Part shown: piece by piece, positions 1-64,000 of the stretch
How the letters are laid out: the number at the start of each line of letters is the position of its first letter
Numbering within the stretch: position 1 is the stretch's first letter
Source of the DNA: Betaproteobacteria bacterium
GTDB taxonomy: Bacteria; Pseudomonadota; Gammaproteobacteria; Burkholderiales; Burkholderiaceae_F
DNA: 64,000 nucleotides
NCBI GenBank assembly: GCA_016861185.1
Contig: BOKW01000004.1
Span: 248,001-312,000 of the forward strand
Direction of reading: 5' to 3'
The notes under the pieces: model-generated
Told to the model about the DNA's origin: nothing
The model's database searches: none
The model's input: the letters and a program-made list of their open reading frames with translations, nothing else
Position numbers and translations under genes: made by a program

Positions 1-345
1 CGCGCCGGCCGCCGCGGCGGCTTCCCGGCGCTGAACATCGGGCACACGCCGTCGTCGGTCGAGGTGTACGCCTTCGCGCCCGGCCTGGATCCGCAGCGCA
101 TCAAGGTCGAGATCCACAAGGGCGTGCTGACGATCGAAGGCGAACGCGCCTCGGACCTGCCGCCTGCGGGCGACAAGGTCAACGTCTACGCCAACGAACG
201 CATGGCCGGCAGCTTCAAGCGCGTGCTCGGCCTGCCCGACGACGTCGATCCGGCGCAGGTCGACGCGACGTATCGCGACGGGCTGCTGCACATCTCGATC
301 AAACGCCGTGCCGACGCGCAACCGCGGCGCATTTCGATCAGCTGA
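1..345 (+). CDS. Hsp20 small heat-shock protein, 5'-truncated by window edge
   Basis: ATP-independent holdase chaperone of the alpha-crystallin family, acting in the cytosol. The reading frame is open from base 1 (RAGRRGGFPALNIG...), so the N-terminus lies outside the window. The visible 114 residues hold most of the alpha-crystallin domain, with the conserved GVLTIEGER strand, the FKRVLGLPDDVD segment and the 'YRDGLLHISI' strand, and a C-terminal RRISIS tail resembling the I-x-I oligomerisation motif. It is the first of three tandem Hsp20 genes, 13 nt ahead of the next, and probably shares its transcript. The family is recognised with confidence; the client and oligomer type cannot be read from sequence. 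Confidence 0.93.
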   Translation, partial: RAGRRGGFPALNIGHTPSSVEVYAFAPGLDPQRIKVEIHKGVLTIEGERASDLPPAGDKVNVYANERMAGSFKRVLGLPDDVDPAQVDATYRDGLLHISIKRRADAQPRRISIS

Positions 346-358
346 GAGGAGGCGAGCC

Positions 359-736
359 ATGACGGAAACGAGGAGCAATGCGCCGGCCGAAACGCGGCGC
401 GACGATCCCGTGCTGCTGCCGCCGGTGGACATCGTCGAGGACGATGCCGGTATCACCGTGTACGCGGACCTGCCGGGCGTGCCGAAGGACAAGCTCACGG
501 TGCGCACGGACAGCGAGTCGTTGACGATCGAAGGCGACATCTCCTTCGGGCTGCCGCAGAACATGGACGCGGTGCTCGCGGAGGTGCAGGCGCCGCGCTA
601 TCGGCGCAGCTTCGCGCTGAGCCGCGAACTCGACACGGAGAAGAGCGAGGCGGTCTTCAAGGACGGCGTGCTCAAGCTGCGCATCCCGAAGGTCGAGCAG
701 GCCAAACCGCGCCGCATCGACGTCAAGGTCGCCTGA
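359..736 (+). CDS. Hsp20 small heat-shock protein
   Basis: A 125-residue Hsp20/alpha-crystallin protein. ATG at 359 is chosen because GAGGAGGCGAG lies just upstream and the start is 13 nt after the previous stop. The core starts near residue 30 (VDIVEDDAGITVYADLPGV), followed by the DSESLTIEGD strand, a variable loop, 'RSFALSRELDTEKSEAVFKDG' split over residues 80-105, and VLKLRIPKVE. It ends PRRIDVKVA, a weak I-x-V tail. An upstream in-frame start at 308 would overlap the previous gene and lacks a ribosome site. Three consecutive, quite divergent Hsp20 genes suggest hetero-oligomers or layered stress responses (inference). Confidence 0.93.
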   Translation: MTETRSNAPAETRRDDPVLLPPVDIVEDDAGITVYADLPGVPKDKLTVRTDSESLTIEGDISFGLPQNMDAVLAEVQAPRYRRSFALSRELDTEKSEAVFKDGVLKLRIPKVEQAKPRRIDVKVA

Positions 737-759
737 GCAGCCAGCGGCGGAGGCTCACC

Positions 760-1260
760 ATGAGCAATCCCATCGACGCCCTGAAACGCACCTTTGCCGA
801 CGCCCGGGAATCGGTCGAAAGCGGCTGGCAGCGCGTGCGCGCCCAGGCCGCCGATGCGCTGACGCGCTTTCGCGGCGGCGCGCGCCAGACGCAGCCGGCG
901 CGCGCTGAAGGCGAACCGCCCCCGCCGGGGTGGGGTCTGTTGGCGAGCGACGTGATCGAGGACGATCGCCGCGTGGTCGTCCGCGTCGAAGTCCCCGGTA
1001 TGAGTCGCAGCGACCTTGACCTGCAGGTCGTCGGCGACGCGCTCGTGGTCAGCGGCGAGAAACGCTACGAGTCCGACGACATCCGCGGCCAGTGGCGCGT
1101 GCGCCAGTGCGCTTACGGCGCGTTCCGCCGCGTGATTCCGCTGCCAGTCCCCGTGCGCGCCGACGAGGCGAAGGCCACCTGCCGCGACGGCGTGCTACGC
1201 GTGGAACTGCCCAAGCGCGACCCCGGCGCGCCGCGCGCCTTCCGCCTGCAGGTGAAGTAA
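760..1260 (+). CDS. Hsp20 small heat-shock protein with long N-terminal arm
   Basis: A 166-residue Hsp20 protein. About 65 residues of N-terminal arm (Arg/Ala-rich, mostly helical in appearance) precede the alpha-crystallin domain, which begins at SDVIEDDRRVVVRVEVPGMS and includes DALVVSGEKR and DGVLRVELPKRD. A GGCGGAGG ribosome site lies 7-8 nt before ATG 760. It follows the second Hsp20 by 23 nt and is probably the last gene of the operon, because a GC-rich hairpin follows its stop. N-terminal arms of this family bind unfolded clients, so the differing arms of the three paralogues may give different client ranges. Confidence 0.92.
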   Translation: MSNPIDALKRTFADARESVESGWQRVRAQAADALTRFRGGARQTQPARAEGEPPPPGWGLLASDVIEDDRRVVVRVEVPGMSRSDLDLQVVGDALVVSGEKRYESDDIRGQWRVRQCAYGAFRRVIPLPVPVRADEAKATCRDGVLRVELPKRDPGAPRAFRLQVK

Positions 1261-1268
1261 GAGGCCCG

Positions 1269-1302
1269 CCCGCCCGCACGGCTAACCGCCGGTGCGGGCG
1301 GG
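1269..1302 (+). terminator. GC-rich hairpin after the hsp20 operon
   Basis: Perfect 11-bp inverted repeat, CCCGCCCGCAC (1269-1279) and GTGCGGGCGGG (1292-1302), with a 12-nt loop, 8 nt after the last hsp20 stop. There is no following T-run, so it is not a canonical intrinsic terminator. It may stabilise the 3' end or help stop transcription ahead of the convergent methyltransferase gene. Confidence 0.5.
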
Positions 1303-1388
1303 TCGCTCCAGTTCGAAGCGGATTTCTCCAGGTGCGGTGAGGCCGGCCGCGCGCAAGCCCGCAGAGTCGTAAAGCGTTCCGTGCGCCC

Positions 1389-2159
1389 TCACCCCGCCCT
1401 GCGCGCCAGGAACGCGTGACCGTAGACCTCGAACTTGCGCGCCTTGGCCTCGCCGCGCGCGCCGCCGAAGGTGTCGTACGGGTGGCTGACGCGGACGTCG
1501 ACGAAACCGATTTCTTCCAGCATCGATCGCCAGGCTTCACACGGAAGACCACCGGCGATTCAGGCCGTCCATAGATCGACGTTGGCGATCGCCGACTCGG
1601 GCACCGGCTTGCCGTTGGCGATGTCGGCGAACTGCAGCCAGCCGCCGGGACGCAGCACGCGCCGGATTTCCTCGAACACGCGGCGCTTGTCGGCGCACAG
1701 GTTGATCACGCCGTTGCTGATCACCGCGTCGGCCCAGCCGCCGTCGACCGGCATGTCTTCGAGCAGGCCTGCGCGAAACTCGACGTTGGCGAGCCCCATC
1801 GCTCGCGCCGTGCTGCGCGCTTTGTCGACCATCTCCGGCAGCATGTCGATGCCGACCACGCGCCCTTGCGGTCCCACCTGGCGCGCGGCGACGAAGCAGT
1901 CGAAGCCGCCGCCCGAGCCGGCATCGACCACGCGTTCGCCCGGCGCAAGCGGCCGCAGCGCGAACGGGTTAGCCACGCCGGCAAACGATTCGACTGCGGC
2001 ATCGGGCATCGCATCGACGATGGCCGCGTCGTAACCGAGTCGTGCGGCCAGCCGGCGGCCGGTGTGGAAGTGGTATTCGCCGTCCGGCTTGACGGCGACT
2101 TCGCGGTATTTCTTCTTCACCTCCTCGCGCAGCGCGAGGGCATCGACTGCAGCGCTCAT
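1389..2159 (-). CDS. ArsM-like SAM-dependent methyltransferase, probable selenoprotein (Sec200)
   Basis: Class I SAM methyltransferase related to the arsenite methyltransferase (ArsM) group. Start ATG 2159 has AAGGAGG upstream. Residues 1-199 are typical: SAM-binding DAGSGGGFD near residue 79, GIDMLPEM, VISNGVINL, then DIANGKPVPES and DLWTA. The frame then meets TGA at 1560-1562 and stays open in the same frame for another 56 codons to TGA 1389-1391. The downstream part (IAGGLP, MLEEIGFVDVRV, DTFGGARGE, FEVYGHAFLARR) is the expected C-terminus. The TGA occupies the position of the conserved Cys in this family, and the paralogue at 2697-3932 has Cys (LWAECVVGA) at the aligned site. A SECIS-like hairpin starts at the next base. 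Read as selenocysteine the protein is 256 residues. The alternatives are a nonsense mutation or sequencing error; the hairpin and intact tail argue against them. Substrate is unproven; arsenic or another soft metalloid is plausible. Confidence 0.82.
1526..1559 (-). promoter_or_regulatory. bacterial SECIS-like hairpin directly after in-frame UGA
   Basis: On the minus strand, the 34 nt immediately after the TGA (1560-1562) fold into a two-part hairpin. The lower stem is AUCGCC (1559-1554) with GGCGAU (1531-1526). The upper stem is GGUCUUC (1550-1544) with GAAGCC (1538-1533), with one bulged U. The apical loop is CGUGU (1543-1539), containing the GU typical of bacterial SECIS loops. The loop begins 17 nt after the UGA, within the usual bacterial SECIS distance. 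It lies wholly in coding sequence, as bacterial SECIS elements do. Its role would be to recruit SelB-Sec-tRNA; selA, selB, selC and selD are not in this window. Confidence 0.75.
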
Positions 2160-2284
2160 CGTTCGGCCTCCTTCGGCGCAGTGGCGGTGCGTTCAGGACG
2201 CGCGAGGCGCGCCCACGGTTCCGCGGGAACCGCATGCCGGTCTGCCGCGTCCTGACGCACTCCTTCCCTCCTTCTGCGTGCACC

Positions 2285-2707
2285 ATGAGCCCGACTCTGC
2301 TGACCCGATTCGCCGCCGCAACGCTCGGCTGCGCCCTGCTTGCCGTCGCGCCCGCCGCACATGCTGCCTCGCCGCTCGACGGCAAGGTCTTTGTCGTCGA
2401 CCTCGGCCCGAAAGGCAAGCCGGCCAACGAGAAGGACGACGTGCTCACCTTCGGCGACGGCCGCTTCCACTCCAGGTTCTGCGACAAGTACGGCTTCGGT
2501 ACCGGCACCTACGCAGCGACGGCCGATGGCGGTGCGATCGTCTTCACGACGGAGACGGTGAGCGAAAGCGACGGCCGGCTCGTCTGGCGCGGCCGGATCG
2601 AAGGCGAAACGATCGAAGGCGAGATCGTTCACCACCGCAAGCCGGGCCTGTTCAACCGCAACCCGGCACCGCGCGAGTTGTGGTTCAAGGGCCGAATCAG
2701 GAAGTAG
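2285..2707 (+). CDS. small secreted protein of unknown function
   Basis: A 140-residue protein starting at ATG 2285 with a clear Sec signal peptide (hydrophobic LLTRFAAATLGCALLAVA then AAHAAS cleavage region). The mature part is about 110 residues with many charged residues and a beta-rich look (LTFGDGRFHSRFCDKYGFG, GAIVFTTETVSESDG, LVWRGRIEGETIEGEIVHH). No known family is recognised. It lies opposite the two flanking methyltransferase genes, and its 3' end overlaps the convergent fusion gene by 11 bp. No good ribosome site precedes 2285, so the start is uncertain, though the signal peptide fixes it within a few codons. It is presumed periplasmic. Confidence 0.65.
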   Translation: MSPTLLTRFAAATLGCALLAVAPAAHAASPLDGKVFVVDLGPKGKPANEKDDVLTFGDGRFHSRFCDKYGFGTGTYAATADGGAIVFTTETVSESDGRLVWRGRIEGETIEGEIVHHRKPGLFNRNPAPRELWFKGRIRK

Positions 2708-3932
2708 CGGCCCCTTCTCCCCCCGCCCCTCGCTTGCGCACAGAGACGGGCGTCTCTCTGGCGCGATGATCGAGCCAGATCGCGGTGCCGATCGCGACAA
2801 AGCCCAACGCCTCCACCGCAAAGCTGAAGTTCACGAGGTGCGCATACGACAGCACGGCGCCGCCGGCCAGCGCGGTCGCCAGCGGCGCATAGCGGCCGTG
2901 CTTGCGGACCCCGGCGGCTACGGCGATCACGGCCAGCGCGCCGAACGCGAGGATCACCGCGCTCACCGCGCCGCCTTTGACCGCGAGCGTGATGCCCGCC
3001 AGCGACAGCAGCGCGGTCGCGGCCACCGTGCCGTAACACGCGAGCATCGCCGCGCCGAGCGCAGCCGCGCCGGCCAGGCCGCGGCGCTGCACCGCGCGCA
3101 CCGCGCGACGCGGATCGGCGCGCCGCGCCCATTGCACCCACAGTGGCGGCGCGTGCGGTGCGCGCCGCATCGCGATTTCGATCGCGCGTGCGCCGAAGCG
3201 CCGCGCGACCTCGCGCGTGTGCTCGCTGCGGCTGTGGCTGAAGTAATCGAACTCGCGCAGCACGCTCACGTCTTCGAAGCCCGCGTCGCGAAACGCCGCG
3301 AGGTAGTCCTCGTCGATGGTGGCGCCGACCACGCACTCGGCCCACAGCTTGGGATCGGTCTTGCAGTCGAGCGTGACCGGGCGGCGGATCACGATGTCGG
3401 CGATCTGCACACGGCCGCCCGGCTTCAGCACCCGGAAGATCTCGGCGATCGCGCGCCGTTTGTCCGGCACGAGATTGAGCATGCCGTTGCTGGTGACGAC
3501 GTCGACCGACGCATCGGGCAGCGGCAGCGACTCGGCGTTGCCTTCCAGCACCTCGAGGTTCGGAACGGTGGCGGCGAGCGCCCGCAATCGGGCCACCATC
3601 GCCAGCGTCATGTCGAGCGCGTAGACCTTGCCGCGCGGCCCGACCAGCCTCGACGCGATCAGCGCATCGGTGCCCGAGCCGGCGCCGATGTCGAGCACGG
3701 TGTCGCCTTCCTTGATCGCTCCGGCGCGAAACGGATAGCCGACGCCGGCGAACGAGGCGAGTGTGGCCGCCGGCAGGCCTTCGAGCACTTCCTGCGGATA
3801 ACCGACCGCCAGGCACGCGTCGCGCCCCACCGGGAAGTGGTACGGAAGCTCCGGCGCGTTCGCCACGCCGGTGTACATGTCCTTCACCGCATCGAAGATG
3901 CGTTCGCGCGAAAAACCGAGGATGGCGACCAT
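2697..3932 (-). CDS. ArsM-like methyltransferase fused to a four-helix membrane domain
   Basis: A 411-residue fusion. Residues 1-265 are an ArsM-type SAM methyltransferase (YHFPVGRDAC, SAM motif DIGAGSGTD near 81, TSNGMLNLVPDKRR, FRVLKPGGRVQIADI, then LWAECVVGA with Cys200). Cys200 aligns with the TGA of the neighbouring methyltransferase. After a short basic linker, residues ~295-395 contain four hydrophobic segments resembling a MerC-type mercury-resistance or related small membrane domain, so the enzyme is probably anchored in the inner membrane. The tail is basic and Gly-rich. Its 5' leader holds a 7 x 7-bp tandem repeat. Methylation of a metalloid or thiol at the membrane is a reasonable guess; the MerC assignment is tentative. 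Confidence 0.8.
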   Translation of the reverse strand: MVAILGFSRERIFDAVKDMYTGVANAPELPYHFPVGRDACLAVGYPQEVLEGLPAATLASFAGVGYPFRAGAIKEGDTVLDIGAGSGTDALIASRLVGPRGKVYALDMTLAMVARLRALAATVPNLEVLEGNAESLPLPDASVDVVTSNGMLNLVPDKRRAIAEIFRVLKPGGRVQIADIVIRRPVTLDCKTDPKLWAECVVGATIDEDYLAAFRDAGFEDVSVLREFDYFSHSRSEHTREVARRFGARAIEIAMRRAPHAPPLWVQWARRADPRRAVRAVQRRGLAGAAALGAAMLACYGTVAATALLSLAGITLAVKGGAVSAVILAFGALAVIAVAAGVRKHGRYAPLATALAGGAVLSYAHLVNFSFAVEALGFVAIGTAIWLDHRARETPVSVRKRGAGGEGAATS

Positions 3933-3940
3933 GGCTCAGT

Positions 3941-3989
3941 CGGATTGCGGATTGCGGATTGCGGATTGCGGATTGCGGATTGCGGATTG
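3941..3989. repeat. 7-bp tandem repeat, seven copies (CGGATTG)n
   Basis: Seven perfect head-to-tail copies of CGGATTG, starting 9 bp upstream of the start codon of the methyltransferase-membrane fusion and ending 7 bp before the stop of the anti-sigma gene. A perfect heptamer array can change copy number by slippage. Here it would change leader length or ribosome-site spacing of the fusion gene rather than its frame. Confidence 0.9.
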
Positions 3990-3996
3990 CGCTCGT

Positions 3997-4233
3997 TCAG
4001 AACTTCTCGACCATCTCCTTGATGCGCGCGCGCAGGCGCTCGGGCGCAGCGGCGGCGCCGGTGGCGCGCACCTGCGCCTTCAACTTGCGCTCGAACTCGG
4101 CGCGGCTGAAGCAGCCGCGACAGTCCTCGAGGTGCCGTTCGATATCGGCGGCCGCCTCGGCGTCGATCTCGCGGTCGAGATAGGCGACCAGGTGTTTCAG
4201 CACGTCTTCACAGCTGAGCGGCGGCTTGGTCAC
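3997..4233 (-). CDS. ZAS-type anti-sigma factor
   Basis: A 78-residue protein whose HLEDCRGC (H-x3-C-x2-C) with an upstream His in VLKHLVAYLDREI forms the zinc-binding anti-sigma (ZAS) fold, followed by a basic helical tail (FERKLKAQV...RLRARIKEMVEKF). It has no membrane segment, so it is probably a soluble, redox- or zinc-responsive anti-sigma factor. GTG 4233 is used; the gene overlaps the end of the sigma-factor gene by 26 bp, which implies translational coupling. It is expected to hold the adjacent ECF sigma factor inactive until zinc is lost or the cysteines are oxidised, as in the ChrR/RsrA family. Confidence 0.85.
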   Translation of the reverse strand: MTKPPLSCEDVLKHLVAYLDREIDAEAAADIERHLEDCRGCFSRAEFERKLKAQVRATGAAAAPERLRARIKEMVEKF

Positions 4234-4852
4234 GGTCGTCCTTTCTCTTCGCCTGGGGATCGACGAGCCCGGCGTCGCGTGCGTGCTGCCACAGCGCGCG
4301 TTGCAGGGCCGCGCGCGCCCGCGCCAGCCGCGAACGCACGGTGCCGACCGGCACGCCGAGCAGCTCCGCCGCTTCGGCGTACGAATGGCCCTGCACGTCG
4401 ACCAGCACCACGGCGATGCGGAATGCGTCCGGCAGCGCGTCCAGCGCGCGCTCGATGTCATCGCGCAACAGCTTGGCGACCACGCTTTCCGCCGGGTCCG
4501 TCCACCACAACAGGAACGGCTGGTGCAGCTTCTCGAACAGCGAAAACGGCTCGTCGTCTTCAGTTTCGATTTCCAGCGCGACCTCCGGGCAGGCACGGCG
4601 ATGGCGCCAGTTGCTGAGGAACGCATTGGCGAGGATGCGCTGGATCCACGCCTCGAAGCACTGCCGATCGCGCAGCTCGGCGAACTTCGCCCAGGCCTTG
4701 GCGACGGTCTCGGCGACCAGCTCTTCGGCGTCGTCCGCGTTGCGCGTCAGGCGCAACGCGGTGCCGTACAGCCGGTCGGCGAGCCGCTCGACCTCGGCCG
4801 CGAAGAAATCGCGCTGTGCACAGTCCACGCGCCAGCTCCCGGTCACGCGCAC
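4208..4852 (-). CDS. ECF-type RNA polymerase sigma factor
   Basis: Sigma-70 family, extracytoplasmic-function type, 214 residues. Region 2 spans about residues 20-85 (LYGTALRLTRNADDAEELVAE, FEAWIQRILANAF), and region 4 about 130-190 (LPDAFRIAVVLVDVQG, AAELLGVPVGTVRSRLARAR, the helix-turn-helix that reads the -35 element). A longer linker (ETEDDEPFSLFEKLHQPF) separates them. It is followed by and overlaps a ZAS anti-sigma gene. The start (GTG 4852) is uncertain: a second GTG lies at 4846 and no strong ribosome site is seen. Its targets may include the adjoining methyltransferase and DUF302 genes, but no shared promoter motif was identified. Confidence 0.88.
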   Translation of the reverse strand: MRVTGSWRVDCAQRDFFAAEVERLADRLYGTALRLTRNADDAEELVAETVAKAWAKFAELRDRQCFEAWIQRILANAFLSNWRHRRACPEVALEIETEDDEPFSLFEKLHQPFLLWWTDPAESVVAKLLRDDIERALDALPDAFRIAVVLVDVQGHSYAEAAELLGVPVGTVRSRLARARAALQRALWQHARDAGLVDPQAKRKDDRDQAAAQL

Positions 4853-4904
4853 CCTGTGCCCAGGACGCGCGAAGCGCCGATCCGGTTCCCGTCCCGCGGC
4901 ACGG

Positions 4905-5339
4905 CTACTTCGTCACGTCGTCGAGCAGCTTGGTGAGCAGCGGATGAAGATCGTCGCCGGCCTTCTTCAGGCCGGGATGCGGGTTCAGCAGGTTCATGAA
5001 GCGCGGGTCGAGCAGCGACACCTTGGTCGTGCCGTCTTCCCGATACACGCCGAAGTGGCCGCAGGGCAGCAGCGCGCTGACGTGCAGCCCCGCGGACCAA
5101 ATGTCCTTGCCGGCGGCCGGCACGCACATCTTCACCACGGTCACCTCGTCGTTCTTCACCTTGAACTCGGCGAGGTAGAGCCATTTGTTCTCCAGCACGC
5201 GGTTCTTCAGGTCGGACACGACCGCTTCCGGCGCCTTGGCCGTGGTCTTGACGATGAAGTTGGCGCCCGGCGTTTGTGCCGCGGCGCCGCCGGCGAGGAC
5301 CGCGCATGCGGCCGCCAGCAGGACGAGTCTGCGGTTCAT
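4905..5339 (-). CDS. secreted DUF302-family protein
   Basis: A 144-residue protein with a signal peptide (MNRRLVLLAAACAVLAGG, cleavage near AAAQ) and a DUF302-like body: FKVKNDEVTVVKMCVPAAG, LLPCGHFGVYREDG, VSLLDPRFMNLLNPHPGL. ATG 5339 has GGAGGAACC upstream. DUF302 proteins are small and often periplasmic, frequently near metal, redox or sulfur genes; their biochemical function is not established. Two Cys (in KMCV and LPCG) could form a disulfide or bind a metal. It sits just upstream of the ECF sigma gene on the same strand and could be one of its targets (inference). Confidence 0.78.
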   Translation of the reverse strand: MNRRLVLLAAACAVLAGGAAAQTPGANFIVKTTAKAPEAVVSDLKNRVLENKWLYLAEFKVKNDEVTVVKMCVPAAGKDIWSAGLHVSALLPCGHFGVYREDGTTKVSLLDPRFMNLLNPHPGLKKAGDDLHPLLTKLLDDVTK

Positions 5340-5462
5340 CGGTTCCTCCGGAAACGAGGTTGTGGGCTTGCGTCGACGCGCGTCGATGGCGAGCAAGGAC
5401 GCACGACCCACCGCTTCGGTTCCCGGCAAAACAGGCGCCGCGGGCGCCGGCCGGACGCCGCG

Positions 5463-5942
5463 TCACTGCACGATCGGCCGGCAGAAATGCCCGTGCCTGG
5501 CGGCGCGCATCAGCGCGTTGAACTGCTCGCCCGACATGCGCAGCAGCGCCTCGTGGTCGCCGGCTTCGATGTAGACCTCGGCGTTTTCGTCGAGATCGTC
5601 GTCGACGACCGTCTCGACACCCCAGGCCATGCCGAGCGCCGGCACGGCGCCGACTTCGCAATCGCTGAACAGCTCCGCAATGCGCCGCTCGTCCGCGAGA
5701 TGCAGGTCGTGCCGGCCGAGCAAACGCGCGACTTCGCCGATGCGCACGCGCGAATCCGCCGGTACGACCGCCATCACGCAGCCGGCGTCGTCCTCCAGGA
5801 TCACCGACTTGGCGAGCTGATGCTCGGGGACGTGCGCCGTGCGCGCGGTCTGCGCGCTGGTGCTGCTGTGCGCGTGGGTACAGACCTCGTAGCGGGCGCC
5901 GCACTGTTCGAGGTAACGGGCCAGGCGTGGGGCGATCGACAT
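5463..5942 (-). CDS. YbaK/EbsC-type aminoacyl-tRNA deacylase
   Basis: A 159-residue protein of the YbaK/ProX/INS-domain family, which hydrolyses mischarged tRNAs (for example Cys-tRNAPro or Ala-tRNAPro) in trans. Recognisable elements are the N-terminal helix ending in YEVCTHAHSSTSAQTA, the core EHQLAKSVILEDDAG with the conserved Lys, VMAVVPADSRVRIGEVARLLG, and GAVPALGMAWGVETVVDDDLD. The C-terminal HEALLRMSGEQFNALM is typical of the stand-alone bacterial group. Start ATG 5942 is preceded by GCAGGAGGCAGCC. It lies on the same strand as its neighbours with 120-140-nt gaps, so operon membership is uncertain. Confidence 0.85.
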   Translation of the reverse strand: MSIAPRLARYLEQCGARYEVCTHAHSSTSAQTARTAHVPEHQLAKSVILEDDAGCVMAVVPADSRVRIGEVARLLGRHDLHLADERRIAELFSDCEVGAVPALGMAWGVETVVDDDLDENAEVYIEAGDHEALLRMSGEQFNALMRAARHGHFCRPIVQ

Positions 5943-6082
5943 GGCTGCCTCCTGCAGGGATTGACCGCGGCGCCCGTGCAGCGCGTCGGACGCGCCGGCG
6001 CCGCACGTCAAGTTTGCGCCGATCCGGCCCAGCGTGCCAGGCCGCGATGGCACGGGACCGGCGGCGCGACGCCGGTGCCCCA

Positions 6083-6805
6083 CTATCCGCGGACGCCCGC
6101 CAGAACGACCAGTCCCGCAGGCAGGGTTTCGTTGCCGAACGCGGTGCGCAGCCGGGCGTCGACGCCTTGGCTGCGCAGGATCGCCAGCGCGTCTTCCGCT
6201 TCGAAGGTCACGTTGCGGTGATGCTCGTCGCTGCGACGCCACAGATCGCCCGCGCGCCTGAACACCGTGATCGCGCGATCGAAACGAAACGGCGCCGGGC
6301 GCGAAAAGCGCGTCACGATCGCCCAGTCGTCCTCGACGCGCGCGTGCACCTCGGCGATGTTGCGCGCCTCGCAGAAGCGCTCGGTCATCAGATCGATCGC
6401 GAGCAGTCCGCCCGGCCGCACCGCGCGCGCCAGCGCCGCGAGCGCGCGGCCGATGTCCTCGCGCGTATCGAGGTAGTTGAGCACGTGCCCGGTCGACACG
6501 ACCGCGTCCGCCGCCGGCAGTTCGCCCGGCAGGCGGACGACATCGAACGTCGCCGCCGGCGCGTACGCGCGCGCCAGCTCGATCATCGCCGGCGAGGCGT
6601 CGACGCCGTGCACCGTGTATCCCGCGCCGAGCAGCTCGCGCGCGAGCAGGCCGCTGCCGCAACCCACGTCGAGCACGCTCGCGCCGGCGCCGAGGCCCGC
6701 TTCGCGCAGCAGTTGCAGGATGCCCGGACTCGTCGCCGCGACGTGCTGCGAGTAGCCGCTGTGGTGCACCCACGCGAGGTCGGGTTGGTAATAGGGATCG
6801 GTCAT
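6083..6805 (-). CDS. class I SAM-dependent methyltransferase
   Basis: A 240-residue methyltransferase with motif I VLDVGCGSGLLAREL, the acidic loop HGVDASPAMIE, and a post-motif GHVLNYLDTREDIGRALAALARAVRPGGLLAIDL. The C-terminal half (FRFDRAITVFRR...RRSDEHHRNVTF) resembles the family that methylates small molecules such as quinone or sugar intermediates, but the substrate cannot be named. It lies 65 nt downstream of the DinB-like gene on the same strand and may be cotranscribed with it. Confidence 0.85.
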   Translation of the reverse strand: MTDPYYQPDLAWVHHSGYSQHVAATSPGILQLLREAGLGAGASVLDVGCGSGLLARELLGAGYTVHGVDASPAMIELARAYAPAATFDVVRLPGELPAADAVVSTGHVLNYLDTREDIGRALAALARAVRPGGLLAIDLMTERFCEARNIAEVHARVEDDWAIVTRFSRPAPFRFDRAITVFRRAGDLWRRSDEHHRNVTFEAEDALAILRSQGVDARLRTAFGNETLPAGLVVLAGVRG

Positions 6806-6870
6806 GGCGGCGGCGATTGTCGCGCATCGGCGTTCGAGCGCGTCCCGACGCCGCGAAGCGGTAGCGCAAG

Positions 6871-7635
6871 CTAGGTTGTTGCGCGCATCAGCGCCTCGGC
6901 CGCAGGATCGCCGTCGTATGCGGCCGAGCGCAGGATTTCCGCGCGCACGCGGGCGGCTTCGCCATGTGCCTTGGCATCAGCGAGCTGCTTCAGGTGCGCC
7001 ACCACGTCTGAACGGCTTTCGAGCAGCTTGGTGAGCTGCACGTCGCAACGGGCGATCGGCGACGGGTAGTGCGCGATTTCGTCGTTGATCTCGGCGAACT
7101 TGCTCTCGAGGAACGCGCGCAGCGGCCCGGCCGCCTGCTCTTGCGCGAGGATGAAGTAGTACAGATCGATCTCCGGCGCCGGGTAACCCAGCGCGGTCAG
7201 CGCGGCCGAAACCTGCCCGCGATGGTGCGTGCCGTGGTTGAACACGTGCGCCAGCGTCGCCGCGAACGGCATGCCGCGCGGCGTGCCTTCGGTGGTGATG
7301 AATTGCAGGTCGCCGTCGAAGCGCTGCGCATCGACCGCGTCGATGAACGCGGGCCAGCGGCTCGCGCTGAGCAGGATTTCCTCCCGCAAGACGGCGCGCT
7401 CGGCGCACAGCTCCTCATCCAGCCCGGCGACCGAAACCGGCGAGCCCGCGAAGCGCCCGTACCAAAGGCGGTCCGTCAGCAGCAGATGGTTGAGCGTGCC
7501 GTGGATGCTCTTGAAGAACAGTCCGCAGTCGCGCCGGTAGTCGGCCTCGGTCACATCGCGCAGGAAGTCGTACAACCGCGCAAGCGCCCAGCCTTGGTAG
7601 CGCGAGAGCAGCAGCAGATGCGATCGAACCTGCAT
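6871..7635 (-). CDS. DinB/YfiT-like putative metal-binding hydrolase
   Basis: A 254-residue protein. Residues 1-175 form a DinB-type four-helix bundle: SRYQGWALARLYDFL, HGTLNHLLLTDRLWYGRF (first His), and HVFNHGTHHRGQVSAALTALG, supplying the His triad that binds a divalent metal. Family members include thiol-dependent transferases such as bacillithiol or mycothiol S-transferases. The last ~75 residues (FLESKFAEINDE..., ending ...EALMRATT) are an extra helical extension that I do not recognise. It lies 14 nt after the PhzF gene on the same strand, so coexpression is likely. Enzymatic role unproven. Confidence 0.78.
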   Translation of the reverse strand: MQVRSHLLLLSRYQGWALARLYDFLRDVTEADYRRDCGLFFKSIHGTLNHLLLTDRLWYGRFAGSPVSVAGLDEELCAERAVLREEILLSASRWPAFIDAVDAQRFDGDLQFITTEGTPRGMPFAATLAHVFNHGTHHRGQVSAALTALGYPAPEIDLYYFILAQEQAAGPLRAFLESKFAEINDEIAHYPSPIARCDVQLTKLLESRSDVVAHLKQLADAKAHGEAARVRAEILRSAAYDGDPAAEALMRATT

Positions 7636-7649
7636 GGGATTGACTTACC

Positions 7650-8534
7650 CTATCCGAGCAGTTTCCCTTCGACGATCGGCACTACGCTGCCGCCCACGCC
7701 GATCGCGCGGGCAGCGCCGTCGCTGCGCGCACGCAGCAGCACGAGCGACAGCCGGCCGATTTCGTCGCCCTGCTCGATGCGCAGCGACAGCGACGCGCGG
7801 TCGAAGAAGCGATGCTCCAGCAGGTGATGGCCGAGAAACGCCGCCGCGTTGCCGGTGGCCGGATCTTCGCGCACGCCGTGCGCCTCGAAGAAGAAGCGCG
7901 CCGCGAGGTCGTTTCCCGCGCGCCGCGTTTCGGTGCAGAAGAGGTAAACGAGCGGCTCGAAACCCGCGGCGGCGAGCGGCGCGAACGCGGCCAGATCGAG
8001 CCGGGCCCGGCACAGCGCATCGAGCCCGCGCAGCGGCACGATCAGCGCCGCAACGCCGGCCACGTACTGCTGCACCGGCGCGCGTGTATCGATGTCCGCC
8101 GCGGTAATGCCGAGCGCGGCGGCGATCGGCTGTGCCGGACAGGTCGCGCCGAGTCTCACCGGCGGTGCGGTAAACCACGCGACCTCGCCTGCCGCGGTCG
8201 GCTCGAAATCGACGCGCACCTGTCCCACCGGAACGTTCAGTCGCACCGGTCCGTCCGCGTTTCGTTCAAGATGCCGGCGGATCACCCACGCCGTGCCGAG
8301 AATCGGATGCCCGCCGAAAGTCATTTCGCGCGCCGGCGTGAACATGCGCACGCGCCAGCCGCCGCCGCGTTCCGGCGCGGACATCACGAAAGTCGTTTCC
8401 GAATAGTTGATCTCGGCGGCGATCCGCTGCATCGAGTCCGCATCGAACCGATCCGCGTCGAGCACGACCGCGAGCGGATTGCCGCTGTAGGGCCGCTCGG
8501 CGAACACGTCGACCGTGAAGAAGCGCGGTTGCAT
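7650..8534 (-). CDS. PhzF-family isomerase/epimerase-like protein
   Basis: A 294-residue PhzF-like protein with the two-domain diaminopimelate-epimerase fold. Visible family signatures are VDVFAERPYSGNPLAVV at the N-terminus, NYSETTFV carrying the catalytic Glu near residue 45, FGGHPILGTAWV, and DPATGNAAAFLGHHLLE in the second half. The characterised PhzF isomerises a phenazine precursor, but most homologues, including those outside phenazine clusters, have unknown substrates. No other phenazine gene is present. It follows the MFS gene by 5 nt, so the two are in one operon. Confidence 0.88.
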   Translation of the reverse strand: MQPRFFTVDVFAERPYSGNPLAVVLDADRFDADSMQRIAAEINYSETTFVMSAPERGGGWRVRMFTPAREMTFGGHPILGTAWVIRRHLERNADGPVRLNVPVGQVRVDFEPTAAGEVAWFTAPPVRLGATCPAQPIAAALGITAADIDTRAPVQQYVAGVAALIVPLRGLDALCRARLDLAAFAPLAAAGFEPLVYLFCTETRRAGNDLAARFFFEAHGVREDPATGNAAAFLGHHLLEHRFFDRASLSLRIEQGDEIGRLSLVLLRARSDGAARAIGVGGSVVPIVEGKLLG

Positions 8535-8539
8535 GGGTG

Positions 8540-9769
8540 TCAATTCTGCGCGCGTGCCGGGATGCGTACCGAGTTGCCCAACGTCGCCTGTCGCATCCAC
8601 GACCAGGCGATCGCGCCGGCCGCAAGCGCGATGAACGGCGCCGCGTACAGATTCAATTCGGCCCAGCCGTTCGTCGAGACGAGCGCGCCGGACGCTGCCG
8701 AGGACGTGATCGTCACCACGAACACGGCGAGGTCGTTGGCGCCCTGCGCCTTCGCCTTTTCGCCGGCCGTGTAGGTCGCCGTGAGCAGCAGCGTCGCGCC
8801 GGTGAACATCAAGTTCCACCCCAGCCCGAGCGCTACCAGCGCACTCCAGAAATGCCAGTACGTGCCGCCGTGCTGGCCGACGGCGACCGTGGCGAACAGC
8901 GCAGCGCAACCTGCGAGCATGACCGCGTGCGCGCCGAAGCGACGCATGAGCGCGCCCGTGAAGAAGCCGGGCGCGAACATCGCAACGACGTGCCATTTGA
9001 TGACGTCGGCGGACTGCGGATAGCCGAAACCGCAGATCTTCATCGCCAGCGGCGCGGCGTTCATCAGAAGGTTCATGGCGCCGAAGCTCACGGCGCTGAC
9101 CAGCACCGAAGCCGCAAAGTCCGGCTGCGCGACCACAGAGGCCAGCGGTCGCGCCGGCGCCGCCCTCGACGCGACAGCGGCAGGGACCCGTAGCCGGCTG
9201 GCGATGACGAAGGCGATCGATGCCGTGACGGCCAGAGCGGCGAAAGTGCCGGCGTACGTTGCCGGCAACGCATCGCGCGTGATCTTCGAAAGCTCCGGCC
9301 CGACGATGCCGCCGGCGATCCCGCCGGCGAGCACCCATGAAATCGCCCGCTCCTTCAGGCTGGCGTCGTACGCCTCGGCGACGTCCGCCGCCGCGAAGCG
9401 CAAATACTGGGCGAACGCGTTGTAGATGCCGAGCGCAAACGATCCCGCGCACAAGCCGGCGAAACTCCCCGCCAGCACCGCGGCCGCGGCGATCGCGGCG
9501 CCGGTCGCACCGGCCGCCGCGCCGAACATGAATCCGGCGCGGTGCCCGAAGCGCCCCATCGCCAGGGACGCCGGCATCGTCGCCAGCGCTGCACCGACGA
9601 AATACGCGGTCACCGGCAACGTGGCGAGCAGCGCCGTCGGCGCCAGCGCCAGCCCGGCCAATCCGTTCGCTGCCACGAGCGCGACGTTGTTCACGTACAG
9701 CAGCGCCTGGCAGGCGATCAGCAACGCGATCTGACGCTGCGCGCTCGCTCGATCGGCACCGTTCGGCAT
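8540..9769 (-). CDS. MFS transporter
   Basis: A 409-residue inner-membrane carrier with about 12 hydrophobic segments in two halves (first half from QIALLIACQALLYVNNVALVA through the GRFGHRAG loop typical of MFS loop 2-3; second half from DFAASVLVSAVSFGAMNLL). ATG 9769 is preferred because AGGTG lies upstream; GTG 9775 abuts the preceding stop. It follows three DsrE-like genes without a gap, so it could move a sulfur compound (inference). Homologous YfkF/YajR-type proteins are mostly uncharacterised. Confidence 0.82.
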   Translation of the reverse strand: MPNGADRASAQRQIALLIACQALLYVNNVALVAANGLAGLALAPTALLATLPVTAYFVGAALATMPASLAMGRFGHRAGFMFGAAAGATGAAIAAAAVLAGSFAGLCAGSFALGIYNAFAQYLRFAAADVAEAYDASLKERAISWVLAGGIAGGIVGPELSKITRDALPATYAGTFAALAVTASIAFVIASRLRVPAAVASRAAPARPLASVVAQPDFAASVLVSAVSFGAMNLLMNAAPLAMKICGFGYPQSADVIKWHVVAMFAPGFFTGALMRRFGAHAVMLAGCAALFATVAVGQHGGTYWHFWSALVALGLGWNLMFTGATLLLTATYTAGEKAKAQGANDLAVFVVTITSSAASGALVSTNGWAELNLYAAPFIALAAGAIAWSWMRQATLGNSVRIPARAQN

Positions 9770-9775
9770 GCGCAC

Positions 9776-10156
9776 CTACCAGTGCCAGACGCGCCGGAAG
9801 CCGCCGATCAGTTCGGCGAGCCGCGCGCGCGGCACGAGCGAGATGCCACCGATGAGCACCTTGTCCTCGAGGCCGCGCTCTTCGACGTCTTCCTTGACGG
9901 CGAAGATCTCGACACCTTTGTCGCGCAATCCCTTCAGATCGGCGGCGAGGCTCGGCGGATGCGACTGCTTCCAGTCGCCGATGGCAAGCGCCACAGGTTG
10001 CTGGGCGGCCACTGCGTAATTGACCGCATTGCCGCGCAGCAGCAGCGCGAGTTCCGCGCCGGCACCGCGGATCACGTGCGTGAGCCACAGAACCGTGTCG
10101 TCCTGCTCCTCGAGCGTGGCGCGATACGCGGTGTCGACGATCTGCAAAGTCTTCAT
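9776..10156 (-). CDS. DsrE/DsrF-like sulfur-relay protein
   Basis: A 126-residue protein with the DsrE-like alpha/beta fold: MKTLQIVDTAYRATLEEQDD, VIRGAGAELALLLRGNAVNYAV, VEIFAVKEDVEERG. No cysteine is visible in the whole chain, so unlike DsrE or TusD it cannot carry a persulfide itself and may have a structural or partner role. AGGAG lies well placed before ATG 10156. It is the third of three consecutive DsrE-like genes downstream of FccAB, which points to intracellular sulfur handling after sulfide oxidation. Confidence 0.75.
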   Translation of the reverse strand: MKTLQIVDTAYRATLEEQDDTVLWLTHVIRGAGAELALLLRGNAVNYAVAAQQPVALAIGDWKQSHPPSLAADLKGLRDKGVEIFAVKEDVEERGLEDKVLIGGISLVPRARLAELIGGFRRVWHW

Positions 10157-10167
10157 GGCGTTTTCTC

Positions 10168-10572
10168 CTATTTCGTCGCGATCACGAGCGTGTTGTCGGC
10201 CGCCTGCGCCATGCCCCAGAAGTCGGCGGGCGAGCCGCGCTTTACGCCGGCGACCGACTCGCCCACGCCGCGCTCGTCGACGCACAGTCCGCAGTTGATC
10301 CATTGCAGTCTGGCGCCGCGCCGCTCGGCGAGCGCCTGCAGCCGTTCGATCCATACGCGCGGCAGCGGATGCGCCTCCTGCTCGGCATCGCGTCCGTGCG
10401 TCGCGTTGGCATGCGGCATCTGGCGCGCGAACGCGAGCCCCACAGCGCCCTCGTAGGCGAACACGTTGACGTGATGGCCGCGTTCCAGTGCCGCGTGCAG
10501 CAGGCGGAATGCCGTTGCGGTGCGCGCGCTTTCGAACGGCGCGTCCATCAGTGCGAAGGTCAAGGTTGCCAT
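10168..10572 (-). CDS. DsrE-like sulfur-relay protein with Cys pair
   Basis: A 134-residue DsrE-family protein: MATLTFALMDAPFESART, LEGHHVNVFAYEGAVG-type strand (ERGHHVNVFAYEGAVG), then RLQWINCGLCVDERGV. The CGLC pair lies where TusD/DsrE carries its active Cys and is a good candidate for persulfide binding. AGGAGG precedes ATG 10572. It sits between two other DsrE-like genes with 9-11-nt gaps, so the three are likely cotranslated and may assemble like DsrEFH or TusBCD heteromers. That assembly is inferred, not seen. Confidence 0.8.
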   Translation of the reverse strand: MATLTFALMDAPFESARTATAFRLLHAALERGHHVNVFAYEGAVGLAFARQMPHANATHGRDAEQEAHPLPRVWIERLQALAERRGARLQWINCGLCVDERGVGESVAGVKRGSPADFWGMAQAADNTLVIATK

Positions 10573-10581
10573 GGGGTCCTC

Positions 10582-10902
10582 CTAATGCCAGACGGTCGAC
10601 CAGCCGGCAGCCATGCGGTCGGTCACCAGTGCGATCGGCGCGGTCTTCACGCCCGACGCCAGTGCCTCGATGCCGCGCTCGCGCAGCGAGAATTCGTCGG
10701 CGTGCACCTCGACGCCGGCGGCGAGCGCCCGCTCGAGCCCGCCGGTCTTGCATTCCGCACGCGCCGGCAGCACGCCGTTCTGCACGAGGAAGAGCGCGAC
10801 CTCGTGGCCGGCGCGTTTCAGTCCCACCGCCAGTTCGCACCAGCGGTCCGCGTCGACCGACTCGAACGGGTCGCGCGATTCAATCAGCAGATACTTGTTC
10901 AT
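10582..10902 (-). CDS. DsrE/DsrH-like small protein
   Basis: A 106-residue DsrE-fold protein (MNKYLLIESRDPFESVDADRW, AGHEVALFLVQNGVLPARA, GVEVHADEFSLRERGI). Two Cys are present (RWCELA, AECKTG), the second following the strand-loop LVQNGVLPAR where the functional Cys of this family often lies. A purine-rich AAAGGGA site precedes ATG 10902. First of the three DsrE-like genes, 40 nt after the sulfide dehydrogenase gene. Likely to act in persulfide transfer with its two neighbours. Confidence 0.78.
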   Translation of the reverse strand: MNKYLLIESRDPFESVDADRWCELAVGLKRAGHEVALFLVQNGVLPARAECKTGGLERALAAGVEVHADEFSLRERGIEALASGVKTAPIALVTDRMAAGWSTVWH

Positions 10903-10942
10903 ACGTTCCCTTTCATCGAGCAAGAATCCCGCACACCGGCCG

Positions 10943-12232
10943 TCACGCCAGCATGTCGCTCCAGATCGTCTGCGCCCAACCCCACGCGAAGCCGGCCTCC
11001 TGCGCCCAGCTCGCGCGGTTGGCGGAAGACACGCCGCCCGCGCCGGCCACCGGCTCGAGCGTCTTCCTCTCCACCACCCAGCGATGCACGCTGGCGACGT
11101 GCACCGCGTGTTTGTCGTCGACGAAGCTGTAGCAGGTGTTGGTCATCGTCGGCGGCATGGGCAGCCGGCCGGCGAACAGATCGACGATCGCCGCGGCCGC
11201 CGCCTTGCCGTGCTGGTTGGCCATGTGGCCGGACTTCGGCATGCCCGGCGCGGACAGCGTGGCGTCGCCCAGCACGTGCACCTGCTTCACCTTGATCGAC
11301 TCCAGCGTCGTCCAGTCCACCTCGCACCAGCGGTCGTTGGCGGTGACCAGCCCCGCGTCGCGGGCGATGCGCGCGGCGCGCATCGGCGCAATGAGGTTCA
11401 GCACGTCGCCGCGGACCCGTTCGCCCAGATCAAGCACGAACGCGCGCCCTTGGACATCGACCTCGGCGACCGCGGCGTTCGGCCGATATTCGACGAGCGT
11501 CGGGTAGTCCTCCTTCCACACGCGTGTGAATAGAGGCCCCTTGGAGGTCACCGCGGCATTGGCGTCGAGCAAGATGAGCTTGCTCCTGGGTTTCTTCGTC
11601 TTCAGGTAGTGCGCGATCTGGCAGGCACGCTCGTACGGTCCCGGCGGGCAGCGATACGGTGCAGCCGGCACGCTGATCAGCACCACGCCGCCGTCGGGCA
11701 TCGCTTCGAGCTGGCGCCTGAGCAGCGCCGTTTGCGCACCGGCTTTCCACGCGTGCGGAATCGCCTCGGCCGCCGCTTCGCTCATGCCGCGTACGCGGTC
11801 GAACATCAACTCGATGCCGGGAGAAACGACCAGCCGGTCATAGGCGAGTGCGCCGCCGGTCGCCAGCCGTACCCGGCGGCGTTCGCCGTCGATCGCGGCG
11901 ACCGTGTCGTGCACGACGTTCACGCCGCGCTTGCGCAGGCCGTCGTAGCCGAGGGTGATGTCGGCGAGCGACTTCGAGCCGGCGAGCACGAGGTTGGAGA
12001 GTGGGCAGGAGACGAACTGGCGGTTCGCCTCGATGAGCGTGACGTCGATCGCGCCTGCCGACCACAGCCGCAGGTACTTCGCCGCCGTCGCGCCGCCGAA
12101 GCCGCCGCCGATCACCACCACCTTGGCGGCCGATTCTTTCGGCGCCGACGCGCAGGCCGCCAGCGCCGTCGCCACCGCGCTCGCGGCGCCGAGCTTCAGC
12201 ACGTCGCGACGCGTGAACTCCCTGTATGCCAT
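10943..12232 (-). CDS. fccB: flavocytochrome c sulfide dehydrogenase, flavoprotein subunit
   Basis: A 429-residue periplasmic flavoprotein that oxidises sulfide to sulfur or polysulfide and passes electrons to its cytochrome partner. The N-terminus has a twin-arginine-like signal (FTRRDVLKLG) and LAACAS. The FAD-binding VVIGGGFGGATAAKYL lies at about 39-54. Three functional cysteines of the family are all visible: Cys76 in FVSCPLSN (site of covalent FAD in characterised enzymes), and Cys195 (PYRCPPGPYERA) with Cys367 (TNTCYSF), the redox disulfide pair. The C-terminal AWGWAQTIWSDML is typical. The cytochrome gene lies 11 nt upstream. Assignment between FccB and SoxF depends only on nomenclature. 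Confidence 0.92.
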   Translation of the reverse strand: MAYREFTRRDVLKLGAASAVATALAACASAPKESAAKVVVIGGGFGGATAAKYLRLWSAGAIDVTLIEANRQFVSCPLSNLVLAGSKSLADITLGYDGLRKRGVNVVHDTVAAIDGERRRVRLATGGALAYDRLVVSPGIELMFDRVRGMSEAAAEAIPHAWKAGAQTALLRRQLEAMPDGGVVLISVPAAPYRCPPGPYERACQIAHYLKTKKPRSKLILLDANAAVTSKGPLFTRVWKEDYPTLVEYRPNAAVAEVDVQGRAFVLDLGERVRGDVLNLIAPMRAARIARDAGLVTANDRWCEVDWTTLESIKVKQVHVLGDATLSAPGMPKSGHMANQHGKAAAAAIVDLFAGRLPMPPTMTNTCYSFVDDKHAVHVASVHRWVVERKTLEPVAGAGGVSSANRASWAQEAGFAWGWAQTIWSDMLA

Positions 12233-12243
12233 GTCCGTTCTCC

Positions 12244-12543
12244 TCACTTCGGCTGCCGCGCGAAGAACTCGGCGAGCAGCGCGATCTCGTCGTCGCTGTA
12301 ACCCTTGGCGATCTGGTGCATCACCGTGGCCGGCCGCCTGCCGTCGCGAAACTGGCGCATCTGCTCGACGAAGTAGGCCGGCGCCAGACCGGCGAGGCTG
12401 GGCATCGCGCCGACCGCGCGGCCGGCGGTGCCGTGGCAGTTGGCGCAGCTGCCGGCGAGCGTGCGCACCTGCGGCGGGTCTTGCGCGGCGTGCGCGAGTG
12501 CCGGCAGGGCGGCGAGCGCGGCGGCGAGCAATCGACGTTTCAT
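12244..12543 (-). CDS. fccA: cytochrome c subunit of sulfide dehydrogenase
   Basis: A 99-residue monoheme class I cytochrome c with a signal peptide (MKRRLLAAALAALPALAHAA) and one CANCH heme motif. The axial Met is likely in the MPSLAG segment or the later MRQFRDGRRPATVMHQIAKG. Its position directly before the flavoprotein gene identifies it as the electron acceptor subunit; it is single-domain rather than the diheme form of Allochromatium. Its ATG overlaps the stop of the upstream persulfide dioxygenase-like gene by 4 bp (ATGA), so the two are translationally coupled. Confidence 0.9.
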   Translation of the reverse strand: MKRRLLAAALAALPALAHAAQDPPQVRTLAGSCANCHGTAGRAVGAMPSLAGLAPAYFVEQMRQFRDGRRPATVMHQIAKGYSDDEIALLAEFFARQPK

Positions 12544-13253
12544 CGTTGACCTCCAACGGTGGGTTGCATTGGGCGTGGGAATCGGCCGAGGTTGGCTGGC
12601 AGCGCTTCGTCCATCAGCTTCGGCTTCGGCAGCTTCAGCGCATCCATCAGCGCGACGTATTCGGCGCGCGAGCGCACCTGCAGCCGCGGGTTCAGGCGCC
12701 GCTCTTCGCCGATCGTGCTGAACGTGCGGCCGCGGTAGTCGTGCGCCGGATAAACGCGTGTGGCCTCCGGCAGCCGCAGCAGCCGGCCGAAGAGCGATTC
12801 GTACTGGGCGGCGGCGTCACCGCCCGGCAGATCGGTGCGGCCGGTGCCGCCGATCAGCAGCGTGTCACCGGTGAACAGGAGGTCGTTGAGCAGCAGGCAC
12901 ATCGAGTCCGGCGTGTGGCCCGGCGTGTGCAGCACGCGCAGCGACAGGCCATCGAGCGTGATCGCCTCGCCGTCGGCCAGGCGCAGGGCCACGATTTCGC
13001 ACGCGGTGCGCTCGCTCATCGCCGTCGTGCAACCCGTGCGGTCGGCCACCGCGCCGAGCCCGGAAAAGCGATCGGCATGCAAATGCGTGTCGACCGCCCT
13101 GACCAGCCGCAGCCCGAACTCGTCGAGCAGCGACACGTACCGATCGATGTCGTCGAGCACAGGGTCGACCAGCACCGCCTCGCCGCCGCGACCGCTTGCG
13201 AGCAGATACGTATAGCTGCACGACGCCGTGTGAAAGACTTGGCGCAGGATCAT
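12540..13253 (-). CDS. metallo-beta-lactamase-fold persulfide dioxygenase-like enzyme
   Basis: A 237-residue MBL-fold protein resembling ETHE1/Blh persulfide dioxygenases, which oxidise glutathione persulfide to sulfite. The three ligands expected for the mononuclear iron are present: His57 (in THLHAD), His113 (LHTPGHTPDS) and Asp130 (FTGD); DYRGR and TGRTDLPGGD loops fit the family. The usual MBL HxHxDH motif reads HxHxDR here (Arg62), so the second metal site of ordinary hydrolases is lost, which agrees with a one-metal enzyme. First gene of the FccAB-DsrE operon, where it would dispose of persulfide from sulfide oxidation. Confidence 0.83.
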   Translation of the reverse strand: MILRQVFHTASCSYTYLLASGRGGEAVLVDPVLDDIDRYVSLLDEFGLRLVRAVDTHLHADRFSGLGAVADRTGCTTAMSERTACEIVALRLADGEAITLDGLSLRVLHTPGHTPDSMCLLLNDLLFTGDTLLIGGTGRTDLPGGDAAAQYESLFGRLLRLPEATRVYPAHDYRGRTFSTIGEERRLNPRLQVRSRAEYVALMDALKLPKPKLMDEALPANLGRFPRPMQPTVGGQR

Positions 13254-13301
13254 CGTCGTTCTCGATTCGTCCGTTGTTGGCGCTCAGGTTAGGGACAAGG
13301 C

Positions 13302-13322
13302 CGTTGCTCGGGCGTTGCTCGC
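13302..13322. repeat. 21-bp direct repeat, left copy
   Basis: CGTTGCTCGGGCGTTGCTCGC, itself a partial duplication of CGTTGCTCG, occurs here and again, identical and in the same orientation, at 15222-15242. The two copies bracket a block of three minus-strand genes (di-heme peroxidase, cupin, small protein). Confidence 0.85.
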
Positions 13323-13345
13323 ACGCGCACCCGTCGCTGTTGGCG

Positions 13346-14365
13346 TCACGGGCGCTGCGCGGGCGGCGCGTAGTTCGCCGGCACGTCGCCGGCCAGCGAT
13401 TCGAGGAAGGCAACGATCGCGGCCGCTTCGTCGTCGCCGAGGGTCTGACCGAGCTGGACCGAGGCCATCACGCGCACGGCGGCTTCGAGCGTGGGCACCG
13501 ATCCATCGTGGAAATACGGCGCGGTCTTGGCGATGTTGCGCAGCATCGGCACGCGGAACACGTAGCGGTCCTCCTCCTTTCTTGTGATCGCGTAGCGCCC
13601 TTCGTCGATCCGCGCCGAGCCGGTCGCAAGCCAGTAATCCTTCACGACGCCGAAGCGCATCCAGGCGCTGCCGCCGAGCAGCGCGCCGGCGTGGCAGCCC
13701 GCGCAGCCGCGCTCGATGAAAAGCCGCAACCCTGCTTTCTGTCGCGCCGTGAGCACCGCGGCATCGCCGCCCAGATAGCGGTCGAACGGCGCAGGCGTGA
13801 CGAGGGTGGCCTCGTAGGCCGCGATCGCGCGCCCGTAGTTCCTCGTGCTGACCGGCTCGGCTTCGCCCGGAAACGCGGCCCGAAACGCGGCCTCGTAGTC
13901 GGACTGGCGCAGCAGGGGCAGGATCTCGTCCTTGGCGCGGAAGCCCATCGAACCCGTGATCGAGCCTTCGGCCTGCTCTGCGCCACTGCCCCGATCGCCG
14001 AGCCAACGCAGCATCGGCTGGCGCAGCGCATTGAAGACGGTGGGCGAGTTGCGCCGCGTCGGATTGCCGCGCGCGTCGATCGAAGCGGACCGGCGATCGG
14101 CGCCCCAGTCGTACGCGGAGTGGCAACTGGCGCACGCGGTCTTGCCGTCCGCCGACAGCCGCGTATCCCAGTACAATGCGCGCCCCAGTTCGATCTGCGC
14201 GCTCGGGGCGGCTGCGACCGGCTCGATGCGACCGAACCGCTTGGCCGCCTCCAACTGAAGCGGGTCCTGAGCGCGTGCTGCGCCGGCTGCGGCGACGATG
14301 GCCGCGGTGCTCGCCCACAACGCGCGCGCCGTACGGCGCGACCATGTGACGCTGCCCTTCGTCAT
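13346..14365 (-). CDS. di-heme cytochrome c peroxidase (CcpA/MauG family)
   Basis: A 339-residue periplasmic di-heme protein with a signal peptide (ARALWASTAAIVAAAGAARAQ) and two c-type heme motifs, CASCH at 78-82 and CAGCH at 221-225. Family features include LGRALYWDTRLSADG, RRNSPTVFNA, MGFRAKDEILPLL and VPMLRNIAKTAPYFHDGS. It would reduce H2O2 with electrons from a small cytochrome or, in the MauG branch, modify a protein partner. Its ATG overlaps the cupin stop by 4 bp, so both are cotranslated. Oxygen-limited cells often use such peroxidases, which fits the other low-oxygen signals in the window. Confidence 0.9.
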   Translation of the reverse strand: MTKGSVTWSRRTARALWASTAAIVAAAGAARAQDPLQLEAAKRFGRIEPVAAAPSAQIELGRALYWDTRLSADGKTACASCHSAYDWGADRRSASIDARGNPTRRNSPTVFNALRQPMLRWLGDRGSGAEQAEGSITGSMGFRAKDEILPLLRQSDYEAAFRAAFPGEAEPVSTRNYGRAIAAYEATLVTPAPFDRYLGGDAAVLTARQKAGLRLFIERGCAGCHAGALLGGSAWMRFGVVKDYWLATGSARIDEGRYAITRKEEDRYVFRVPMLRNIAKTAPYFHDGSVPTLEAAVRVMASVQLGQTLGDDEAAAIVAFLESLAGDVPANYAPPAQRP

Positions 14366-14958
14366 GATTGCCCCGCGGAAAGCGCTGCCGCTTCGACGGT
14401 GGCGAGCCGATAGGGCGCCTCGCTGCGACTAACCGGATCGAAACGCGAGCGCAACGTGTAGTTGACGTGCCGCCCGTAGATGTGCAGCGACACGGCAATG
14501 CGATCGGTGTCGTTCCACACGCTGTGGATCGCGCCCGCCGGCATGGCCAGCACGTCGCCGGGGCCGAAGGTGCGCTCGCCGACCTTGGCGATCTCGGCGT
14601 AGCCGGGGCGGCTGCGATCGTCCAGCCGCCGCCAGAACGAATTGCGTTCCTGTCCGTCCAGCCCCGCGACCACGGCCCAGGTGCCGTGATCGTGCGGCGA
14701 TGTGCCGCGGTTCGGCAGCCAGCTCGCGACGAAGACCGCGAGCTGGTGATCGGGCTCCTCGTGCAGCACACAGATGCCGAAGCCCTGCTCGGCATCGGGC
14801 AGGCACATCTCCGGCCGCAGCCATGCGTGCCGCAGGGTGGCGGCGCGGTGCGCGAGCAGCCGCGCGCGCGCCAGCATGTCGGTCTCGGCGCGCGCCGCGG
14901 CGCGCGCGGCGCGCAGTTCCGCGACGAGCGTGGCGATGTCGAATGCCGTTGCGTTCAT
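14362..14958 (-). CDS. cysteine dioxygenase-type cupin
   Basis: A 198-residue protein of the cysteine dioxygenase/thiol dioxygenase cupin class. The three-His iron site is visible as His89 and His91 (in SPHDHGTWAVVAGLDG) and His145 (PAGAIHSVWN). The N-terminal ~45 residues are helical, with HEEPDHQLAVFVASWLPNRG preceding the motif. It would add O2 to a thiol such as cysteine or 3-mercaptopropionate; the exact thiol cannot be told. GAGGAG precedes ATG 14958. It is the upstream partner of the di-heme peroxidase gene and adds to the sulfur theme of this region. Confidence 0.85.
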   Translation of the reverse strand: MNATAFDIATLVAELRAARAAARAETDMLARARLLAHRAATLRHAWLRPEMCLPDAEQGFGICVLHEEPDHQLAVFVASWLPNRGTSPHDHGTWAVVAGLDGQERNSFWRRLDDRSRPGYAEIAKVGERTFGPGDVLAMPAGAIHSVWNDTDRIAVSLHIYGRHVNYTLRSRFDPVSRSEAPYRLATVEAAALSAGQS

Positions 14959-14984
14959 CTTCGCTCCTCACTACCGAAAACCGG

Positions 14985-15185
14985 TCAAGCGTCAGGCCCC
15001 GGCACCGCGCCGGGGTCCTGCGATCCATGCGCACGCGGTGGACAGGCGCGCGCAACAAGAAAACGCGCGAGCGCGACGGGGTCGTCGAATTCGTCGGTGT
15101 CCTCGCACGTCACGTCGCGCGCGCTGGCGTGAAACCCGCGCGCGTCGCGCCACACGTGCACGACGAAGAAGACGCCCGCATCCAT
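14985..15185 (-). CDS. small protein of unknown function
   Basis: A 66-residue acidic protein (MDAGVFFVVHVWRDARGFHA... then VTCEDTDEFDDPVALARFLVA), ending in a Pro/Gly-rich tail. A strong AAGGAGG site 6-7 nt before ATG 15185 supports translation. No family is recognised; the pattern of a beta-strand (FFVVHVWRD) followed by a helix (PVALARFLVARA) suggests a small alpha/beta fold. It is the first gene of the block with the cupin and peroxidase, 26 nt ahead of the cupin, and lies just inside the right 21-bp repeat. Confidence 0.6.
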   Translation of the reverse strand: MDAGVFFVVHVWRDARGFHASARDVTCEDTDEFDDPVALARFLVARACPPRAHGSQDPGAVPGPDA

Positions 15186-15221
15186 GCACCGCCTCCTTGG
15201 CGGCGTACGTTACGGACGGGG

Positions 15222-15242
15222 CGTTGCTCGGGCGTTGCTCGC
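15222..15242. repeat. 21-bp direct repeat, right copy
   Basis: Identical to the copy at 13302-13322. The decayed TPR gene becomes recognisable only 9 bp beyond this copy, as though the repeat marks the edge of a rearrangement that removed its 5' part. Confidence 0.85.
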
Positions 15243-15250
15243 GGCGGGCT

Positions 15251-15713
15251 TGGGTCTATCGCGGCGAGCTTTCGAAGGCGCTGGCGCACGATCCGTGGTC
15301 GCCGATAGCGTGGCTACGCCGCGGCTGGGCCTCCGCGTATCACGGCGAGCCGGAATTCGCGATCCGCGAACTGCGCACGATGCTGCAGTTGATGCCGTTC
15401 GATCCGCTGCGGCACCTCGCGTTCATCGGCATCGGCTGCGCGCACTTCGCCGCGGGGCGATACGAGCGCGCGGCGCGCTGAGTGCGCGCGGGCCTCGATT
15501 CCAATCCGGGTTCGTTCTGGGCAACGCGCGTGCTCGCCGCGGCTGCCGTCTTACGCCGGCGCGCGATCCGAGGCGTGCAGCGTGGTCAGGCAGGTCTTGC
15601 GCAAGGATCCCGCGCTCGGCGTCGCTGTCGCGCGCGAGGCGTGGCCGTTTCCGCAGGACTTCATGGCGCGCCTTGGCGACGGACTCAAGTCGGCCGGTTT
15701 GCCGCGCGCGTGA
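15251..15713 (+). pseudogene. remnant of a TPR-domain protein
   Basis: Remnant of the C-terminal TPR region found in adenylate-cyclase or winged-helix/TPR regulators. The frame reads WVYRGELSKALAHDPWSPIA...GEPEFAIRELRTMLQLMPFDP...HFAAGRYERAAR, then TGA at 15479-15481 where a Trp codon is expected, continues VRAGLDSNPGSFWATRVLA, then shifts frame near 15550 to YAGARSEACSVV...KDPALGVAVAREAWPFPQDFMARLGDGLKSAGLPRA and stops at 15711-15713. The 5' portion is missing. A nonsense codon, a frameshift and truncation together show it is dead. Confidence 0.8.
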
Positions 15714-15755
15714 TGCGGCGACTGTCGCGCTGGCAGCAGCTGTCCTCTGCCACGC

Positions 15756-18695
15756 TCAACCGGCCAGTTGCGCAATCAGGACGCCGACGAGCGAATCCAG
15801 CTCGAAGGCGCGCGCTGCGCGTCCGGCGGCATCGACTTCGGGTGCCGCCAAGCCGAGCGCGTCCAGTCGGATGCGGGACTCGTCGCGGTCGCCGTGCTCG
15901 GCGAGCGGATGCCGGGCGACGAATGACCACAGCTCGGCGGCGCGCGCGATTTCGCCGCGGTGCGCTGCCAATTCGCCGCAGCAAAAGATTGCCGTCAACT
16001 GGATCGGCACATCCGCAAGTGCGATCGCGCGCTGAAGCCCATCGAGCAGCCAACGCTGTGCCCGCTCGAAGTTGCCGCGCCGCGCGCAGATGCGGCCCAG
16101 ACCGAGGCGAATCTCGGCACTACTCTGTCCCTCGCCTCCCCGGTTGTCAGCCTCGAGGGCCCTGTCGAGATACGACTGCGCGGAGTCCAGGCGGCTCAGC
16201 GCGATGTCGATGTACGCGAGGTTGATCAGGCAGTAGATGCGCACGGTGGCAAGGCCGTTCTGTTCGCACAGATCGAATGCCTCCATCACGTGACGCCTTG
16301 CACCTTCCCAGTCGCGTTGCATGCGCAATACGTTGCCGAGATTGTTCAGCGTGATGGCCTGGCCTTGTGCGCCGCCGGCGCGCCGATACAGCGCCAGCGC
16401 CCGCTCATAGAGAGGGAGCGCGCGCTCGTAATTTCCGCTGGTTTTCTCGCACATTGCGATTCCGTTCAACGGCGCGGCGGCGCCGATCTCGTCGCCGCTG
16501 CGTTCCGCAAGCCGCAACCCTTCTTCGAAGTATCGCCGGGCCCTCACGACATCACCCCGTTGCCAGAGCGACAGGCCGATGATCTGCAAACTCTGGCGCA
16601 CTCCGGTCAGTCGCTTCAGCACCCGGTAGAGCGGCAGCGCCCGGCGCGCGCAAGCTTCGGCCGCATCGGGTTCACCCTTCCGGTAATAGAGCGCGGCCAG
16701 CGCCCTTTGCACCGCTGCGATGGCCGCGCGATGTTCCGGCTGCGTCGGATCGAGCGCGGCCATCGCCTCGTCGAACAGGCCGATGGCCTCGATCCAGCGG
16801 GCTTTGATCTCGAAGAATCGATGCAGCGGCGTCGCCATCGTCTCCACGGCGTTCACGTCGCGCTCGGCGAGCGCCATCGACCACACGATGCGGAAATCCT
16901 CGAGGGAGGCCTCGATCGCGTCGATCGATTCCTTGCGCGCCCCGCGCACGAGGTCCCCGTAGTAGCCAAGCTGCTGCACGTGATAGTCGACGTAGCGGCG
17001 TCGAGTGGGCAGCTCTTCGCCAAGCTTTCCGCGCGCGCATTGCCGCATCAGCGCGTGGAACGAGAATCGTCCGTCGCCTTCGGCGCGCAGCAGCGACTTG
17101 TCGGCGAGTGCGGCCAGCACCGGCAGGTTCGCGCCCGCGACCTGCGCCGCGGCTTCGCGCGTGAACGGCGCGGCGAACACCGCGAGCTGCGTCAGCGCGC
17201 GCTGCTCGACCGATGTGAGCAGGCGCCACGAGTGCTCGAAGCTCGCGCGCACGCTGCGCTGGCGGTCGGGCACGTGCGCCGCGCCCTCTAGCAGGTCGAG
17301 CGAACGTTCGATCTCGCGCCGGATTTCGGCCACTGGCAGCAGCCGCACCCAGGCGGCGGCCAGTTCAATCGCCAGCGGCGCGCCTTCGAGCAGCCGCACG
17401 AGGGCCGCGACGTCGCCGGCCGCGCGCGCGACGTCGAACGACGGCGCCGCGGCGCGGGCGCGCAGCTCGAACAGCTTCACGGCATCGAAGGCACGCAGCA
17501 CGTCGGTTTCCGTCTCGTCGGCGTCGGGCACCGGTAACCCGGCCAGCGGCAACAGCCATTCGCCGGCGATCGCCAGTCGCGCGCGCGAGGTGAGCAGCAG
17601 TTTCAACTGCGCGCCCGACTGCACCAGTCGTTCGGCCAGCGGCGCGATGCCGGGCAGATGCTCTGCGTTGTCGAATACCAGCAGCGCGCGGCGGCCGCGC
17701 AGCACGTCGCACACCTGCGCCAGCGGATCGGCCGTACCGGCGAGTGTGATATCGGCCGCGGCAGCGATGCGCGGCGCCACCTGCGCGGCATCGGCCAGGT
17801 CTTCCAGCGCGACCCAGTGCGTCGCTTCGGATTGCGGCGTGGACAGGGCGAGTGCGGCCCGCGCAAGCCGGCTCTTGCCGATGCCGCCCGGGCCGGTGAT
17901 CGTCAGCACGCGGCACTCGTCGCGCTCGATCAGCGCCTGCAGCTCGCGCAGCTCGGCGCGACGGCCGATGAAATCGGCGTCGACCGGCACCGGCGCTGCT
18001 GGCGCCGCCGCCTGCGATGCTTCCGCGAGCGCGCGCACGCGCACGGACGGCGCGACGCCGATTTCCTGCGCCAGCCGCGCGCTGAATTCGCCGATCGTCC
18101 GCTGCGCTTCGGCCGCGCGGCCCTGAGCGCGCATCGCTTCGACCAGCGCCACGAGCGCGTCCTCGTCGAGCGGGTCGAGCGCGAGCCAGCCGCGCGCCAA
18201 AGACTCGCGCGCCGGCGCATCGGCGCCGAGTTGCGCCAGGCGGTGCGCGGTGGCGGCGCGTTGCAGCGCCGCCAGCCGATTGCGCTCGAAGCGCAGCCAT
18301 TCGACGAAGGGCTCGGCGGCGCCGCGCTCGAAACCGTCGGCAAAGGCCCCGCGACAGGCATCGACCGCGGCGGCCCAGCGCTGCTCGGCGCAGGCACGCT
18401 CGAAATCGCGCAGATCGGATTCGATGCGCCAGCGCAGCGCGTCGGCGCGCGACTCGAGCCCGTCGAGCCAAGGCTGCGCGCGGGCGCGGAACAGCAGCTT
18501 GCGCAGATTGCGCCGCGCCGCCTCGGCGGGCAGGTCGGGCCACAGCAATGCGATCAACTGGTCGCGCGTCGTCCACTCGCCGCGCGCGGCGAGCACGACC
18601 GCCAGCTGCGTCAGCCGTTCGGGTGCAAGCGGTGTGCCGCCCGCGTCGGCGAAGTACGCGGGGGCTCCGAACAGTTGGAGGCGGGCGGCCAGCAT
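15756..18695 (-). CDS. AfsR/SARP-like ATPase transcriptional regulator with TPRs
   Basis: A 979-residue multidomain regulator from ATG 18695. Order: N-terminal winged-helix-like region (LQLFGAPAYFADAGGTPLAPERLTQ... to ~100), bacterial transcriptional activation domain (BTAD, ~100-250, ending IGEFSARLAQEIGVAPS), NB-ARC-type ATPase (Walker A TGPGGIGKSRLA, Walker B RALLVFDNAEHL, LLLTSRARL sensor) and an AAA-lid winged helix, then at least five TPRs from ~640 to the end. Such STAND proteins link ligand sensing to transcription. An upstream TTG at 18758 is possible. It is divergent from the M20 amidohydrolase gene with 174 bp between. The effector and targets are unknown. Confidence 0.88.
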   Translation of the reverse strand: MLAARLQLFGAPAYFADAGGTPLAPERLTQLAVVLAARGEWTTRDQLIALLWPDLPAEAARRNLRKLLFRARAQPWLDGLESRADALRWRIESDLRDFERACAEQRWAAAVDACRGAFADGFERGAAEPFVEWLRFERNRLAALQRAATAHRLAQLGADAPARESLARGWLALDPLDEDALVALVEAMRAQGRAAEAQRTIGEFSARLAQEIGVAPSVRVRALAEASQAAAPAAPVPVDADFIGRRAELRELQALIERDECRVLTITGPGGIGKSRLARAALALSTPQSEATHWVALEDLADAAQVAPRIAAAADITLAGTADPLAQVCDVLRGRRALLVFDNAEHLPGIAPLAERLVQSGAQLKLLLTSRARLAIAGEWLLPLAGLPVPDADETETDVLRAFDAVKLFELRARAAAPSFDVARAAGDVAALVRLLEGAPLAIELAAAWVRLLPVAEIRREIERSLDLLEGAAHVPDRQRSVRASFEHSWRLLTSVEQRALTQLAVFAAPFTREAAAQVAGANLPVLAALADKSLLRAEGDGRFSFHALMRQCARGKLGEELPTRRRYVDYHVQQLGYYGDLVRGARKESIDAIEASLEDFRIVWSMALAERDVNAVETMATPLHRFFEIKARWIEAIGLFDEAMAALDPTQPEHRAAIAAVQRALAALYYRKGEPDAAEACARRALPLYRVLKRLTGVRQSLQIIGLSLWQRGDVVRARRYFEEGLRLAERSGDEIGAAAPLNGIAMCEKTSGNYERALPLYERALALYRRAGGAQGQAITLNNLGNVLRMQRDWEGARRHVMEAFDLCEQNGLATVRIYCLINLAYIDIALSRLDSAQSYLDRALEADNRGGEGQSSAEIRLGLGRICARRGNFERAQRWLLDGLQRAIALADVPIQLTAIFCCGELAAHRGEIARAAELWSFVARHPLAEHGDRDESRIRLDALGLAAPEVDAAGRAARAFELDSLVGVLIAQLAG

Positions 18696-18869
18696 GCGCA
18701 CTGGAAACACCGGCTTCGCAATCGCCGGTCGACTCGCGCACAAGTGTTGGCGCGGCAAGCGCCGCCGTCAACGGCAAGACACCGTGCGTGGGGTGGGATT
18801 GCGCACTCCAACTGCGGCGTCGCCGCGCGTAAGCTCACGCCTCCCTGCAAGCCGATTCGCTCACTGCTC

Positions 18870-20060
18870 ATGAATCTGCTCGACCCCATCGTCCAGTTCC
18901 GTTCCGAAATCCAGGCGATCCGCCGCGACATCCACGCGCATCCGGAGCTGCGCTTCGAGGAGCGGCGCACGGCCGATCTGGTCGCCGCGAAGCTCACCGA
19001 ATGGGGCATCGAGGTACACCGCGGGCTCGGCGGCACCGGTGTGGTCGGCGTGATCCGCAACGGCACCTCCAGGCGCGCGATCGGGCTGCGCGCCGACATG
19101 GATGCGCTGCCGATCCAGGAAGTGAACGAGTTCGCGCACCGTTCGGTGTTCGCGAACAAGATGCACGCCTGCGGGCACGACGGCCACACGGCGATGCTGC
19201 TCGGCGCGGCCAGGTACCTGGCGCAAACGAAGCCCTTCGACGGCACCGTCGTGCTGATCTTCCAGCCCGCCGAAGAGGGCGGCGCCGGCGCGCAGCGCAT
19301 GATCGATGACGGCCTGTTCGAGAAGTTTCCGTGCGATGCGGTGTTCGGCATGCACAACTGGCCGGGGCTGAAAGTCGGCGAGTTCGGCGTCACGCCGGGG
19401 CCGATGATGGCCTCGAGCAACGAGTTCGAGATCAGGGTCGTCGGCCGCGGCACGCACGCGGCGCTGCCTCACCTCGGCGTCGATCCGGTGTTCGTCGCGG
19501 TGCAGATCGCGCAGGGGCTGCAGGGCATCGTCACGCGCAGCAAGAAGCCGATCGACGCCGCGGTGCTGTCGATCACGATGATCCACGCCGGCGACACGAC
19601 GAACGTGGTGCCGGACGTGGCGACGATCGCCGGCACCGTGCGCACGTTCAGCGACGCGGTGACCGCGCTGGTCGAGGAGCGGATGAAGCGCATCGCACAA
19701 CTGACCGCCGAGGCGCACGGCGCCGAAGCGCATGTCGAGTTCAAGTGGAACTATCCGCCGACGGTCAACCATCCCGCCGAAGCCGAGTTCGCCGCGAGCG
19801 TGATGGACGACATCGTCGGGGCGGCCAACGTCAAGCGCAATTACGAGCCGACGATGGGCTCGGAGGACTTCGCCTACATGCTGAAGGTCAAGCGCGGGGC
19901 GTACGTCTTCATCGGCAACGGCGAGGGAGCGCACCGCGCCGCCGGCCACGGGCTCGGCCCCTGCACGCTGCACAACGCGTCGTACGACTTCAACGACGAG
20001 CTGATCCCGCTCGGCGCAACGTTCTGGGTGCGACTGGTCGAGAAGTTCCTCGCACGCTAG
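18870..20060 (+). CDS. M20-family amidohydrolase (hippurate hydrolase-like)
   Basis: A 396-residue zinc/manganese peptidase-like amidohydrolase that splits N-acyl amino acids. Signatures: IRRDIHAHPELRFEE near the N-terminus, IGLRADMDALPI, the metal ligands in MHACGHDGHTAMLLG, QPAEEGGAGAQRMI, and HAALPHLGVDPVFVAVQI in the lid domain, with GSEDFAYML near the C-terminus supplying another ligand. No signal peptide, so cytosolic. The ATG at 18870 fits family N-termini, though no strong ribosome site is seen. It is divergent from the AfsR-like regulator, which could control it. Confidence 0.9.
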   Translation: MNLLDPIVQFRSEIQAIRRDIHAHPELRFEERRTADLVAAKLTEWGIEVHRGLGGTGVVGVIRNGTSRRAIGLRADMDALPIQEVNEFAHRSVFANKMHACGHDGHTAMLLGAARYLAQTKPFDGTVVLIFQPAEEGGAGAQRMIDDGLFEKFPCDAVFGMHNWPGLKVGEFGVTPGPMMASSNEFEIRVVGRGTHAALPHLGVDPVFVAVQIAQGLQGIVTRSKKPIDAAVLSITMIHAGDTTNVVPDVATIAGTVRTFSDAVTALVEERMKRIAQLTAEAHGAEAHVEFKWNYPPTVNHPAEAEFAASVMDDIVGAANVKRNYEPTMGSEDFAYMLKVKRGAYVFIGNGEGAHRAAGHGLGPCTLHNASYDFNDELIPLGATFWVRLVEKFLAR

Positions 20061-20119
20061 CGCGCGGCCGAAGCCCTCGCCTCCGACTCCCCCTTTTCTG
20101 TCGCGCGCGGACCGGGCGC

Positions 20120-20133
20120 TTGACTGCCATCAA
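20120..20133. promoter_or_regulatory. FNR/ANR-type box before the lipoprotein gene
   Basis: TTGACTGCCATCAA fits the TTGAY-N4-RTCAA form of FNR/ANR/DNR sites. A CCTATG -10-like element at 20153-20158 begins 26.5 bp from the box centre, the spacing of class II sites centred at -41.5. It would drive the glycine-zipper lipoprotein gene starting at 20236. Confidence 0.65.
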
Positions 20134-20235
20134 GCCGCGGCTCGCGTCGCGGCCTATGGTGGATCGCACGTTTCGGCGAGCGCGTGATCGGCGCCATGCC
20201 TCGCTGCGCTTCGGCGGAGCGATCGGAGGCGAAAC

Positions 20236-20700
20236 ATGTGCAAGTCATCCGTCCTCTCGCGCGGCGCGGCCGCTGCGAGCATCGCTGCCCTTCTTGGCTG
20301 CGCGTCGCCGCCGACGCAGGAGCAGACCGGCATGATCGTCGGCGGCGTCATCGGCGGCGTGCTCGGTTCGCAGGTCGGCAGCGGCCACGGACGCACGACG
20401 GCGACGATCATCGGAACCATTGTCGGCGCCGCGATCGGCGGCGCGGTCGGGCGCTCGATGGACGAGCAGGACCGCATCAAGACCGCGCACACGCTGGAGA
20501 CGGTGCGGACCGGCGTGCCTTCGCAGTGGCGCAATCCGGACACGGGCAATGTCTATACGGTGACGCCGACGCGCACGATCGACAGCGCGCAAGGGCCCTG
20601 CCGCGAATACACGATCGACGCGACGATCGGCGGCAAGAAGGAGCAGATCGTCGGCACCGCGTGCCGTCAGGCCGACGGGAGCTGGCGCGTCGTGAGTTGA
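20236..20700 (+). CDS. glycine-zipper outer-membrane lipoprotein
   Basis: A 154-residue lipoprotein: N-terminal signal with lipobox ALLGCAS (Cys22 lipidated), then a glycine-zipper 2TM region (GMIVGGVIGGVLGSQVGSG and IIGTIVGAAIGGAVGRSM), then a small beta-rich domain (VYTVTPTRTID, CREYTIDATIGG, ADGSWRVVS) like the 17-kDa surface antigen/RcnB-type tail. ATG 20236 follows GGAGGCGAAAC. It is expected at the inner face of the outer membrane or surface. An FNR-type box and -10 element upstream suggest induction under low oxygen. Family clear, role not known. Confidence 0.85.
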   Translation: MCKSSVLSRGAAAASIAALLGCASPPTQEQTGMIVGGVIGGVLGSQVGSGHGRTTATIIGTIVGAAIGGAVGRSMDEQDRIKTAHTLETVRTGVPSQWRNPDTGNVYTVTPTRTIDSAQGPCREYTIDATIGGKKEQIVGTACRQADGSWRVVS

Positions 20701-20722
20701 TCGCGCCGCTTCTGCCCCGCGG

Positions 20723-20736
20723 TTGACAGGTGTCAA
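20723..20736. promoter_or_regulatory. FNR/ANR-type box before the acetyl-CoA/2-oxoacid dehydrogenase operon
   Basis: TTGACAGGTGTCAA, with perfect TTGACA/TGTCAA arms. A CCTAGG -10-like element at 20756-20761 starts 26.5 bp from the box centre, predicting a start near 20771 and a ~30-nt leader to the ligase gene. It would control the run of genes to 27769. Confidence 0.7.
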
Positions 20737-20804
20737 TGCACGGCGGGCCGATGCGCCTAGGGTGAGCGCATCGGAACCCGGCGGCCAGCGGCCGGGACGT
20801 GTGC

Positions 20805-22589
<1,785 letters not shown>

Positions 22590-22638
22590 CGTGCGGCGGG
22601 GCGCCTGCTGGCGCTCGGCCGGCAACCGCGAGGACATC

Positions 22639-23178
22639 ATGAAAAAGACGCTGATCGTTTATCACTCCCGCACGGGCAACACGCGGCACGTCGCCCAGGC
22701 GCTCGCGCGGCGGCTCGATGCCGATCTCGACGAGATCAGGATCGTGCAGCCGATGGGCGGCGCGCTCGGCTACGCGGCCTGCGCGATCGAAGCGATCGCC
22801 GGGCTGACGCCGGCGCTGCGGCCGATGCGCAGGGACCCGACCGCCTACGAACGGGTCGTCATCGGCACGCCGGTCTGGTTCTGGAATCTGTCGAGCCCGG
22901 TGCGCAGCTGGCTCGCGCGGCATCGCCGCCTGCGCGGCCGCGTCGCGTTCTTCTGCACGATGGGCGGCTCGGGCGCGCAGCGCGTCTTCGCGGCGATGGC
23001 CGAGTTGCTCCGCAAGCAGCCGGTCGCCACCCTGGCGCTGACCGACGCGCAGATCGAGGCCGGCTTCGATGACCGGCTCGCCGCGTTCGTGCAGTCGCTG
23101 CAGACGCCTCGTCGCGTCGTTCGCGTCGGGTCCGCAACACGCGGACGCGCGTCGAAGCCCGCCGGCGCGGCAGCCTGA
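22639..23178 (+). CDS. flavodoxin-fold protein
   Basis: A 179-residue flavodoxin-like protein. The FMN phosphate loop is [21 protein letters not shown] at the N-terminus; the flavin-ring loops correspond to [18 protein letters not shown] and [14 protein letters not shown]. The basic tail after residue ~155 is not part of the fold. It may act as electron carrier or quinone reductase. It sits 49 nt after the ligase and 40 nt before E1-alpha, so probably in the same transcript. A link to the dehydrogenase (for instance as alternative electron acceptor) is speculative but notable since no E3 gene is present. Confidence 0.82.
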
Positions 23179-23218
23179 AGCGCGGGCAGCGGCGTCGGTC
23201 CGGTACGGCAAGACTCCG

Positions 23219-24241
23219 ATGACGGCAGATCCGCGGGCGGCAGAACTGCTGCGCTTCACGACCGACGTGAAGCGCTACCCGCGCGAGTTCTGCCTCGCGC
23301 GGGTGCGCGACATGCTGCGCATCCGGCGGCTCGAGGAGCGCTGCGCGGAACTCTACGGCGCGGGCAAGATCCGCGGCTTCCTGCACCTGTACATCGGCGA
23401 AGAAGCGGTGGCGGCCGGCGTGCTGCCGAACCTCGCGCCGGAGGATGCGGTGGTCGCGACCTATCGCGAGCACGGCCAGGCACTGCTGCGCGGCGTGTCG
23501 ATGAATTCGATCATGGCCGAGATGTACGGCAAGCGCGAAGGCTGCTCGCGCGGGCGCGGCGGATCGATGCATCTGTTCGATGCGGCCACGCGCTTTTTCG
23601 GCGGCAACGCGATCGTCGGCGGCGGACTGCCGCTCGCGGTCGGACTCGCGCTGGCCGACAAGCTCGCGCACCGCACGGGTCGCGTGACCGCGTGCTTCTT
23701 CGGCGAAGGCGCGGTCGCCGAAGGCGTTTTCCATGAGTCGCTGAACCTCGCCGCGTTGTGGCGGCTGCCGGTGCTGTTCCTGTGCGAGAACAACCTGTAC
23801 GCGATGGGCACGGCGCTCGCGCGCTCCGAATCGCAGATCGACCTGACGAAGAAGGCGGCGAGCTACGGCCTGCGCACCGCGCACGTCAACGGCATGAACG
23901 TGCTGGCGGTGCACGAGGCGGCCAAAGCCGCGATCGACGCCGTGCGCGGCGACGGGCTGCCGGTGTTCGTCGAGTTCCACACGTACCGCTTCCGTGCGCA
24001 CTCGATGTTCGACGCCGAGCTGTATCGCGGCAAGGACGAAGTCGAGCGCTTCAAGCAGCTCGGGCCGATCCACACCTTCACCGACCGGCTGAAGGCCGCC
24101 GGGATGATGACCGAAGGCGACTTCGCCGCGATCGACCGCGAAGCGCTCGCCGAGGTCGACGCCGCGGTCGCGTTCGCCGAGGCAGGCACCTGGGAGCCGG
24201 TCGGGGAACTGACGAGGGACGTGTACACGCCGTCCGCCTGA
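23219..24241 (+). CDS. 2-oxoacid (pyruvate/acetoin-type) dehydrogenase E1 alpha subunit
   Basis: A 340-residue thiamine-diphosphate enzyme subunit. Family signatures: [44 protein letters not shown], the phosphorylation-loop-like SRGRGGSMH, and the ThDP/Mg site [26 protein letters not shown]...FLCENN. The length matches heterotetrameric E1 alpha of pyruvate, branched-chain or acetoin dehydrogenases; acetoin-type enzymes are close relatives. Together with E1-beta (25221) and E2 (26328) it makes an acyl-CoA-forming complex. A VOC gene and a HemG-like gene separate alpha from beta, an unusual arrangement. Confidence 0.92.
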
Positions 24242-24257
24242 ACTGAAGGCAGCCGCG

Positions 24258-24626
24258 ATGTCCCGTGCCGTCCATTTCGATCTGAGCGCCGACGATCCGC
24301 GGCGTGCTGTCGAGTTCTATCGCAACGTGTTCGGCTGGAGGATCGACCGGTGGGCCGGTCCCGGCGAATACTGGCTGATGACGACCGGCGATGCCGGGCA
24401 GCCCGGCATCACCGGCGGCATTGCGAAGCGCGTCTCGCCAGGCGACTCGACCGCGGTCGTCTACGACGTCGCATCGGTCGACGCAGCGGCCGCGCGCGTC
24501 GTCGCGTGCGGCGGGTCGGTCCGCGAACCGAAGCAGACGCTTCCGGGCGTGGGCTTCCTGGTCGCCTGCCGCGACACCGAGGGCAATACGTTCTGCCTCC
24601 TGCAACCCGACGCGAACGCCGCCTGA
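24258..24626 (+). CDS. VOC/glyoxalase-fold protein
   Basis: A 122-residue vicinal-oxygen-chelate protein made of two beta-alpha-beta-beta-beta modules: VHFDLSADDPRRAVEFYRNVFGWRID and STAVVYDVASVDAAAARVVACGG...LPGVGFLVACRDTEGNTFCLLQ. Metal ligands would be His8 of the first module and the Glu in DTEGN of the second. It belongs to the small lactoylglutathione-lyase-like group, whose members are rarely characterised. It is embedded between E1-alpha (16 nt) and the flavodoxin gene (35 nt). Detoxification of a reactive carbonyl by-product is possible but unproven. Confidence 0.82.
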   Translation: MSRAVHFDLSADDPRRAVEFYRNVFGWRIDRWAGPGEYWLMTTGDAGQPGITGGIAKRVSPGDSTAVVYDVASVDAAAARVVACGGSVREPKQTLPGVGFLVACRDTEGNTFCLLQPDANAA

Positions 24627-24661
24627 CGCGCACGGCACGCACGCCCCTGAGGGAGTGAGTC

Positions 24662-25219
24662 ATGAAGAAGGTCCTCGTCGTCTACGGAACGACCGAAGGC
24701 CATACGCGCAAGGTCGCGACGTTCGTCGCCGAGCATCTGCGCGCGCAGGGTGCGGTCGTCGATCTCGTGGACAGCGCCACGCCGGCCGCCGCGGCAGTGC
24801 AGCCGACCTACGGCGCCGCCGTGATCGCGGGTTCGTTGCACGAGCACCTGCACCAGCGCACGCTGGTGCACTTCGTCAAGGAGAACATCGCGTGGCTGAA
24901 CGCGCTCCCGACGGCGGTCGTTTCGGTCGGCTTGTCCGCCGCGATGCCCGACGCCGAAAGCCAGGCGCAGGCGCGCAACAACCTGGAGTACTTCCTGAAC
25001 GAGACGGGGCTGAAACCGACGCTCGCCAAGAGCGTCGGCGGCGCGCTGCTGTACACGAAGTACGACTGGTTCAAGCGCACGATGATGCGGATGATCGCCA
25101 GGCAGATGGGCAAGGACGTCGACGACACGCGCGACCACGAATACACCGACTGGGACGAGCTGCGCCGCTTCGTCGACGACTTCGTCCGGCAGGCACGGCT
25201 CTCCGATGGACAGCAGTGA
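24662..25219 (+). CDS. HemG-like flavodoxin-domain protein
   Basis: A 185-residue flavodoxin-domain protein similar to menaquinone-dependent protoporphyrinogen IX dehydrogenase Hem[19 protein letters not shown] (FMN phosphate loop), [35 protein letters not shown], and [21 protein letters not shown] followed by ...[13 protein letters not shown], as in HemG. HemG makes protoporphyrin without oxygen, using quinones, which fits low-oxygen control of this operon. The FMN loop and the basic [11 protein letters not shown] region are conserved. GGGAGTGAGTC precedes the ATG. Annotated as HemG-like because orthology needs alignment. Confidence 0.8.
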
Positions 25220-25220
25220 C

Positions 25221-26207
25221 ATGACCGCGCGCACGACGACCCACCGCGAAGCGCTGCGCGAGGCGCACCGCGAGGCGCTTGCCCGCGATCCGCGCGTCTT
25301 CGTGATGGGCGAAGACGTCGGCAGATACGGCGGCGCCTACGCGGTGACCAAGGGCCTGCTCGAGGAGTTCGGCCCCGAACGCATCCGCGACACGCCGCTG
25401 TCGGAGCTCGCCTTCGTCGGCGCCGGCGTCGGGGCCGCGCTCGGCGGCGCGCGGCCGATCGTCGAGGTGATGACGGTCAACTTCTCGCTGCTCGCGCTCG
25501 ACCAGATCGTCAACAACGCGGCGACGATCCGCCACATGTCGGGCGGCCAGTTCTCGGTGCCGCTCGTGATCCGCATGGCCACGGGCGCGGGGCGCCAGCT
25601 CGCCGCGCAGCACTCGCACAGCCTCGAGGTCTGGTACGCGCACGTGCCGGGACTGAAGGTGCTGGCGCCGGCGACGCTCGAGGATGCGCGCGGCATGCTC
25701 GCGCCCGCGCTCGCCGATCCCGATCCGGTCGTGATCTTCGAGCATGCGCAGCTCTACAACCTCGAAGGCGAGCTCGCCGACCCGCCGCCCACGGTCGACA
25801 TCGCGCACGCCGCGGTGCGCCGCGCCGGCAAGGATCTTTCGATCGTCACCTACGGCGGCAGCCTGCCGCGCGCGCTCGCCGCCGCCGACGAACTCGCACG
25901 CGACGACATCGACGCCGAGGTGCTCGACCTGCGCGTACTGCGCCCGCTCGACTGGGACGCGATCGTGGCATCGGTCGCCAAGACGCACCGCGCGCTCGTC
26001 GTCGACGAAGGCTGGAAGACCTGCAGCCTCGCCGCCGAGATCATGGCCGGCGTCGCCGAGCGCGCGTTCTACGAGCTGGACGCGCCGCTCGCGCGCGTCT
26101 GCACCGAGGAGGTGCCGATTCCCTACGCCAAGCATCTCGAAGACGCCGCGCTGCCGATGCCGCCGAAGATCGTTGCGGCGGCAAAGCGGATGTGCCGAAG
26201 GAGTTGA
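25221..26207 (+). CDS. 2-oxoacid dehydrogenase E1 beta subunit
   Basis: A 328-residue transketolase-like beta subunit paired with the alpha subunit at 23219. Motifs: [97 protein letters not shown], and the C-terminal transketolase domain [32 protein letters not shown]. It starts 1 nt after the HemG-like stop (ATG 25221; ATG 25206 is an in-frame alternative overlapping that gene). Length and motifs match pyruvate/acetoin-type E1 beta. Confidence 0.93.
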
Positions 26208-26214
26208 AGTGTTC

Positions 26215-26289
26215 ACCACCGAGACACGGAGAACACGGAGAGAAGAATGCCTTCGATGCCTTTCTCGGTGATCTCGGTGTCTCGGTGGT
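26215..26289. repeat. intergenic inverted repeat (ACCACCGAGACAC family)
   Basis: ACCACCGAGACAC (26215-26227) pairs perfectly with GTGTCTCGGTGGT (26277-26289), with 49 bp between that contain further near-copies (ACACGGAGAACACGGAGAG and CTCGGTGATCTCGG). It fills almost the entire gap between E1-beta and E2. This resembles the GAGACACAGAG-type intergenic palindromes scattered in many genomes. The structured RNA could tune E2/ACP expression relative to E1. Confidence 0.85.
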
Positions 26290-26327
26290 TCAATCGGCCT
26301 TCGTCTGCCTGAAGCCGCCCGCGCGCG

Positions 26328-27524
26328 ATGATCGAATTCCGCCTGCCCTCCCTCGGCGCCGACATGGACGAGGGCAAGCTGTTGCAGTGGCTGGTCAGGC
26401 CCGGCGACCGGGTGCAGAAGGGGCAAATCGTCTGCATCGTCGACACGGCGAAGGCCGCGATCGACGTCGAGTGCTGGCACGACGGCACCGTGCATGCGCT
26501 GCTCACCGAGCCGGGCACGACGATCCCGGTCGGCACGCTGATGGCGGTTTTGCGCGAGCCGGGCGAAGCGGTCGAAGCGGTCGATGCCTGGCTCGCGCAG
26601 CAGGCGAAAGCGAAGCCGGCGCCGGTCGCGGCTGCGCCGGTCGCGGCTGCGCCGATCGCCGCACCGGTCGCAGCGCCGGTCACCGCCGTTGCGGCGGCGG
26701 CGGAGCGCAAGCGCATCTCACCCGCCGCGCGCAAGCGCGCCGCCGAACTCGGCATCGATCCCGACCGCGTCGCGCCCGGCGCGGACGGCACGGTGTCACT
26801 CGAAGACGTCGAACGCGCGGCGAAGCCTGCCGCGCCGGCGGACCGCGCGGCCGAGATGCGCAAGGTCATCGCCGCGGCGATGGCGCGCTCCAAGCGCGAG
26901 ATCCCGCACTACTACCTCGCCGAGGACGTGCCGCTCGCCGCGGCGATGGAATGGCTGGCGGAACGCAACGCGCAACGCAGCGTCACCGAACGGCTGCTGC
27001 TCGCGCCGCTGCTGCTGAAGGCGGTCGCGAGCGCCCTGCAACGCTATCCCGAATTCAACGGCTACTTCCGCGACGGCGCCTTCGAGCGCGGCGCCGGCAT
27101 CCACATCGGCGTGGCGATCTCGCTGCGCGCCGGCGGCCTCGTCACGCCGGCGCTGCACGACGTCGATCGCAAGGACGTCGCCACCGTCAATCGCGAACTG
27201 CTCGATCTCACGCAGCGCGCGCGCGCCGGTTCGCTGAAGCTCGCCGAGCTGACCGACGCGACGATCACCGTGACGAGCCTCGGCGACCAGGGCGTGGCCT
27301 CCGTCTTCGGCGTCATCTTTCCGCCGCAGGTCGCGATCGTCGGCTTCGGTCGCGTCGTCGAGCGGCCGTGGGCCGTCGACGGCCAGGTGCGCACGGTGCC
27401 GGTCGTCAGCGCCACGCTCGCCGCCGATCATCGCGCGAGCGACGGCCACCGCGGCGGGCTGCTGCTGGCGGCCATCCGCGACCGCTTGCAGGAGCCCAAC
27501 CAACTTGCGAAGGGGGCCGAGTGA
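26328..27524 (+). CDS. dihydrolipoamide acyltransferase (E2)
   Basis: A 398-residue E2 component. Residues 1-78 form the lipoyl domain with lipoyl Lys42 in VDTAKAAIDVE (the usual ETDKA is varied to DTAKA). An Ala/Pro-rich linker follows (~90-122). The peripheral-subunit-binding domain is at ~126-162 (RISPAARKRAAELGIDPDRV). The catalytic domain (~168-398) ends with the active-site His368 in DHRASDG (usual HRxxDG). It would pass the acyl group from E1 to CoA. No E3 (lipoamide dehydrogenase) is encoded nearby, so one must be shared from elsewhere. Its stop overlaps the ACP start by 4 bp. Confidence 0.92.
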   Translation: MIEFRLPSLGADMDEGKLLQWLVRPGDRVQKGQIVCIVDTAKAAIDVECWHDGTVHALLTEPGTTIPVGTLMAVLREPGEAVEAVDAWLAQQAKAKPAPVAAAPVAAAPIAAPVAAPVTAVAAAAERKRISPAARKRAAELGIDPDRVAPGADGTVSLEDVERAAKPAAPADRAAEMRKVIAAAMARSKREIPHYYLAEDVPLAAAMEWLAERNAQRSVTERLLLAPLLLKAVASALQRYPEFNGYFRDGAFERGAGIHIGVAISLRAGGLVTPALHDVDRKDVATVNRELLDLTQRARAGSLKLAELTDATITVTSLGDQGVASVFGVIFPPQVAIVGFGRVVERPWAVDGQVRTVPVVSATLAADHRASDGHRGGLLLAAIRDRLQEPNQLAKGAE

Positions 27525-27769
27525 ACCGCGACGAACTGAAGCAGGCGATCGTCCAGACGCTCGCGACGATCGCGCCCGAAATCGACGCCGAAGCGCTGAA
27601 GGCGGACAAGCCGCTGCGCGATCAGGTCGACCTCGATTCGGCCGACTGGCTGAACTTCCTCGTCGCGCTGCACGCGCGCACCGGCGTCGACATCCCGGAC
27701 GCCGACGCGGCGAAGCTCGCGACGCTCGACAAGCTGGTCGACTACTGCGGGCGGAAGCTGGGCGCCTGA
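27521..27769 (+). CDS. acyl carrier protein coupled to E2
   Basis: An 82-residue acyl-carrier-protein-like protein, mostly helical and acidic. The phosphopantetheine Ser lies in DQVDLDSADWLNFLVAL (DSA in place of the common DSL). GTG 27521 overlaps the E2 stop (GTGA), so translation is coupled. ACPs are not standard members of 2-oxoacid dehydrogenase operons. It might receive acyl groups from this E2 or from the acyl ligase at the head of the operon, or serve lipoate/octanoate supply for E2. These are inferences; the ACP family call is firm. Confidence 0.85.
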   Translation: MNRDELKQAIVQTLATIAPEIDAEALKADKPLRDQVDLDSADWLNFLVALHARTGVDIPDADAAKLATLDKLVDYCGRKLGA

Positions 27770-27807
27770 TTCCGCGGGGTTCGGCCGCGACGACCGAATC
27801 GTTCGCG

Positions 27808-28533
27808 CTACGGACTCACTTCGAGCCGGTTGACGACCCTGTCGACCGCGAACAGCGCCCAGGCGTCGAACTCCGCGCGGCGCCGCTGGGCATCGCTGCG
27901 CACCTGGCCTTCGAGCGTGATGACGTAGTTCTCGACCCGCGCGGCGATCCGGTCGGACTCGACGAGCGGATCCATCTCCAGCACGAGCCGCAGCGCGTCG
28001 GCGACTTCGTCCTCGTTGTCCTCTTCGGGCGGATCGACCTCGAGGGAATTGATGACGTCGCGGCATCCGGGCGTCCACCACGCGAGCACGCCCGCAATGC
28101 GCTTGTGCGACAGGCTGATCACGTCGCCTTCGAGCGTGACGATGCCGCGGTCGACCGCGATCTCGATGGCACCCGCGCCGGTGTGGCCCGCGTCGCGCAG
28201 CGTCTCGACGCGGTCCCCGGCGTGCACGCGGATCGTGCAGTTCTTCAACTCGGGCTGGCTCAGCAGGAAGGCGCACAGCGAGTCGCGGATCGCGCCGTCG
28301 CCCTTCGTTTGCGCGGGAACGACGTGCAGCCGGTCGACGATGCCGCGGATGTCTTCGACTCCGGCCGCCAGCTCGAGCGCAAGCTTCTTCGCGGCTATAT
28401 CTTCGACGTCGCCCTCCAGGACGACGGCGCCTTCGACGAAGTCGATGCGGATCGGGTGGCGGTGCAGGTTGATCCGCGGCTCCCGTTCGAGCAGACCTTG
28501 CACCTTCTTGATGACGGCCTTCTTGTCGGGCAT
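27808..28533 (-). CDS. BON-domain protein with three BON repeats
   Basis: A 241-residue protein with repeated BON modules: INLHRHPIRIDFVEGAVVLEGDVEDI (1), CTIRVHAGDRVETLRDAGHTGAGAIEIAVDRGIVTLEGDVISL broken over residues ~95-140 (2), and IAARVENYVITLEGQVRSDAQRRRAE near the C-terminus (3). There is no signal peptide, unlike OsmY. BON domains are thought to bind membranes or act in osmotic and envelope stress. A second ATG at 28602 is possible, but 28533 fits the domain start. It is convergent with the ACP gene across 38 bp. Confidence 0.83.
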   Translation of the reverse strand: MPDKKAVIKKVQGLLEREPRINLHRHPIRIDFVEGAVVLEGDVEDIAAKKLALELAAGVEDIRGIVDRLHVVPAQTKGDGAIRDSLCAFLLSQPELKNCTIRVHAGDRVETLRDAGHTGAGAIEIAVDRGIVTLEGDVISLSHKRIAGVLAWWTPGCRDVINSLEVDPPEEDNEDEVADALRLVLEMDPLVESDRIAARVENYVITLEGQVRSDAQRRRAEFDAWALFAVDRVVNRLEVSP

Positions 28534-28602
28534 CGGTTCGATCTCCGTGGGGCCGATCCGGTGACGGCGCCGCGCGTCGCGCGCGGTGGCCTGCGCCGCC
28601 AC

Positions 28603-29133
28603 CTACACGGGAGCGTAGTCGAGCGGCCAACGCGCCGCGAGAAAGGCGATCACGTTCAGGTCGGCCCCGGACGACCTGTAGGTCCACACCGATGCGCCGG
28701 ACTGCAGTTTGGCAAGCTTCTTCGGCCGCAAGTTGACCGCGTGCGGCGGCAGATGACGCGCATTCAGCGTCGCGGCATCTTCGGCGTGCGCCCGGTCGTC
28801 CCGGTAAAAGAGCCATTCGCGAACGAACGCATCTTGCAGTCGTTCGAGCTCGTGGCACAGCGCTTCCGGAATCGGCCCGCGCTCGATCGGAATCTCGCCG
28901 TCGGCCGCAACGATCAGCCAGCGTCCGTGCACGTCGTTCTGCACGGAGCGGAAAAAGACCGCGTCTTCCTTCGCGTAATAGTCCTCGAGCGCGAAGAAGC
29001 ACGCCGGCTGGGTCTGGCCACGCATGCCGGTGAACCAGCCGTAGACGTGATGGCCCTGCACGAGCCAGAACGCCGCGCACAGCAGGCCGGCCCCGTGCGG
29101 TGCGTAAGTGACGTGAACGTGCGGTTCGATCAT
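28603..29133 (-). CDS. conserved-looking hypothetical protein
   Basis: A 176-residue cytosolic protein starting at ATG 29133 with AGGAGGTCACG upstream. No family is recognised. It is rich in aromatic and acidic residues (VHVTYAPHGAGLLCAAFWLVQGHHVYGWFTG, ACFFALEDYYAKEDAVFFRSV, VREWLFYRDDRAHAEDAA) and ends ADLNVIAFLAARWPLDYAPV. The HGRWLIVAADGEIPI strand and later helices suggest an alpha/beta fold. It lies between the BON gene (70-nt gap) and the repeat-filled region before the HPF gene. The preferred start excludes an upstream open stretch that is formed by intergenic repeats. Confidence 0.65.
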   Translation of the reverse strand: MIEPHVHVTYAPHGAGLLCAAFWLVQGHHVYGWFTGMRGQTQPACFFALEDYYAKEDAVFFRSVQNDVHGRWLIVAADGEIPIERGPIPEALCHELERLQDAFVREWLFYRDDRAHAEDAATLNARHLPPHAVNLRPKKLAKLQSGASVWTYRSSGADLNVIAFLAARWPLDYAPV

Positions 29134-29180
29134 CGTGACCTCCTGCTTCCATCCAGCTCGTCGCCGCGTACAGCGTCTCT

Positions 29181-29217
29181 TTTTTCCCCTTGTAAACGGG
29201 GGATCGAGGGGGAGATC
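29181..29217. repeat. CCCCTT..AAGGGG-type palindromic repeat, copy 1
   Basis: TTTTTCCCCTTGTAAACGGGGGATCGAGGGGGAGATC. One of four related G/C-tract palindromes in the window (others at 29248-29283, 29337-29380 and 43641-43680), all with a CCCC-CTTT core, a short A/T loop and a G-run followed by a second G-run about 6 bp on. Confidence 0.75.
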
Positions 29218-29225
29218 CGATTCAC

Positions 29226-29242
29226 ACGCACCAAAGGTGCGT
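29226..29242. repeat. perfect 7-bp hairpin between repeat copies
   Basis: ACGCACC and GGTGCGT flank an AAA loop. The hairpin lies between two G/C-tract palindromes in the 249-bp gap before the hypothetical gene, and could act as a terminator or 3'-end stabiliser on either strand. Confidence 0.6.
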
Positions 29243-29247
29243 CCGTC

Positions 29248-29283
29248 TTCCTCCCCCTTTTGCAAAGGGGGACCCAGGGGGCT
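29248..29283. repeat. CCCCTT..AAGGGG-type palindromic repeat, copy 2
   Basis: The clearest copy: CCCCCTTTTGCAAAGGGGG is a near-perfect palindrome, followed by ACCCAGGGGG. Same family as the copies at 29181, 29337 and 43641. Confidence 0.8.
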
Positions 29284-29336
29284 TTCGCGGGCGCCGCGAC
29301 CCGGATCCACGCTTCGACCGCTTGCGGGCATCTCAG

Positions 29337-29380
29337 AATCCCCCCGTCGCCCTTTACGAAGGGGGGGCCGTTGAGGGAGC
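29337..29380. repeat. CCCCTT..AAGGGG-type palindromic repeat, copy 3
   Basis: AATCCCCCCGTCGCCCTTTACGAAGGGGGGG core plus GAGGGAGCC, ending 3 bp before the stop codon of the HPF-cold-shock gene, where it may act as a terminator for that minus-strand gene. Confidence 0.75.
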
Positions 29381-29382
29381 CA

Positions 29383-29925
29383 TCACGCGCCGTGCTTGCC
29401 GACGCTGACGCGCTTGGCCTGCGGGCCTTCGTCGGCCATCTCTTCGATGAACTGCACGGGCGTGCCCGGTTCGAGGCGATCGAAGTCGGGGTGCGCGACG
29501 TTGGTGCGGCTGAAGTACAGCTCGCGGCCGTCGGCGGTCTCGATGAAGCCGTAGCCTTCGCCGGGGAACACGCGCGCGACCCTGCCGTGCTGCGCGACCT
29601 CGTGCACCTTGACGTCGCCGCGCTGTTCCCGAATCACCTCCTCGAGCTGGCGTTTGGCCGAGTCGAACGCGTCGCGCAGCGCCACGTACACGTCCTCGCG
29701 ATGGTCGCGCGTGACGACGATCTCCCTGCCGGGCACGCGCAGGTCGAGTCGGACCGTGAACTCGCGGCCCTGCTGATGGTGCTTGCGCGTCTGCTCGACG
29801 GCCACGCGGCAGCTCGTCATCCGCGGATAGAACTGCTCGAGCTTGGCGGCGCGCTCGCGGATGTCGGCTTCGAGCGCGTCCGAATGCTCCATCTGGCGCA
29901 TCGTGATCTGCGGTGGAACTTGCAT
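29383..29925 (-). CDS. ribosome-associated HPF/RaiA domain fused to a cold-shock domain
   Basis: A 180-residue fusion. Residues 1-105 resemble the HPF/RaiA ribosome-hibernation domain (VPPQITMRQMEHSDALEADIRERAAKLEQF, RKHHQQGREFTVRLDLRVPGREIVV, EDVYVALRDAFDSAKRQL). Residues ~118-178 are a cold-shock domain (GRVARVFPGEGYGFIETADG, ELYFSRTNVAHPDFDRLEPGTPVQF) with the RNP-like GYGFIE motif. It likely binds the ribosome and RNA during stress or dormancy. AAGGAAGGT precedes ATG 29925. Such fusions are seen in proteobacteria beside stress genes, as here. Confidence 0.9.
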   Translation of the reverse strand: MQVPPQITMRQMEHSDALEADIRERAAKLEQFYPRMTSCRVAVEQTRKHHQQGREFTVRLDLRVPGREIVVTRDHREDVYVALRDAFDSAKRQLEEVIREQRGDVKVHEVAQHGRVARVFPGEGYGFIETADGRELYFSRTNVAHPDFDRLEPGTPVQFIEEMADEGPQAKRVSVGKHGA

Positions 29926-30090
29926 CGGCCACCTTCCTTTCGTCGCTTCGCCGCGGTCGCCGTCGCCGGAGCACAGAGCAGCACCGAGCCCATGCGATCG
30001 AGATCGCGCAGATGATCAGCCACCGGAGTCGCCGAGGACGGAGCCGGCAGCTTCGCGCGTGCGCCGGGTCGGCGCACTACGCCCGCCGGC

Positions 30091-30573
30091 TCAGCGCGCC
30101 CAGTTAACGCGCAGCAGGTTCTCTTCCTTGTTGTAGCGAAACTCCAGTTCGCCCTTGTACGCGGCATGGACTGCCTCGCCGATATCGCGCGCCAGATGGG
30201 TGTCGGTCGTCGTGATCTGCACGCCGCCTTCGACGTCCTCGATCCCCATGATCCGTTCGAGCGGATGCTCGGCCTTCTCGTGCGCTTCGCGATTGCGCGC
30301 CAGGTGCACGATCTCGTCGCGATGCGCTGCGAAGAAGTCGCCTTTCAGCGTCACGTAACCCGCGGGAAACCGGTCATGGATCCGATGGCACGCCGGGCAA
30401 AGCGCTTCGTGCGCTTCGGACGGCGCCGTCGTCCATTGCCAGCGGCCGCCCTCATAGACGGCTCCGCAATCCGGACAGCGCGTCGGTTCCGGCAGTTTCT
30501 TGTGGGACTTGTAGCTGTCATGAATGAAGTCCTGGCGCAGTTCCTCGCGCCAACCGCCGTGTTTGGTTTTCAT
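30091..30573 (-). CDS. BCAM0308-like zinc-ribbon protein
   Basis: A 160-residue protein with KTKHGGWREELRQDFIHDSYKSHKKLPEPTRC at its N-terminus (cited in two parts: KTKHGGWREELRQ, then SYKSHKKLPEPTRC), then two CxxC pairs (CPDCGAVY and CPACHRIHDRFP) forming a zinc ribbon, and a C-terminal domain (GGVQITTTDTHLARDIGEAV, GELEFRYNKEENLLRVNW) like the NMD3-type fold. This resembles the BCAM0308 family of Burkholderia, known to be induced at low oxygen; biochemical function is not established. An FNR-type box and CTATGG -10 element lie upstream, in agreement. Confidence 0.8.
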   Translation of the reverse strand: MKTKHGGWREELRQDFIHDSYKSHKKLPEPTRCPDCGAVYEGGRWQWTTAPSEAHEALCPACHRIHDRFPAGYVTLKGDFFAAHRDEIVHLARNREAHEKAEHPLERIMGIEDVEGGVQITTTDTHLARDIGEAVHAAYKGELEFRYNKEENLLRVNWAR

Positions 30574-30603
30574 CGTCTTCCTCGACTGCTGCTCACCAAT
30601 CCA

Positions 30604-30643
30604 CCATAGTCGCGCGCACGCCGGAACCGATGATTCCGGTCAA
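30604..30643 (-). promoter_or_regulatory. FNR/ANR-type box and -10 for the BCAM0308-like gene
   Basis: On the minus strand, TTGACCGGAATCAT (30643-30630) is followed by CTATGG (30609-30604), 27.5 bp from the box centre. The surrounding CTATGGTGGAT is nearly the same as the -10 region of the lipoprotein promoter near 20154, supporting a shared promoter design. Confidence 0.65.
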
Positions 30644-30820
30644 GCGCAGCGGCATCGGGCCGGCGCACCCGCCGCGCCGGCCGCGTTGCGCCGCGCGAAG
30701 CGTGCTGTCACCGATGCGCGCCCCTTGCGGCCGCGTCGGCTGCAGACCGTGCAGCCATGAACGCAAAGGATCCGCTGCAACGGGGTCACCGTTTCCGGTG
30801 CGCGGTGTGCGAAGCGCTCG

Positions 30821-31285
30821 TCAGTGCACGGCGGCCGTTTCCTCCAGACGCTGCCGAACGTAGCGGCCGACCAATAGCGCCGCCGGGTACATCACCTGCT
30901 CCTCCGTCTGTGCGTGCAGCGTCAGCGCGTGCGCGAAGGCGACGATGTCGTCGCGGCCGGCACGCCGGGCCGCGGCCGCCAGCCGGTGGAGCGCGCCGAC
31001 GATCGCCTTGTGCTCGGCGAGCATCGTCGGCAGCTCGGCCGCAAGGCGGTCGGTCAGCTTGAGCACGTCCGCCATGTCCGGCGTGACTTCGCCCTGCGCG
31101 AGCGGCAGCAGCAGACCCAGCGCAGGCAGTGCGAACTCGTCCTCCTTGACGAAGTGCGGATGCATCAGCGCGGCGAGCGCCTTGGCCGCTTCGCCGACTT
31201 CGCCGCCGGCTTGCGTCGCCCGGCGTAGGCGTTCATGCAGTTCTTCGTGCTCCTCGCGGAGCGGAAGCGGGATCTCGAGTTTCAT
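30821..31285 (-). CDS. hemerythrin-like protein
   Basis: A 154-residue hemerythrin HHE-type protein. The diiron-site pattern is visible: LREEHEELHERLRR (His and Glu), LMHPHFVKEDEFALPAL (H-x-x-x-E), LAEHKAIVGALHRL, and LTLHAQTEEQVMYPAAL (His, Glu). The fold is an all-helical bundle. Roles in O2, NO or redox sensing or iron repair (as in RIC/YtfE) are known for the family; which applies here is unknown. Start ATG 31285 follows GGGAGGACCGCG. An FNR-type box about 120 bp upstream suggests induction at low oxygen. Confidence 0.87.
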   Translation of the reverse strand: MKLEIPLPLREEHEELHERLRRATQAGGEVGEAAKALAALMHPHFVKEDEFALPALGLLLPLAQGEVTPDMADVLKLTDRLAAELPTMLAEHKAIVGALHRLAAAARRAGRDDIVAFAHALTLHAQTEEQVMYPAALLVGRYVRQRLEETAAVH

Positions 31286-31370
31286 CGCGGTCCTCCCTTT
31301 CGGCATTCACGTCCGGAGCACCGTCTTGCCGCCGGTCTTCGCATCGGCAGCGGCGCCGACACCGGCGGAT

Positions 31371-31420
31371 CCCTAGTCCAGCCTCGTCCGCGCGACACTG
31401 CCGGTCTTGATGGCCGTCAA
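31371..31420 (-). promoter_or_regulatory. FNR/ANR-type box before the hemerythrin gene
   Basis: On the minus strand, TTGACGGCCATCAA (31420-31407), a full match to TTGAY-N4-RTCAA. The CTAGGG -10-like element (31376-31371) starts 37.5 bp from the centre, one helical turn further than in the other promoters, so the -10 is less certain than the box. Confidence 0.6.
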
Positions 31421-31534
31421 TTTCCCGCGGCCGGCTCACGCGTTCGCGCGAGCGCACGCCGGGCGCCTCGATCGCACCGCGCAGATTGCGGCCCATTCGG
31501 CGCGAAGTCGGCCGATCCTCCGCTCGACGTCCGC

Positions 31535-31804
31535 TCAGGGGTCTGTCGCAGGCGCCGGCCGGCACCAGATCAACTCGCCGTCGCGCCAGACCTCGCGGAC
31601 GCGATGCAGCGGGACTTCGTGCACCGAGCCCTCCGCTTCGATCGCGGTGAAGCGGGCGTGATCCGCCGGATCGAATTCGATGCGCGCGAACGGCACGCGT
31701 ACGACGGCGTGTGCGACGCGATCCCAGTAGCCGATGGTGAACTCGCCGCGGCCGAATTCGGGGTCCCAGTGGATGCGCGCGAGCAGCGCGTGAATCGGGG
31801 TCAT
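31535..31804 (-). CDS. MJ1316-type RNA cyclic-end recognition domain protein (DUF504)
   Basis: An 89-residue single-domain protein matching DUF504/MJ1316: MTPIHALLARIHWDPEFG, then FTIGYWDRV...VVRVPFARIEF, and VHEVPLHRVREVWRDGELIW, a five-strand beta pattern with the conserved PLHRVREV. The domain has been proposed to recognise 2',3'-cyclic phosphate RNA ends. It lies directly downstream (14 nt) of the PrimPol gene, in the same direction, suggesting a shared nucleic-acid end or repair context (inference). Confidence 0.85.
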   Translation of the reverse strand: MTPIHALLARIHWDPEFGRGEFTIGYWDRVAHAVVRVPFARIEFDPADHARFTAIEAEGSVHEVPLHRVREVWRDGELIWCRPAPATDP

Positions 31805-31818
31805 TGCCAAACGCGCGT

Positions 31819-32625
31819 TCAACCGGCCGCACCCGCTTCGCGCTCGTGCAGCCGCGCGATGCTCGCCACGACGCGCGCGACCTCGTCGTCGGGCAAGGGC
31901 GGCCGGCAGCGCATGCGGTTCCACGCGAGCAGGAGTTCGAGCGCGACTTCGGGATCGACCCCGCGCCACAGCAGGTGGCCGCTCAGCGAAGCGAGCGTGT
32001 TGTTGCGTTCGCCTTCGACCACGCCCTCGCGGACCAGCCGGCGCCAGTGCGCGAGCGGATGACCCGACGGCGAGGCGCCGCGCAGCAGTGCCACGAACCA
32101 CGCGGGCAGCGCCGCCGGCGCGAGCGCGTCCGGCGCGCGCCCCTTGACCCACGCGTAGCGCCGGCCGCTCGGGTGAATCGAAGGCGGCGCGACGACGCAG
32201 CCGCCCTCCCCTCTGAGATCGATGCCCCCGCGGAGGCCGACGCGGTTGTGCATCGCTGCGTCGGCTAGCGCGAAGTAGAGATGCCGGCCACCCCCGCCGG
32301 TCGTCGCTTCGACCGTCGTCGGCAGCGCCTCGTGCGCGCGTTCGAGTTCGCGCAGGCTGTCGAGCCCGCCGTGCCGTGCATCGACGTCGACGACGACGAT
32401 GCTCGAGACGCGGCCGGTGACGATGCCGATGTTTGCATCGGGCCAGCGCGCGAACCATGCCGCGATCTCGCCGCCGTCGGCAATGCGCTGCTGGAACTCG
32501 AGCCACGGCACGAGCGGCCGCTTGCCGCCCGGCTCGATCGGGATCGGCGACCAGCCGCGCGCGGCGTAGGCGAGCGCTGCGGCTTCGCAGCCTGTCGCCT
32601 CGTTCGACAGCCGCCGGCTAGGCAT
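31819..32625 (-). CDS. bifunctional primase/polymerase (PrimPol) domain protein
   Basis: A 268-residue protein with the prim-pol domain of archaeo-eukaryotic primase type: AALAYAARGWSPIPIEPGGKRPLVPW, GIVTGRVSSIVVVDVDARHGG (catalytic DVD), TTVEATTGGGGRHLYFAL (GGRHLYF), GIDLRGEGGCVVAPPSIHPSGRRYAW, plus a C-terminal helical primase-associated part (GERNNTLASLSGHLLWRG, PPLPDDEVARVVASI). These proteins are usually on phages and plasmids, but no other mobile gene is nearby. ATG 32625 overlaps the end of the thioredoxin-like gene by 8 bp. It may be a domesticated phage primase or a repair enzyme. Confidence 0.9.
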   Translation of the reverse strand: MPSRRLSNEATGCEAAALAYAARGWSPIPIEPGGKRPLVPWLEFQQRIADGGEIAAWFARWPDANIGIVTGRVSSIVVVDVDARHGGLDSLRELERAHEALPTTVEATTGGGGRHLYFALADAAMHNRVGLRGGIDLRGEGGCVVAPPSIHPSGRRYAWVKGRAPDALAPAALPAWFVALLRGASPSGHPLAHWRRLVREGVVEGERNNTLASLSGHLLWRGVDPEVALELLLAWNRMRCRPPLPDDEVARVVASIARLHEREAGAAG

Positions 32626-33196
32626 ACGCCGGCGCATGGCCCGGGGTCCACTTGATGCTGCAGCCCATGCTCGGCTGCTGGTCGGTCGGTACAGGTCGGC
32701 CGGCCAGCAGCGCATCGGCGGCGGCGCGCAGATCGGCGCCGCTGACCGGCACGTTCGAACCCGGCCGGCTGGCGTCGAAGCGGCCCCGGTAGACGAGCCT
32801 GCGTTCGCGGTCGAACAGGAAGAAGTCGGGCGTGCAGATCGCCTCGTACGCGCGCGCGGTCACCTGCGTTTCGTCGTACAGGTACGGGAACGTGAATCCC
32901 GCGTTCTTCGCCTCCCGCGCCATCGCCTCCGGCGCGTCGTCCGGATAAGCTGCCGCGTCGTTGGCGCTGATCGCGACGATCGCCAGCCCCTTCGACCCGT
33001 ATTCGCGCGCGAACGCGGCGAAGCCGGCGCGCACGTGCTTGACGTAGGGGCAGTGGTTGCAGATGAACGCGACGAGCAGCGCAGGGCTGGCGGAGAAATC
33101 CGCGAGCCCGACGATGCGGCCGCTCACGATGTCGGGCAGCGCGAAGTCCGGGGCGCGCGTTCCGAGTTCGATCATGCGGGACTGTCTCAGTGCCAT
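32618..33196 (-). CDS. thioredoxin-fold, AhpC/TSA-like protein
   Basis: A 192-residue protein of the thioredoxin-like 'redoxin' family: LGTRAPDFALPDIVSG, then VAFICNHCPYVKHVRAGFAAFAREY with the CNHC active-site pair, AIVAISANDAAAYPDDAPEAM, and TPDFFLFDRERRLVYRGRFD. The C-terminal TDQQPSMGCSIKW is typical of this group. No signal peptide, so cytosolic. It probably acts as a thiol oxidoreductase or peroxiredoxin. GAGGAGGC precedes ATG 33196. It is the first of a three-gene minus-strand run with PrimPol and the DUF504 protein. Confidence 0.88.
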   Translation of the reverse strand: MALRQSRMIELGTRAPDFALPDIVSGRIVGLADFSASPALLVAFICNHCPYVKHVRAGFAAFAREYGSKGLAIVAISANDAAAYPDDAPEAMAREAKNAGFTFPYLYDETQVTARAYEAICTPDFFLFDRERRLVYRGRFDASRPGSNVPVSGADLRAAADALLAGRPVPTDQQPSMGCSIKWTPGHAPAYA

Positions 33197-33284
33197 TCGT
33201 GCCTCCTCGCCGGATCGTTCGAACTCATGGTAGTCGGTGGCCCGACGGCCGCATAATCCGCGTCCACGCGCGGTCCCGCACGTC

Positions 33285-34094
33285 ATGACCACCGAATCGC
33301 CGTCCCTGCCCTGGCCGAAAGCGACGCTCGCGCGCTTGCGCGGGCTGCTATGCGACATCGACGGCACGATCACCTCCGACGGCCGGCTGTCCGCCGCCGC
33401 CTATGGCGCGCTCGAGGCGCTGCAGTCGGCGGGGTTGTTGGTCATCCCCGTCACGGGACGCCCGGCCGGCTGGTGCGATCTGATCGCGCGCTTCTGGCCG
33501 GTGGCCGCGGTGGTCGGCGAGAACGGCGCCTTCTACTTCCGCTACGACCACGCGATGCGCCGGATGACGCGCCGCTACGCGCGCAGCGACGCCGAACGCG
33601 CGGCCGATCGCGCGCGGCTCGCCGAGATCGGCGCGCACGTGCTGCGCGCCGTGCCCGCCGCGCGGCTCGCCGCCGACCAAGCCTATCGCGAAGCCGATCT
33701 CGCGATCGACTATTGCGAGGACGTGGCGCCGCTGCCCGCGGACGAGGTGCAGCGGATCGTCGAGCTGCTCGCCGCGCAGGGGTTGACGGTTAAAGTCAGC
33801 TCGATCCACGTGAACGCGTGGTTCGGGCAGTACGACAAGCTGACGATGACGCGCCGGCTGATGCAGGAGCAGTTCGGCGTCGACCTCGAGCGCAGCCGCG
33901 AGGCGCTCGCCTTCGTCGGCGATTCGCCGAACGACGAGCCGATGTTCGCCTTCTTTCCCATTTCCGCCGCGGTCGCCAACATCGCGCACTTCGCCCATTC
34001 GCTCGTGCACAGGCCGGCGCACGTGACGGCCGAGGCCGAAGGCGCCGGTTTCGCCGAGTTCGCACAGCAACTGCTCGCCGCGCGCATGCGCTGA
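33285..34094 (+). CDS. HAD-superfamily IIB hydrolase
   Basis: A 269-residue HAD phosphatase of the type IIB (Cof-like) group: motif I LLCDIDGTITSDG, motif II VIPVTGRPAGWCD, the cap with AIDYCEDVAPLPADEVQ, motif III Lys in FGQYDKLTMTRRLM, and motif IV FVGDSPNDEPMFAFF. It resembles sucrose-phosphate or mannosyl-3-phosphoglycerate phosphatases, suggesting a sugar-phosphate substrate. ATG 33285 lacks a strong ribosome site. It is divergent from the thioredoxin-like gene. The substrate is not known. Confidence 0.87.
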   Translation: MTTESPSLPWPKATLARLRGLLCDIDGTITSDGRLSAAAYGALEALQSAGLLVIPVTGRPAGWCDLIARFWPVAAVVGENGAFYFRYDHAMRRMTRRYARSDAERAADRARLAEIGAHVLRAVPAARLAADQAYREADLAIDYCEDVAPLPADEVQRIVELLAAQGLTVKVSSIHVNAWFGQYDKLTMTRRLMQEQFGVDLERSREALAFVGDSPNDEPMFAFFPISAAVANIAHFAHSLVHRPAHVTAEAEGAGFAEFAQQLLAARMR

Positions 34095-34144
34095 CCCGCG
34101 CCCGGCGCGGCGCGGATCGGCATCGCGGAACGCGCCGGGCGAAC

Positions 34145-34158
34145 GTGACGCTCGTCAA
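34145..34158. promoter_or_regulatory. FNR/ANR-like box before gpsA
   Basis: GTGACGCTCGTCAA is one mismatch (first base) from TTGAY-N4-RTCAA. CCTAGC at 34179-34184 starts 27.5 bp from the box centre, which would place the transcript start at about the ATG of gpsA (34192), implying a leaderless or nearly leaderless mRNA. No ribosome site is seen before that ATG, in agreement. Confidence 0.5.
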
Positions 34159-34191
34159 CGAGCGCGCCGGCCCTTGCGCCTAGCATGCCTC

Positions 34192-35259
34192 ATGGCGCGG
34201 GTCGGGATTGTCGGCGGCGGTGCCTTCGGTACGGCGATGGCGTGCGTGCTGCGCAGGCGCGGTCACGACATCGTGCTGTGGGCGCGCGAGCCGGAAGTCG
34301 TCGCCGCGATCAACCGCGAGCGCAGCAACACGGCCTTCCTGCGCGGCGTGCCGCTGCCGGAAGGCGTCCTCGCGACCGGCGACATCGCGCTCGCCGCACG
34401 CGGCGCGGAGTTCGTCCTGCTGGCGCCGCCGGCGCAGCACATGCGCGCGGTGACGCAGGCGCTGCGTCCGCACCTGGCGCGCGGCACGCCCGTGGTGAGC
34501 TGCTCGAAGGGCATCGAGCGCGGCACCGCTGCGCTGATGTCGCAGGTGCTCGCCGAAACGCTGCCCGATTCGCCGGTTGCCGTGCTCGGCGGACCCTCCT
34601 TCGCCGGCGAGATCGCGGTCGATCTGCCGACCGGCGTGACGCTCGCCTGCGCCGACCCGGTGCTCGGCGCCCGGCTCGAAAGCGCGATCGGCAGCACGCG
34701 CTTTCGCGTGTATTTGTCGGACGACCTGATCGGCGCGCAGTTGGGCGGCGTGCTGAAGAACGTGCTGTCGATCGCGTGCGGCATCGCGACCGGCAGGAAG
34801 CTTGGCAGCAATGCGCGCGCCACGCTGGTCGCGCGCGGGCTCGCCGAGACCGTGCGGCTGGGGCTCGCGCTCGGCGCGCGCCTGGAGACCTTCATGGGGC
34901 TGTCGGGCATCGGCGACATCGACCTGTCGTGCAACAGCCCGCAGTCGCGCAACATGTCGCTCGGCATCGCACTCGGCGAAGGTCGTGCGCTCGCCGACGT
35001 GCTGGCCGAACGCATCACCGTGCAGGAAGGCGTGCACTCGGCCGAAGCGGTCGTCGCGCTCGCCGAGCGGCTCGGCGTCGATATGCCGATCGTCCGCGCG
35101 GTCGATCGGGTGCTCAATCATCGCGCCGATCTCGACCAGGTCATCGCCGATCTTCTGGCGCTGCCCTTCGGCGTCGAGACGGCCGTCGTGCCGGTGCTGC
35201 GGCGAGGCGGATCCGCCGCCGAACCGGTATCGACCCGCGCGCAGCGTCCGCTACCGTAG
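34192..35259 (+). CDS. gpsA: glycerol-3-phosphate dehydrogenase [NAD(P)+]
   Basis: A 355-residue enzyme that reduces dihydroxyacetone phosphate to sn-glycerol-3-phosphate for phospholipid synthesis. Rossmann motif VGIVGGGAFGTAMA at the N-terminus; VSCSKGIERG; GGPSFAGEIA; the catalytic Lys in LGGVLKNVLSIACG; and GLSGIGDIDLSCNSPQSRN. Length is slightly above the usual ~335 owing to a C-terminal tail (RRGGSAAEPVSTRAQRP). Not in the common secB-gpsA context. An FNR-like box 40 bp upstream is unusual for this housekeeping function, so it could be a second, low-oxygen-induced copy. Confidence 0.92.
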   Translation: MARVGIVGGGAFGTAMACVLRRRGHDIVLWAREPEVVAAINRERSNTAFLRGVPLPEGVLATGDIALAARGAEFVLLAPPAQHMRAVTQALRPHLARGTPVVSCSKGIERGTAALMSQVLAETLPDSPVAVLGGPSFAGEIAVDLPTGVTLACADPVLGARLESAIGSTRFRVYLSDDLIGAQLGGVLKNVLSIACGIATGRKLGSNARATLVARGLAETVRLGLALGARLETFMGLSGIGDIDLSCNSPQSRNMSLGIALGEGRALADVLAERITVQEGVHSAEAVVALAERLGVDMPIVRAVDRVLNHRADLDQVIADLLALPFGVETAVVPVLRRGGSAAEPVSTRAQRPLP

Positions 35260-35460
35260 CAACGAACGACGATTGCTCGCAGGACCCGAATAGCGAGCGG
35301 CGAGGCGCCGTGTCCCGGCGACGGGCCAATCGCCCTCTCGCCAGTCCCCGCCCGCAGGCTGGGGATGTGTCGTGGCCGACTGGAACCAGCAACGCCTCGA
35401 CCGCAATTGCAGTCTCGTCGCCGGCGCGACCCGCGCCTTGATCTTGCGCAGAAGTCGGCG

Positions 35461-36270
35461 TCAGCGCTCGAAGGTGGCCGTCAGTCCCGGCAGATCGATG
35501 CCTTCGATGCGCGTGCTCCAGTTTTCGCCGGCAGCGATCGGCAGCGCGCGCGTCAGCGTGCCGGTCGTCACGATCTCGCCCGCAGCGAGCGGCGGCGCGC
35601 CGCTTCGGTCGAGCACGGCGAGGAGATGCGCGATCGCCTGCAGCGGTCCGTCGAGCACGTTGGCGCCGGTGCCGGTGTCGCGCAGCTCGCCGCCGCAAAG
35701 CAGCTCGATCCGGAACTGCGCGAGCCGCGCAGCGACGTCGCTGCCCAGTTCGGCCACGCGCCGCCGCGGGCCGACCAGCAACGTGCCGTGAAGACCATCG
35801 TCGGCGATGGTGTCGGCCGCCGCGAACTTCCACCCCGGAAAGTGCGACTGCACGATCTCGAAGCCGTGCGCGATCCAGTCGACGCACGCGAGGATCGCCC
35901 GCGGATCGTCGGTGACCGGCGGCGTCGAGGCGAAACGCAGCACGATCTCCGGCTCGATGCGCGGTTCGGCGAGACGACCGATGCGGCAGACCGCGCGCGC
36001 GTCGGCAACGTCGGTCACCGTCGTGTCGTAGACATAGCCCCAGACCGGCGCGTACACGCCGTACTCGGGCCAGATGTTGCGGTTCGTGAAGCCGATCTTG
36101 CGTCCGATCGGGCGCCGGCCTTCGCGCAGGCGCGCCTCGTGGATGATCCGCGCGACCTCGTACCCTGCCGCCTCGTCGAACCCGTCGATGCGTCCGGTGA
36201 ACGGAGCGATCTGCCGCACCTCGTCCTGCGCCGTCTTCAGCTCGCGCGCGAGCGCGTTCAAGTTGAACAT
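35461..36270 (-). CDS. 2-keto-4-pentenoate hydratase/MhpD-family protein
   Basis: A 269-residue protein of the fumarylacetoacetase-like hydratase/decarboxylase group (MhpD, TesE, DmpH/E): GYEVARIIHEARLREGRRPIGRKIGFTN, WGYVYDTTV, RIEPEIVLRFAS with the metal-binding acidic residues, IAHGFEIVQSHFPGWKFAAADTIADDG, and VLDGPLQAIAHLL. The typical reaction is hydration of 2-hydroxypenta-2,4-dienoates. ATG 36270 has GGAGG upstream; the GTG one codon earlier is unlikely. It ends the Cfa-like operon, a context unlike meta-cleavage clusters, so the substrate is uncertain. Confidence 0.87.
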   Translation of the reverse strand: MFNLNALARELKTAQDEVRQIAPFTGRIDGFDEAAGYEVARIIHEARLREGRRPIGRKIGFTNRNIWPEYGVYAPVWGYVYDTTVTDVADARAVCRIGRLAEPRIEPEIVLRFASTPPVTDDPRAILACVDWIAHGFEIVQSHFPGWKFAAADTIADDGLHGTLLVGPRRRVAELGSDVAARLAQFRIELLCGGELRDTGTGANVLDGPLQAIAHLLAVLDRSGAPPLAAGEIVTTGTLTRALPIAAGENWSTRIEGIDLPGLTATFER

Positions 36271-36283
36271 CACCAGCCTCCGT

Positions 36284-36631
36284 TCAGAGTCTGCCGCCGA
36301 TGTTGTACCGCACCCTCAGCCTGGCATTGCGGAAAACGAGCGCCGAGGCCGCCGTGAACGCGGCAACCGCGAGCAGGATAACGGCAAGTCGCAGGTACGG
36401 TTGCCCCGCGGACACGCGCTCGGCCGTGAAAGCGGCGAGCGTGCGCAGCCACTCGAGCGCGCCCAGCACGAGCGCGATCTGCACGGCGCGCGCGGCCCAG
36501 CGCCGCGGCACCGCCAGCAGTGCGATCAACGCGAGCGATGCAACGGCGAGCGCGAGCTGCCCGGCGCGATAAAAGTGCGCGGCGAGCAGCACCGACGAAA
36601 GACCGGGGAGGGTCAGCAGAAGGTGGGCCAT
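36284..36631 (-). CDS. small integral membrane protein
   Basis: A 115-residue protein with about four hydrophobic segments (LLLTLPGLSSVLLAAHFYRAG, LALAVASLALIALLAVP, VQIALVLGALEWLRTLAAF, YLRLAVILLAVAAFTAASALVF) and a basic tail. AAGGA precedes ATG 36631. It lies 12 nt after the FAD oxidoreductase and 13 nt before the hydratase. I recognise no family with certainty. Small membrane proteins occur beside 10-methyl-branched fatty acid gene pairs in some bacteria, and this may be such an accessory protein, but I cannot verify homology. Confidence 0.7.
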   Translation of the reverse strand: MAHLLLTLPGLSSVLLAAHFYRAGQLALAVASLALIALLAVPRRWAARAVQIALVLGALEWLRTLAAFTAERVSAGQPYLRLAVILLAVAAFTAASALVFRNARLRVRYNIGGRL

Positions 36632-36643
36632 CGTCCTTTCGCT

Positions 36644-37990
36644 TCAGTGCCGCAGCACGCACTTCGCGTACAGATCGCCGAGCCGCCCGGCCGGGTCGTA
36701 ACGCGCCTTGAGCTTCGCGTAGGCGTCGCCGCCGAAGGCGGCGTCGAACTCTTCGCGCGTGTAGTAGCTGTCCGAATACAGCGACTTGATGCCGCCCAGC
36801 CGCGCGACCTCGCGTTCGATCAGCCGGTTGAAATGCCCGGGCGGATGCGCCTCGCGCGTGCGTTTGACGTCCCAGAAACCGAAGTTCACGTACAGCGTGC
36901 GCCGCCGCGGAAACAGCGGGAAGCGGTCGGCCGTCTCGGTCGCGCCGATCGGGCACAGCCACACCGGCACGATGCCGATCTCGCGCAGGTAGAAGTCGAG
37001 GAACTCCGGCGCGCGTTCGAGCGGGATGTCGACGTCCTGGATCACCGATTCGCGATGCCAGCCCGAGAAGCGGTCGAGCGCGCGTGTCAGCCCCAGCCGG
37101 CTGTTGAGCCGCATCAGCTTCGTGTACGTGCGCGAGTTCAACCGTTCGCGCCCGTACAGCCGCCGCAGCAGCGGATGCTGGGCGCCGAGGTTCTTCGAGC
37201 ACCAGAACCAGTCGGTGTCCCAGCGCCAGACGTAGTCGCGCGCCGTCAGGTAGTCCAACCCGCGTTCGAGCAGCGAGCGGTAGTAGATCCGATCGTACGT
37301 GTAGTCCGAGGTGAGCGGCGCCGAATCGACGAAGCGCGCGGCGTTGAGCACGAACGTGCGCGCGTCGAAGGCCACCGCGTCGACGAAATCCGCGCCGCCC
37401 GCGCAGGCGGCGGCAAGCGCGTCGAAGAACTTCGCCGCGTCGTCGAAACGCCGGTGCTCGACGGCGACGTAGCGCTTGACCGGCAGCGTGCGCGCGCGCA
37501 CGCGCAGCGCGTAGCCGAGCGTGCCGTACGAATTCGGAAAACCGAAGAACAGATCCGCGTGTTCGCCCTCGGGCCGCGCGGCGACGACGCGGCCGTCGCC
37601 GGTCAGCACGTCCAGCTCGAGCACCGTTTCGTGCACCAGGCCGTGCCGGAACGACGTCGCTTCGATGCCCACGCCCGCCACCGCGCCGCCGAGGGTGATC
37701 GACTTCAACTGCGGCACGACCGCCGGCATCACGCCGTGCGCGAGGCAGGCCTCCGTCAGCACGTCGTACGGCACCATGCCTTCGGCGTCGACCCAGCCCG
37801 CCGCCGCATCGACCGCGAGCACGTGGCCGAAGTCGTGCACGTCGAGCCGCGGCCGTCGCACGGCGACGCGATCGCGAAACAGGTTCGACGTGCGCTTCGC
37901 CAAGCGCACTTCGGCGGCGGCCGCCAGTTGCGCCTGCACTCGCGCGACGCGGGTGCGGTGATCGTTCAGCGCACCGGCATCAGGCGGCAC
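36644..37990 (-). CDS. FAD-dependent oxidoreductase, BfaA/DHCR24-like
   Basis: A 448-residue flavoprotein with an FAD_binding_4 (PCMH) domain: VLAVDAAAGWVDAEGMVPYDVLTEACL, PQLKSITLGGAVAGVGIEATSF (FAD pyrophosphate loop), VLTGDGRVVAARPEGEHADLFFGFPNSYGTLG. The C-terminal part (TYDRIYYRSLLERG, RDYVWRWDTDWFWCSKNLG, GIVPVWLCPIGATETADRFPLF) resembles sterol delta-24 reductase relatives. In mycobacteria and other actinomycetes BfaA of this type reduces the 10-methylene fatty acid made by the Cfa-like BfaB. The same two-gene pairing here supports that role. GTG 37990 overlaps the cfa-like stop by 11 bp. Confidence 0.82.
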   Translation of the reverse strand: MPPDAGALNDHRTRVARVQAQLAAAAEVRLAKRTSNLFRDRVAVRRPRLDVHDFGHVLAVDAAAGWVDAEGMVPYDVLTEACLAHGVMPAVVPQLKSITLGGAVAGVGIEATSFRHGLVHETVLELDVLTGDGRVVAARPEGEHADLFFGFPNSYGTLGYALRVRARTLPVKRYVAVEHRRFDDAAKFFDALAAACAGGADFVDAVAFDARTFVLNAARFVDSAPLTSDYTYDRIYYRSLLERGLDYLTARDYVWRWDTDWFWCSKNLGAQHPLLRRLYGRERLNSRTYTKLMRLNSRLGLTRALDRFSGWHRESVIQDVDIPLERAPEFLDFYLREIGIVPVWLCPIGATETADRFPLFPRRRTLYVNFGFWDVKRTREAHPPGHFNRLIEREVARLGGIKSLYSDSYYTREEFDAAFGGDAYAKLKARYDPAGRLGDLYAKCVLRH

Positions 37991-39227
37991 GCGCGAGCTC
38001 CGCGACTGCCGCTTTCTCGTACAGAAACGCGCGGCTCATCGGGTAGGTCGCCGGCGTGCGGCGGCCCTTGCCGAACGTGATCTGGAACAGGCCCGTGATG
38101 CCGTTGGAGGCGCGGAACATCTCGGCGCAGCCCACGAGATACGTCCTCCAGATGCGGCGAAAGCGCTCGTCGAAACGCTTCGGATCGAGCGTGTGGATGC
38201 GGTCCCAGTGCGCCTCGAACCGTTCGGCCCAGGCTTCGAGCGTCAGCACGTAGTGGCGGCGCAGGTTCTCGATGTCGAGGATCTCCAGCCCGCAGGCGTC
38301 CATCGCGTCGAGCGTCTCGGTCAGGCTCGGAATCCAGCCGCCGGGGAACACGTGGTCGCGGATGAAGAACTCGGTTTCGTACTGCCCGACATGGCCGATG
38401 AAGTGCAGCATGCCGAGTCCGCCGGGCTTTAGAAAGTCCGCGTGCGCCCTGACGACCTCCATGATCTGGTCGCGGCCGGCGTGCTCGAGCACGCCGATCG
38501 AAACGACCTTGTCGTACTGGCGGTCGACTTCACGGAAGTCCGCTTCGCGCACCGCGAGTACGTCGTTCATCCCGCGGCGGGCGATCTCTTCGCGCACCCA
38601 ATCGACCTGCTCGGTCGTCGTGTTCACGCCGGTGGCGCGCACGCCGTAGCGCCGGGCGGCGTGGAACATGAAGCCGCCGAAGCCGCAGCCGATGTCGACC
38701 ACCGTTTCGCCGGGCGCGAGCAGGATCTTGCGGCAGACGTGATCGACCTTGTTGACCTGCGCTTCCTCGATCGAACGCGTGCCCTCCTTCCAGTACGCGC
38801 AGGTGTACATCATCAGCTCGCGGTCGAGCCACAGCTTGTAGAAGTCGGTGCCCAGCCCGTAGTGGAAGCGCGCGTTCTCCTTCGCGCGCGCGATCGTCGC
38901 GTTGTTCTTCGTGAACTCGTGCCAGCGGTTGCGCAGCCGCACCAGCGGGTGCGGCTGCGCGAACCCCGCTTCGAGTCCGAGCGCGAACATGCGCGCGAGG
39001 TCGCCTTCGATGTCGAGCTGGCCCTCGAAATACGCGTCGAGCAGCCCGATGTGCCCCTGATACAGCACGCGCCGCTGTCCCGCCGCGGACCTGAAGCGCA
39101 GCGTGAACGCGGGTTCGACCTCGAGCGGGCGGTTGCGGTAGTCGGTGCCGTCGGCGAAGACGACGCGGAAGGGAATCGGCGAGCGTTCGCCGATCGAACG
39201 CAGACGTCGGGCGAGCAGGGCTTTCAT
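37980..39227 (-). CDS. Cfa-family fatty-acid/phospholipid methyltransferase
   Basis: A 415-residue cyclopropane-fatty-acid-synthase-family enzyme using SAM to methylate or methylenate unsaturated acyl chains in phospholipids. N-terminal lipid-binding part (~1-125, with YFEGQLDIEGDLARMF), then HYGLGTDFYKLWLDRELMMYTCAYW, SAM motif VVDIGCGFGGFMFHAARRYG, VSIGVLEHAGRDQIMEVV, and FIRDHVFPGGWIPSL. The catalytic Cys region near YTCAYW and bicarbonate-site residues appear intact. Pairing with the FAD oxidoreductase suggests 10-methyl fatty acid synthesis (BfaB-like) instead of ring formation. ATG 39227 is chosen over a longer frame. Confidence 0.88.
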   Translation of the reverse strand: MKALLARRLRSIGERSPIPFRVVFADGTDYRNRPLEVEPAFTLRFRSAAGQRRVLYQGHIGLLDAYFEGQLDIEGDLARMFALGLEAGFAQPHPLVRLRNRWHEFTKNNATIARAKENARFHYGLGTDFYKLWLDRELMMYTCAYWKEGTRSIEEAQVNKVDHVCRKILLAPGETVVDIGCGFGGFMFHAARRYGVRATGVNTTTEQVDWVREEIARRGMNDVLAVREADFREVDRQYDKVVSIGVLEHAGRDQIMEVVRAHADFLKPGGLGMLHFIGHVGQYETEFFIRDHVFPGGWIPSLTETLDAMDACGLEILDIENLRRHYVLTLEAWAERFEAHWDRIHTLDPKRFDERFRRIWRTYLVGCAEMFRASNGITGLFQITFGKGRRTPATYPMSRAFLYEKAAVAELARAA

Positions 39228-39311
39228 ACGAAAGTCGAGCGGGCAAAACGTGCAGCCGCGATGCTGACCGCATCGGCCGGGCGCGGTCAACGCGGCGAAA
39301 CTACCGCCGCG

Positions 39312-39698
39312 TCACGTGTTCTCGGGAGGCGTCCGGTTGCGGGGCTCCGCCGGCGCCGCGCCGCGCTCGGAGGTGCGCAGCCACACGATCGCCGCCGCGG
39401 CGGCAGCCACCAGTGCCCCACCGGCCAGGGGATGGCGTCGCAAGCTGCGCAACGCACGCAGCGCGAGCGCGGCCAGCCATGGGCGCCCGCTGACTGCGCC
39501 GAGCAACGAGGCGAAACCGCCGCCTCCGCCCGCGACGACCGCGGCACCGACGCCGCTCGCCAGCGACGCGACGCGGCGCACGCCCGCCGTCGCCTGCCGG
39601 ACCTCGGCGAGCGCGGCGCGCAGTTCCGCGCGCTCCAGTTCCGCGCGCAGCTTCAGCAGCTCGAGCCGAAGCTGCAGCGTTTCCGTTCGCGCGCTCAT
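39312..39698 (-). CDS. YqjK-like small membrane protein
   Basis: A 128-residue protein: an N-terminal amphipathic coil rich in Leu, Arg and Glu (LQLRLELLKLRAELERAELRAALAEVR), a Gly/Ala-rich region (GVGAAVVAGGGGGFASLLG), and a C-terminal hydrophobic segment (LAGGALVAAAAAAIVWL). It is the third of three small genes in the order YqjD-, YqjE- and YqjK-like, as in many proteobacteria. The protein of E. coli with this position is of unknown function. The 128-bp gap before it holds an inverted repeat. Confidence 0.7.
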   Translation of the reverse strand: MSARTETLQLRLELLKLRAELERAELRAALAEVRQATAGVRRVASLASGVGAAVVAGGGGGFASLLGAVSGRPWLAALALRALRSLRRHPLAGGALVAAAAAAIVWLRTSERGAAPAEPRNRTPPENT

Positions 39699-39717
39699 CG
39701 GCTTAGGCTCGGTCTAC

Positions 39718-39812
39718 TGAGCGAACGCGCACATGCCGCGGACCGCGGAGTGAAAGAGTGTCCTGTCGTCCTCGGCGGTTCTCCGCGCCCTCTGCGTCTC
39801 CGCGTTCGCTCA
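39718..39812. repeat. intergenic inverted repeat, TGAGCGAACGCG arms
   Basis: TGAGCGAACGCG (39718-39729) and CGCGTTCGCTCA (39801-39812) are perfect inverted copies with 71 bp between. The interior contains CTCCGCGCCCTCTGCGTCTCCGCG, similar in style to the GAGACACGGAG repeats at 26215-26289. It fills most of the gap between the YqjK- and YqjE-like genes. Confidence 0.7.
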
Positions 39813-39826
39813 TTCTCTTCGCGCCT

Positions 39827-40219
39827 CTACGCTCGCGGTTCGTCGTCGGCCGCGCCGGAACGTGCGAGCGCGTCGCGGTCCTTCGCCAGTTCCTGCAGCG
39901 TCTGCGCGAGCAGCGGGGGCGCGGCGCGGATCTCGCGCTGCAGGTGCAGCAGCACCCACGACGCGCCGGCGGCGAACGCCGTCGCAAGCGCCGCCAGCGT
40001 GATCCAGCCGGCGCGTTCCCACAACGCGACGACCAGCCAGGCCGAGGCCGCGACCGCCGCCAACAGCGCCAGCAGCGCGCCCGCGAGCGCCAGCATGAAC
40101 CAGCGCATCAGTTGCGCGCGCGCCTGCGCCAGCTCGACCGAAGCGAACTCGGCGCGCGACAGCAGCAGCGCGAGCGACGCCGCCGACAGGCGGCGCACGG
40201 CGTCCAGCGGCGAAGGCAC
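39827..40219 (-). CDS. YqjE/phage-holin-3-like membrane protein
   Basis: A 130-residue membrane protein with a helical N-terminus (DAVRRLSAASLALLLSRAEFASVELAQ) and two transmembrane segments (FMLALAGALLALLAAVAASAWLVVALW and ITLAALATAFAAGASWVLLHL), ending in a charged tail. The layout is that of YqjE (PF07332). It follows the YqjD-like gene by 29 nt. The start is uncertain: GTG 40219 is the best in-frame codon, as no ATG is available between the upstream stop and the conserved part. YqjD and YqjE sit in the inner membrane; YqjD binds ribosomes in stationary phase. Confidence 0.75.
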   Translation of the reverse strand: MPSPLDAVRRLSAASLALLLSRAEFASVELAQARAQLMRWFMLALAGALLALLAAVAASAWLVVALWERAGWITLAALATAFAAGASWVLLHLQREIRAAPPLLAQTLQELAKDRDALARSGAADDEPRA

Positions 40220-40248
40220 GATCAGCCGTTCACGCGCGGCGACACGAC

Positions 40249-40551
40249 TCAGCGGCGCGCGACCAGCAGGCCGATCAGGAAGCCCACACCGGCGGCCACG
40301 CCGATCGCGCCCCACGGATGCGCGTGCACCCAGTCGTCGGTCGCGCGCGCGGTGGCCTTCGCCGTTTCGCTCACGCTCGCCTGCGCTTCCTGCAGTCGCA
40401 GCTTCGCGCGGTGCAGCGCTTCGGCGGCGCGCTCGCGCAATTCCTGCGCCTGCTGCCCGCTGGCCGCGGCGGCCTGCCGCAGCAGCGCGTCGACGTCGTC
40501 GAGAACCGCCTTGGCGTCGGCGACCAGCTTGTCCCGATTGACGTTTTCCAT
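40249..40551 (-). CDS. YqjD/ElaB-family ribosome-binding membrane protein (DUF883)
   Basis: A 100-residue protein typical of DUF883: NRDKLVADAKAVLDDVDALLRQAAAASG, a helical middle (ELRERAAEALHRAKLRLQEAQ), DDWVHAHPWGAIGVAAGVGFLIGLLVARR with one C-terminal transmembrane helix and terminal RR. AAAGGAGGGT precedes ATG 40551. E. coli YqjD and ElaB bind ribosomes at the inner membrane in stationary phase; here it joins YqjE- and YqjK-like genes. It complements the HPF-cold-shock fusion elsewhere in the window as a dormancy function. Confidence 0.92.
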   Translation of the reverse strand: MENVNRDKLVADAKAVLDDVDALLRQAAAASGQQAQELRERAAEALHRAKLRLQEAQASVSETAKATARATDDWVHAHPWGAIGVAAGVGFLIGLLVARR

Positions 40552-40598
40552 CGCGACCCTCCTTTGCCGGGCGCCCGCATGCGCCCTTTCGATGCATC

Positions 40599-40852
40599 CT
40601 AGCCCGGATACTTCACGAGGTCGCCCCCGTCTGCGTGCGTTCTGTCTCGGTGAATCGGCACTGTCGGCCCGCGGGCGGCCGATCCAATCTGTACCGCCGG
40701 GGCTACGCGGGTTTGCGCGGCGCCTGCGGGCGCGGACTTGGCCTCAAGTGCTCGCGAAGGCCACTTGGCCTTCGACTGCGCCCCTCTCGGCCAATCCGCA
40801 TCCCGCATGCATCCGCGCAATCCCCGCGTCCCCCGTGAAATATCCGGGCTAG
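40599..40852. mobile_element. 254-bp MITE-like element with 19-bp terminal inverted repeats
   Basis: CTAGCCCGGATACTTCACG (40599-40617) is the reverse complement of CGTGAAATATCCGGGCTAG (40834-40852) except for one base. The interior has no credible gene, although open frames run through it on both strands. Length, termini and lack of coding content fit a miniature inverted-repeat element or a large REP-like unit. No target duplication is evident apart from CTAG, which is part of the repeat. It lies in the 459-bp gap between the YqjD-like gene and glgP. Confidence 0.75.
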
Positions 40853-40872
40853 GTGCCGAGTTTGGCACGCGC

Positions 40873-40886
40873 TTGACCGCCATCAA
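40873..40886. promoter_or_regulatory. FNR/ANR-type box before glgP
   Basis: TTGACCGCCATCAA, a full match to TTGAY-N4-RTCAA, centred 131 bp before the glgP ATG and 21 bp after the MITE-like element. A possible -10 is CTTACG near 40911-40916, but spacing (31.5 bp) is less good than in the other promoters. Confidence 0.6.
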
Positions 40887-41010
40887 TCGGCGTCCCGCCC
40901 CGTGATCTCCCTTACGAAAAAACCACAGCAGTGCCGGACGCATGCGGCGGTCGAGCGGGGCAGCGTTAAGCTGGCTCCGCTTGCAGGAATCTGAGCCACG
41001 AAGAACAAGC

Positions 41011-43575
41011 ATGGAGCACCCCGGCACCCGTTTTTCGCTCGAAGTGCGGCCCCGGCTGCCGCCGCGGCTCGCGCGGCTCGCCGAACTGGCCGTCGATCTC
41101 TACTACAGCTGGGACCTGTCGACGCGCGGCTTGTTCGCGCGTCTCGATCCCGCGTTGTGGGACGCGTGCGGGCACAGCCCGAAGGCGTTCCTGAACCAGG
41201 TCGACCAGCGCAAGCTCGAAGCCGCCGCCGACGATCCCGGTTATCTGTCGCACTACAACCGCGTCGTCTCCGCGTACGACACGTATCTGGCGCGCTCGCC
41301 GCGCGCGCCGAACGGCACCTGGCTCGGCAAGGACGATCTGGTCGCCTACTTCTGCGCGGAGTTCGGCTTCCACGAAAGCCTGCCGATCTATTCGGGCGGC
41401 CTCGGCATCCTCGCCGGCGATCACTGCAAGGCGGCCGCCGACGCGGCATTGCCGCTCGTCGGCGTCGGCCTGCTGTACCGGCAGGGCTACTTCACCCAGG
41501 AGATCGACGCCGACGGCCATCAGCGCGCGACCTACCACGACGCCGATTTCGACGACCTGCCGGTCGCGCCCGCGCGCACTGCCGCCGGCGCCGAACTGCA
41601 CGTGCCGGTCGAAGTGGCCGAACGCACGGTGCAGGTGAAGGTGTGGCTGTCGCGCGTCGGTCACGTCAGGCTCGTGCTGCTCGACACCGACCTGCCGGAG
41701 AACAGCGAACACGATCGCTTCATCGCACACCGGCTGTACGGTGGCGACCGCGCCACGCGGATCGAGCAGGAGATCGTGCTGGGCATCGGCGGCGTGCGCG
41801 CGCTCGCCGAGCTGGGCCTGCAGCCGACCGTCTGGCACATGAACGAGGGCCACGCGGCTTTCCTCGTGCTCGAGCGCGTGCGCCAGTGCATGCAACGCCA
41901 TCAGCTCGACTTCGCGGCGGCGCTGGAGGCGGTCGCGGCGGGCACCGTGTTCACGATGCACACGGCCGTACCCGCCGGCCACGATCACTTTCCCGAGGAC
42001 ATGGTCCGGCACTACTTCGACGGCTACTGCCGCGCGCACGGCATCGACCTGCAGGCCGTGCTCGCGCTCGGCCGCACGCCGACGAGCCCGGACTTCAGCA
42101 TGAGCGCGCTCGCGCTGCGCGGCTCGCGCCTGCGCAACGGCGTGAGCCGCATCCACGGCCGCGTCAGCGCGAAGATGATGCGCGACCTGTGGCCGCAGGT
42201 CCCCGCCGACGACAATCCGATCGATCACGTCACCAACGGCGTGCACGTGCCGACCTTCCTCGCGCCCGAGTGGTTCGACATCTTCGACCGCTTTCTCGGG
42301 CCCGACTGGACGCAGCGGCTGTCGGATTCCGACTACTGGCAGCGCGTGCATGCGATCCCGGATCACATCTTCTGGAGCGTGCACCAGTACCTGAAGGCCC
42401 AGATGCTGCACCTCGTCGCGCGCCGCATCCGGCGCCAGGTGCAGCGCGCGCACGGCTCGGAAGCGCACGCCGACCGCCTGCTGCGCTTCGCCGATCCGAA
42501 CGACCCGAAGGTGCTGACGATCGGCTTCGCGCGGCGCTTCGTCACCTACAAGCGCTCGACGCTGCTGTTCGAGCAGCTCGACCTGCTGGAGGAACTCGTC
42601 AACGACGCCGAGCGGCCGCTGCTGTTCGTCTTCGCCGGCAAGGCGCATCCGGCCGACGCGCCGGGGCAGGCGCTGATGCGCCGGATCGCCGAGGTCGCGC
42701 GCATGCCGCGCTTCGAGGGCCGGATCCTGCTCGTCGAGGGCTACGACCTGCGGCTCGCGCGCCGTCTCGTCTCGGGCGTGGACGTGTGGCTGAACAATCC
42801 GACCTATCCGCTCGAGGCCTGCGGCACCTCGGGCATGAAGGCCGCGATGAACGGCGTGCTGAACCTGTCGCTCCGCGACGGCTGGTGGGACGAGGGCTAC
42901 GCGCCCGGCAACGGCTGGGCGATCACGCCGATCCCGGAGGAGCGCGGCCAGGACGTGCGCGATCGCGGCGAGGTCCGTTCGATCTACGAGATCCTGCAGG
43001 ACCAGGTCATCCCGCTGTACTACGCGCGCGGGCCGATGGGCTACTCGCCGGGCTGGGTCGAGATGGCCAAGACCTCGATCGCCACGCTGCTGCCGCGCTT
43101 CAACACCGAACGCATGCTGAACGAATACGTGACGCGCTTCTACACGCCGGCGGCCGACCTCGGCCGGCGCGTCGCCGCGGACGCGTACGCGCGGGGGCGC
43201 GAACTGGCGCGCTGGAAGGAACGCGTCCACGCGCGCTGGCCCGGCGTGAAGCTGCAGCGGATCGAGGAGCCGCCGCGGCGGATCGCCTTCGGCGAAGGCG
43301 TGCGCATCGCCGTGGCGGTGGCGCTGAACGGACTGGCGGCAAGCGACGTGGCGGTCGAGCTGCTCGTCGCCGACGGCTCGCATGCCTCGCCGACGGACCC
43401 GCCCAGGATGCTGCCCATTGCTGCGACCGGTACCGCGGACGCCGCCGGAACGCAGCGCTACGAGCTGCAATTCGTTCCCGAAAGCTGCGGCAGGTTCGAG
43501 TACCGCATCCGCGCCTACCCGCACCACCCGCTGCTCGCGCATCCGTTCGAGCTGGGGCTGATGCTGTGGGTGTGA
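41011..43575 (+). CDS. glgP: alpha-glucan (glycogen) phosphorylase
   Basis: An 854-residue GT35 phosphorylase of the 'alpha-glucan family phosphorylase' type with an N-terminal DUF3417-like region (RLARLAELAVDLYYSWDLSTRGLFARLDPALWD), the active-site core from VAYFCAEFGFHESLPIYSGGLGILAGDH, and the PLP site EACGTSGMKAAMNGVLNLSLRDGWW with Lys610. It releases glucose-1-phosphate from glycogen. The long C-terminal part adds a beta-rich region. Divided from its neighbour by a convergent arrangement with glgA. An FNR-type box upstream suggests that glycogen is mobilised under low oxygen. Confidence 0.94.
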   Translation: MEHPGTRFSLEVRPRLPPRLARLAELAVDLYYSWDLSTRGLFARLDPALWDACGHSPKAFLNQVDQRKLEAAADDPGYLSHYNRVVSAYDTYLARSPRAPNGTWLGKDDLVAYFCAEFGFHESLPIYSGGLGILAGDHCKAAADAALPLVGVGLLYRQGYFTQEIDADGHQRATYHDADFDDLPVAPARTAAGAELHVPVEVAERTVQVKVWLSRVGHVRLVLLDTDLPENSEHDRFIAHRLYGGDRATRIEQEIVLGIGGVRALAELGLQPTVWHMNEGHAAFLVLERVRQCMQRHQLDFAAALEAVAAGTVFTMHTAVPAGHDHFPEDMVRHYFDGYCRAHGIDLQAVLALGRTPTSPDFSMSALALRGSRLRNGVSRIHGRVSAKMMRDLWPQVPADDNPIDHVTNGVHVPTFLAPEWFDIFDRFLGPDWTQRLSDSDYWQRVHAIPDHIFWSVHQYLKAQMLHLVARRIRRQVQRAHGSEAHADRLLRFADPNDPKVLTIGFARRFVTYKRSTLLFEQLDLLEELVNDAERPLLFVFAGKAHPADAPGQALMRRIAEVARMPRFEGRILLVEGYDLRLARRLVSGVDVWLNNPTYPLEACGTSGMKAAMNGVLNLSLRDGWWDEGYAPGNGWAITPIPEERGQDVRDRGEVRSIYEILQDQVIPLYYARGPMGYSPGWVEMAKTSIATLLPRFNTERMLNEYVTRFYTPAADLGRRVAADAYARGRELARWKERVHARWPGVKLQRIEEPPRRIAFGEGVRIAVAVALNGLAASDVAVELLVADGSHASPTDPPRMLPIAATGTADAAGTQRYELQFVPESCGRFEYRIRAYPHHPLLAHPFELGLMLWV

Positions 43576-43640
43576 CGGCAGCCCGGGATCCGTCGAGCCG
43601 AACGCCCCTATTCGCTCGCCGCGGAGTGTGCGGGGGCTGA

Positions 43641-43680
43641 AATCCCCCCTGCCCCCTTTTCTCCAAAGGGGGGTTCGATG
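43641..43680. repeat. CCCCTT..AAGGGG-type palindromic repeat, copy 4
   Basis: AATCCCCCCTGCCCCCTTTT...CCAAAGGGGGGTTCG, the same family as the copies at 29181, 29248 and 29337. It lies between the convergent ends of glgP and glgA and could act as a bidirectional terminator. Confidence 0.75.
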
Positions 43681-43684
43681 CCCG

Positions 43685-45154
43685 TTAACCTGCCGGCGGC
43701 TCTCGCCGCGCAATCTGCGCGTAGAGCCGCGCGTACTCGGCAGCCGAGCGGCTCCAGCCGAAGTCTTTCGTCATGCCGTTGCGCTGAAGCCGCCGCCAGC
43801 GATCGGCATCGCGATACGCCGCGAGCGCGCGCGCGAACGCGGCGCGCAGGCCGTCGGCGTCGATCGGCCGGACGTGGAAACCGCTGGCGGTGCCGTCGGC
43901 GAGCGCGGCTTCGGTGCAGTCGACGACCGAATCGACCAGCCCGCCGGTGGCGCCGACGATCGGCACGGTGCCGTAGCGCTGGCTGTACATCTGATTGAGT
44001 CCGCACGGCTCGAAGCGCGAAGGCATCAGGAACATGTCGGCGCCCGCTTCGGTCAGATGCGCGAGCGCTTCGTCGAAGCCGATGTACACGCCGATGCGCC
44101 CGCCGTGCCGCGCCGCGAGCGCCTCGACGCGACGCTCGAGCGCGCGCTCGCCGTTGCCGACGACGACCAGTTGCGCGGGCGCGGCGATCAGCGCTTCGGC
44201 GAAATCGGCGACCAGATCGGCGCCCTTCTGGTCGGTCAGCCGGCTGACCATCGCGACGAGCGGGATCGCCGCATCGGCGGCAAGCGCGAAGCGGCTCTGC
44301 AGCGCGCGCTTGTTGGCGGCCTTGGCGGCGAGCGAATCGGCGTCGTAGTTCGCGGCAATCAGCGGATCGCGCCGCGGGTCCCACAACGCCGTGTCGATGC
44401 CGTTCAGGATCCCGTGCAGCGCGTCGCGCCGCGCGGCGAGCAACCCTTCGAGGCCCATGCCGAGCGGCGCGGACTGGATCTCGCGCGCGTAGGTCGGGCT
44501 GCCGGTCGTGATCGCGTCGGCGTAGTGCAGGCCGGCCTTCATCAACGACAGCTTGCCGTGGAACTCGACGCCGTCGATCGACCAGCTCGCCGTGGGCAGC
44601 GCCAGCCGCGCATGCCAGCCTGCGTCGAACAGCCCCTGGAAAGCGAGGTTGTGCACGGTGAACAGCACCGGCGCGCGCGGCCGCTCGGAGAAGCGGACGT
44701 AGGCGGCACCGAGCGCAGCGTGCCAGTCGTTCAGATGCAGCACGTCGGCGCGCCAGTCCGCATCGACAGGGTGCACCGCGAGCCAGGCGGCGGCGCGGCC
44801 GAGCAGCGCGAAGCGCAGCGCGTTGTCGGGCCAGTCCCGGCCCGCGGGATCCTGATACGGGCCGCCTGGCCGCTCGTACAGCGGCGGGCAGTCGATGACG
44901 TACAGCGGCACACCGGTGTCGAGCTCGGCGCGCAAGAGGCCGGCCGGCGGCAGCTCGCCGAGCACATCGATGTGCGCGACGCGCCGTGCGCCGCGCAGCG
45001 CGGCGGTCACCTGCGGATACCCCGGCAGCAGCACGCGTACGTCCAGACCCGACGCGCGCAGCGCGACGGGCAAGGCGCCGGCCACGTCGGCGAGCCCGCC
45101 GGTCTTGACCAGCGGAACGCACTCGGCGGCGGCGAACAGAATGCGCTGCGGCAT
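43685..45154 (-). CDS. glgA: glycogen synthase
   Basis: A 489-residue ADP-glucose glucosyltransferase (GT5). Motifs: ILFAAAECVPLVKTGGLADVAGALP (ADP-glucose-binding KxGGL), VLHLNDWHAALGAAY, VHNLAFQG, HGILNGIDTALWDP, VSRLTDQKGADLV, and FLMPSRFEPCGLNQMYSQRYGTVPIV. It elongates alpha-1,4-glucan from ADP-glucose supplied by GlgC, whose gene is divergent 143 bp away. ATG 45154 is chosen because the motif KTGGLAD lies at its normal distance. No branching (glgB) or debranching (glgX) gene is in the window. Confidence 0.94.
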   Translation of the reverse strand: MPQRILFAAAECVPLVKTGGLADVAGALPVALRASGLDVRVLLPGYPQVTAALRGARRVAHIDVLGELPPAGLLRAELDTGVPLYVIDCPPLYERPGGPYQDPAGRDWPDNALRFALLGRAAAWLAVHPVDADWRADVLHLNDWHAALGAAYVRFSERPRAPVLFTVHNLAFQGLFDAGWHARLALPTASWSIDGVEFHGKLSLMKAGLHYADAITTGSPTYAREIQSAPLGMGLEGLLAARRDALHGILNGIDTALWDPRRDPLIAANYDADSLAAKAANKRALQSRFALAADAAIPLVAMVSRLTDQKGADLVADFAEALIAAPAQLVVVGNGERALERRVEALAARHGGRIGVYIGFDEALAHLTEAGADMFLMPSRFEPCGLNQMYSQRYGTVPIVGATGGLVDSVVDCTEAALADGTASGFHVRPIDADGLRAAFARALAAYRDADRWRRLQRNGMTKDFGWSRSAAEYARLYAQIARREPPAG

Positions 45155-45297
45155 GCGAGCGACGGTCGGTCCGATGAAAGTCAAACGACGGTACCACCGG
45201 GCGCAGCCGCCGGCACTCGTTGCGCTGCGTCTTTGGAGTAGCCTTTGTACCGACGTTCGCGCGGGTCCGCAGCACCGGCCGGGAGGAAGGAGAGGCC

Positions 45298-46617
45298 ATG
45301 AACGACGCAGAATGCCTGCATCTGGGCTACTGCCCGTATCGCAACGACCCGGCCGGACCGCCGCGCGTGGTGCTCACGCGCGAGACGATGGCGATCGTGC
45401 TCGCCGGCGGCCGCGGCAGTCGGCTCGGGCCGCTGTCCGAATGGCGCGCCAAGCCCGCGGTGCCCTTCGCCGGCAAGTTCCGCATCATCGACTTCACGCT
45501 GTCGAACTGCGTGAACTCGGGCATCCGCCGCATCGGCATCTGCACGCAGTACAAGGCGCAGAGCCTGATCCGCCACGTGCAGCGCGGCTGGTCGTTCCTC
45601 GACGGCCGCTTCAACGAGTTCGTCGAACTGCTGCCCGCGCAGCAGCGCGTCACGGTGCAGTGGTACGCCGGCACCGCGGATGCGATCTATCAGAACCTCG
45701 ACATCCTGCGTGCGCAGGACCCGAAGTACGTGCTCGTGCTGGCCGGCGATCACGTCTACAAGATGGACTATTCGAAGATGATCGCCGAGCACGTTGCGCG
45801 GCGCGCGGACATGACGATCGCATGCATCGACGTGCCGGTCGCCGACGCGTGCGCCTTCGGCGTGATGCAGGTCGACGCCGACGGGCGCATCGTCGGCTTC
45901 CAGGAAAAGCCCGCGCGGCCGCAGCCGCTGCCCGACCGGCCCGACGCGGCGCTCGTCAGCATGGGCGTCTACTGCTTCAATACGGCTTTCCTGTACGAGC
46001 AGTTGATCCGCGACGCGGCCACGCGCACGTCGTCGCACGACTTCGGCAAGGACGTCATTCCGTACGTCATCGAGCGCGGCTACCGCGTGCTCGCGCACCG
46101 CTTCGCGACGAGTTGCGTCAACATGGTCGGCGACCGCCCGTACTGGCGCGACGTCGGCACGGTCGACGCGTACTGGGAGGCCAACCTCGACCTCGTGCAC
46201 GTCACCCCCGAGCTGAACCTGTACGACGAGAGCTGGCCGCTGTGGAGCTACCAGGAGCAGTTGCCGCCCGCCAAGTTCGTGTTCGACGACGAAGGCCGGC
46301 GCGGCACGGCGATCGACTCGATGGTCTCGGGCGGGTGCATCGTCAGCGGCTCGACGGTGTACCGTTCGCTGCTGTTCTCCAACGTGCGCGTGCACGAATA
46401 CTGCACGATCGAGGACTCGGTGATCCTGCCCGACGTCGACGTCGGTGCGGGGGTCGTGCTCAAGCGCGCGGTCGTCGAGAAGGAGTGCAGGCTGCCGCCG
46501 GGGTTGCGGGTCGGTATCGATCCCGATGCCGACCGCCGCCGCTTTCTCGTCACCGAAGGCGGCGTCACGCTGATCACGCCGCAGATGCTCGGGCAGGAGA
46601 TCCACCACCTGCTGTAG
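45298..46617 (+). CDS. glgC: glucose-1-phosphate adenylyltransferase
   Basis: A 439-residue ADP-glucose pyrophosphorylase. Signatures: [39 protein letters not shown] (cited here as [14 protein letters not shown], then [15 protein letters not shown]), [38 protein letters not shown] and [15 protein letters not shown]; the C-terminal left-handed beta-helix carries [33 protein letters not shown] precedes ATG 45298. It commits carbon to glycogen and opposes the neighbouring GlgP. N-terminal [15 protein letters not shown] is an extension of about 20 residues. Confidence 0.95.
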
Positions 46618-46622
46618 ATCGG

Positions 46623-47828
46623 TCAACGCGCGCCGCGCACGATCGCAACGCGCTTGCCGTCGGCCACGCTGTCGCTCGGGTAGACGACCACGCGGTCGCC
46701 GGGCGCGAGCCCCTCTTCGATCCACGCCTCGATCGGCGTGCGCGCGCCGACCTTGACGGTGCGCTGCACCGCGCGGCCGTCGCGCACCACGAACACCGCC
46801 CACTCCGGCCCCGCGCGAAACAGCGCGGCCACCGGCGCGATCACCGCGTCGGCGCGCTCGAACACGGTGATCTTCACGTCGACGCGGAACTGGTCGCCGA
46901 GCGAGGCCCAGCGCTGCGGCGGCGAGGTGATATCGATGATCACGTTGACGCGCTGCTCCTCGACGCCGAGCGCGGACACCTTGGTGAACGCGGCCGGCTC
47001 CACGCGCCGCACCCAGCCGGCGAAGCGCAGCTCGCGCCCGGCCTCGATCAGCACGTTGGCACCCGGCCTGATGCGCGCACCGTCGGTCGACAGCACGTCG
47101 GCCACGACCTCGAGGTCGCGCGGATCGGCGACCTCCAGGATCGGCGTGCCGACCGCGACCGTCGCCTCGCTCTCCTGCAGCACGCGCAGCACGCGGCCCG
47201 CGACCGGCGATTCGATCGGCCAGGTGGTGCCGGGTCGCGGCCGCGCGGCCGCTTCCTGCGCGCGCAGCAGCGCCGCGCGCGCCTGCGCCAGATCGTGGCG
47301 CGCGCCTTCCTGCGCGAAGCGCGCGGCCTCGAGCGCCTTGGTCTGCACCTGCACCGCGAGGTCCGCCTGCTCGCGCGCGGCGGCGGCGATGAAACCCTCC
47401 TTTTCGAGCTTGATCTGGCGCGCGAGGTCGGCTTTGGCCTGCGCCAGCGCCGCTTCGCTGCGCGCGACGTTGGCGCGCGCAGCCGCCAGCGCCGCCTGCG
47501 CGGCGCCGATCCGCTCGGAAAGCTCGCGCGCGGTGCGCGCGTCGATCATCGCGGGCGCGGCCGGCGCAAGCAGCGCGACCACCGTGCCGGCCCTGACCTC
47601 GTCGCCCGGCTTGAGCGCAACGCGCGCAAGCTGCCCCGCGAGCGGCGCGGACACCACGTAGCGCTCGCGCACGCGCGTCTTGCCGTCTTCCTCGACCGTC
47701 TGCGCGAACAGCCCCTGGCGCACCTCGGCGACCTCGACCCGCACCGGCTGCGGCCGAAACGCCCAGGCGAAGCCGGCGCCGAGCACCGCCACCGCCGCCG
47801 CCGTCCACAACCACTGCTTGCGCGTCAT
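46623..47828 (-). CDS. HlyD-type periplasmic adaptor of an ABC exporter
   Basis: A 401-residue membrane-fusion protein: one N-terminal membrane anchor (WLWTAAAVAVLGAGFAWAF), a lipoyl half-motif (VSAPLAGQLARVALKPGDEV), a long alpha-helical hairpin (ARTARELSERIGAAQAAL... to RAQEAAARP, residues ~95-200), the second lipoyl half (IESPVAGRVLRVLQESEATV), and a beta-barrel domain. It would link the inner-membrane ABC permease to an outer-membrane channel, which is not encoded nearby. The permease gene lies 11 nt upstream. The set resembles MacAB and the cyanobacterial DevBCA exporters. Confidence 0.9.
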   Translation of the reverse strand: MTRKQWLWTAAAVAVLGAGFAWAFRPQPVRVEVAEVRQGLFAQTVEEDGKTRVRERYVVSAPLAGQLARVALKPGDEVRAGTVVALLAPAAPAMIDARTARELSERIGAAQAALAAARANVARSEAALAQAKADLARQIKLEKEGFIAAAAREQADLAVQVQTKALEAARFAQEGARHDLAQARAALLRAQEAAARPRPGTTWPIESPVAGRVLRVLQESEATVAVGTPILEVADPRDLEVVADVLSTDGARIRPGANVLIEAGRELRFAGWVRRVEPAAFTKVSALGVEEQRVNVIIDITSPPQRWASLGDQFRVDVKITVFERADAVIAPVAALFRAGPEWAVFVVRDGRAVQRTVKVGARTPIEAWIEEGLAPGDRVVVYPSDSVADGKRVAIVRGAR

Positions 47829-47839
47829 CGAGTGTTCTC

Positions 47840-50191
47840 CTATTCGCGCGTCTTCAACACGGCCACCAGGTCCAGCCGGTCGATCCTCCGGCGCACGATC
47901 AGCCCGCTCACCACACCGGCCACCAGCACGACCAGCGTCGCGTAGGCGTAGGTGCCCGGCAGGATCAGAAAGGGAAACTCGAAGTCGGCGTGCGGCATCA
48001 GCTGCACCAGCAGCCACGACAGTGCGTAGCCGAGCACCCAGCCGAGCGGCAGCGCCAGCAGCAGTTCGAGCGCAAGTTCGCCCAGCAGCAGCCCCGAAAC
48101 CTCGCCGCGCGTGAAGCCGAGCACGCGCAGGCTCGCCAGCTCCCACGCGCGTTCGGCGAGCGCAATGCGCGCAGTGTTGTAGACGACGCCGATCGCGATC
48201 GTGCCGGCGAGCACGGTCAGCACCGAAGTGAACACGAGGATGTTGCGCGCGCTGTTGTCGCGGAAGTTGCGGATGATCGGCGCGAGTTCCGCCAGCGCGC
48301 CCATGCGCGGCGTCTCCTTCACCGCACGCAGGAACGCTTCGCGTTCGCGATAGTCGATCAGCAGCCGCGCCCCGGAGATCGCGTCGCCCTCGCGCAGCAG
48401 CCGGTTCAGCGCCGCGCGATCCATGTAGCCCATCATCTGCATCTTCTCGTCGACGAGCCCGACCACCGGCACGTCGCGCTCGCCGCGCGCGCCCTGCAGG
48501 AACTCGACGCGCACGGACTGGCCCGGTTTGACTTCGAGCCGATCGGCCAGCCGGCGGTTCAGCACGAGCCCCGCGGCCGGCAGCGGCACCGTTTGCAGGT
48601 TCGCGTCCAGCAGCGGATGCATCTGGCTGGCCGGCGGCAGGCCCATGATCATCGTGCGATAGCTGCGATGGCCGCGGTGCATGCGCACGATCGTCTGCCG
48701 GTCCGGCTCGGCGGCGAGCACGCCCGGCAGCTTGTAGAAGTCGTAGGCGGCGCTGCTCGAAGCGACTTCGCTCAGCTGCAGGCCGACGTGCATGCGCCAG
48801 CGCATGCCCATCTCGACGTCGATCAGCCAGTTGATCGCATCGCCCCACCAGGTGCCTGCGATCAGGATGGCGAGCGCCGCGGCGATGCCGGTCGTCGTGA
48901 ACAGCGCGCGCGCGGGCCGGCGCTCCATGTCGCGCATGATCATCCGCACCGCCGGCGAATACACGTGCCCGAAACCGAGACGCTCCGCCAGCGTCGGCTT
49001 GAAGGTCGGCGGGCTCGGCGGCCGCATCGCCTCCGCCGGCGCCAGGCGCACGACGTGCAGCACCGCCTGCAGCGCGCCGGCCGCCGCACCGGCGAGCGAA
49101 ACGCCGATGCCGGCGAGCGGAATCCACGGCGCGAGCCGGTAGTCGAGGCTCGGAAAGCGGAAGAAGCGCGTGTAAAGCTCGGTCAGCATGTTGCCGAGCC
49201 AGGCGCCGGCCGCCACGCCGATCGCGGCTCCCAGCACGACGATCACGAGCACGAACTTCAGGTAGTGCAGCCCGATCTCGCGGTCCGGGCGCCCGAGCGC
49301 CTTGAGCGCCGCGATCTGCGATCTTTGTGTTCCGATCTGCCGCGACAGCACGACGTTCAGCAGGAATACCGCCACGCCGAGGAACACCGCGGGCAGCACG
49401 ATCCCGAATACCCGCTGCTGCTCGATCTCCTGCGTCAGCGTCTGGTGCGACGGCTGCTCGGCGCGGCCGTGCGCGCCGATCGAACCGTAGCGGTCGAGCA
49501 CGCGGTCCACCGCGTCGATCACCGCCCGCTCGTTCGCGTCGCGCGCCAGGCGCAGCGCGGCGGCGTTGAACGCGCCGTCCATGTCGAACGCCGCGGCCAG
49601 CCGCTTGCGGCCCAGCCAGAACACGCCAAAGGTCTTTTCGTCGCCGACGCCCGGCACGACCGAAAACACGTACTCGGGCGAAAGCACCAGTCCGACGATG
49701 GTGAGCGTTTCGCGCTTGCCGTTGAGCAGCGCGGTGACGGTGTCGCCCGGGCGCAGCTTGTGGTTCTCGGCGAAACTTTCGCTCGCCAGCACTTCGTTCG
49801 TCTCCGGCGCTTCGATCCAGCGGCCGGCCACCAGCGTCAGCCGGTTGATCGGCGGCAGCCCGCGCTCGGGCAGCGCGATCATGCGGCCGACCAGCGGATC
49901 GATCACGCCCGGCAGATCGAGCAGCACGTCGCGGCTGATCGTCGTGTCGACTTCCGCCACGCCGGGGACGTCGAGCAGGCGTGCGGCCACGCCGTCGGGC
50001 GCGCGCTTGAGGCGAACGAACACGTGCGCGAAGCGCGCGCTGTCGTAGTACGCATCGCGCAGCGACAGCATCGTTTCGTAGGTCGACAGCGACGCGCAGA
50101 ACGCGGCGATACCGCTCGCCACGACCAGCGCGATCGTCAGCACCTGGCCCTTCAACGACCACAGGTCGCGCGTCAGTTTGCGGTCGAGCAT
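47840..50191 (-). CDS. FtsX-like ABC transporter permease with duplicated halves
   Basis: A 783-residue permease. N-terminal membrane helix (GQVLTIALVVASGIAAFCASL), a large periplasmic loop, a first FtsX core (VFGIVLPAVFLGVAVFLLNVVL, FVLVIVVLGAAIGVAAGAWLG, WIPLAGIGVSLAGAAAGAL), then a second copy with helix near residue 435, another periplasmic domain, and a final FtsX core (ILVFTSVLTVLAGTIAIGVVYNTARIALAERAWELASLRVLGF). Two FtsX units in one chain make it like the DUF214/LolC-E class. The gene overlaps neither neighbour (2 nt after the ATPase stop). Substrate unknown; lipids or large hydrophobic compounds are typical. Confidence 0.9.
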   Translation of the reverse strand: MLDRKLTRDLWSLKGQVLTIALVVASGIAAFCASLSTYETMLSLRDAYYDSARFAHVFVRLKRAPDGVAARLLDVPGVAEVDTTISRDVLLDLPGVIDPLVGRMIALPERGLPPINRLTLVAGRWIEAPETNEVLASESFAENHKLRPGDTVTALLNGKRETLTIVGLVLSPEYVFSVVPGVGDEKTFGVFWLGRKRLAAAFDMDGAFNAAALRLARDANERAVIDAVDRVLDRYGSIGAHGRAEQPSHQTLTQEIEQQRVFGIVLPAVFLGVAVFLLNVVLSRQIGTQRSQIAALKALGRPDREIGLHYLKFVLVIVVLGAAIGVAAGAWLGNMLTELYTRFFRFPSLDYRLAPWIPLAGIGVSLAGAAAGALQAVLHVVRLAPAEAMRPPSPPTFKPTLAERLGFGHVYSPAVRMIMRDMERRPARALFTTTGIAAALAILIAGTWWGDAINWLIDVEMGMRWRMHVGLQLSEVASSSAAYDFYKLPGVLAAEPDRQTIVRMHRGHRSYRTMIMGLPPASQMHPLLDANLQTVPLPAAGLVLNRRLADRLEVKPGQSVRVEFLQGARGERDVPVVGLVDEKMQMMGYMDRAALNRLLREGDAISGARLLIDYREREAFLRAVKETPRMGALAELAPIIRNFRDNSARNILVFTSVLTVLAGTIAIGVVYNTARIALAERAWELASLRVLGFTRGEVSGLLLGELALELLLALPLGWVLGYALSWLLVQLMPHADFEFPFLILPGTYAYATLVVLVAGVVSGLIVRRRIDRLDLVAVLKTRE

Positions 50192-50193
50192 GC

Positions 50194-50940
50194 TCACCAC
50201 GAGATCTCCCGCGGCGAAACCTTGTGCGCGTTGACGGTCACCTCGGCGATGCGGCCGTCGGCCATGCGCATCACGCGATCGGCCATCTTGGCGATCGGCG
50301 CGTTGTGCGTGATCACCGCCGCGGTCGTGCCCAGCTCGGCGTTGATCTTGGCGATCGCCTCCAGCACCATCACGCCGGTCGCGTAGTCGAGGGCGCCGGT
50401 CGGCTCGTCGCACAACAGCACGTCGGGTCGCTTGGCGATCGCGCGCGCGATCGCCACGCGCTGCTGCTCCCCGCCGGAAAGCTGCGACGGATAGTGGTCG
50501 AGCCGGTCGCCCAGATCCACGAGCGCGAGCGCCTGCTCGGGTTTCATCGGCTCGGACGCCATTTCGGTCACGAGTGCGACGTTCTCGCGCGCCGTGAGCG
50601 ACGGGATGAGGTTGTAGAACTGGAAGACGAAGCCGACGTGCTCGCGCCGGTAGCGCGTCAGCTCCGCCTCGCTCGCGGCCGACAGCTCGTGATCGCGCCA
50701 GCGTGCGCTGCCGCCCGTGGGCGTATCCAGCCCGCCGAGGATGTTCAGCAGCGTGGACTTGCCGCTGCCGGATGGCCCCAGCAGCACGACGAACTCCGAG
50801 GCGCAGATGTCCAGATCGACGCCGCGCAGCGCGTGCACTTCGACCTCACCCATCCGGTAGACCTTCGTCAGGCCGCGGGCGACGAACACGGGCTCGCGTC
50901 CCTTTCCCCACGCTCCACGGGTCGTCCGTTCGGTGTTCAT
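50194..50940 (-). CDS. ABC transporter ATPase (MacB/LolD type)
   Basis: A 248-residue ATPase. Walker [20 protein letters not shown]-loop [17 protein letters not shown], signature [16 protein letters not shown], Walker [13 protein letters not shown], and H-loop TAAVITHN. The VFQFYNLIP and LDYATG patterns are those of the MacB/LolD exporter family. It powers the FtsX-like permease encoded 2 nt downstream. The preferred ATG 50940 removes a poorly conserved N-terminal stretch. Confidence 0.94.
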
Positions 50941-51464
50941 CGGCAGGCTGTGCACGGCGGGTGCACAACGCAAGTGTTCGCCGGATCCCGGCCCGGCTTG
51001 TTGAGCGAAGCCAAGAACGCGCCGGATCGCCGGGGCGCGAGCGCGGGTACGCCCTCTCGCATGATCGCGCCGATGCGTGACCCGACATCACTTCGTCCTG
51101 GTCCCCATCCGCGTCGCTTGCGTGCGATGCGCGCGCGCGTCCGGCGAAAGCGGCGCCCGACCCATCGTGAAGCATGTCGCCTCGCCGGCCCGGCGGACCG
51201 GTCGCCTACGTCGGCGAGGCGATCGGCGCGTTCCGCCGCCGCGCCGATCCGGTGCTCGACGTCGCCCCGTCGACCTGCATTGTGGCTACGATGAAGAAGA
51301 CTCTGAGCCCGGCGATCGCGGCGGCGATCGGCGGGCGGGCGCAGCATCTGTCTGCGGCGGATGGGACCGTCGACGACGAGCTGCTGCAACCGGTGCCGCT
51401 GAAACCATCCGGTCCGCGGCGCCACGACGGAGTACAGCCTCGATCGGGCTGGGAGGCAGCCGCG
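50941..51464. other. 524-bp intergenic region between ABC exporter and gnnA-like gene
   Basis: No convincing gene. One frame is open through from 51174 into the oxidoreductase gene, with an ATG at 51291, but it codes a low-complexity stretch without recognisable domain and lacks a ribosome site; the strong GGGAGGC before 51465 marks the real start. A weak -10-like TACGAT lies at 51287-51292. No FNR-type box, hairpin or repeat is seen. Confidence 0.6.
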
Positions 51465-52424
51465 ATGGACGGACCCGACCACCCACTGCGTGCCGGCGTC
51501 ATCGGCGTCGGCCATATGGGGCGCCTGCACGCCAGGAAGTACGCCGCCGCGGAAGGCGTCAGTCTCGCGGCGGTGGCGGACAGGGACGCGGACACGGCCG
51601 AACGCGTCGGCGCCGAGCTGGGCGTACCCTGGCATACGGACCACCGCGCGCTGTTCGGCGCAGTCGATCTGGTGTCCGTCGCCGTCTCCACCGACGCGCA
51701 CCATGCGGTGGCCAGGGACTGCCTGCAAGCCGGAATCCACGTGCTGGTCGAAAAACCGATGACCGCCACGCTGCAGCAGGCCGACGAACTGATCGCGGCC
51801 GCGCGGGCGCGCGGCCTGTGTCTGCAGGTCGGTCACCTCGAGCGCTTCAGCGCGGCGCTCGTCGCGCTGCGCGCGGAGATCACGCGGCCGCTTTTCATCG
51901 AGTCGCACCGTCTTGCCTGCTTCACGCCGCGCGGCACCGAAGTCAACGTCGTGCTGGATCTGATGATCCACGACATCGACCTCGTGCTCGATCTGGCGGC
52001 AGGCCCGATCGTCGAGCTGCGCGCGAGCGGCGCCAGCGTGCTCACCGACGACATCGACATCGGCAATGCACGACTCGAGTTCGAAAGCGGCTGCGTGGCC
52101 AACATCACCGCCAGCCGCGTCAGCCGGCAGCCGATGCGCAGGCTGCGCGTGTTCCAGCGCGACCGCTACGTCGCGGTCGACACGATGCACGACAGCATCG
52201 CGATCGCGCGCCGGCAGCCGGGCGCAAGCGGGGAGCCGCGCATCGAATTCGAGCAGCGCCATCTCGACAAGGGCGATCCCCTGATGCGGGAGGTCGGGGC
52301 GTTCGTGCACGCCGTGCGCAGCGGCACTGCGCCTGCGATCGGCGGCGAGCAGGCCCGGCGTGCGCTCGAGGTGGCGCTGCAGATCAGCGCACGGATGCGC
52401 GAATCGATGCGGAGACAGACATGA
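51465..52424 (+). CDS. Gfo/Idh/MocA oxidoreductase, GnnA-like
   Basis: A 319-residue NAD-dependent sugar dehydrogenase. Rossmann motif AGVIGVGHMGRLHARKYAAAE, LVSVAVSTDAHH, the catalytic Lys in VLVEKPMTATLQQADEL, VGHLERFSAALVALR and DLMIHDIDLVLDL. In Acidithiobacillus ferrooxidans GnnA of this family oxidises the 3-OH of UDP-GlcNAc, and GnnB then aminates it. The next two genes here are a DegT-type transaminase (ATGA overlap) and LpxA, the same functional trio, so a GnnA role is likely. It could also be a different sugar 3-dehydrogenase (for example WlbA-type). Confidence 0.85.
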   Translation: MDGPDHPLRAGVIGVGHMGRLHARKYAAAEGVSLAAVADRDADTAERVGAELGVPWHTDHRALFGAVDLVSVAVSTDAHHAVARDCLQAGIHVLVEKPMTATLQQADELIAAARARGLCLQVGHLERFSAALVALRAEITRPLFIESHRLACFTPRGTEVNVVLDLMIHDIDLVLDLAAGPIVELRASGASVLTDDIDIGNARLEFESGCVANITASRVSRQPMRRLRVFQRDRYVAVDTMHDSIAIARRQPGASGEPRIEFEQRHLDKGDPLMREVGAFVHAVRSGTAPAIGGEQARRALEVALQISARMRESMRRQT

Positions 52425-53548
52425 AAGTTGCGATGACGGACCTGAGCGCCGAGTACGCGCTGCTCGAGCCGGAACTGCTGCCCGCGGTCAGGACCGCACT
52501 GGCCTCGGGTCAATACGTTCAGGGCCCCACCGTGCAAGCGTTCGAACGGGAGGTGGCGCAGTATCTGGGCGTGCGCCACGCCATCGGCGTGGCCTCCGGC
52601 ACCGACGCCCTGATGCTGGCGCTGAAGGCGGCCGGCGTGACAACCGGCGACGAGGTGATCACCACACCGTTCAGTTTCATCGCCACCGCCTCCGCGATCG
52701 CGATGACCGGCGCCACGCCCGTGTTCGTCGACATCGATCCGCTGACCTTCAACCTGGATCCGGCGAACGTCGAGGCGGCGATCACTGCGAGAACCCGCGC
52801 CGTGCTGCCAGTGCACCTGTACGGCCAGGCCGCGGATCTCGAGCCGCTGCTCGCGGCGTGTGCCCGCCACGGTCTGCGGCTGATCGAGGATTGCGCGCAG
52901 GCGATGGGGGCCGACTACAAGGGGCGCAAGGTCGGTTCGTGGGGTCACGCGGGCTGCCTGTCCTTTTACCCGAGCAAGACGCTGGGCGCCTTCGGCGACG
53001 GCGGCATGGTCGTCACCGACGACGACGCGCTCGCGACCCGCGTCCGGATGCTCGCCAATCACGGCAGCGCCACCCGCTACCGGCACGAGATGCTGGGCTG
53101 CAACAGCCGCCTCGACGCGTTGCAGGCGGCTGTGCTGCGAGTGAAGCTGCTGCATCTGGACGAGTTCAATCGCCGGCGCCGCGATCACGCTCGGCGCTAT
53201 CGCGAGGTGCTGGCGGGCATGCAGTTGCAGCTTCCGGTCGAGACGGGCTTCGGAACCCACGTCTACCACCAGTTCACGATCGCGAGCGACGAACGCGAAC
53301 GCATCCGCGCCGCACTCGCGCAGCAGGGCATCGCCAGCGCGGTGCACTATCCGATCCCGCTGCATCGACAGCCCCTGTGGCAGGACGCCTACGCCGGCGT
53401 GCACCTGCCGCGCGCGGAGGAAGCCGCGCAGCGGGTGCTGTCGCTGCCGATGTCGCCGCTGCTCAAGCCCGAACAGATCGAGGCGGTCGGCCGCGCCGTC
53501 GCCGCGGTGCTCGGCGCGCGCGAGTGCGCACACGCGCGAAGCATGTGA
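52421..53548 (+). CDS. DegT/DnrJ/EryC1 aminotransferase, GnnB-like
   Basis: A 375-residue PLP enzyme of the DegT sugar-aminotransferase family. LASGQYVQGPTVQAFEREVAQYLGVRHAIGVASGTDALMLAL (cited as LASGQYVQGPTVQAFERE and VRHAIGVASGTDALML), IEDCAQAMGADY, and PLP Lys186 in SFYPSKTLGAFGDGGMV; the C-terminal VHYPIPLHRQPLWQD is typical. It overlaps the GnnA-like gene by 4 bp and lies 8 nt before lpxA. The expected product is UDP-GlcNAc3N, giving amide-linked acyl chains at position 3 of lipid A. Confidence 0.87.
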   Translation: MKVAMTDLSAEYALLEPELLPAVRTALASGQYVQGPTVQAFEREVAQYLGVRHAIGVASGTDALMLALKAAGVTTGDEVITTPFSFIATASAIAMTGATPVFVDIDPLTFNLDPANVEAAITARTRAVLPVHLYGQAADLEPLLAACARHGLRLIEDCAQAMGADYKGRKVGSWGHAGCLSFYPSKTLGAFGDGGMVVTDDDALATRVRMLANHGSATRYRHEMLGCNSRLDALQAAVLRVKLLHLDEFNRRRRDHARRYREVLAGMQLQLPVETGFGTHVYHQFTIASDERERIRAALAQQGIASAVHYPIPLHRQPLWQDAYAGVHLPRAEEAAQRVLSLPMSPLLKPEQIEAVGRAVAAVLGARECAHARSM

Positions 53549-53556
53549 GTTCACAG

Positions 53557-54429
53557 ATGTCCAACCGCATCCATCCCACCGCCACCGTCGACGCCGGCGC
53601 CCGTCTCGGGGAAGACATCGAGATCGGCCCGTACGCGGTGATCGAGGCCGACGCCGAGATCGGCGACGGCTGCACGATCGCCGCGCATGCGGTCGTCAAA
53701 CGCCATACGCGCCTGGGCCGCGGCAACCGCGTCTACGAGCACGCGGTGATCGGCGGCGAGCCGCAGGACCTCCGGTTCAGAGCCTGCGCCAGCTTCGTGA
53801 CGATCGGCGACGGCAACGTCATTCGCGAGGGCGTCACGATCCATCGCGGCAGCCGCGCAGGCGGCATGACCCGGATCGGCGACGGCTGCATGCTGATGGC
53901 CACCGCGCACGTTGCGCACGACTGCGAGTTGGCCGACGGTGTGATCATGGCCAACGCCGCAGTTCTCGGCGGCCATGTACGCGTCGGCGAACGGGCGTTC
54001 CTCTCCGGCCTGGTCGGAGTGCACCAGTTCTGCCGCGTGGGCCGACTCGCGATGGTGGCCAGCAGCGCCCGCATCGTCCAGAACTGCCTTCCCTTCGTGA
54101 TCACCGAAGGGCATCCCGCCCGAGCGCGGGCGTTGAACGTGGTGGGTCTGCGCCGCGCCGGGTTCGACTCCGCCGCGCTGCTCGAACTGAAGCGCGCGTT
54201 TCGCCTGCTGCGCTCCGGCCTGCCGCTTGCCGAAATCCTCGCGCAGATGGACGCGATGCCTTCGCCGTTGGCGCGGGAGATGGCGGAGTTCATCCGCGGT
54301 TGCGCGCGCGACCCTTCCCCCGGACTCGACCCCGGATCAAGTCCGGGGCGCAGCCCTTCGACGGGCTCAGGACGCGGCTTTGCCCATCCGATCGGCCGCG
54401 CGGCGCGTCGTGCGGAGCCGGGCGAGTGA
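53557..54429 (+). CDS. lpxA: acyl-ACP--UDP-sugar O/N-acyltransferase LpxA
   Basis: A 290-residue left-handed beta-helix acyltransferase. Hexapeptide repeats run through residues ~1-190 (IHPTATVDAGARLGEDIEIG, VFEHAVIGGEPQDLRF-type EHAVIGGEPQDLRF, MLMATAHVAHDCELADG). The catalytic His corresponds to His121 in HVAHDC. VHQFCRVGRLAMVA and VVGLRRAGF match LpxA. It would acylate UDP-GlcNAc3N at the 3-amino group, given the GnnA/B-like genes ahead. Residues from ~252 (SPGLDPGSSPGRSPSTGSG) are encoded by a palindromic repeat that lengthens the protein past the usual ~260. Because lpxA normally sits with lpxD-fabZ-lpxB, a second copy elsewhere cannot be excluded. Confidence 0.88.
   Translation: MSNRIHPTATVDAGARLGEDIEIGPYAVIEADAEIGDGCTIAAHAVVKRHTRLGRGNRVYEHAVIGGEPQDLRFRACASFVTIGDGNVIREGVTIHRGSRAGGMTRIGDGCMLMATAHVAHDCELADGVIMANAAVLGGHVRVGERAFLSGLVGVHQFCRVGRLAMVASSARIVQNCLPFVITEGHPARARALNVVGLRRAGFDSAALLELKRAFRLLRSGLPLAEILAQMDAMPSPLAREMAEFIRGCARDPSPGLDPGSSPGRSPSTGSGRGFAHPIGRAARRAEPGE
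54312..54375. repeat. palindromic repeat inside the 3' end of lpxA
   Basis: CCCCGGA-TCAAG-TCCGGGG (54328-54346) and AGCCC-TTCGAC-GGGCT (54350-54365), followed by CAGGACGCGG. Both hairpins belong to commonly dispersed intergenic repeats (GATCAAGTCCGGGG and CTTCGACGGGCTCAGGA types). Here they lie in frame in the lpxA C-terminus and code SPGLDPGSSPGRSPSTGSG. Confidence 0.8.
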
Positions 54430-54547
54430 ACGCCGGGTCGATGTCCACACGGACAGCCATGTCCGCAGTGCGGTAGCCTTCGCTCGCGCCGCCGGCGACG
54501 GCTGGCGGCGCATTCATCGGCGCACCGACGCGCCTCGGGGAGAACGA

Positions 54548-55228
54548 ATGTCCAACCGGACGAAGAAGAACGCCGTGGCCGTGTCGCGTGCCGCCGACGC
54601 GATCGCCGACTTCATTCGGCGCGACGATCGGCGCCCCGAAACTTCGCGGCTGGCCGACGATCTGGCGTTTCTGCGCGGATTCCTGACCCGGCCGTTGGAG
54701 GTCGCTTCGGTCGCGCCGAGTTCGGTGTTCCTCGAGCAGCGCGTGGTTCAGGCCGCGGGGCTGGCGAACGCGCGCTGCGTCGTCGAACTCGGACCCGGAA
54801 CCGGCGGCACGACCCGCGCGCTCCTGCGGGCGCTGGCGCCGCAGGCGCGGCTGCTCGCGATCGAGCTGAACCCGTCGTTCTGCGCGCGGCTGCGCCGCCG
54901 CATCGACGACGCCCGGCTGACGGTGCAAGAGGGCAGCGCCGAGGCGCTGGCCGAGCATCTCGCGCAGCGGGGACTGCCTGCGCCGGATGCCGTGATCTCG
55001 GGCATTCCGTTTTCGACGCTGCCGGCCGATGCGGCGCAGCGCATCGCCGCGGCGATCCACGCGAGTCTCGCGCCCGGCGGCCGCTTCGTCGCCTACCAGT
55101 TGCGGGCGCACGTGGCGGGCTACGCGGCGCCGCGCCTGGGCGCGGCGACCGTGGAGTGGGAATGGCGCAACCTGCCGCCGATGCGCGTGTTCCGCTGGGT
55201 CAAGCCCCGCGCGCATGGCGCGGCCTGA
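54548..55228 (+). CDS. PmtA-like phospholipid N-methyltransferase family protein
   Basis: A 226-residue SAM methyltransferase like the rRNA-dimethylase-type phosphatidylethanolamine N-methyltransferases: FLRGFLTRPLEVASVAPSSVFLEQRVVQ, SAM motif VVELGPGTGGTTRALLRAL, LAIELNPSFCARLRRRI, DAVISGIPFSTLPAD (the NIPF-like motif position), LAPGGRFVAYQLR. It may methylate PE or a similar head group. The basic N-terminal stretch (NRTKKNAVAVSRAADAIADF) is a plausible membrane-binding helix. It is not tightly linked to lpxA (118-nt gap). Confidence 0.83.
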   Translation: MSNRTKKNAVAVSRAADAIADFIRRDDRRPETSRLADDLAFLRGFLTRPLEVASVAPSSVFLEQRVVQAAGLANARCVVELGPGTGGTTRALLRALAPQARLLAIELNPSFCARLRRRIDDARLTVQEGSAEALAEHLAQRGLPAPDAVISGIPFSTLPADAAQRIAAAIHASLAPGGRFVAYQLRAHVAGYAAPRLGAATVEWEWRNLPPMRVFRWVKPRAHGAA

Positions 55229-55336
55229 TCGCCGAACCAGCGGTCTGCTGCCGGCGCGCAACGCGCCCGTTGACGGCGCGCAATCACCGGGCCCGCGTGA
55301 CACCTACGCTTGTATTGCGTTCAGAGGAGACGAGAC

Positions 55337-55618
55337 ATGAAAAGCAGAACGCACGCGAGCGAACTTCCAACCGCGAAAAGGCCGCAGCGCCGCACGCGCG
55401 CGACGCCCGCAGCCCCGGCGGCGACGGGCGGACGCGCAGCGCTCAGTCCCGAGCAACGGCGGTCGATGATTGCGCAGGCAGCGTACTTCCGCGCCGAGCA
55501 GCGCGGCTTTGCGTCCGGAGCGGAACTGCAAGACTGGCTCGCTGCGGAGGCGGAAATCGACCGCGCGCTGGGCGGACCGACGTTGCTCGAGCACCAGCTC
55601 GCGCACAGCGACACTTGA
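55337..55618 (+). CDS. DUF2934-family small protein
   Basis: A 93-residue protein: basic N-terminal half (RTHASELPTAKRPQRRTRAT) and a C-terminal helical unit MIAQAAYFRAEQRGFASGAELQDWLAAEAEID, which is the DUF2934 signature. GAGGAGACGAGAC precedes ATG 55337. DUF2934 proteins are common beside stress and storage genes in beta- and gammaproteobacteria, but their function is unknown. The N-terminal region could bind nucleic acid. It is convergent with the FAAL fusion gene. Confidence 0.88.
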   Translation: MKSRTHASELPTAKRPQRRTRATPAAPAATGGRAALSPEQRRSMIAQAAYFRAEQRGFASGAELQDWLAAEAEIDRALGGPTLLEHQLAHSDT

Positions 55619-55714
55619 GCGAGCCTCTCGGCGCCGCCGATTGCAGGCGCGCCGGATTCGGGAAACAGCCCGCTTCGGCACCCCGACGCGGCATGTCACC
55701 TGCGCGTCCCACGC

Positions 55715-58543
55715 TCATTGCGGCACGCGAGCTTCCTCGGACGCGGCCTGGATCGCTGCCCGTGCACCGTCGCGCAGGCGCACGGCGGCCGTAAACAGCT
55801 CGCCGGCCGCCGATTCGCACTCGACCGGCGCGCCGATGTCGACCTGCAGCGCGGCGCGCCGCGGCCACCAGCGGCCGGCGCCGAGCAGTTGCCGCGTGCC
55901 GCGGATCGCCAGCGGCACGACCGGCACACGCGCGCTGGCCGCGGCGAGAAACGCGCCGAGACGGAACGGCAGAAGCCCCGGGCGCTCGATGAACGTGCCT
56001 TCGGGGAACACCAACAGCGAACGACCCTGCCGGACCGCGTCGGCCATCCGGTTGGCGTCCTCGACGCTGCGCTTGACATCGAAACGTTCGACGAACTCGG
56101 CGCCGAGCCGGCGCAGGTACGGGCCTGCGACCCATTGCCCGCGCAGTTCGCGCTTGGCGACGAACGCGTACGGGCGCGGCAGTGCGGCCACGAGCACCAT
56201 GCCGTCGAGGTAACTCGCGTGGTTGCCGACCAGCACGCACGGCCGCGCCGGCAGGCGTTCGAGTCCGCGCACCGCGAGCGGTATGCCGGCGAGACGCAAC
56301 AGCAGCCGCGCCGCGGCGCGGCCGACCTTCCACGCCGCCGCCGGCGTCCGCGTGAACAAGGTGAGCAGCCAGACCACCGGGGCGAGTACCCAGAACGCCG
56401 CCATCGCCCGCAGTCCGAACAGTGCCGCGCCCAGCGCCGCGATCGCCTGCCGCAGCCGCGGTACGGCGGCGCCGAGAGTAAGCCGCAGCACCTGCCAGCG
56501 CAGCGCGCGCGCCGGCGCGTGGAGGCGGCCCTGCTCGTACAACGCGCGGCATGCGGCGCGGCGGATCTTGCCGCTCGAAGTCTTCAGTACCGCGTGCAGC
56601 GGCGCCAGCACGACTTCGTCGGGCGGCTCGCCGATGGCGTCGAGCACCGCGCGCGCGATGGCGGCGTGCAGGCGTGCGCGTTCGTCCGCACCCGTGGCGC
56701 GCACTTCGGCGAGCACGATGAGGCGCTCGGTGCCGCGTTCGGGATCGGGCGCGCCGAACGCGGCCACACACCCCTTGCGCACGCCTTCGACCGCGCCGAC
56801 CGCGTCTTCGATTTCCTCGGGGTACAGGTTGCGGCCGCCGCGGATGATGATGTCCTTCACGCGCCCGGTGATGTAGACCTCGCCGCCGGCGACGTACGCG
56901 CGGTCGCCGGTGTCGAGCCAGCCGTCGCGAAAGAGCCGCGCGGTCTCCTGCGGATTGCGGAAGTAGCCCTGCGTGGCCGACGGGCCGCGGAAGTGCAGAT
57001 GGCCTTCGATGCGTTCGCCGACTTCGCGCTCGGCGTCGTCGACGATGCGGATCGAATGGTCCGGCAGCGGCCGGCCGCACGAGACGAAACGCAACGCCGT
57101 CGCGTCGTCCGCGGCGGCGGGCAGCGCGCGACCGCCGCGCGTGAACGGATCGCGCTGCACGCGGTCGATCAACGGGCCACGCCGTAGCGGCGGAAAAAGC
57201 AGGCCGACCGACGCTTCGGCCAGGCCATAGACGGGCGTCACCGCTTCGGGCTTCAGTCCGTAGCGCGCGAAGCGCTGCTGGAAGCGCGCGAGCGTGTCGG
57301 GGTTCACCGCCTCGGCGCCGTTGAAGGCGAGCCGCCAGCACGACAGGTCGAGCCCTTCCAGCTCGGCGTCGTCGATGCGCTTCAGGCACAGCTCCCACGC
57401 GAAGTTCGGCCCCGCCGACAGCGTGCCGCGCCACTCGTGGATCGCCCACAACCAGCGCGCAGGCTTCGACAGGAACGCGAGCGGCGACATCACGACCAGC
57501 GGACAGCCGACGTACAGCGTGCCGAGAAACGCGCCGATCAGCCCCATGTCGTGATACAGCGGCAGCCAACTGATGAACACGTCGCGCGGATTCGCCTCGA
57601 TCGTGCGCACCATCGCGCGGATGTTGGCGAGCAGATTGGCGTGCGTCAGCGCAACGCCCTTCGGCGCGCCGGTGCTGCCCGACGTGTACTGCACGAACGC
57701 GAGATCGTCGCCCTGCAGCGGAACCGGCGTGAACGCGCCGCCGCGCTCGGCGAGCGCCTGCGCCGTGACCACGTGGCGCAGCCCCGGCACGCGCGCCTGC
57801 AGCAGCCGCGCGACCACCTTCGCTTCCGGCACGGTGACGAGGATCGTCGCCTGCGCGTTGGCGAGGATGCCCGCATGGCGCAGCACGTGCTCTTCGAGCT
57901 GCGATGCGCGCGCGGGCGGATAGATCGGGACCGGAATGCCGCCGGCCAGCAGGATGCCGAAGTAGACGTCGAAGTACTCCGGCGATGTCGGCAACATGAT
58001 CGCCGCGCACTGCCGCGGCTCGAGCCCCGCGCGCTGCAGTCCGGCGGCGATCGCCATGGCGCCGTCGGCGAGCCGGCGGAAGCTGATCGACTGCGAACTG
58101 TCGTCGGCGAGATAGGTGATTTGCGTCCGTTCCGCGTGCGCGGCCAGATGCCAGTCGAGCACGTCGAGCAGCGTGGCCGCCGCGGCCGGTTCGCCCGGTT
58201 CTGCCGGCGGCGCGGCAGGCCGTGCTGCTTCCGCGGCAACCGGCACGCGCTCGCGGCGCGACGCGGCGCGTCCCTGCACCGCCAGCACCGCATCGAGCAG
58301 CGCGCCGACCGTTTCGGCCCGCTGCAAGGTGTCCTCCGGCAGATCGACGCCGAACTCGCGCTCGACCCGCAGCAGCAGCTCCATGCGGCCCAGGCTGTCG
58401 AACGCGAGGTCGCGGTCGAGGCTCGCCGCGAGCGTCAGCTGCGGCAAAGGTGCGCCCGGCTGCAGGTCGCGCAGCGTGCCCGCCACGACGGCGAGCAGCG
58501 CCTGCTCGATCGCGCGGGTTCGATTCGCCGCGAGCGTGTCCAT
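55715..58543 (-). CDS. ACP - fatty-acyl-AMP ligase - PlsC acyltransferase fusion
   Basis: A 942-residue multidomain lipid enzyme from ATG 58543. Residues ~10-90 are an acyl carrier domain with Ser50 in FDSLGRMELLLRVE. Residues ~125-690 are an acyl-AMP ligase (VQYTSGSTGAPKGVALTHANL, SWLPLYHDMGLIGAFLG, YGLAEASVGLLFPP, DTGDRAYVAGGEVYITGRVKD, SSGKIRRAACRALYEQG) of the FAAL type. Residues ~730-942 carry hydrophobic segments and a PlsC 1-acylglycerol-3-phosphate acyltransferase domain (VGNHASYLDGMVLV = HX4D, VFPEGTFIERPG). It would load a fatty acid as AMP onto its own ACP and transfer it to a lipid acceptor. An FNR-like box lies 79 bp upstream. Confidence 0.9.
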   Translation of the reverse strand: MDTLAANRTRAIEQALLAVVAGTLRDLQPGAPLPQLTLAASLDRDLAFDSLGRMELLLRVEREFGVDLPEDTLQRAETVGALLDAVLAVQGRAASRRERVPVAAEAARPAAPPAEPGEPAAAATLLDVLDWHLAAHAERTQITYLADDSSQSISFRRLADGAMAIAAGLQRAGLEPRQCAAIMLPTSPEYFDVYFGILLAGGIPVPIYPPARASQLEEHVLRHAGILANAQATILVTVPEAKVVARLLQARVPGLRHVVTAQALAERGGAFTPVPLQGDDLAFVQYTSGSTGAPKGVALTHANLLANIRAMVRTIEANPRDVFISWLPLYHDMGLIGAFLGTLYVGCPLVVMSPLAFLSKPARWLWAIHEWRGTLSAGPNFAWELCLKRIDDAELEGLDLSCWRLAFNGAEAVNPDTLARFQQRFARYGLKPEAVTPVYGLAEASVGLLFPPLRRGPLIDRVQRDPFTRGGRALPAAADDATALRFVSCGRPLPDHSIRIVDDAEREVGERIEGHLHFRGPSATQGYFRNPQETARLFRDGWLDTGDRAYVAGGEVYITGRVKDIIIRGGRNLYPEEIEDAVGAVEGVRKGCVAAFGAPDPERGTERLIVLAEVRATGADERARLHAAIARAVLDAIGEPPDEVVLAPLHAVLKTSSGKIRRAACRALYEQGRLHAPARALRWQVLRLTLGAAVPRLRQAIAALGAALFGLRAMAAFWVLAPVVWLLTLFTRTPAAAWKVGRAAARLLLRLAGIPLAVRGLERLPARPCVLVGNHASYLDGMVLVAALPRPYAFVAKRELRGQWVAGPYLRRLGAEFVERFDVKRSVEDANRMADAVRQGRSLLVFPEGTFIERPGLLPFRLGAFLAAASARVPVVPLAIRGTRQLLGAGRWWPRRAALQVDIGAPVECESAAGELFTAAVRLRDGARAAIQAASEEARVPQ

Positions 58544-58621
58544 GGTCCCTGGTCCGGATCGGTGCGCGGGCCTGAGCCGCGCGGCCGACGCAATAGCTTC
58601 CGCCGGCGGCCCGGCCCGGCG

Positions 58622-58635
58622 ATGACCTCGGTCAA
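58622..58635. promoter_or_regulatory. FNR/ANR-like box for the FAAL fusion gene (minus strand)
   Basis: ATGACCTCGGTCAA; on the minus strand TTGACCGAGGTCAT, one mismatch from the box consensus. A GCTATT -10-like element (58597-58592) starts 31.5 bp away. It lies in the 250-bp divergent gap with the P-type ATPase gene, nearer the FAAL gene. Confidence 0.5.
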
Positions 58636-58691
58636 CGGCCGCGCCTGCCGCCGCAACGCAATCGGGATTGTCACCGATCGGCGTGGCACGA

Positions 58692-58705
58692 CTGACCGGT
58701 ATCAA
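58692..58705. promoter_or_regulatory. FNR/ANR-like box for the P-type ATPase gene
   Basis: CTGACCGGTATCAA, one mismatch (first base) from TTGAY-N4-RTCAA. CCTAGA at 58744-58749 begins 45.5 bp from the centre, giving a predicted start near 58757-58760 and a box at about -61.5, a class I position. The gene starts at 58794. Confidence 0.55.
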
Positions 58706-58793
58706 CGGCCGTTGCGGCTGCGCGCCGTGCGGCAGCGCAACTTCCTAGACTTGAGGCGGTACTGCGAGCGGGCCGCTCGCGGAGTTCGCAACC

Positions 58794-61511
<2,718 letters not shown>

Positions 61512-61552
61512 ACGGCATGTGCATCAGGCGCAAAGGGGCTAAATTGAAGGCC

Positions 61553-62992
61553 ATGAAGCGATCGTTCCCGACCCGGATCAAGCGCATGCTGTTCGCTGCG
61601 CTCGCCGCGTTCGGCTTCGCCGCGCTGCTCGCCGCACAGCAGCCGTCCGCCGAGCGGCTCGTCGTCGTACTTCGCATCGAAGGGCTGATCGGACCGGCGA
61701 CGGCGGACTTCGTCCACCGCGGGATCGAGAAGGCGCACAAGCGCGGCGCGCGGCTGGTCGTGCTCGAGATGGATACCCCGGGCGGGCTCGACACCTCGAT
61801 GCGCGCGATCATCAAGGACATCCTGTCTTCGCCGGTGCCGGTCGCGAGTTTCGTCGCGCCGGAAGGCGCGCGCGCGGCGAGCGCAGGCACCTACATCATG
61901 TACGCGAGCCACGTCGCGGCGATGGCGCCGGCGACCAACCTCGGCGCCGCCACGCCGGTGGCGATCGGCATGCCCGGTTCGCAGCCGCCGAAGTCGCCCG
62001 AGGAGAAGCCGCGCGACGCGTCGGAAGACAAGCCGGCCGACACGCAGGACAAGGCGAAGAAGGCCGACAAGAAGGAACAAGCCTCGAAGATGCCGAGCGG
62101 CGGCCCGCGGGACGCGATGACCGAAAAGGCGGTCAACGACGCCGCCGCGTACATCCGCAGCCTGGCGCAACTACGCGGCCGCAACGCCGACTTCGCCGAG
62201 CGTTCGGTGCGCGAGGCGCGCAGCCTGCCTTCGGAAGACGCGCTCGCCGCCGGCGTGATCGACGTGATCGCGACCGACGTGCGCGAGCTGCTGAAGAAGA
62301 TCGACGGGCGTACGGTGACGCTGGTCAACGCCAAGGCAACGCTGGAGCTGGCGGGCGCGCGCATCGAAACGCTCAGTCCCGACTGGCGCACGCAGCTTCT
62401 CGGCGTGCTGTCGAACCCGACGGTGGCGCTGGTGCTGATGATGATCGGCGTCTACGGCCTGTTCGTGGAGTTCACGAGCCCCGGCTTCGGCGTGCCGGGA
62501 GTGGCCGGCGCGATTTCGCTGCTGCTCGCGCTGTACGCGTTCCATCTGCTGCCGGTGAACTGGGCCGGGGTCGCACTCGTGCTGCTCGGAATGGCGCTGA
62601 TGATCGCCGAGCTGTTCATGCCGGCGTTCGGCGCGATGGGGGTCGGCGGGATCATCGCCTTCATCGTCGGCGGGTTGATGCTGATCGACACCGAGGTGCC
62701 GGGTTTCGGCATTCCGCCGGCGGCGATCGTGACGATGGCGGTGGCCAGCGCGGCATTGATCTTCGGCGTCGGCGGCTTCGCATTGCGCGCGCGCAGGCGG
62801 CCGGTGGTCAGCGGCCGCGAGGAGATGGCCGGTGCGGTCGGAACGGTCGTCGCCGTCGACGCCGACAGCGCTTGGGCCGAAGTGCGCGGCGAACGCTGGC
62901 GCATCCGTTGCGACGCGCCGCTCGCCGTCGGCGACCGCATACGGGTCACCGCCGTCGACGGGCTGACGCTCGTCGCGACCAAGGGCAACTGA
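61553..62992 (+). CDS. NfeD-type membrane-bound serine protease (ClpP class)
   Basis: A 479-residue NfeD1b/1510-type protein. Signal/anchor ([19 protein letters not shown]), ClpP-like periplasmic protease domain (~35-235) with Ser110 in [16 protein letters not shown] and [10 protein letters not shown], an acidic/basic insert ([27 protein letters not shown] split across ~142-175), then membrane helices ([67 protein letters not shown]) and a C-terminal NfeD OB-fold ([12 protein letters not shown]...[18 protein letters not shown]). ATG 61553 starts the signal peptide. It is paired with the slipin gene 14 nt on; the archaeal relative cleaves its stomatin partner. Confidence 0.92.
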
Positions 62993-63006
62993 AAGGGAGA
63001 TCGCTC

Positions 63007-63786
63007 ATGCTGCTCGACCTGCAGATCGGCTTCGGCTCGCTGCTCTTCCTGCTGATCGCGCTGATCGTCGCGTCGATCAGGATCCTGCGCGAATACGAGC
63101 GCGGCGTCGTGTTCCTGCTCGGACGCTTCTGGAAGGTCAAGGGGCCGGGCCTGGTGATCATCATCCCGGGCATCCAGCAGATGGTCCGCGTCGACCTGCG
63201 CGTGGTGACGATGGACGTGCCGGCGCAGGACGTGATCTCGCGCGACAACGTGTCGGTCAAGGTCAACGCGGTGATCTACTTCCGCGTCGTCGATCCGCAG
63301 CGCGCGATCATCAACGTCGAGAACTTCCTGGTCGCGACCAGCCAGCTCGCGCAGACCACGCTGCGCGCGGTGCTCGGCAAGCACGAACTGGACGAGATGC
63401 TCGCCGAACGCGAGCGGCTGAACCTCGACATCCAGAAGATCCTCGACGCGCAGACGGACGCCTGGGGCATCAAGGTCACCAACGTCGAGATCAAGCACGT
63501 CGATTTGAACGAGTCGATGGTGCGCGCGATCGCGCGGCAGGCCGAAGCCGAACGGGAGCGGCGCGCCAAGATCATCCACGCCGAGGGCGAGAAGCAGGCC
63601 GCCGCCACGCTGCTCGAAGCCGCGCAGATGCTCGCGCGGCAGCCCGAGGCAATGCAGCTCCGGTATCTGCAGACGATGACGCAGGTGGCCGGCGACCGCG
63701 GCTCCACGGTCGTGTTCCCGCTGCCGATGGACCTGCTCGGACCGCTGCTGAACCTCAAGCGACCGCGCGAAGCCGCCGGCGAGTGA
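63007..63786 (+). CDS. SPFH/slipin (stomatin-like) membrane protein
   Basis: A 259-residue stomatin-family protein. One N-terminal membrane hairpin ([23 protein letters not shown]), the SPFH core ([35 protein letters not shown], cited as [13 protein letters not shown] and [15 protein letters not shown]), [46 protein letters not shown] and the coiled-coil [34 protein letters not shown] precedes ATG 63007. It forms membrane scaffolds and is the expected partner or substrate of the adjacent NfeD protease. Confidence 0.94.
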
Positions 63787-63802
63787 AAGCGCCCGCCGGC
63801 GA

Positions 63803-64000
63803 ATGGCGCTTCCGCCGAAGCACATCCTGTGCGCGACCGATTTTTCGGTCGCGAGCGGCGCGGCGCAGCGGCGCGCGGCGCTCGCCGCCGCGCAGTACCG
63901 CGCGCGGCTGACGCTGCTGCACGTCGTTCCCGCGTCGCTGTGGGAAGACGCGGCGGACGAGCTCGCCGGACTGGCCGGCCTCGGCGCGCTCGACCCGGGC
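63803..64000 (+). CDS. universal stress protein, truncated by window end
   Basis: The first 66 codons of a UspA-family protein: MALPPKHILCATDFSVASGAA, then RAALAAAQYRARLTLLHVVPA. The N-terminal strand ILCATDFS and the LTLLHVV strand are standard for USP. No stop is reached before base 64000. It follows the slipin gene by 16 nt and may share its transcript. USP genes are frequent members of FNR/ANR-type low-oxygen regulons in proteobacteria, in keeping with the other boxes. Confidence 0.85.
   Translation, partial: MALPPKHILCATDFSVASGAAQRRAALAAAQYRARLTLLHVVPASLWEDAADELAGLAGLGALDPG

What the first reader, a model, noticed from the sequence alone, without database searches (positions are those of the whole stretch)
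1389..2159. Probable selenocysteine methyltransferase: in-frame UGA at the catalytic-Cys position of an ArsM-like enzyme
Seen: the frame is interrupted by a single TGA (1560-1562), then continues in the same frame for 56 codons that encode the expected C-terminus (IAGGLP...MLEEIGFVDV...DTFGGARGE...FEVYGHAFLARR). The neighbouring paralogue at 2697-3932 has Cys (LWAEC-VVGA) where this one has TGA (DLWTA-UGA-IAGG), at residue 200 in both. Known: in ArsM enzymes a Cys in a C-x-x-G-A/G motif binds As(III), and Sec usually replaces catalytic Cys. Inference: a selenoprotein ArsM-like methyltransferase, which would ordinarily be mis-annotated as two fragments.
Basis: partly seen in the sequence, partly recalled or inferred. 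Interest (0 to 1): 0.95.

Follow-up and report, generated by a model that had tools for sequence, protein, structure and literature searches.

The report
Selenium-containing ArsM-like methyltransferase, UGA or UAG
This gene carries a stop codon in its middle that is kept at the same place in related methyltransferase genes from several bacterial groups, and the stop (UGA here, UAG in some actinobacteria whose selenocysteine tRNA has the matching anticodon) is likely read as the amino acid selenocysteine, giving a predicted selenium enzyme that databases often list cut short.

Summary
The frame 2159-1392(-) has one in-frame TGA (codon 200). Of 37 related loci with a stop there (window included), 31 have TGA, 6 TAG. 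All 6 TAG genomes carry a CUA-anticodon tRNA-Sec; all 23 TGA genomes with a detected tRNA-Sec carry UCA; 6 more have none detected. Codons +4 to +12 are the top synonymous-conservation window in each of two RNA subtypes, around a CGUG motif at SECIS distance. The genome has selA, selB, selC, selD and a UGA-containing formate dehydrogenase. Sec in ArsM homologues is already listed in reviews, so the kind is known. New here: a single-domain subfamily below NCBI's ArsM cut-off that keeps one of three arsenic-binding cysteine positions, so arsenite methylation is not assured; a UAG-encoded version not among the UAG selenoproteins I found listed; and, in many relatives but not the window, nearby ArsR-rhodanese, persulfide-dioxygenase-like, DsrE and MFS genes. 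The likely role, inferred, is methylation of a soft sulfur or metalloid substrate held by the selenolate.

The parts
1389..2159 (-). Gene of a predicted 256-residue selenoprotein methyltransferase (class I SAM-dependent, ArsM-like), read through one UGA
1560..1562 (-). In-frame TGA, codon 200, predicted Sec codon; aligns with the third As-binding Cys of ArsM (Cys224, numbering recalled)
   Evidence: codon/anticodon match
1529..1556 (-). SECIS-like hairpin directly after the UGA; apical loop CGUGU at 1539-1543, bulged U on the 5' side of the upper stem
   Evidence: folds; synonymous-codon conservation; pairing. Folding energy is not exceptional
1392..1559 (-). Codons 201-256 after the UGA: predicted last helices and strands of the methyltransferase fold (H207-217, E219-224, H237-242, E245-254)
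2697..3932 (-). Cys-containing paralogue (LWAEC at residue 200), 411 aa, C-terminal stretch weakly MerC-like (below Pfam cut-off)

Best explanation
The gene encodes a predicted ArsM-fold, SAM-dependent methyltransferase whose in-frame UGA (codon 200) is likely decoded as selenocysteine by SelB at a SECIS-like hairpin directly after the codon. The codon sits where ArsM has its Cys224 ligand and is the only position that is Sec or Cys in all 39 members compared. Inferred step: the selenolate would hold or attack a soft substrate next to SAM; given the rhodanese, DsrE and persulfide-dioxygenase-like neighbours of many relatives, this would be a sulfane-sulfur or thiol-bound metalloid species, methylated and then probably exported by the neighbouring MFS pump where present. 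Shown: the conserved stop, the matching tRNA-Sec anticodons, the codon-level constraint after the stop, the Sec machinery, the neighbours. Predicted: the fold. Not shown: Sec in the protein, the substrate, the reaction.
Against: No tRNA-Sec found in 6 of 35 stop-form genomes (G009, G010, G024, G427, G613, G671), at least two of them MAGs by title. tRNA-Sec is common anyway in one sampled class (191 of 296; 14 of its 17 stop-form genomes). Hairpin energy is no better than synonymous shuffles (mean z -0.34 for 36 stop loci; window z +0.79); the best predicted hairpin has the CGUG loop in only 18 of 37 loci, the window among them; no Rfam SECIS match. With both subtypes pooled the synonymous peak after the stop is only the fourth window of 204. 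Two homologues have Trp at the site (P0002, P0012). The TAG forms group together, so TAG/CUA may be one event. Model confidence is low around residue 200 (block means 62-75). Sulfur neighbours are absent by the window gene and by 15 of 34 stop loci, some cut short.
Confidence: 0.87

Rival explanations
1. It is a true arsenite (or methylarsenite) methyltransferase in which Sec replaces the catalytic Cys, as in the listed Sec-ArsM proteins.
For: ArsM chains are the three best structural matches; the best NCBIfam matches are ArsM families; in L011 (Reyranella) the gene lies beside Acr3-, ArsJ-, GAPDH- and ArsR/ArsC-like genes (names by eye, Pfam shows MFS for one and HTH plus LMW-phosphatase for another).
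Against: ArsM Cys174 and Cys72 correspond to Gly150 (39 of 39) and position 62 (Val 36, Met 2, Ile 1 of 39); the next most frequent Cys column, 155, is Cys in 28 of 39. Score 214.8 against a cut-off of 263 for NF008823. The neighbours that recur are sulfur-type genes.
Confidence: 0.25
2. The TGA is a disabling mutation or sequencing error and the gene is dead.
For: A few relatives look damaged: L076 changes frame before the site, L138 is matched in two frames, and L086, a TGA form without the CGTG motif, lies in a genome without detected tRNA-Sec.
Against: The same codon is a stop in 37 loci from Pseudomonadota and Actinomycetota, with conserved protein after it and TAG/CUA matching.
Confidence: 0.03
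3. Translation is meant to stop at the TGA and the 199-residue protein is the product.
For: Database entries end there in 11 of the 23 hits aligned, one of them the window's own entry.
Against: The part after the stop is conserved, is predicted to form the last strands of the fold and is continuous in the Cys homologues.
Confidence: 0.03
4. The stop is read as tryptophan or by general read-through, not as Sec.
For: Two homologues list Trp (P0002, P0012).
Against: Cys is the usual alternative residue; the 6 TAG forms lie in genomes with CUA tRNA-Sec; the gene itself ends with TGA and the genome has a UGA FdhA near selA/selB. P0002 may come from a code-4 gene call (my guess).
Confidence: 0.02

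Closest known systems
Sec-containing arsenite methyltransferase (PRK11873 / NF008823, motif UxxG)
   Same: ArsM-like methyltransferase with a UxxG motif; listed in PMC13188914 (citing Fomenko 2007) and in the GOS survey of 2008, PMC2398784 (passages seen).
   Different: The window protein scores 214.8 bits against the 263 cut-off and lacks the Cys72 and Cys174 equivalents. I did not see the listed Sec-ArsM sequences, so whether they keep those Cys is untested.
NCBIfam selenoproteins ArsM_AhpD_UU (NF041537), ArsM_DUF2284_UU (NF041536), MTase_UXPK_star (NF047649)
   Same: Among the four best NCBIfam matches; UxxG motif listed for all three in PMC13188914.
   Different: Listed with two or three Sec and longer profiles (345, 459, 283 positions); this is a 256-residue protein with one Sec codon, far below their cut-offs.
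ArsM / AS3MT structures (5evj, 4fr0, 6cx6, 8xt7)
   Same: Best structural matches of the predicted model for the first three.
   Different: 27-31% identity in the structural alignment; one of three As-binding Cys positions kept.
UAG-encoded selenoproteins of Geodermatophilaceae (FDH, UGSC-motif protein, AhpC; PMC5330540)
   Different: The passages I saw list no methyltransferase; this adds one.

Membership tests
Bacterial selenoprotein | In-frame UGA with conserved protein on both sides and Cys in homologues | tested here: met
Bacterial selenoprotein | Sec machinery (selA, selB, selC, selD) in the genome | tested here: met
   all above the curated cut-offs
Bacterial selenoprotein | bSECIS hairpin directly after the Sec codon | tested here: inconclusive
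   Hairpin with CGUG loop and codon-level constraint found; but folding energy not significant, loop predicted best in 18 of 37 loci, no Rfam SECIS match
Bacterial selenoprotein | Sec present in the purified protein | not testable with these tools
   Needs mass spectrometry or 75Se
Arsenite methyltransferase (ArsM, NF008823) | Score above the curated cut-off | tested here: not met
   214.8 bits against 263
Arsenite methyltransferase (ArsM, NF008823) | Three As(III)-binding Cys (CmArsM 72, 174, 224; numbering and role recalled) | tested here: not met
   Only the 224 position is Sec/Cys; 174 is Gly, 72 is Val/Ile/Met in 39 of 39
Arsenite methyltransferase (ArsM, NF008823) | ArsM fold | tested here: met
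Arsenite methyltransferase (ArsM, NF008823) | Methylates As(III) | not testable with these tools
   No assay
ArsM_AhpD_UU (NF041537) | Curated cut-off and second (AhpD) domain | tested here: not met
   218.1 bits against 510; profile positions 8-227 of 345 only

The most novel reading that the evidence does not exclude
A selenoenzyme family in which one Sec site has moved from UGA to UAG together with its tRNA, and whose lone selenolate carries a sulfane sulfur (a perselenide, loaded by rhodanese or DsrE partners) that SAM methylates: a sulfane-sulfur methyltransferase built from an arsenic enzyme that lost its arsenic ligands.
Probability: 0.15. Interest if true: 0.8.

Novelty: new variant of a known kind. 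Interest (0 to 1): 0.55.

Why it matters
Most selenoproteins with known function are oxidoreductases (PMC2398784, passage); a methyltransferase with a single Sec, and no other invariant cysteine, would be a clean case for asking what selenium does in methyl transfer. The family exists as UGA, UAG and Cys versions, a natural three-way comparison. It also shows that protein databases hold some of these enzymes as 199-207-residue stubs (11 of 23 hits aligned), and it would extend the short list of UAG-encoded selenoproteins.

Tried and rejected
Folding energy as proof of a SECIS: rejected. The hairpin is not more stable than dinucleotide shuffles (window z -1.5 to +0.3) or synonymous shuffles (11 of 36 stop loci have z below -1, 2 of 7 Cys loci too). 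Support comes from codon-level conservation within each subtype. Rfam search for a SECIS: none (no match; one chance-level match to an unrelated snoRNA family). tRNA-Sec presence as proof: weak alone, because 191 of 296 genomes of one sampled class have one. I counted it in 29 of 35 stop-form genomes and 1 of 6 Cys-only genomes (Fisher p 0.003); for this I set aside Rfam matches that ARAGORN names tRNA-Ser (G411, G613), and the Cys-only set is small and related. The four divergent loci tested (L086, L097, L100, L101) do not follow the pair positions of the main types; three of them (L097, L100, L101) form strong hairpins of another sequence.

Operon reading for the window itself: rejected. No ArsR-rhodanese match lies in the 64 kb; the only similar MBL gene is at 12.5-13.3 kb. 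Trp forms P0002 and P0012 could not be read at DNA level. The gene tree (56 rows) joins the TAG forms in one supported group with P0012; many deep forks are open, so I drew no count of Sec/Cys switches. Papers: PMC12013261 is not held. I saw no paper naming a UAG-encoded methyltransferase or this ArsR-rhodanese/methyltransferase cluster in the searches (open-licence library only, listings). Of PMC13188914, PMC9312934, PMC5330540, PMC2398784, PMC12013277, PMC1242214 and PMC12423496 I saw only passages returned by term search; all other papers only as listings.

Rows dropped: one search skipped 4 duplicate loci (L070, L071, L075, L085) and its pattern missed 4 Cys loci (L090-L092, L099; read); one search also skipped L076 and examined 36 stop and 7 Cys loci; one search used only stop loci with LP(C/R) after the site (32 of 37); one search also left out L021, L022, L095, L098 (partial or frameshifted). 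L023 and L024 were never read at the site. From I aligned 23 of 120 listed hits.

Full report
Observation. The minus-strand frame 2159-1389 starts with ATG, is broken by one TGA at 1560-1562 (codon 200), and runs on for 56 codons to its own TGA. The adjacent paralogue 2697-3932 has Cys at its residue 200.

The stop is a family trait. Of the 23 hits I aligned (of 120 listed, 8000 scored), 11 end at the residue before the site (one, P0003, is the window's own entry), 10 full-length hits have Cys there and 2 have Trp. At DNA level, 14 of 14 genome-contig loci read at the site (16 returned) have a stop: 11 TGA, 3 TAG. Whole-genome searches at E 1e-60 gave matches in 3 of 274 genomes of the window's class (itself included), 7 of 112 of the family of Blastococcus saxobsidens and 22 of 296 of the class of an acidimicrobiial genome, so the gene is sparse but spread over two phyla. 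With duplicates removed there are 37 stop loci in 35 genomes: 31 TGA, 6 TAG. Cys codons were read at L069, L082, L089, L096, L090, L091, L092 and L099.

Codon and tRNA agree. The window's genome has tRNA-Sec (74.8 bits, anticodon UCA) directly after selA and selB, and selD elsewhere. Upstream of selA lies an FdhA with one UGA in a motif that I recall as the usual formate-dehydrogenase Sec site. Across the family, the 6 TAG genomes all have a tRNA-Sec with anticodon CUA (ARAGORN labels these tRNA-Pyl; Rfam scores them 65-67 bits as tRNA-Sec); one of them, G343, has a UCA copy as well. The 23 TGA genomes with a detected tRNA-Sec all have UCA. One TGA form, G355, came from the same family search as the TAG forms and has UCA. 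UAG coding of Sec in Geodermatophilaceae is known for FDH, a UGSC-motif protein and AhpC (PMC5330540, passages). In 6 of 35 stop-form genomes no tRNA-Sec was found, and tRNA-Sec is common in one of the sampled classes anyway (191 of 296; 14 of its 17 stop-form genomes).

RNA signal. After the codon lies a hairpin whose loop in the window is CGUGU, 20-24 bases from the U of UGA; its upper stem has a bulged U, which I recall as a SECIS feature of E. coli fdhF. Energy tests are negative, and a CGUG loop is the best predicted hairpin in 18 of 37 stop loci, others folding better in another register. Codon tests are positive. In the Arg-type, Pro-Arg is CCC-CGT in 18 of 19, although CGT is 10% of Arg codons in these genes; in the Cys-type, Pro is CCG in 13 of 13. 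The two encodings place the same CGUG two bases apart. Synonymous identity at codons +4 to +12 is the top window of the gene in each type (0.98 against 0.60; 0.72 against 0.49) and not in the 7 Cys-codon genes; with both types pooled it is only fourth. The seven upper-stem pairs of the Arg-type form in 19 of 19 without variation, which says nothing for pairing as such; two Cys-type pairs vary with pairing kept (18-26 and 14-30), and one (15-29) is open in the three loci with the bulged U.

Neighbours. Within 4.5 kb of 34 stop loci, an ArsR-type HTH plus rhodanese regulator occurs in 14, a metallo-hydrolase of the MBL fold (fused to rhodanese in the actinobacterial example tested; persulfide-dioxygenase-like by eye) in 11, an MFS transporter in 11 and a DsrE protein in 8; 15 have none. 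In 54 control loci around tRNA genes of genomes that carry the family the counts are 1, 0, 1 and 0, but those loci are only about 3 kb long, so the contrast is overstated by roughly the ratio of lengths. Three of 8 Cys loci share the regulator. Other ArsR-type regulators that respond to sulfane sulfur appear to act on pdo and rhodanese genes (PMC12423496, passages). One Reyranella locus lies beside arsenic-type genes. The window gene has none of these next to it; genes that look like sulfide oxidation lie 8-11 kb away.

Mechanism. Shown: conserved stop, matching tRNA anticodons, codon-level constraint, one invariant Sec/Cys position, sulfur-type neighbours in many relatives. Predicted: the ArsM fold. 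Inferred: SelB inserts Sec; the selenolate holds a soft substrate beside SAM; the substrate is sulfane sulfur or a thiol-bound metalloid; the product is exported. I put the Sec claim near 0.95, the methyltransferase claim near 0.95, and the sulfur-side substrate near 0.4.

Novelty. Sec in ArsM homologues is listed in PMC13188914 (citing a 2007 paper) and in the 2008 GOS survey PMC2398784 (passages). This subfamily is a new variant: single-domain, below the ArsM cut-off, without the partner ligands, with UGA, UAG and Cys versions. In the searches I saw no report of a UAG-encoded methyltransferase.

Noticed in passing
window 2697-3932(-): Cys-type ArsM-like paralogue, 411 aa, also with Gly at the Cys174 position and with a C-terminal stretch weakly similar to MerC (25.8 bits, below the 27.6 cut-off).
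   Followed up: partly
window 10168-13253(-): By eye, a DsrE-like protein, a flavocytochrome c sulfide dehydrogenase-like flavoprotein and a persulfide-dioxygenase-like MBL protein lie together (only the MBL was compared, 34% to L010's).
   Followed up: partly
window 1-1260(+): Three Hsp20-like open frames in a row (by eye).
   Followed up: no
window about 3943-3990: Short tandem repeat of a 7-base unit (CGGATTG) just upstream of the paralogue's start (by eye).
   Followed up: no
L102 and L123 (genome G343): One genome of the Blastococcus family search with two tRNA-Sec genes, anticodons UCA (81.8 bits) and CUA (65.3 bits): a possible mixed Sec code, or a mixed assembly.
   Followed up: no
L086 (genome G427): A TGA form without the CGTG motif in a genome without detected tRNA-Sec: possibly a gene decaying after loss of Sec coding.
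   Followed up: no
L082 and L101 (G613); L088 and L099 (G604): Genomes with both a stop-form and a Cys-form copy of the methyltransferase.
   Followed up: no
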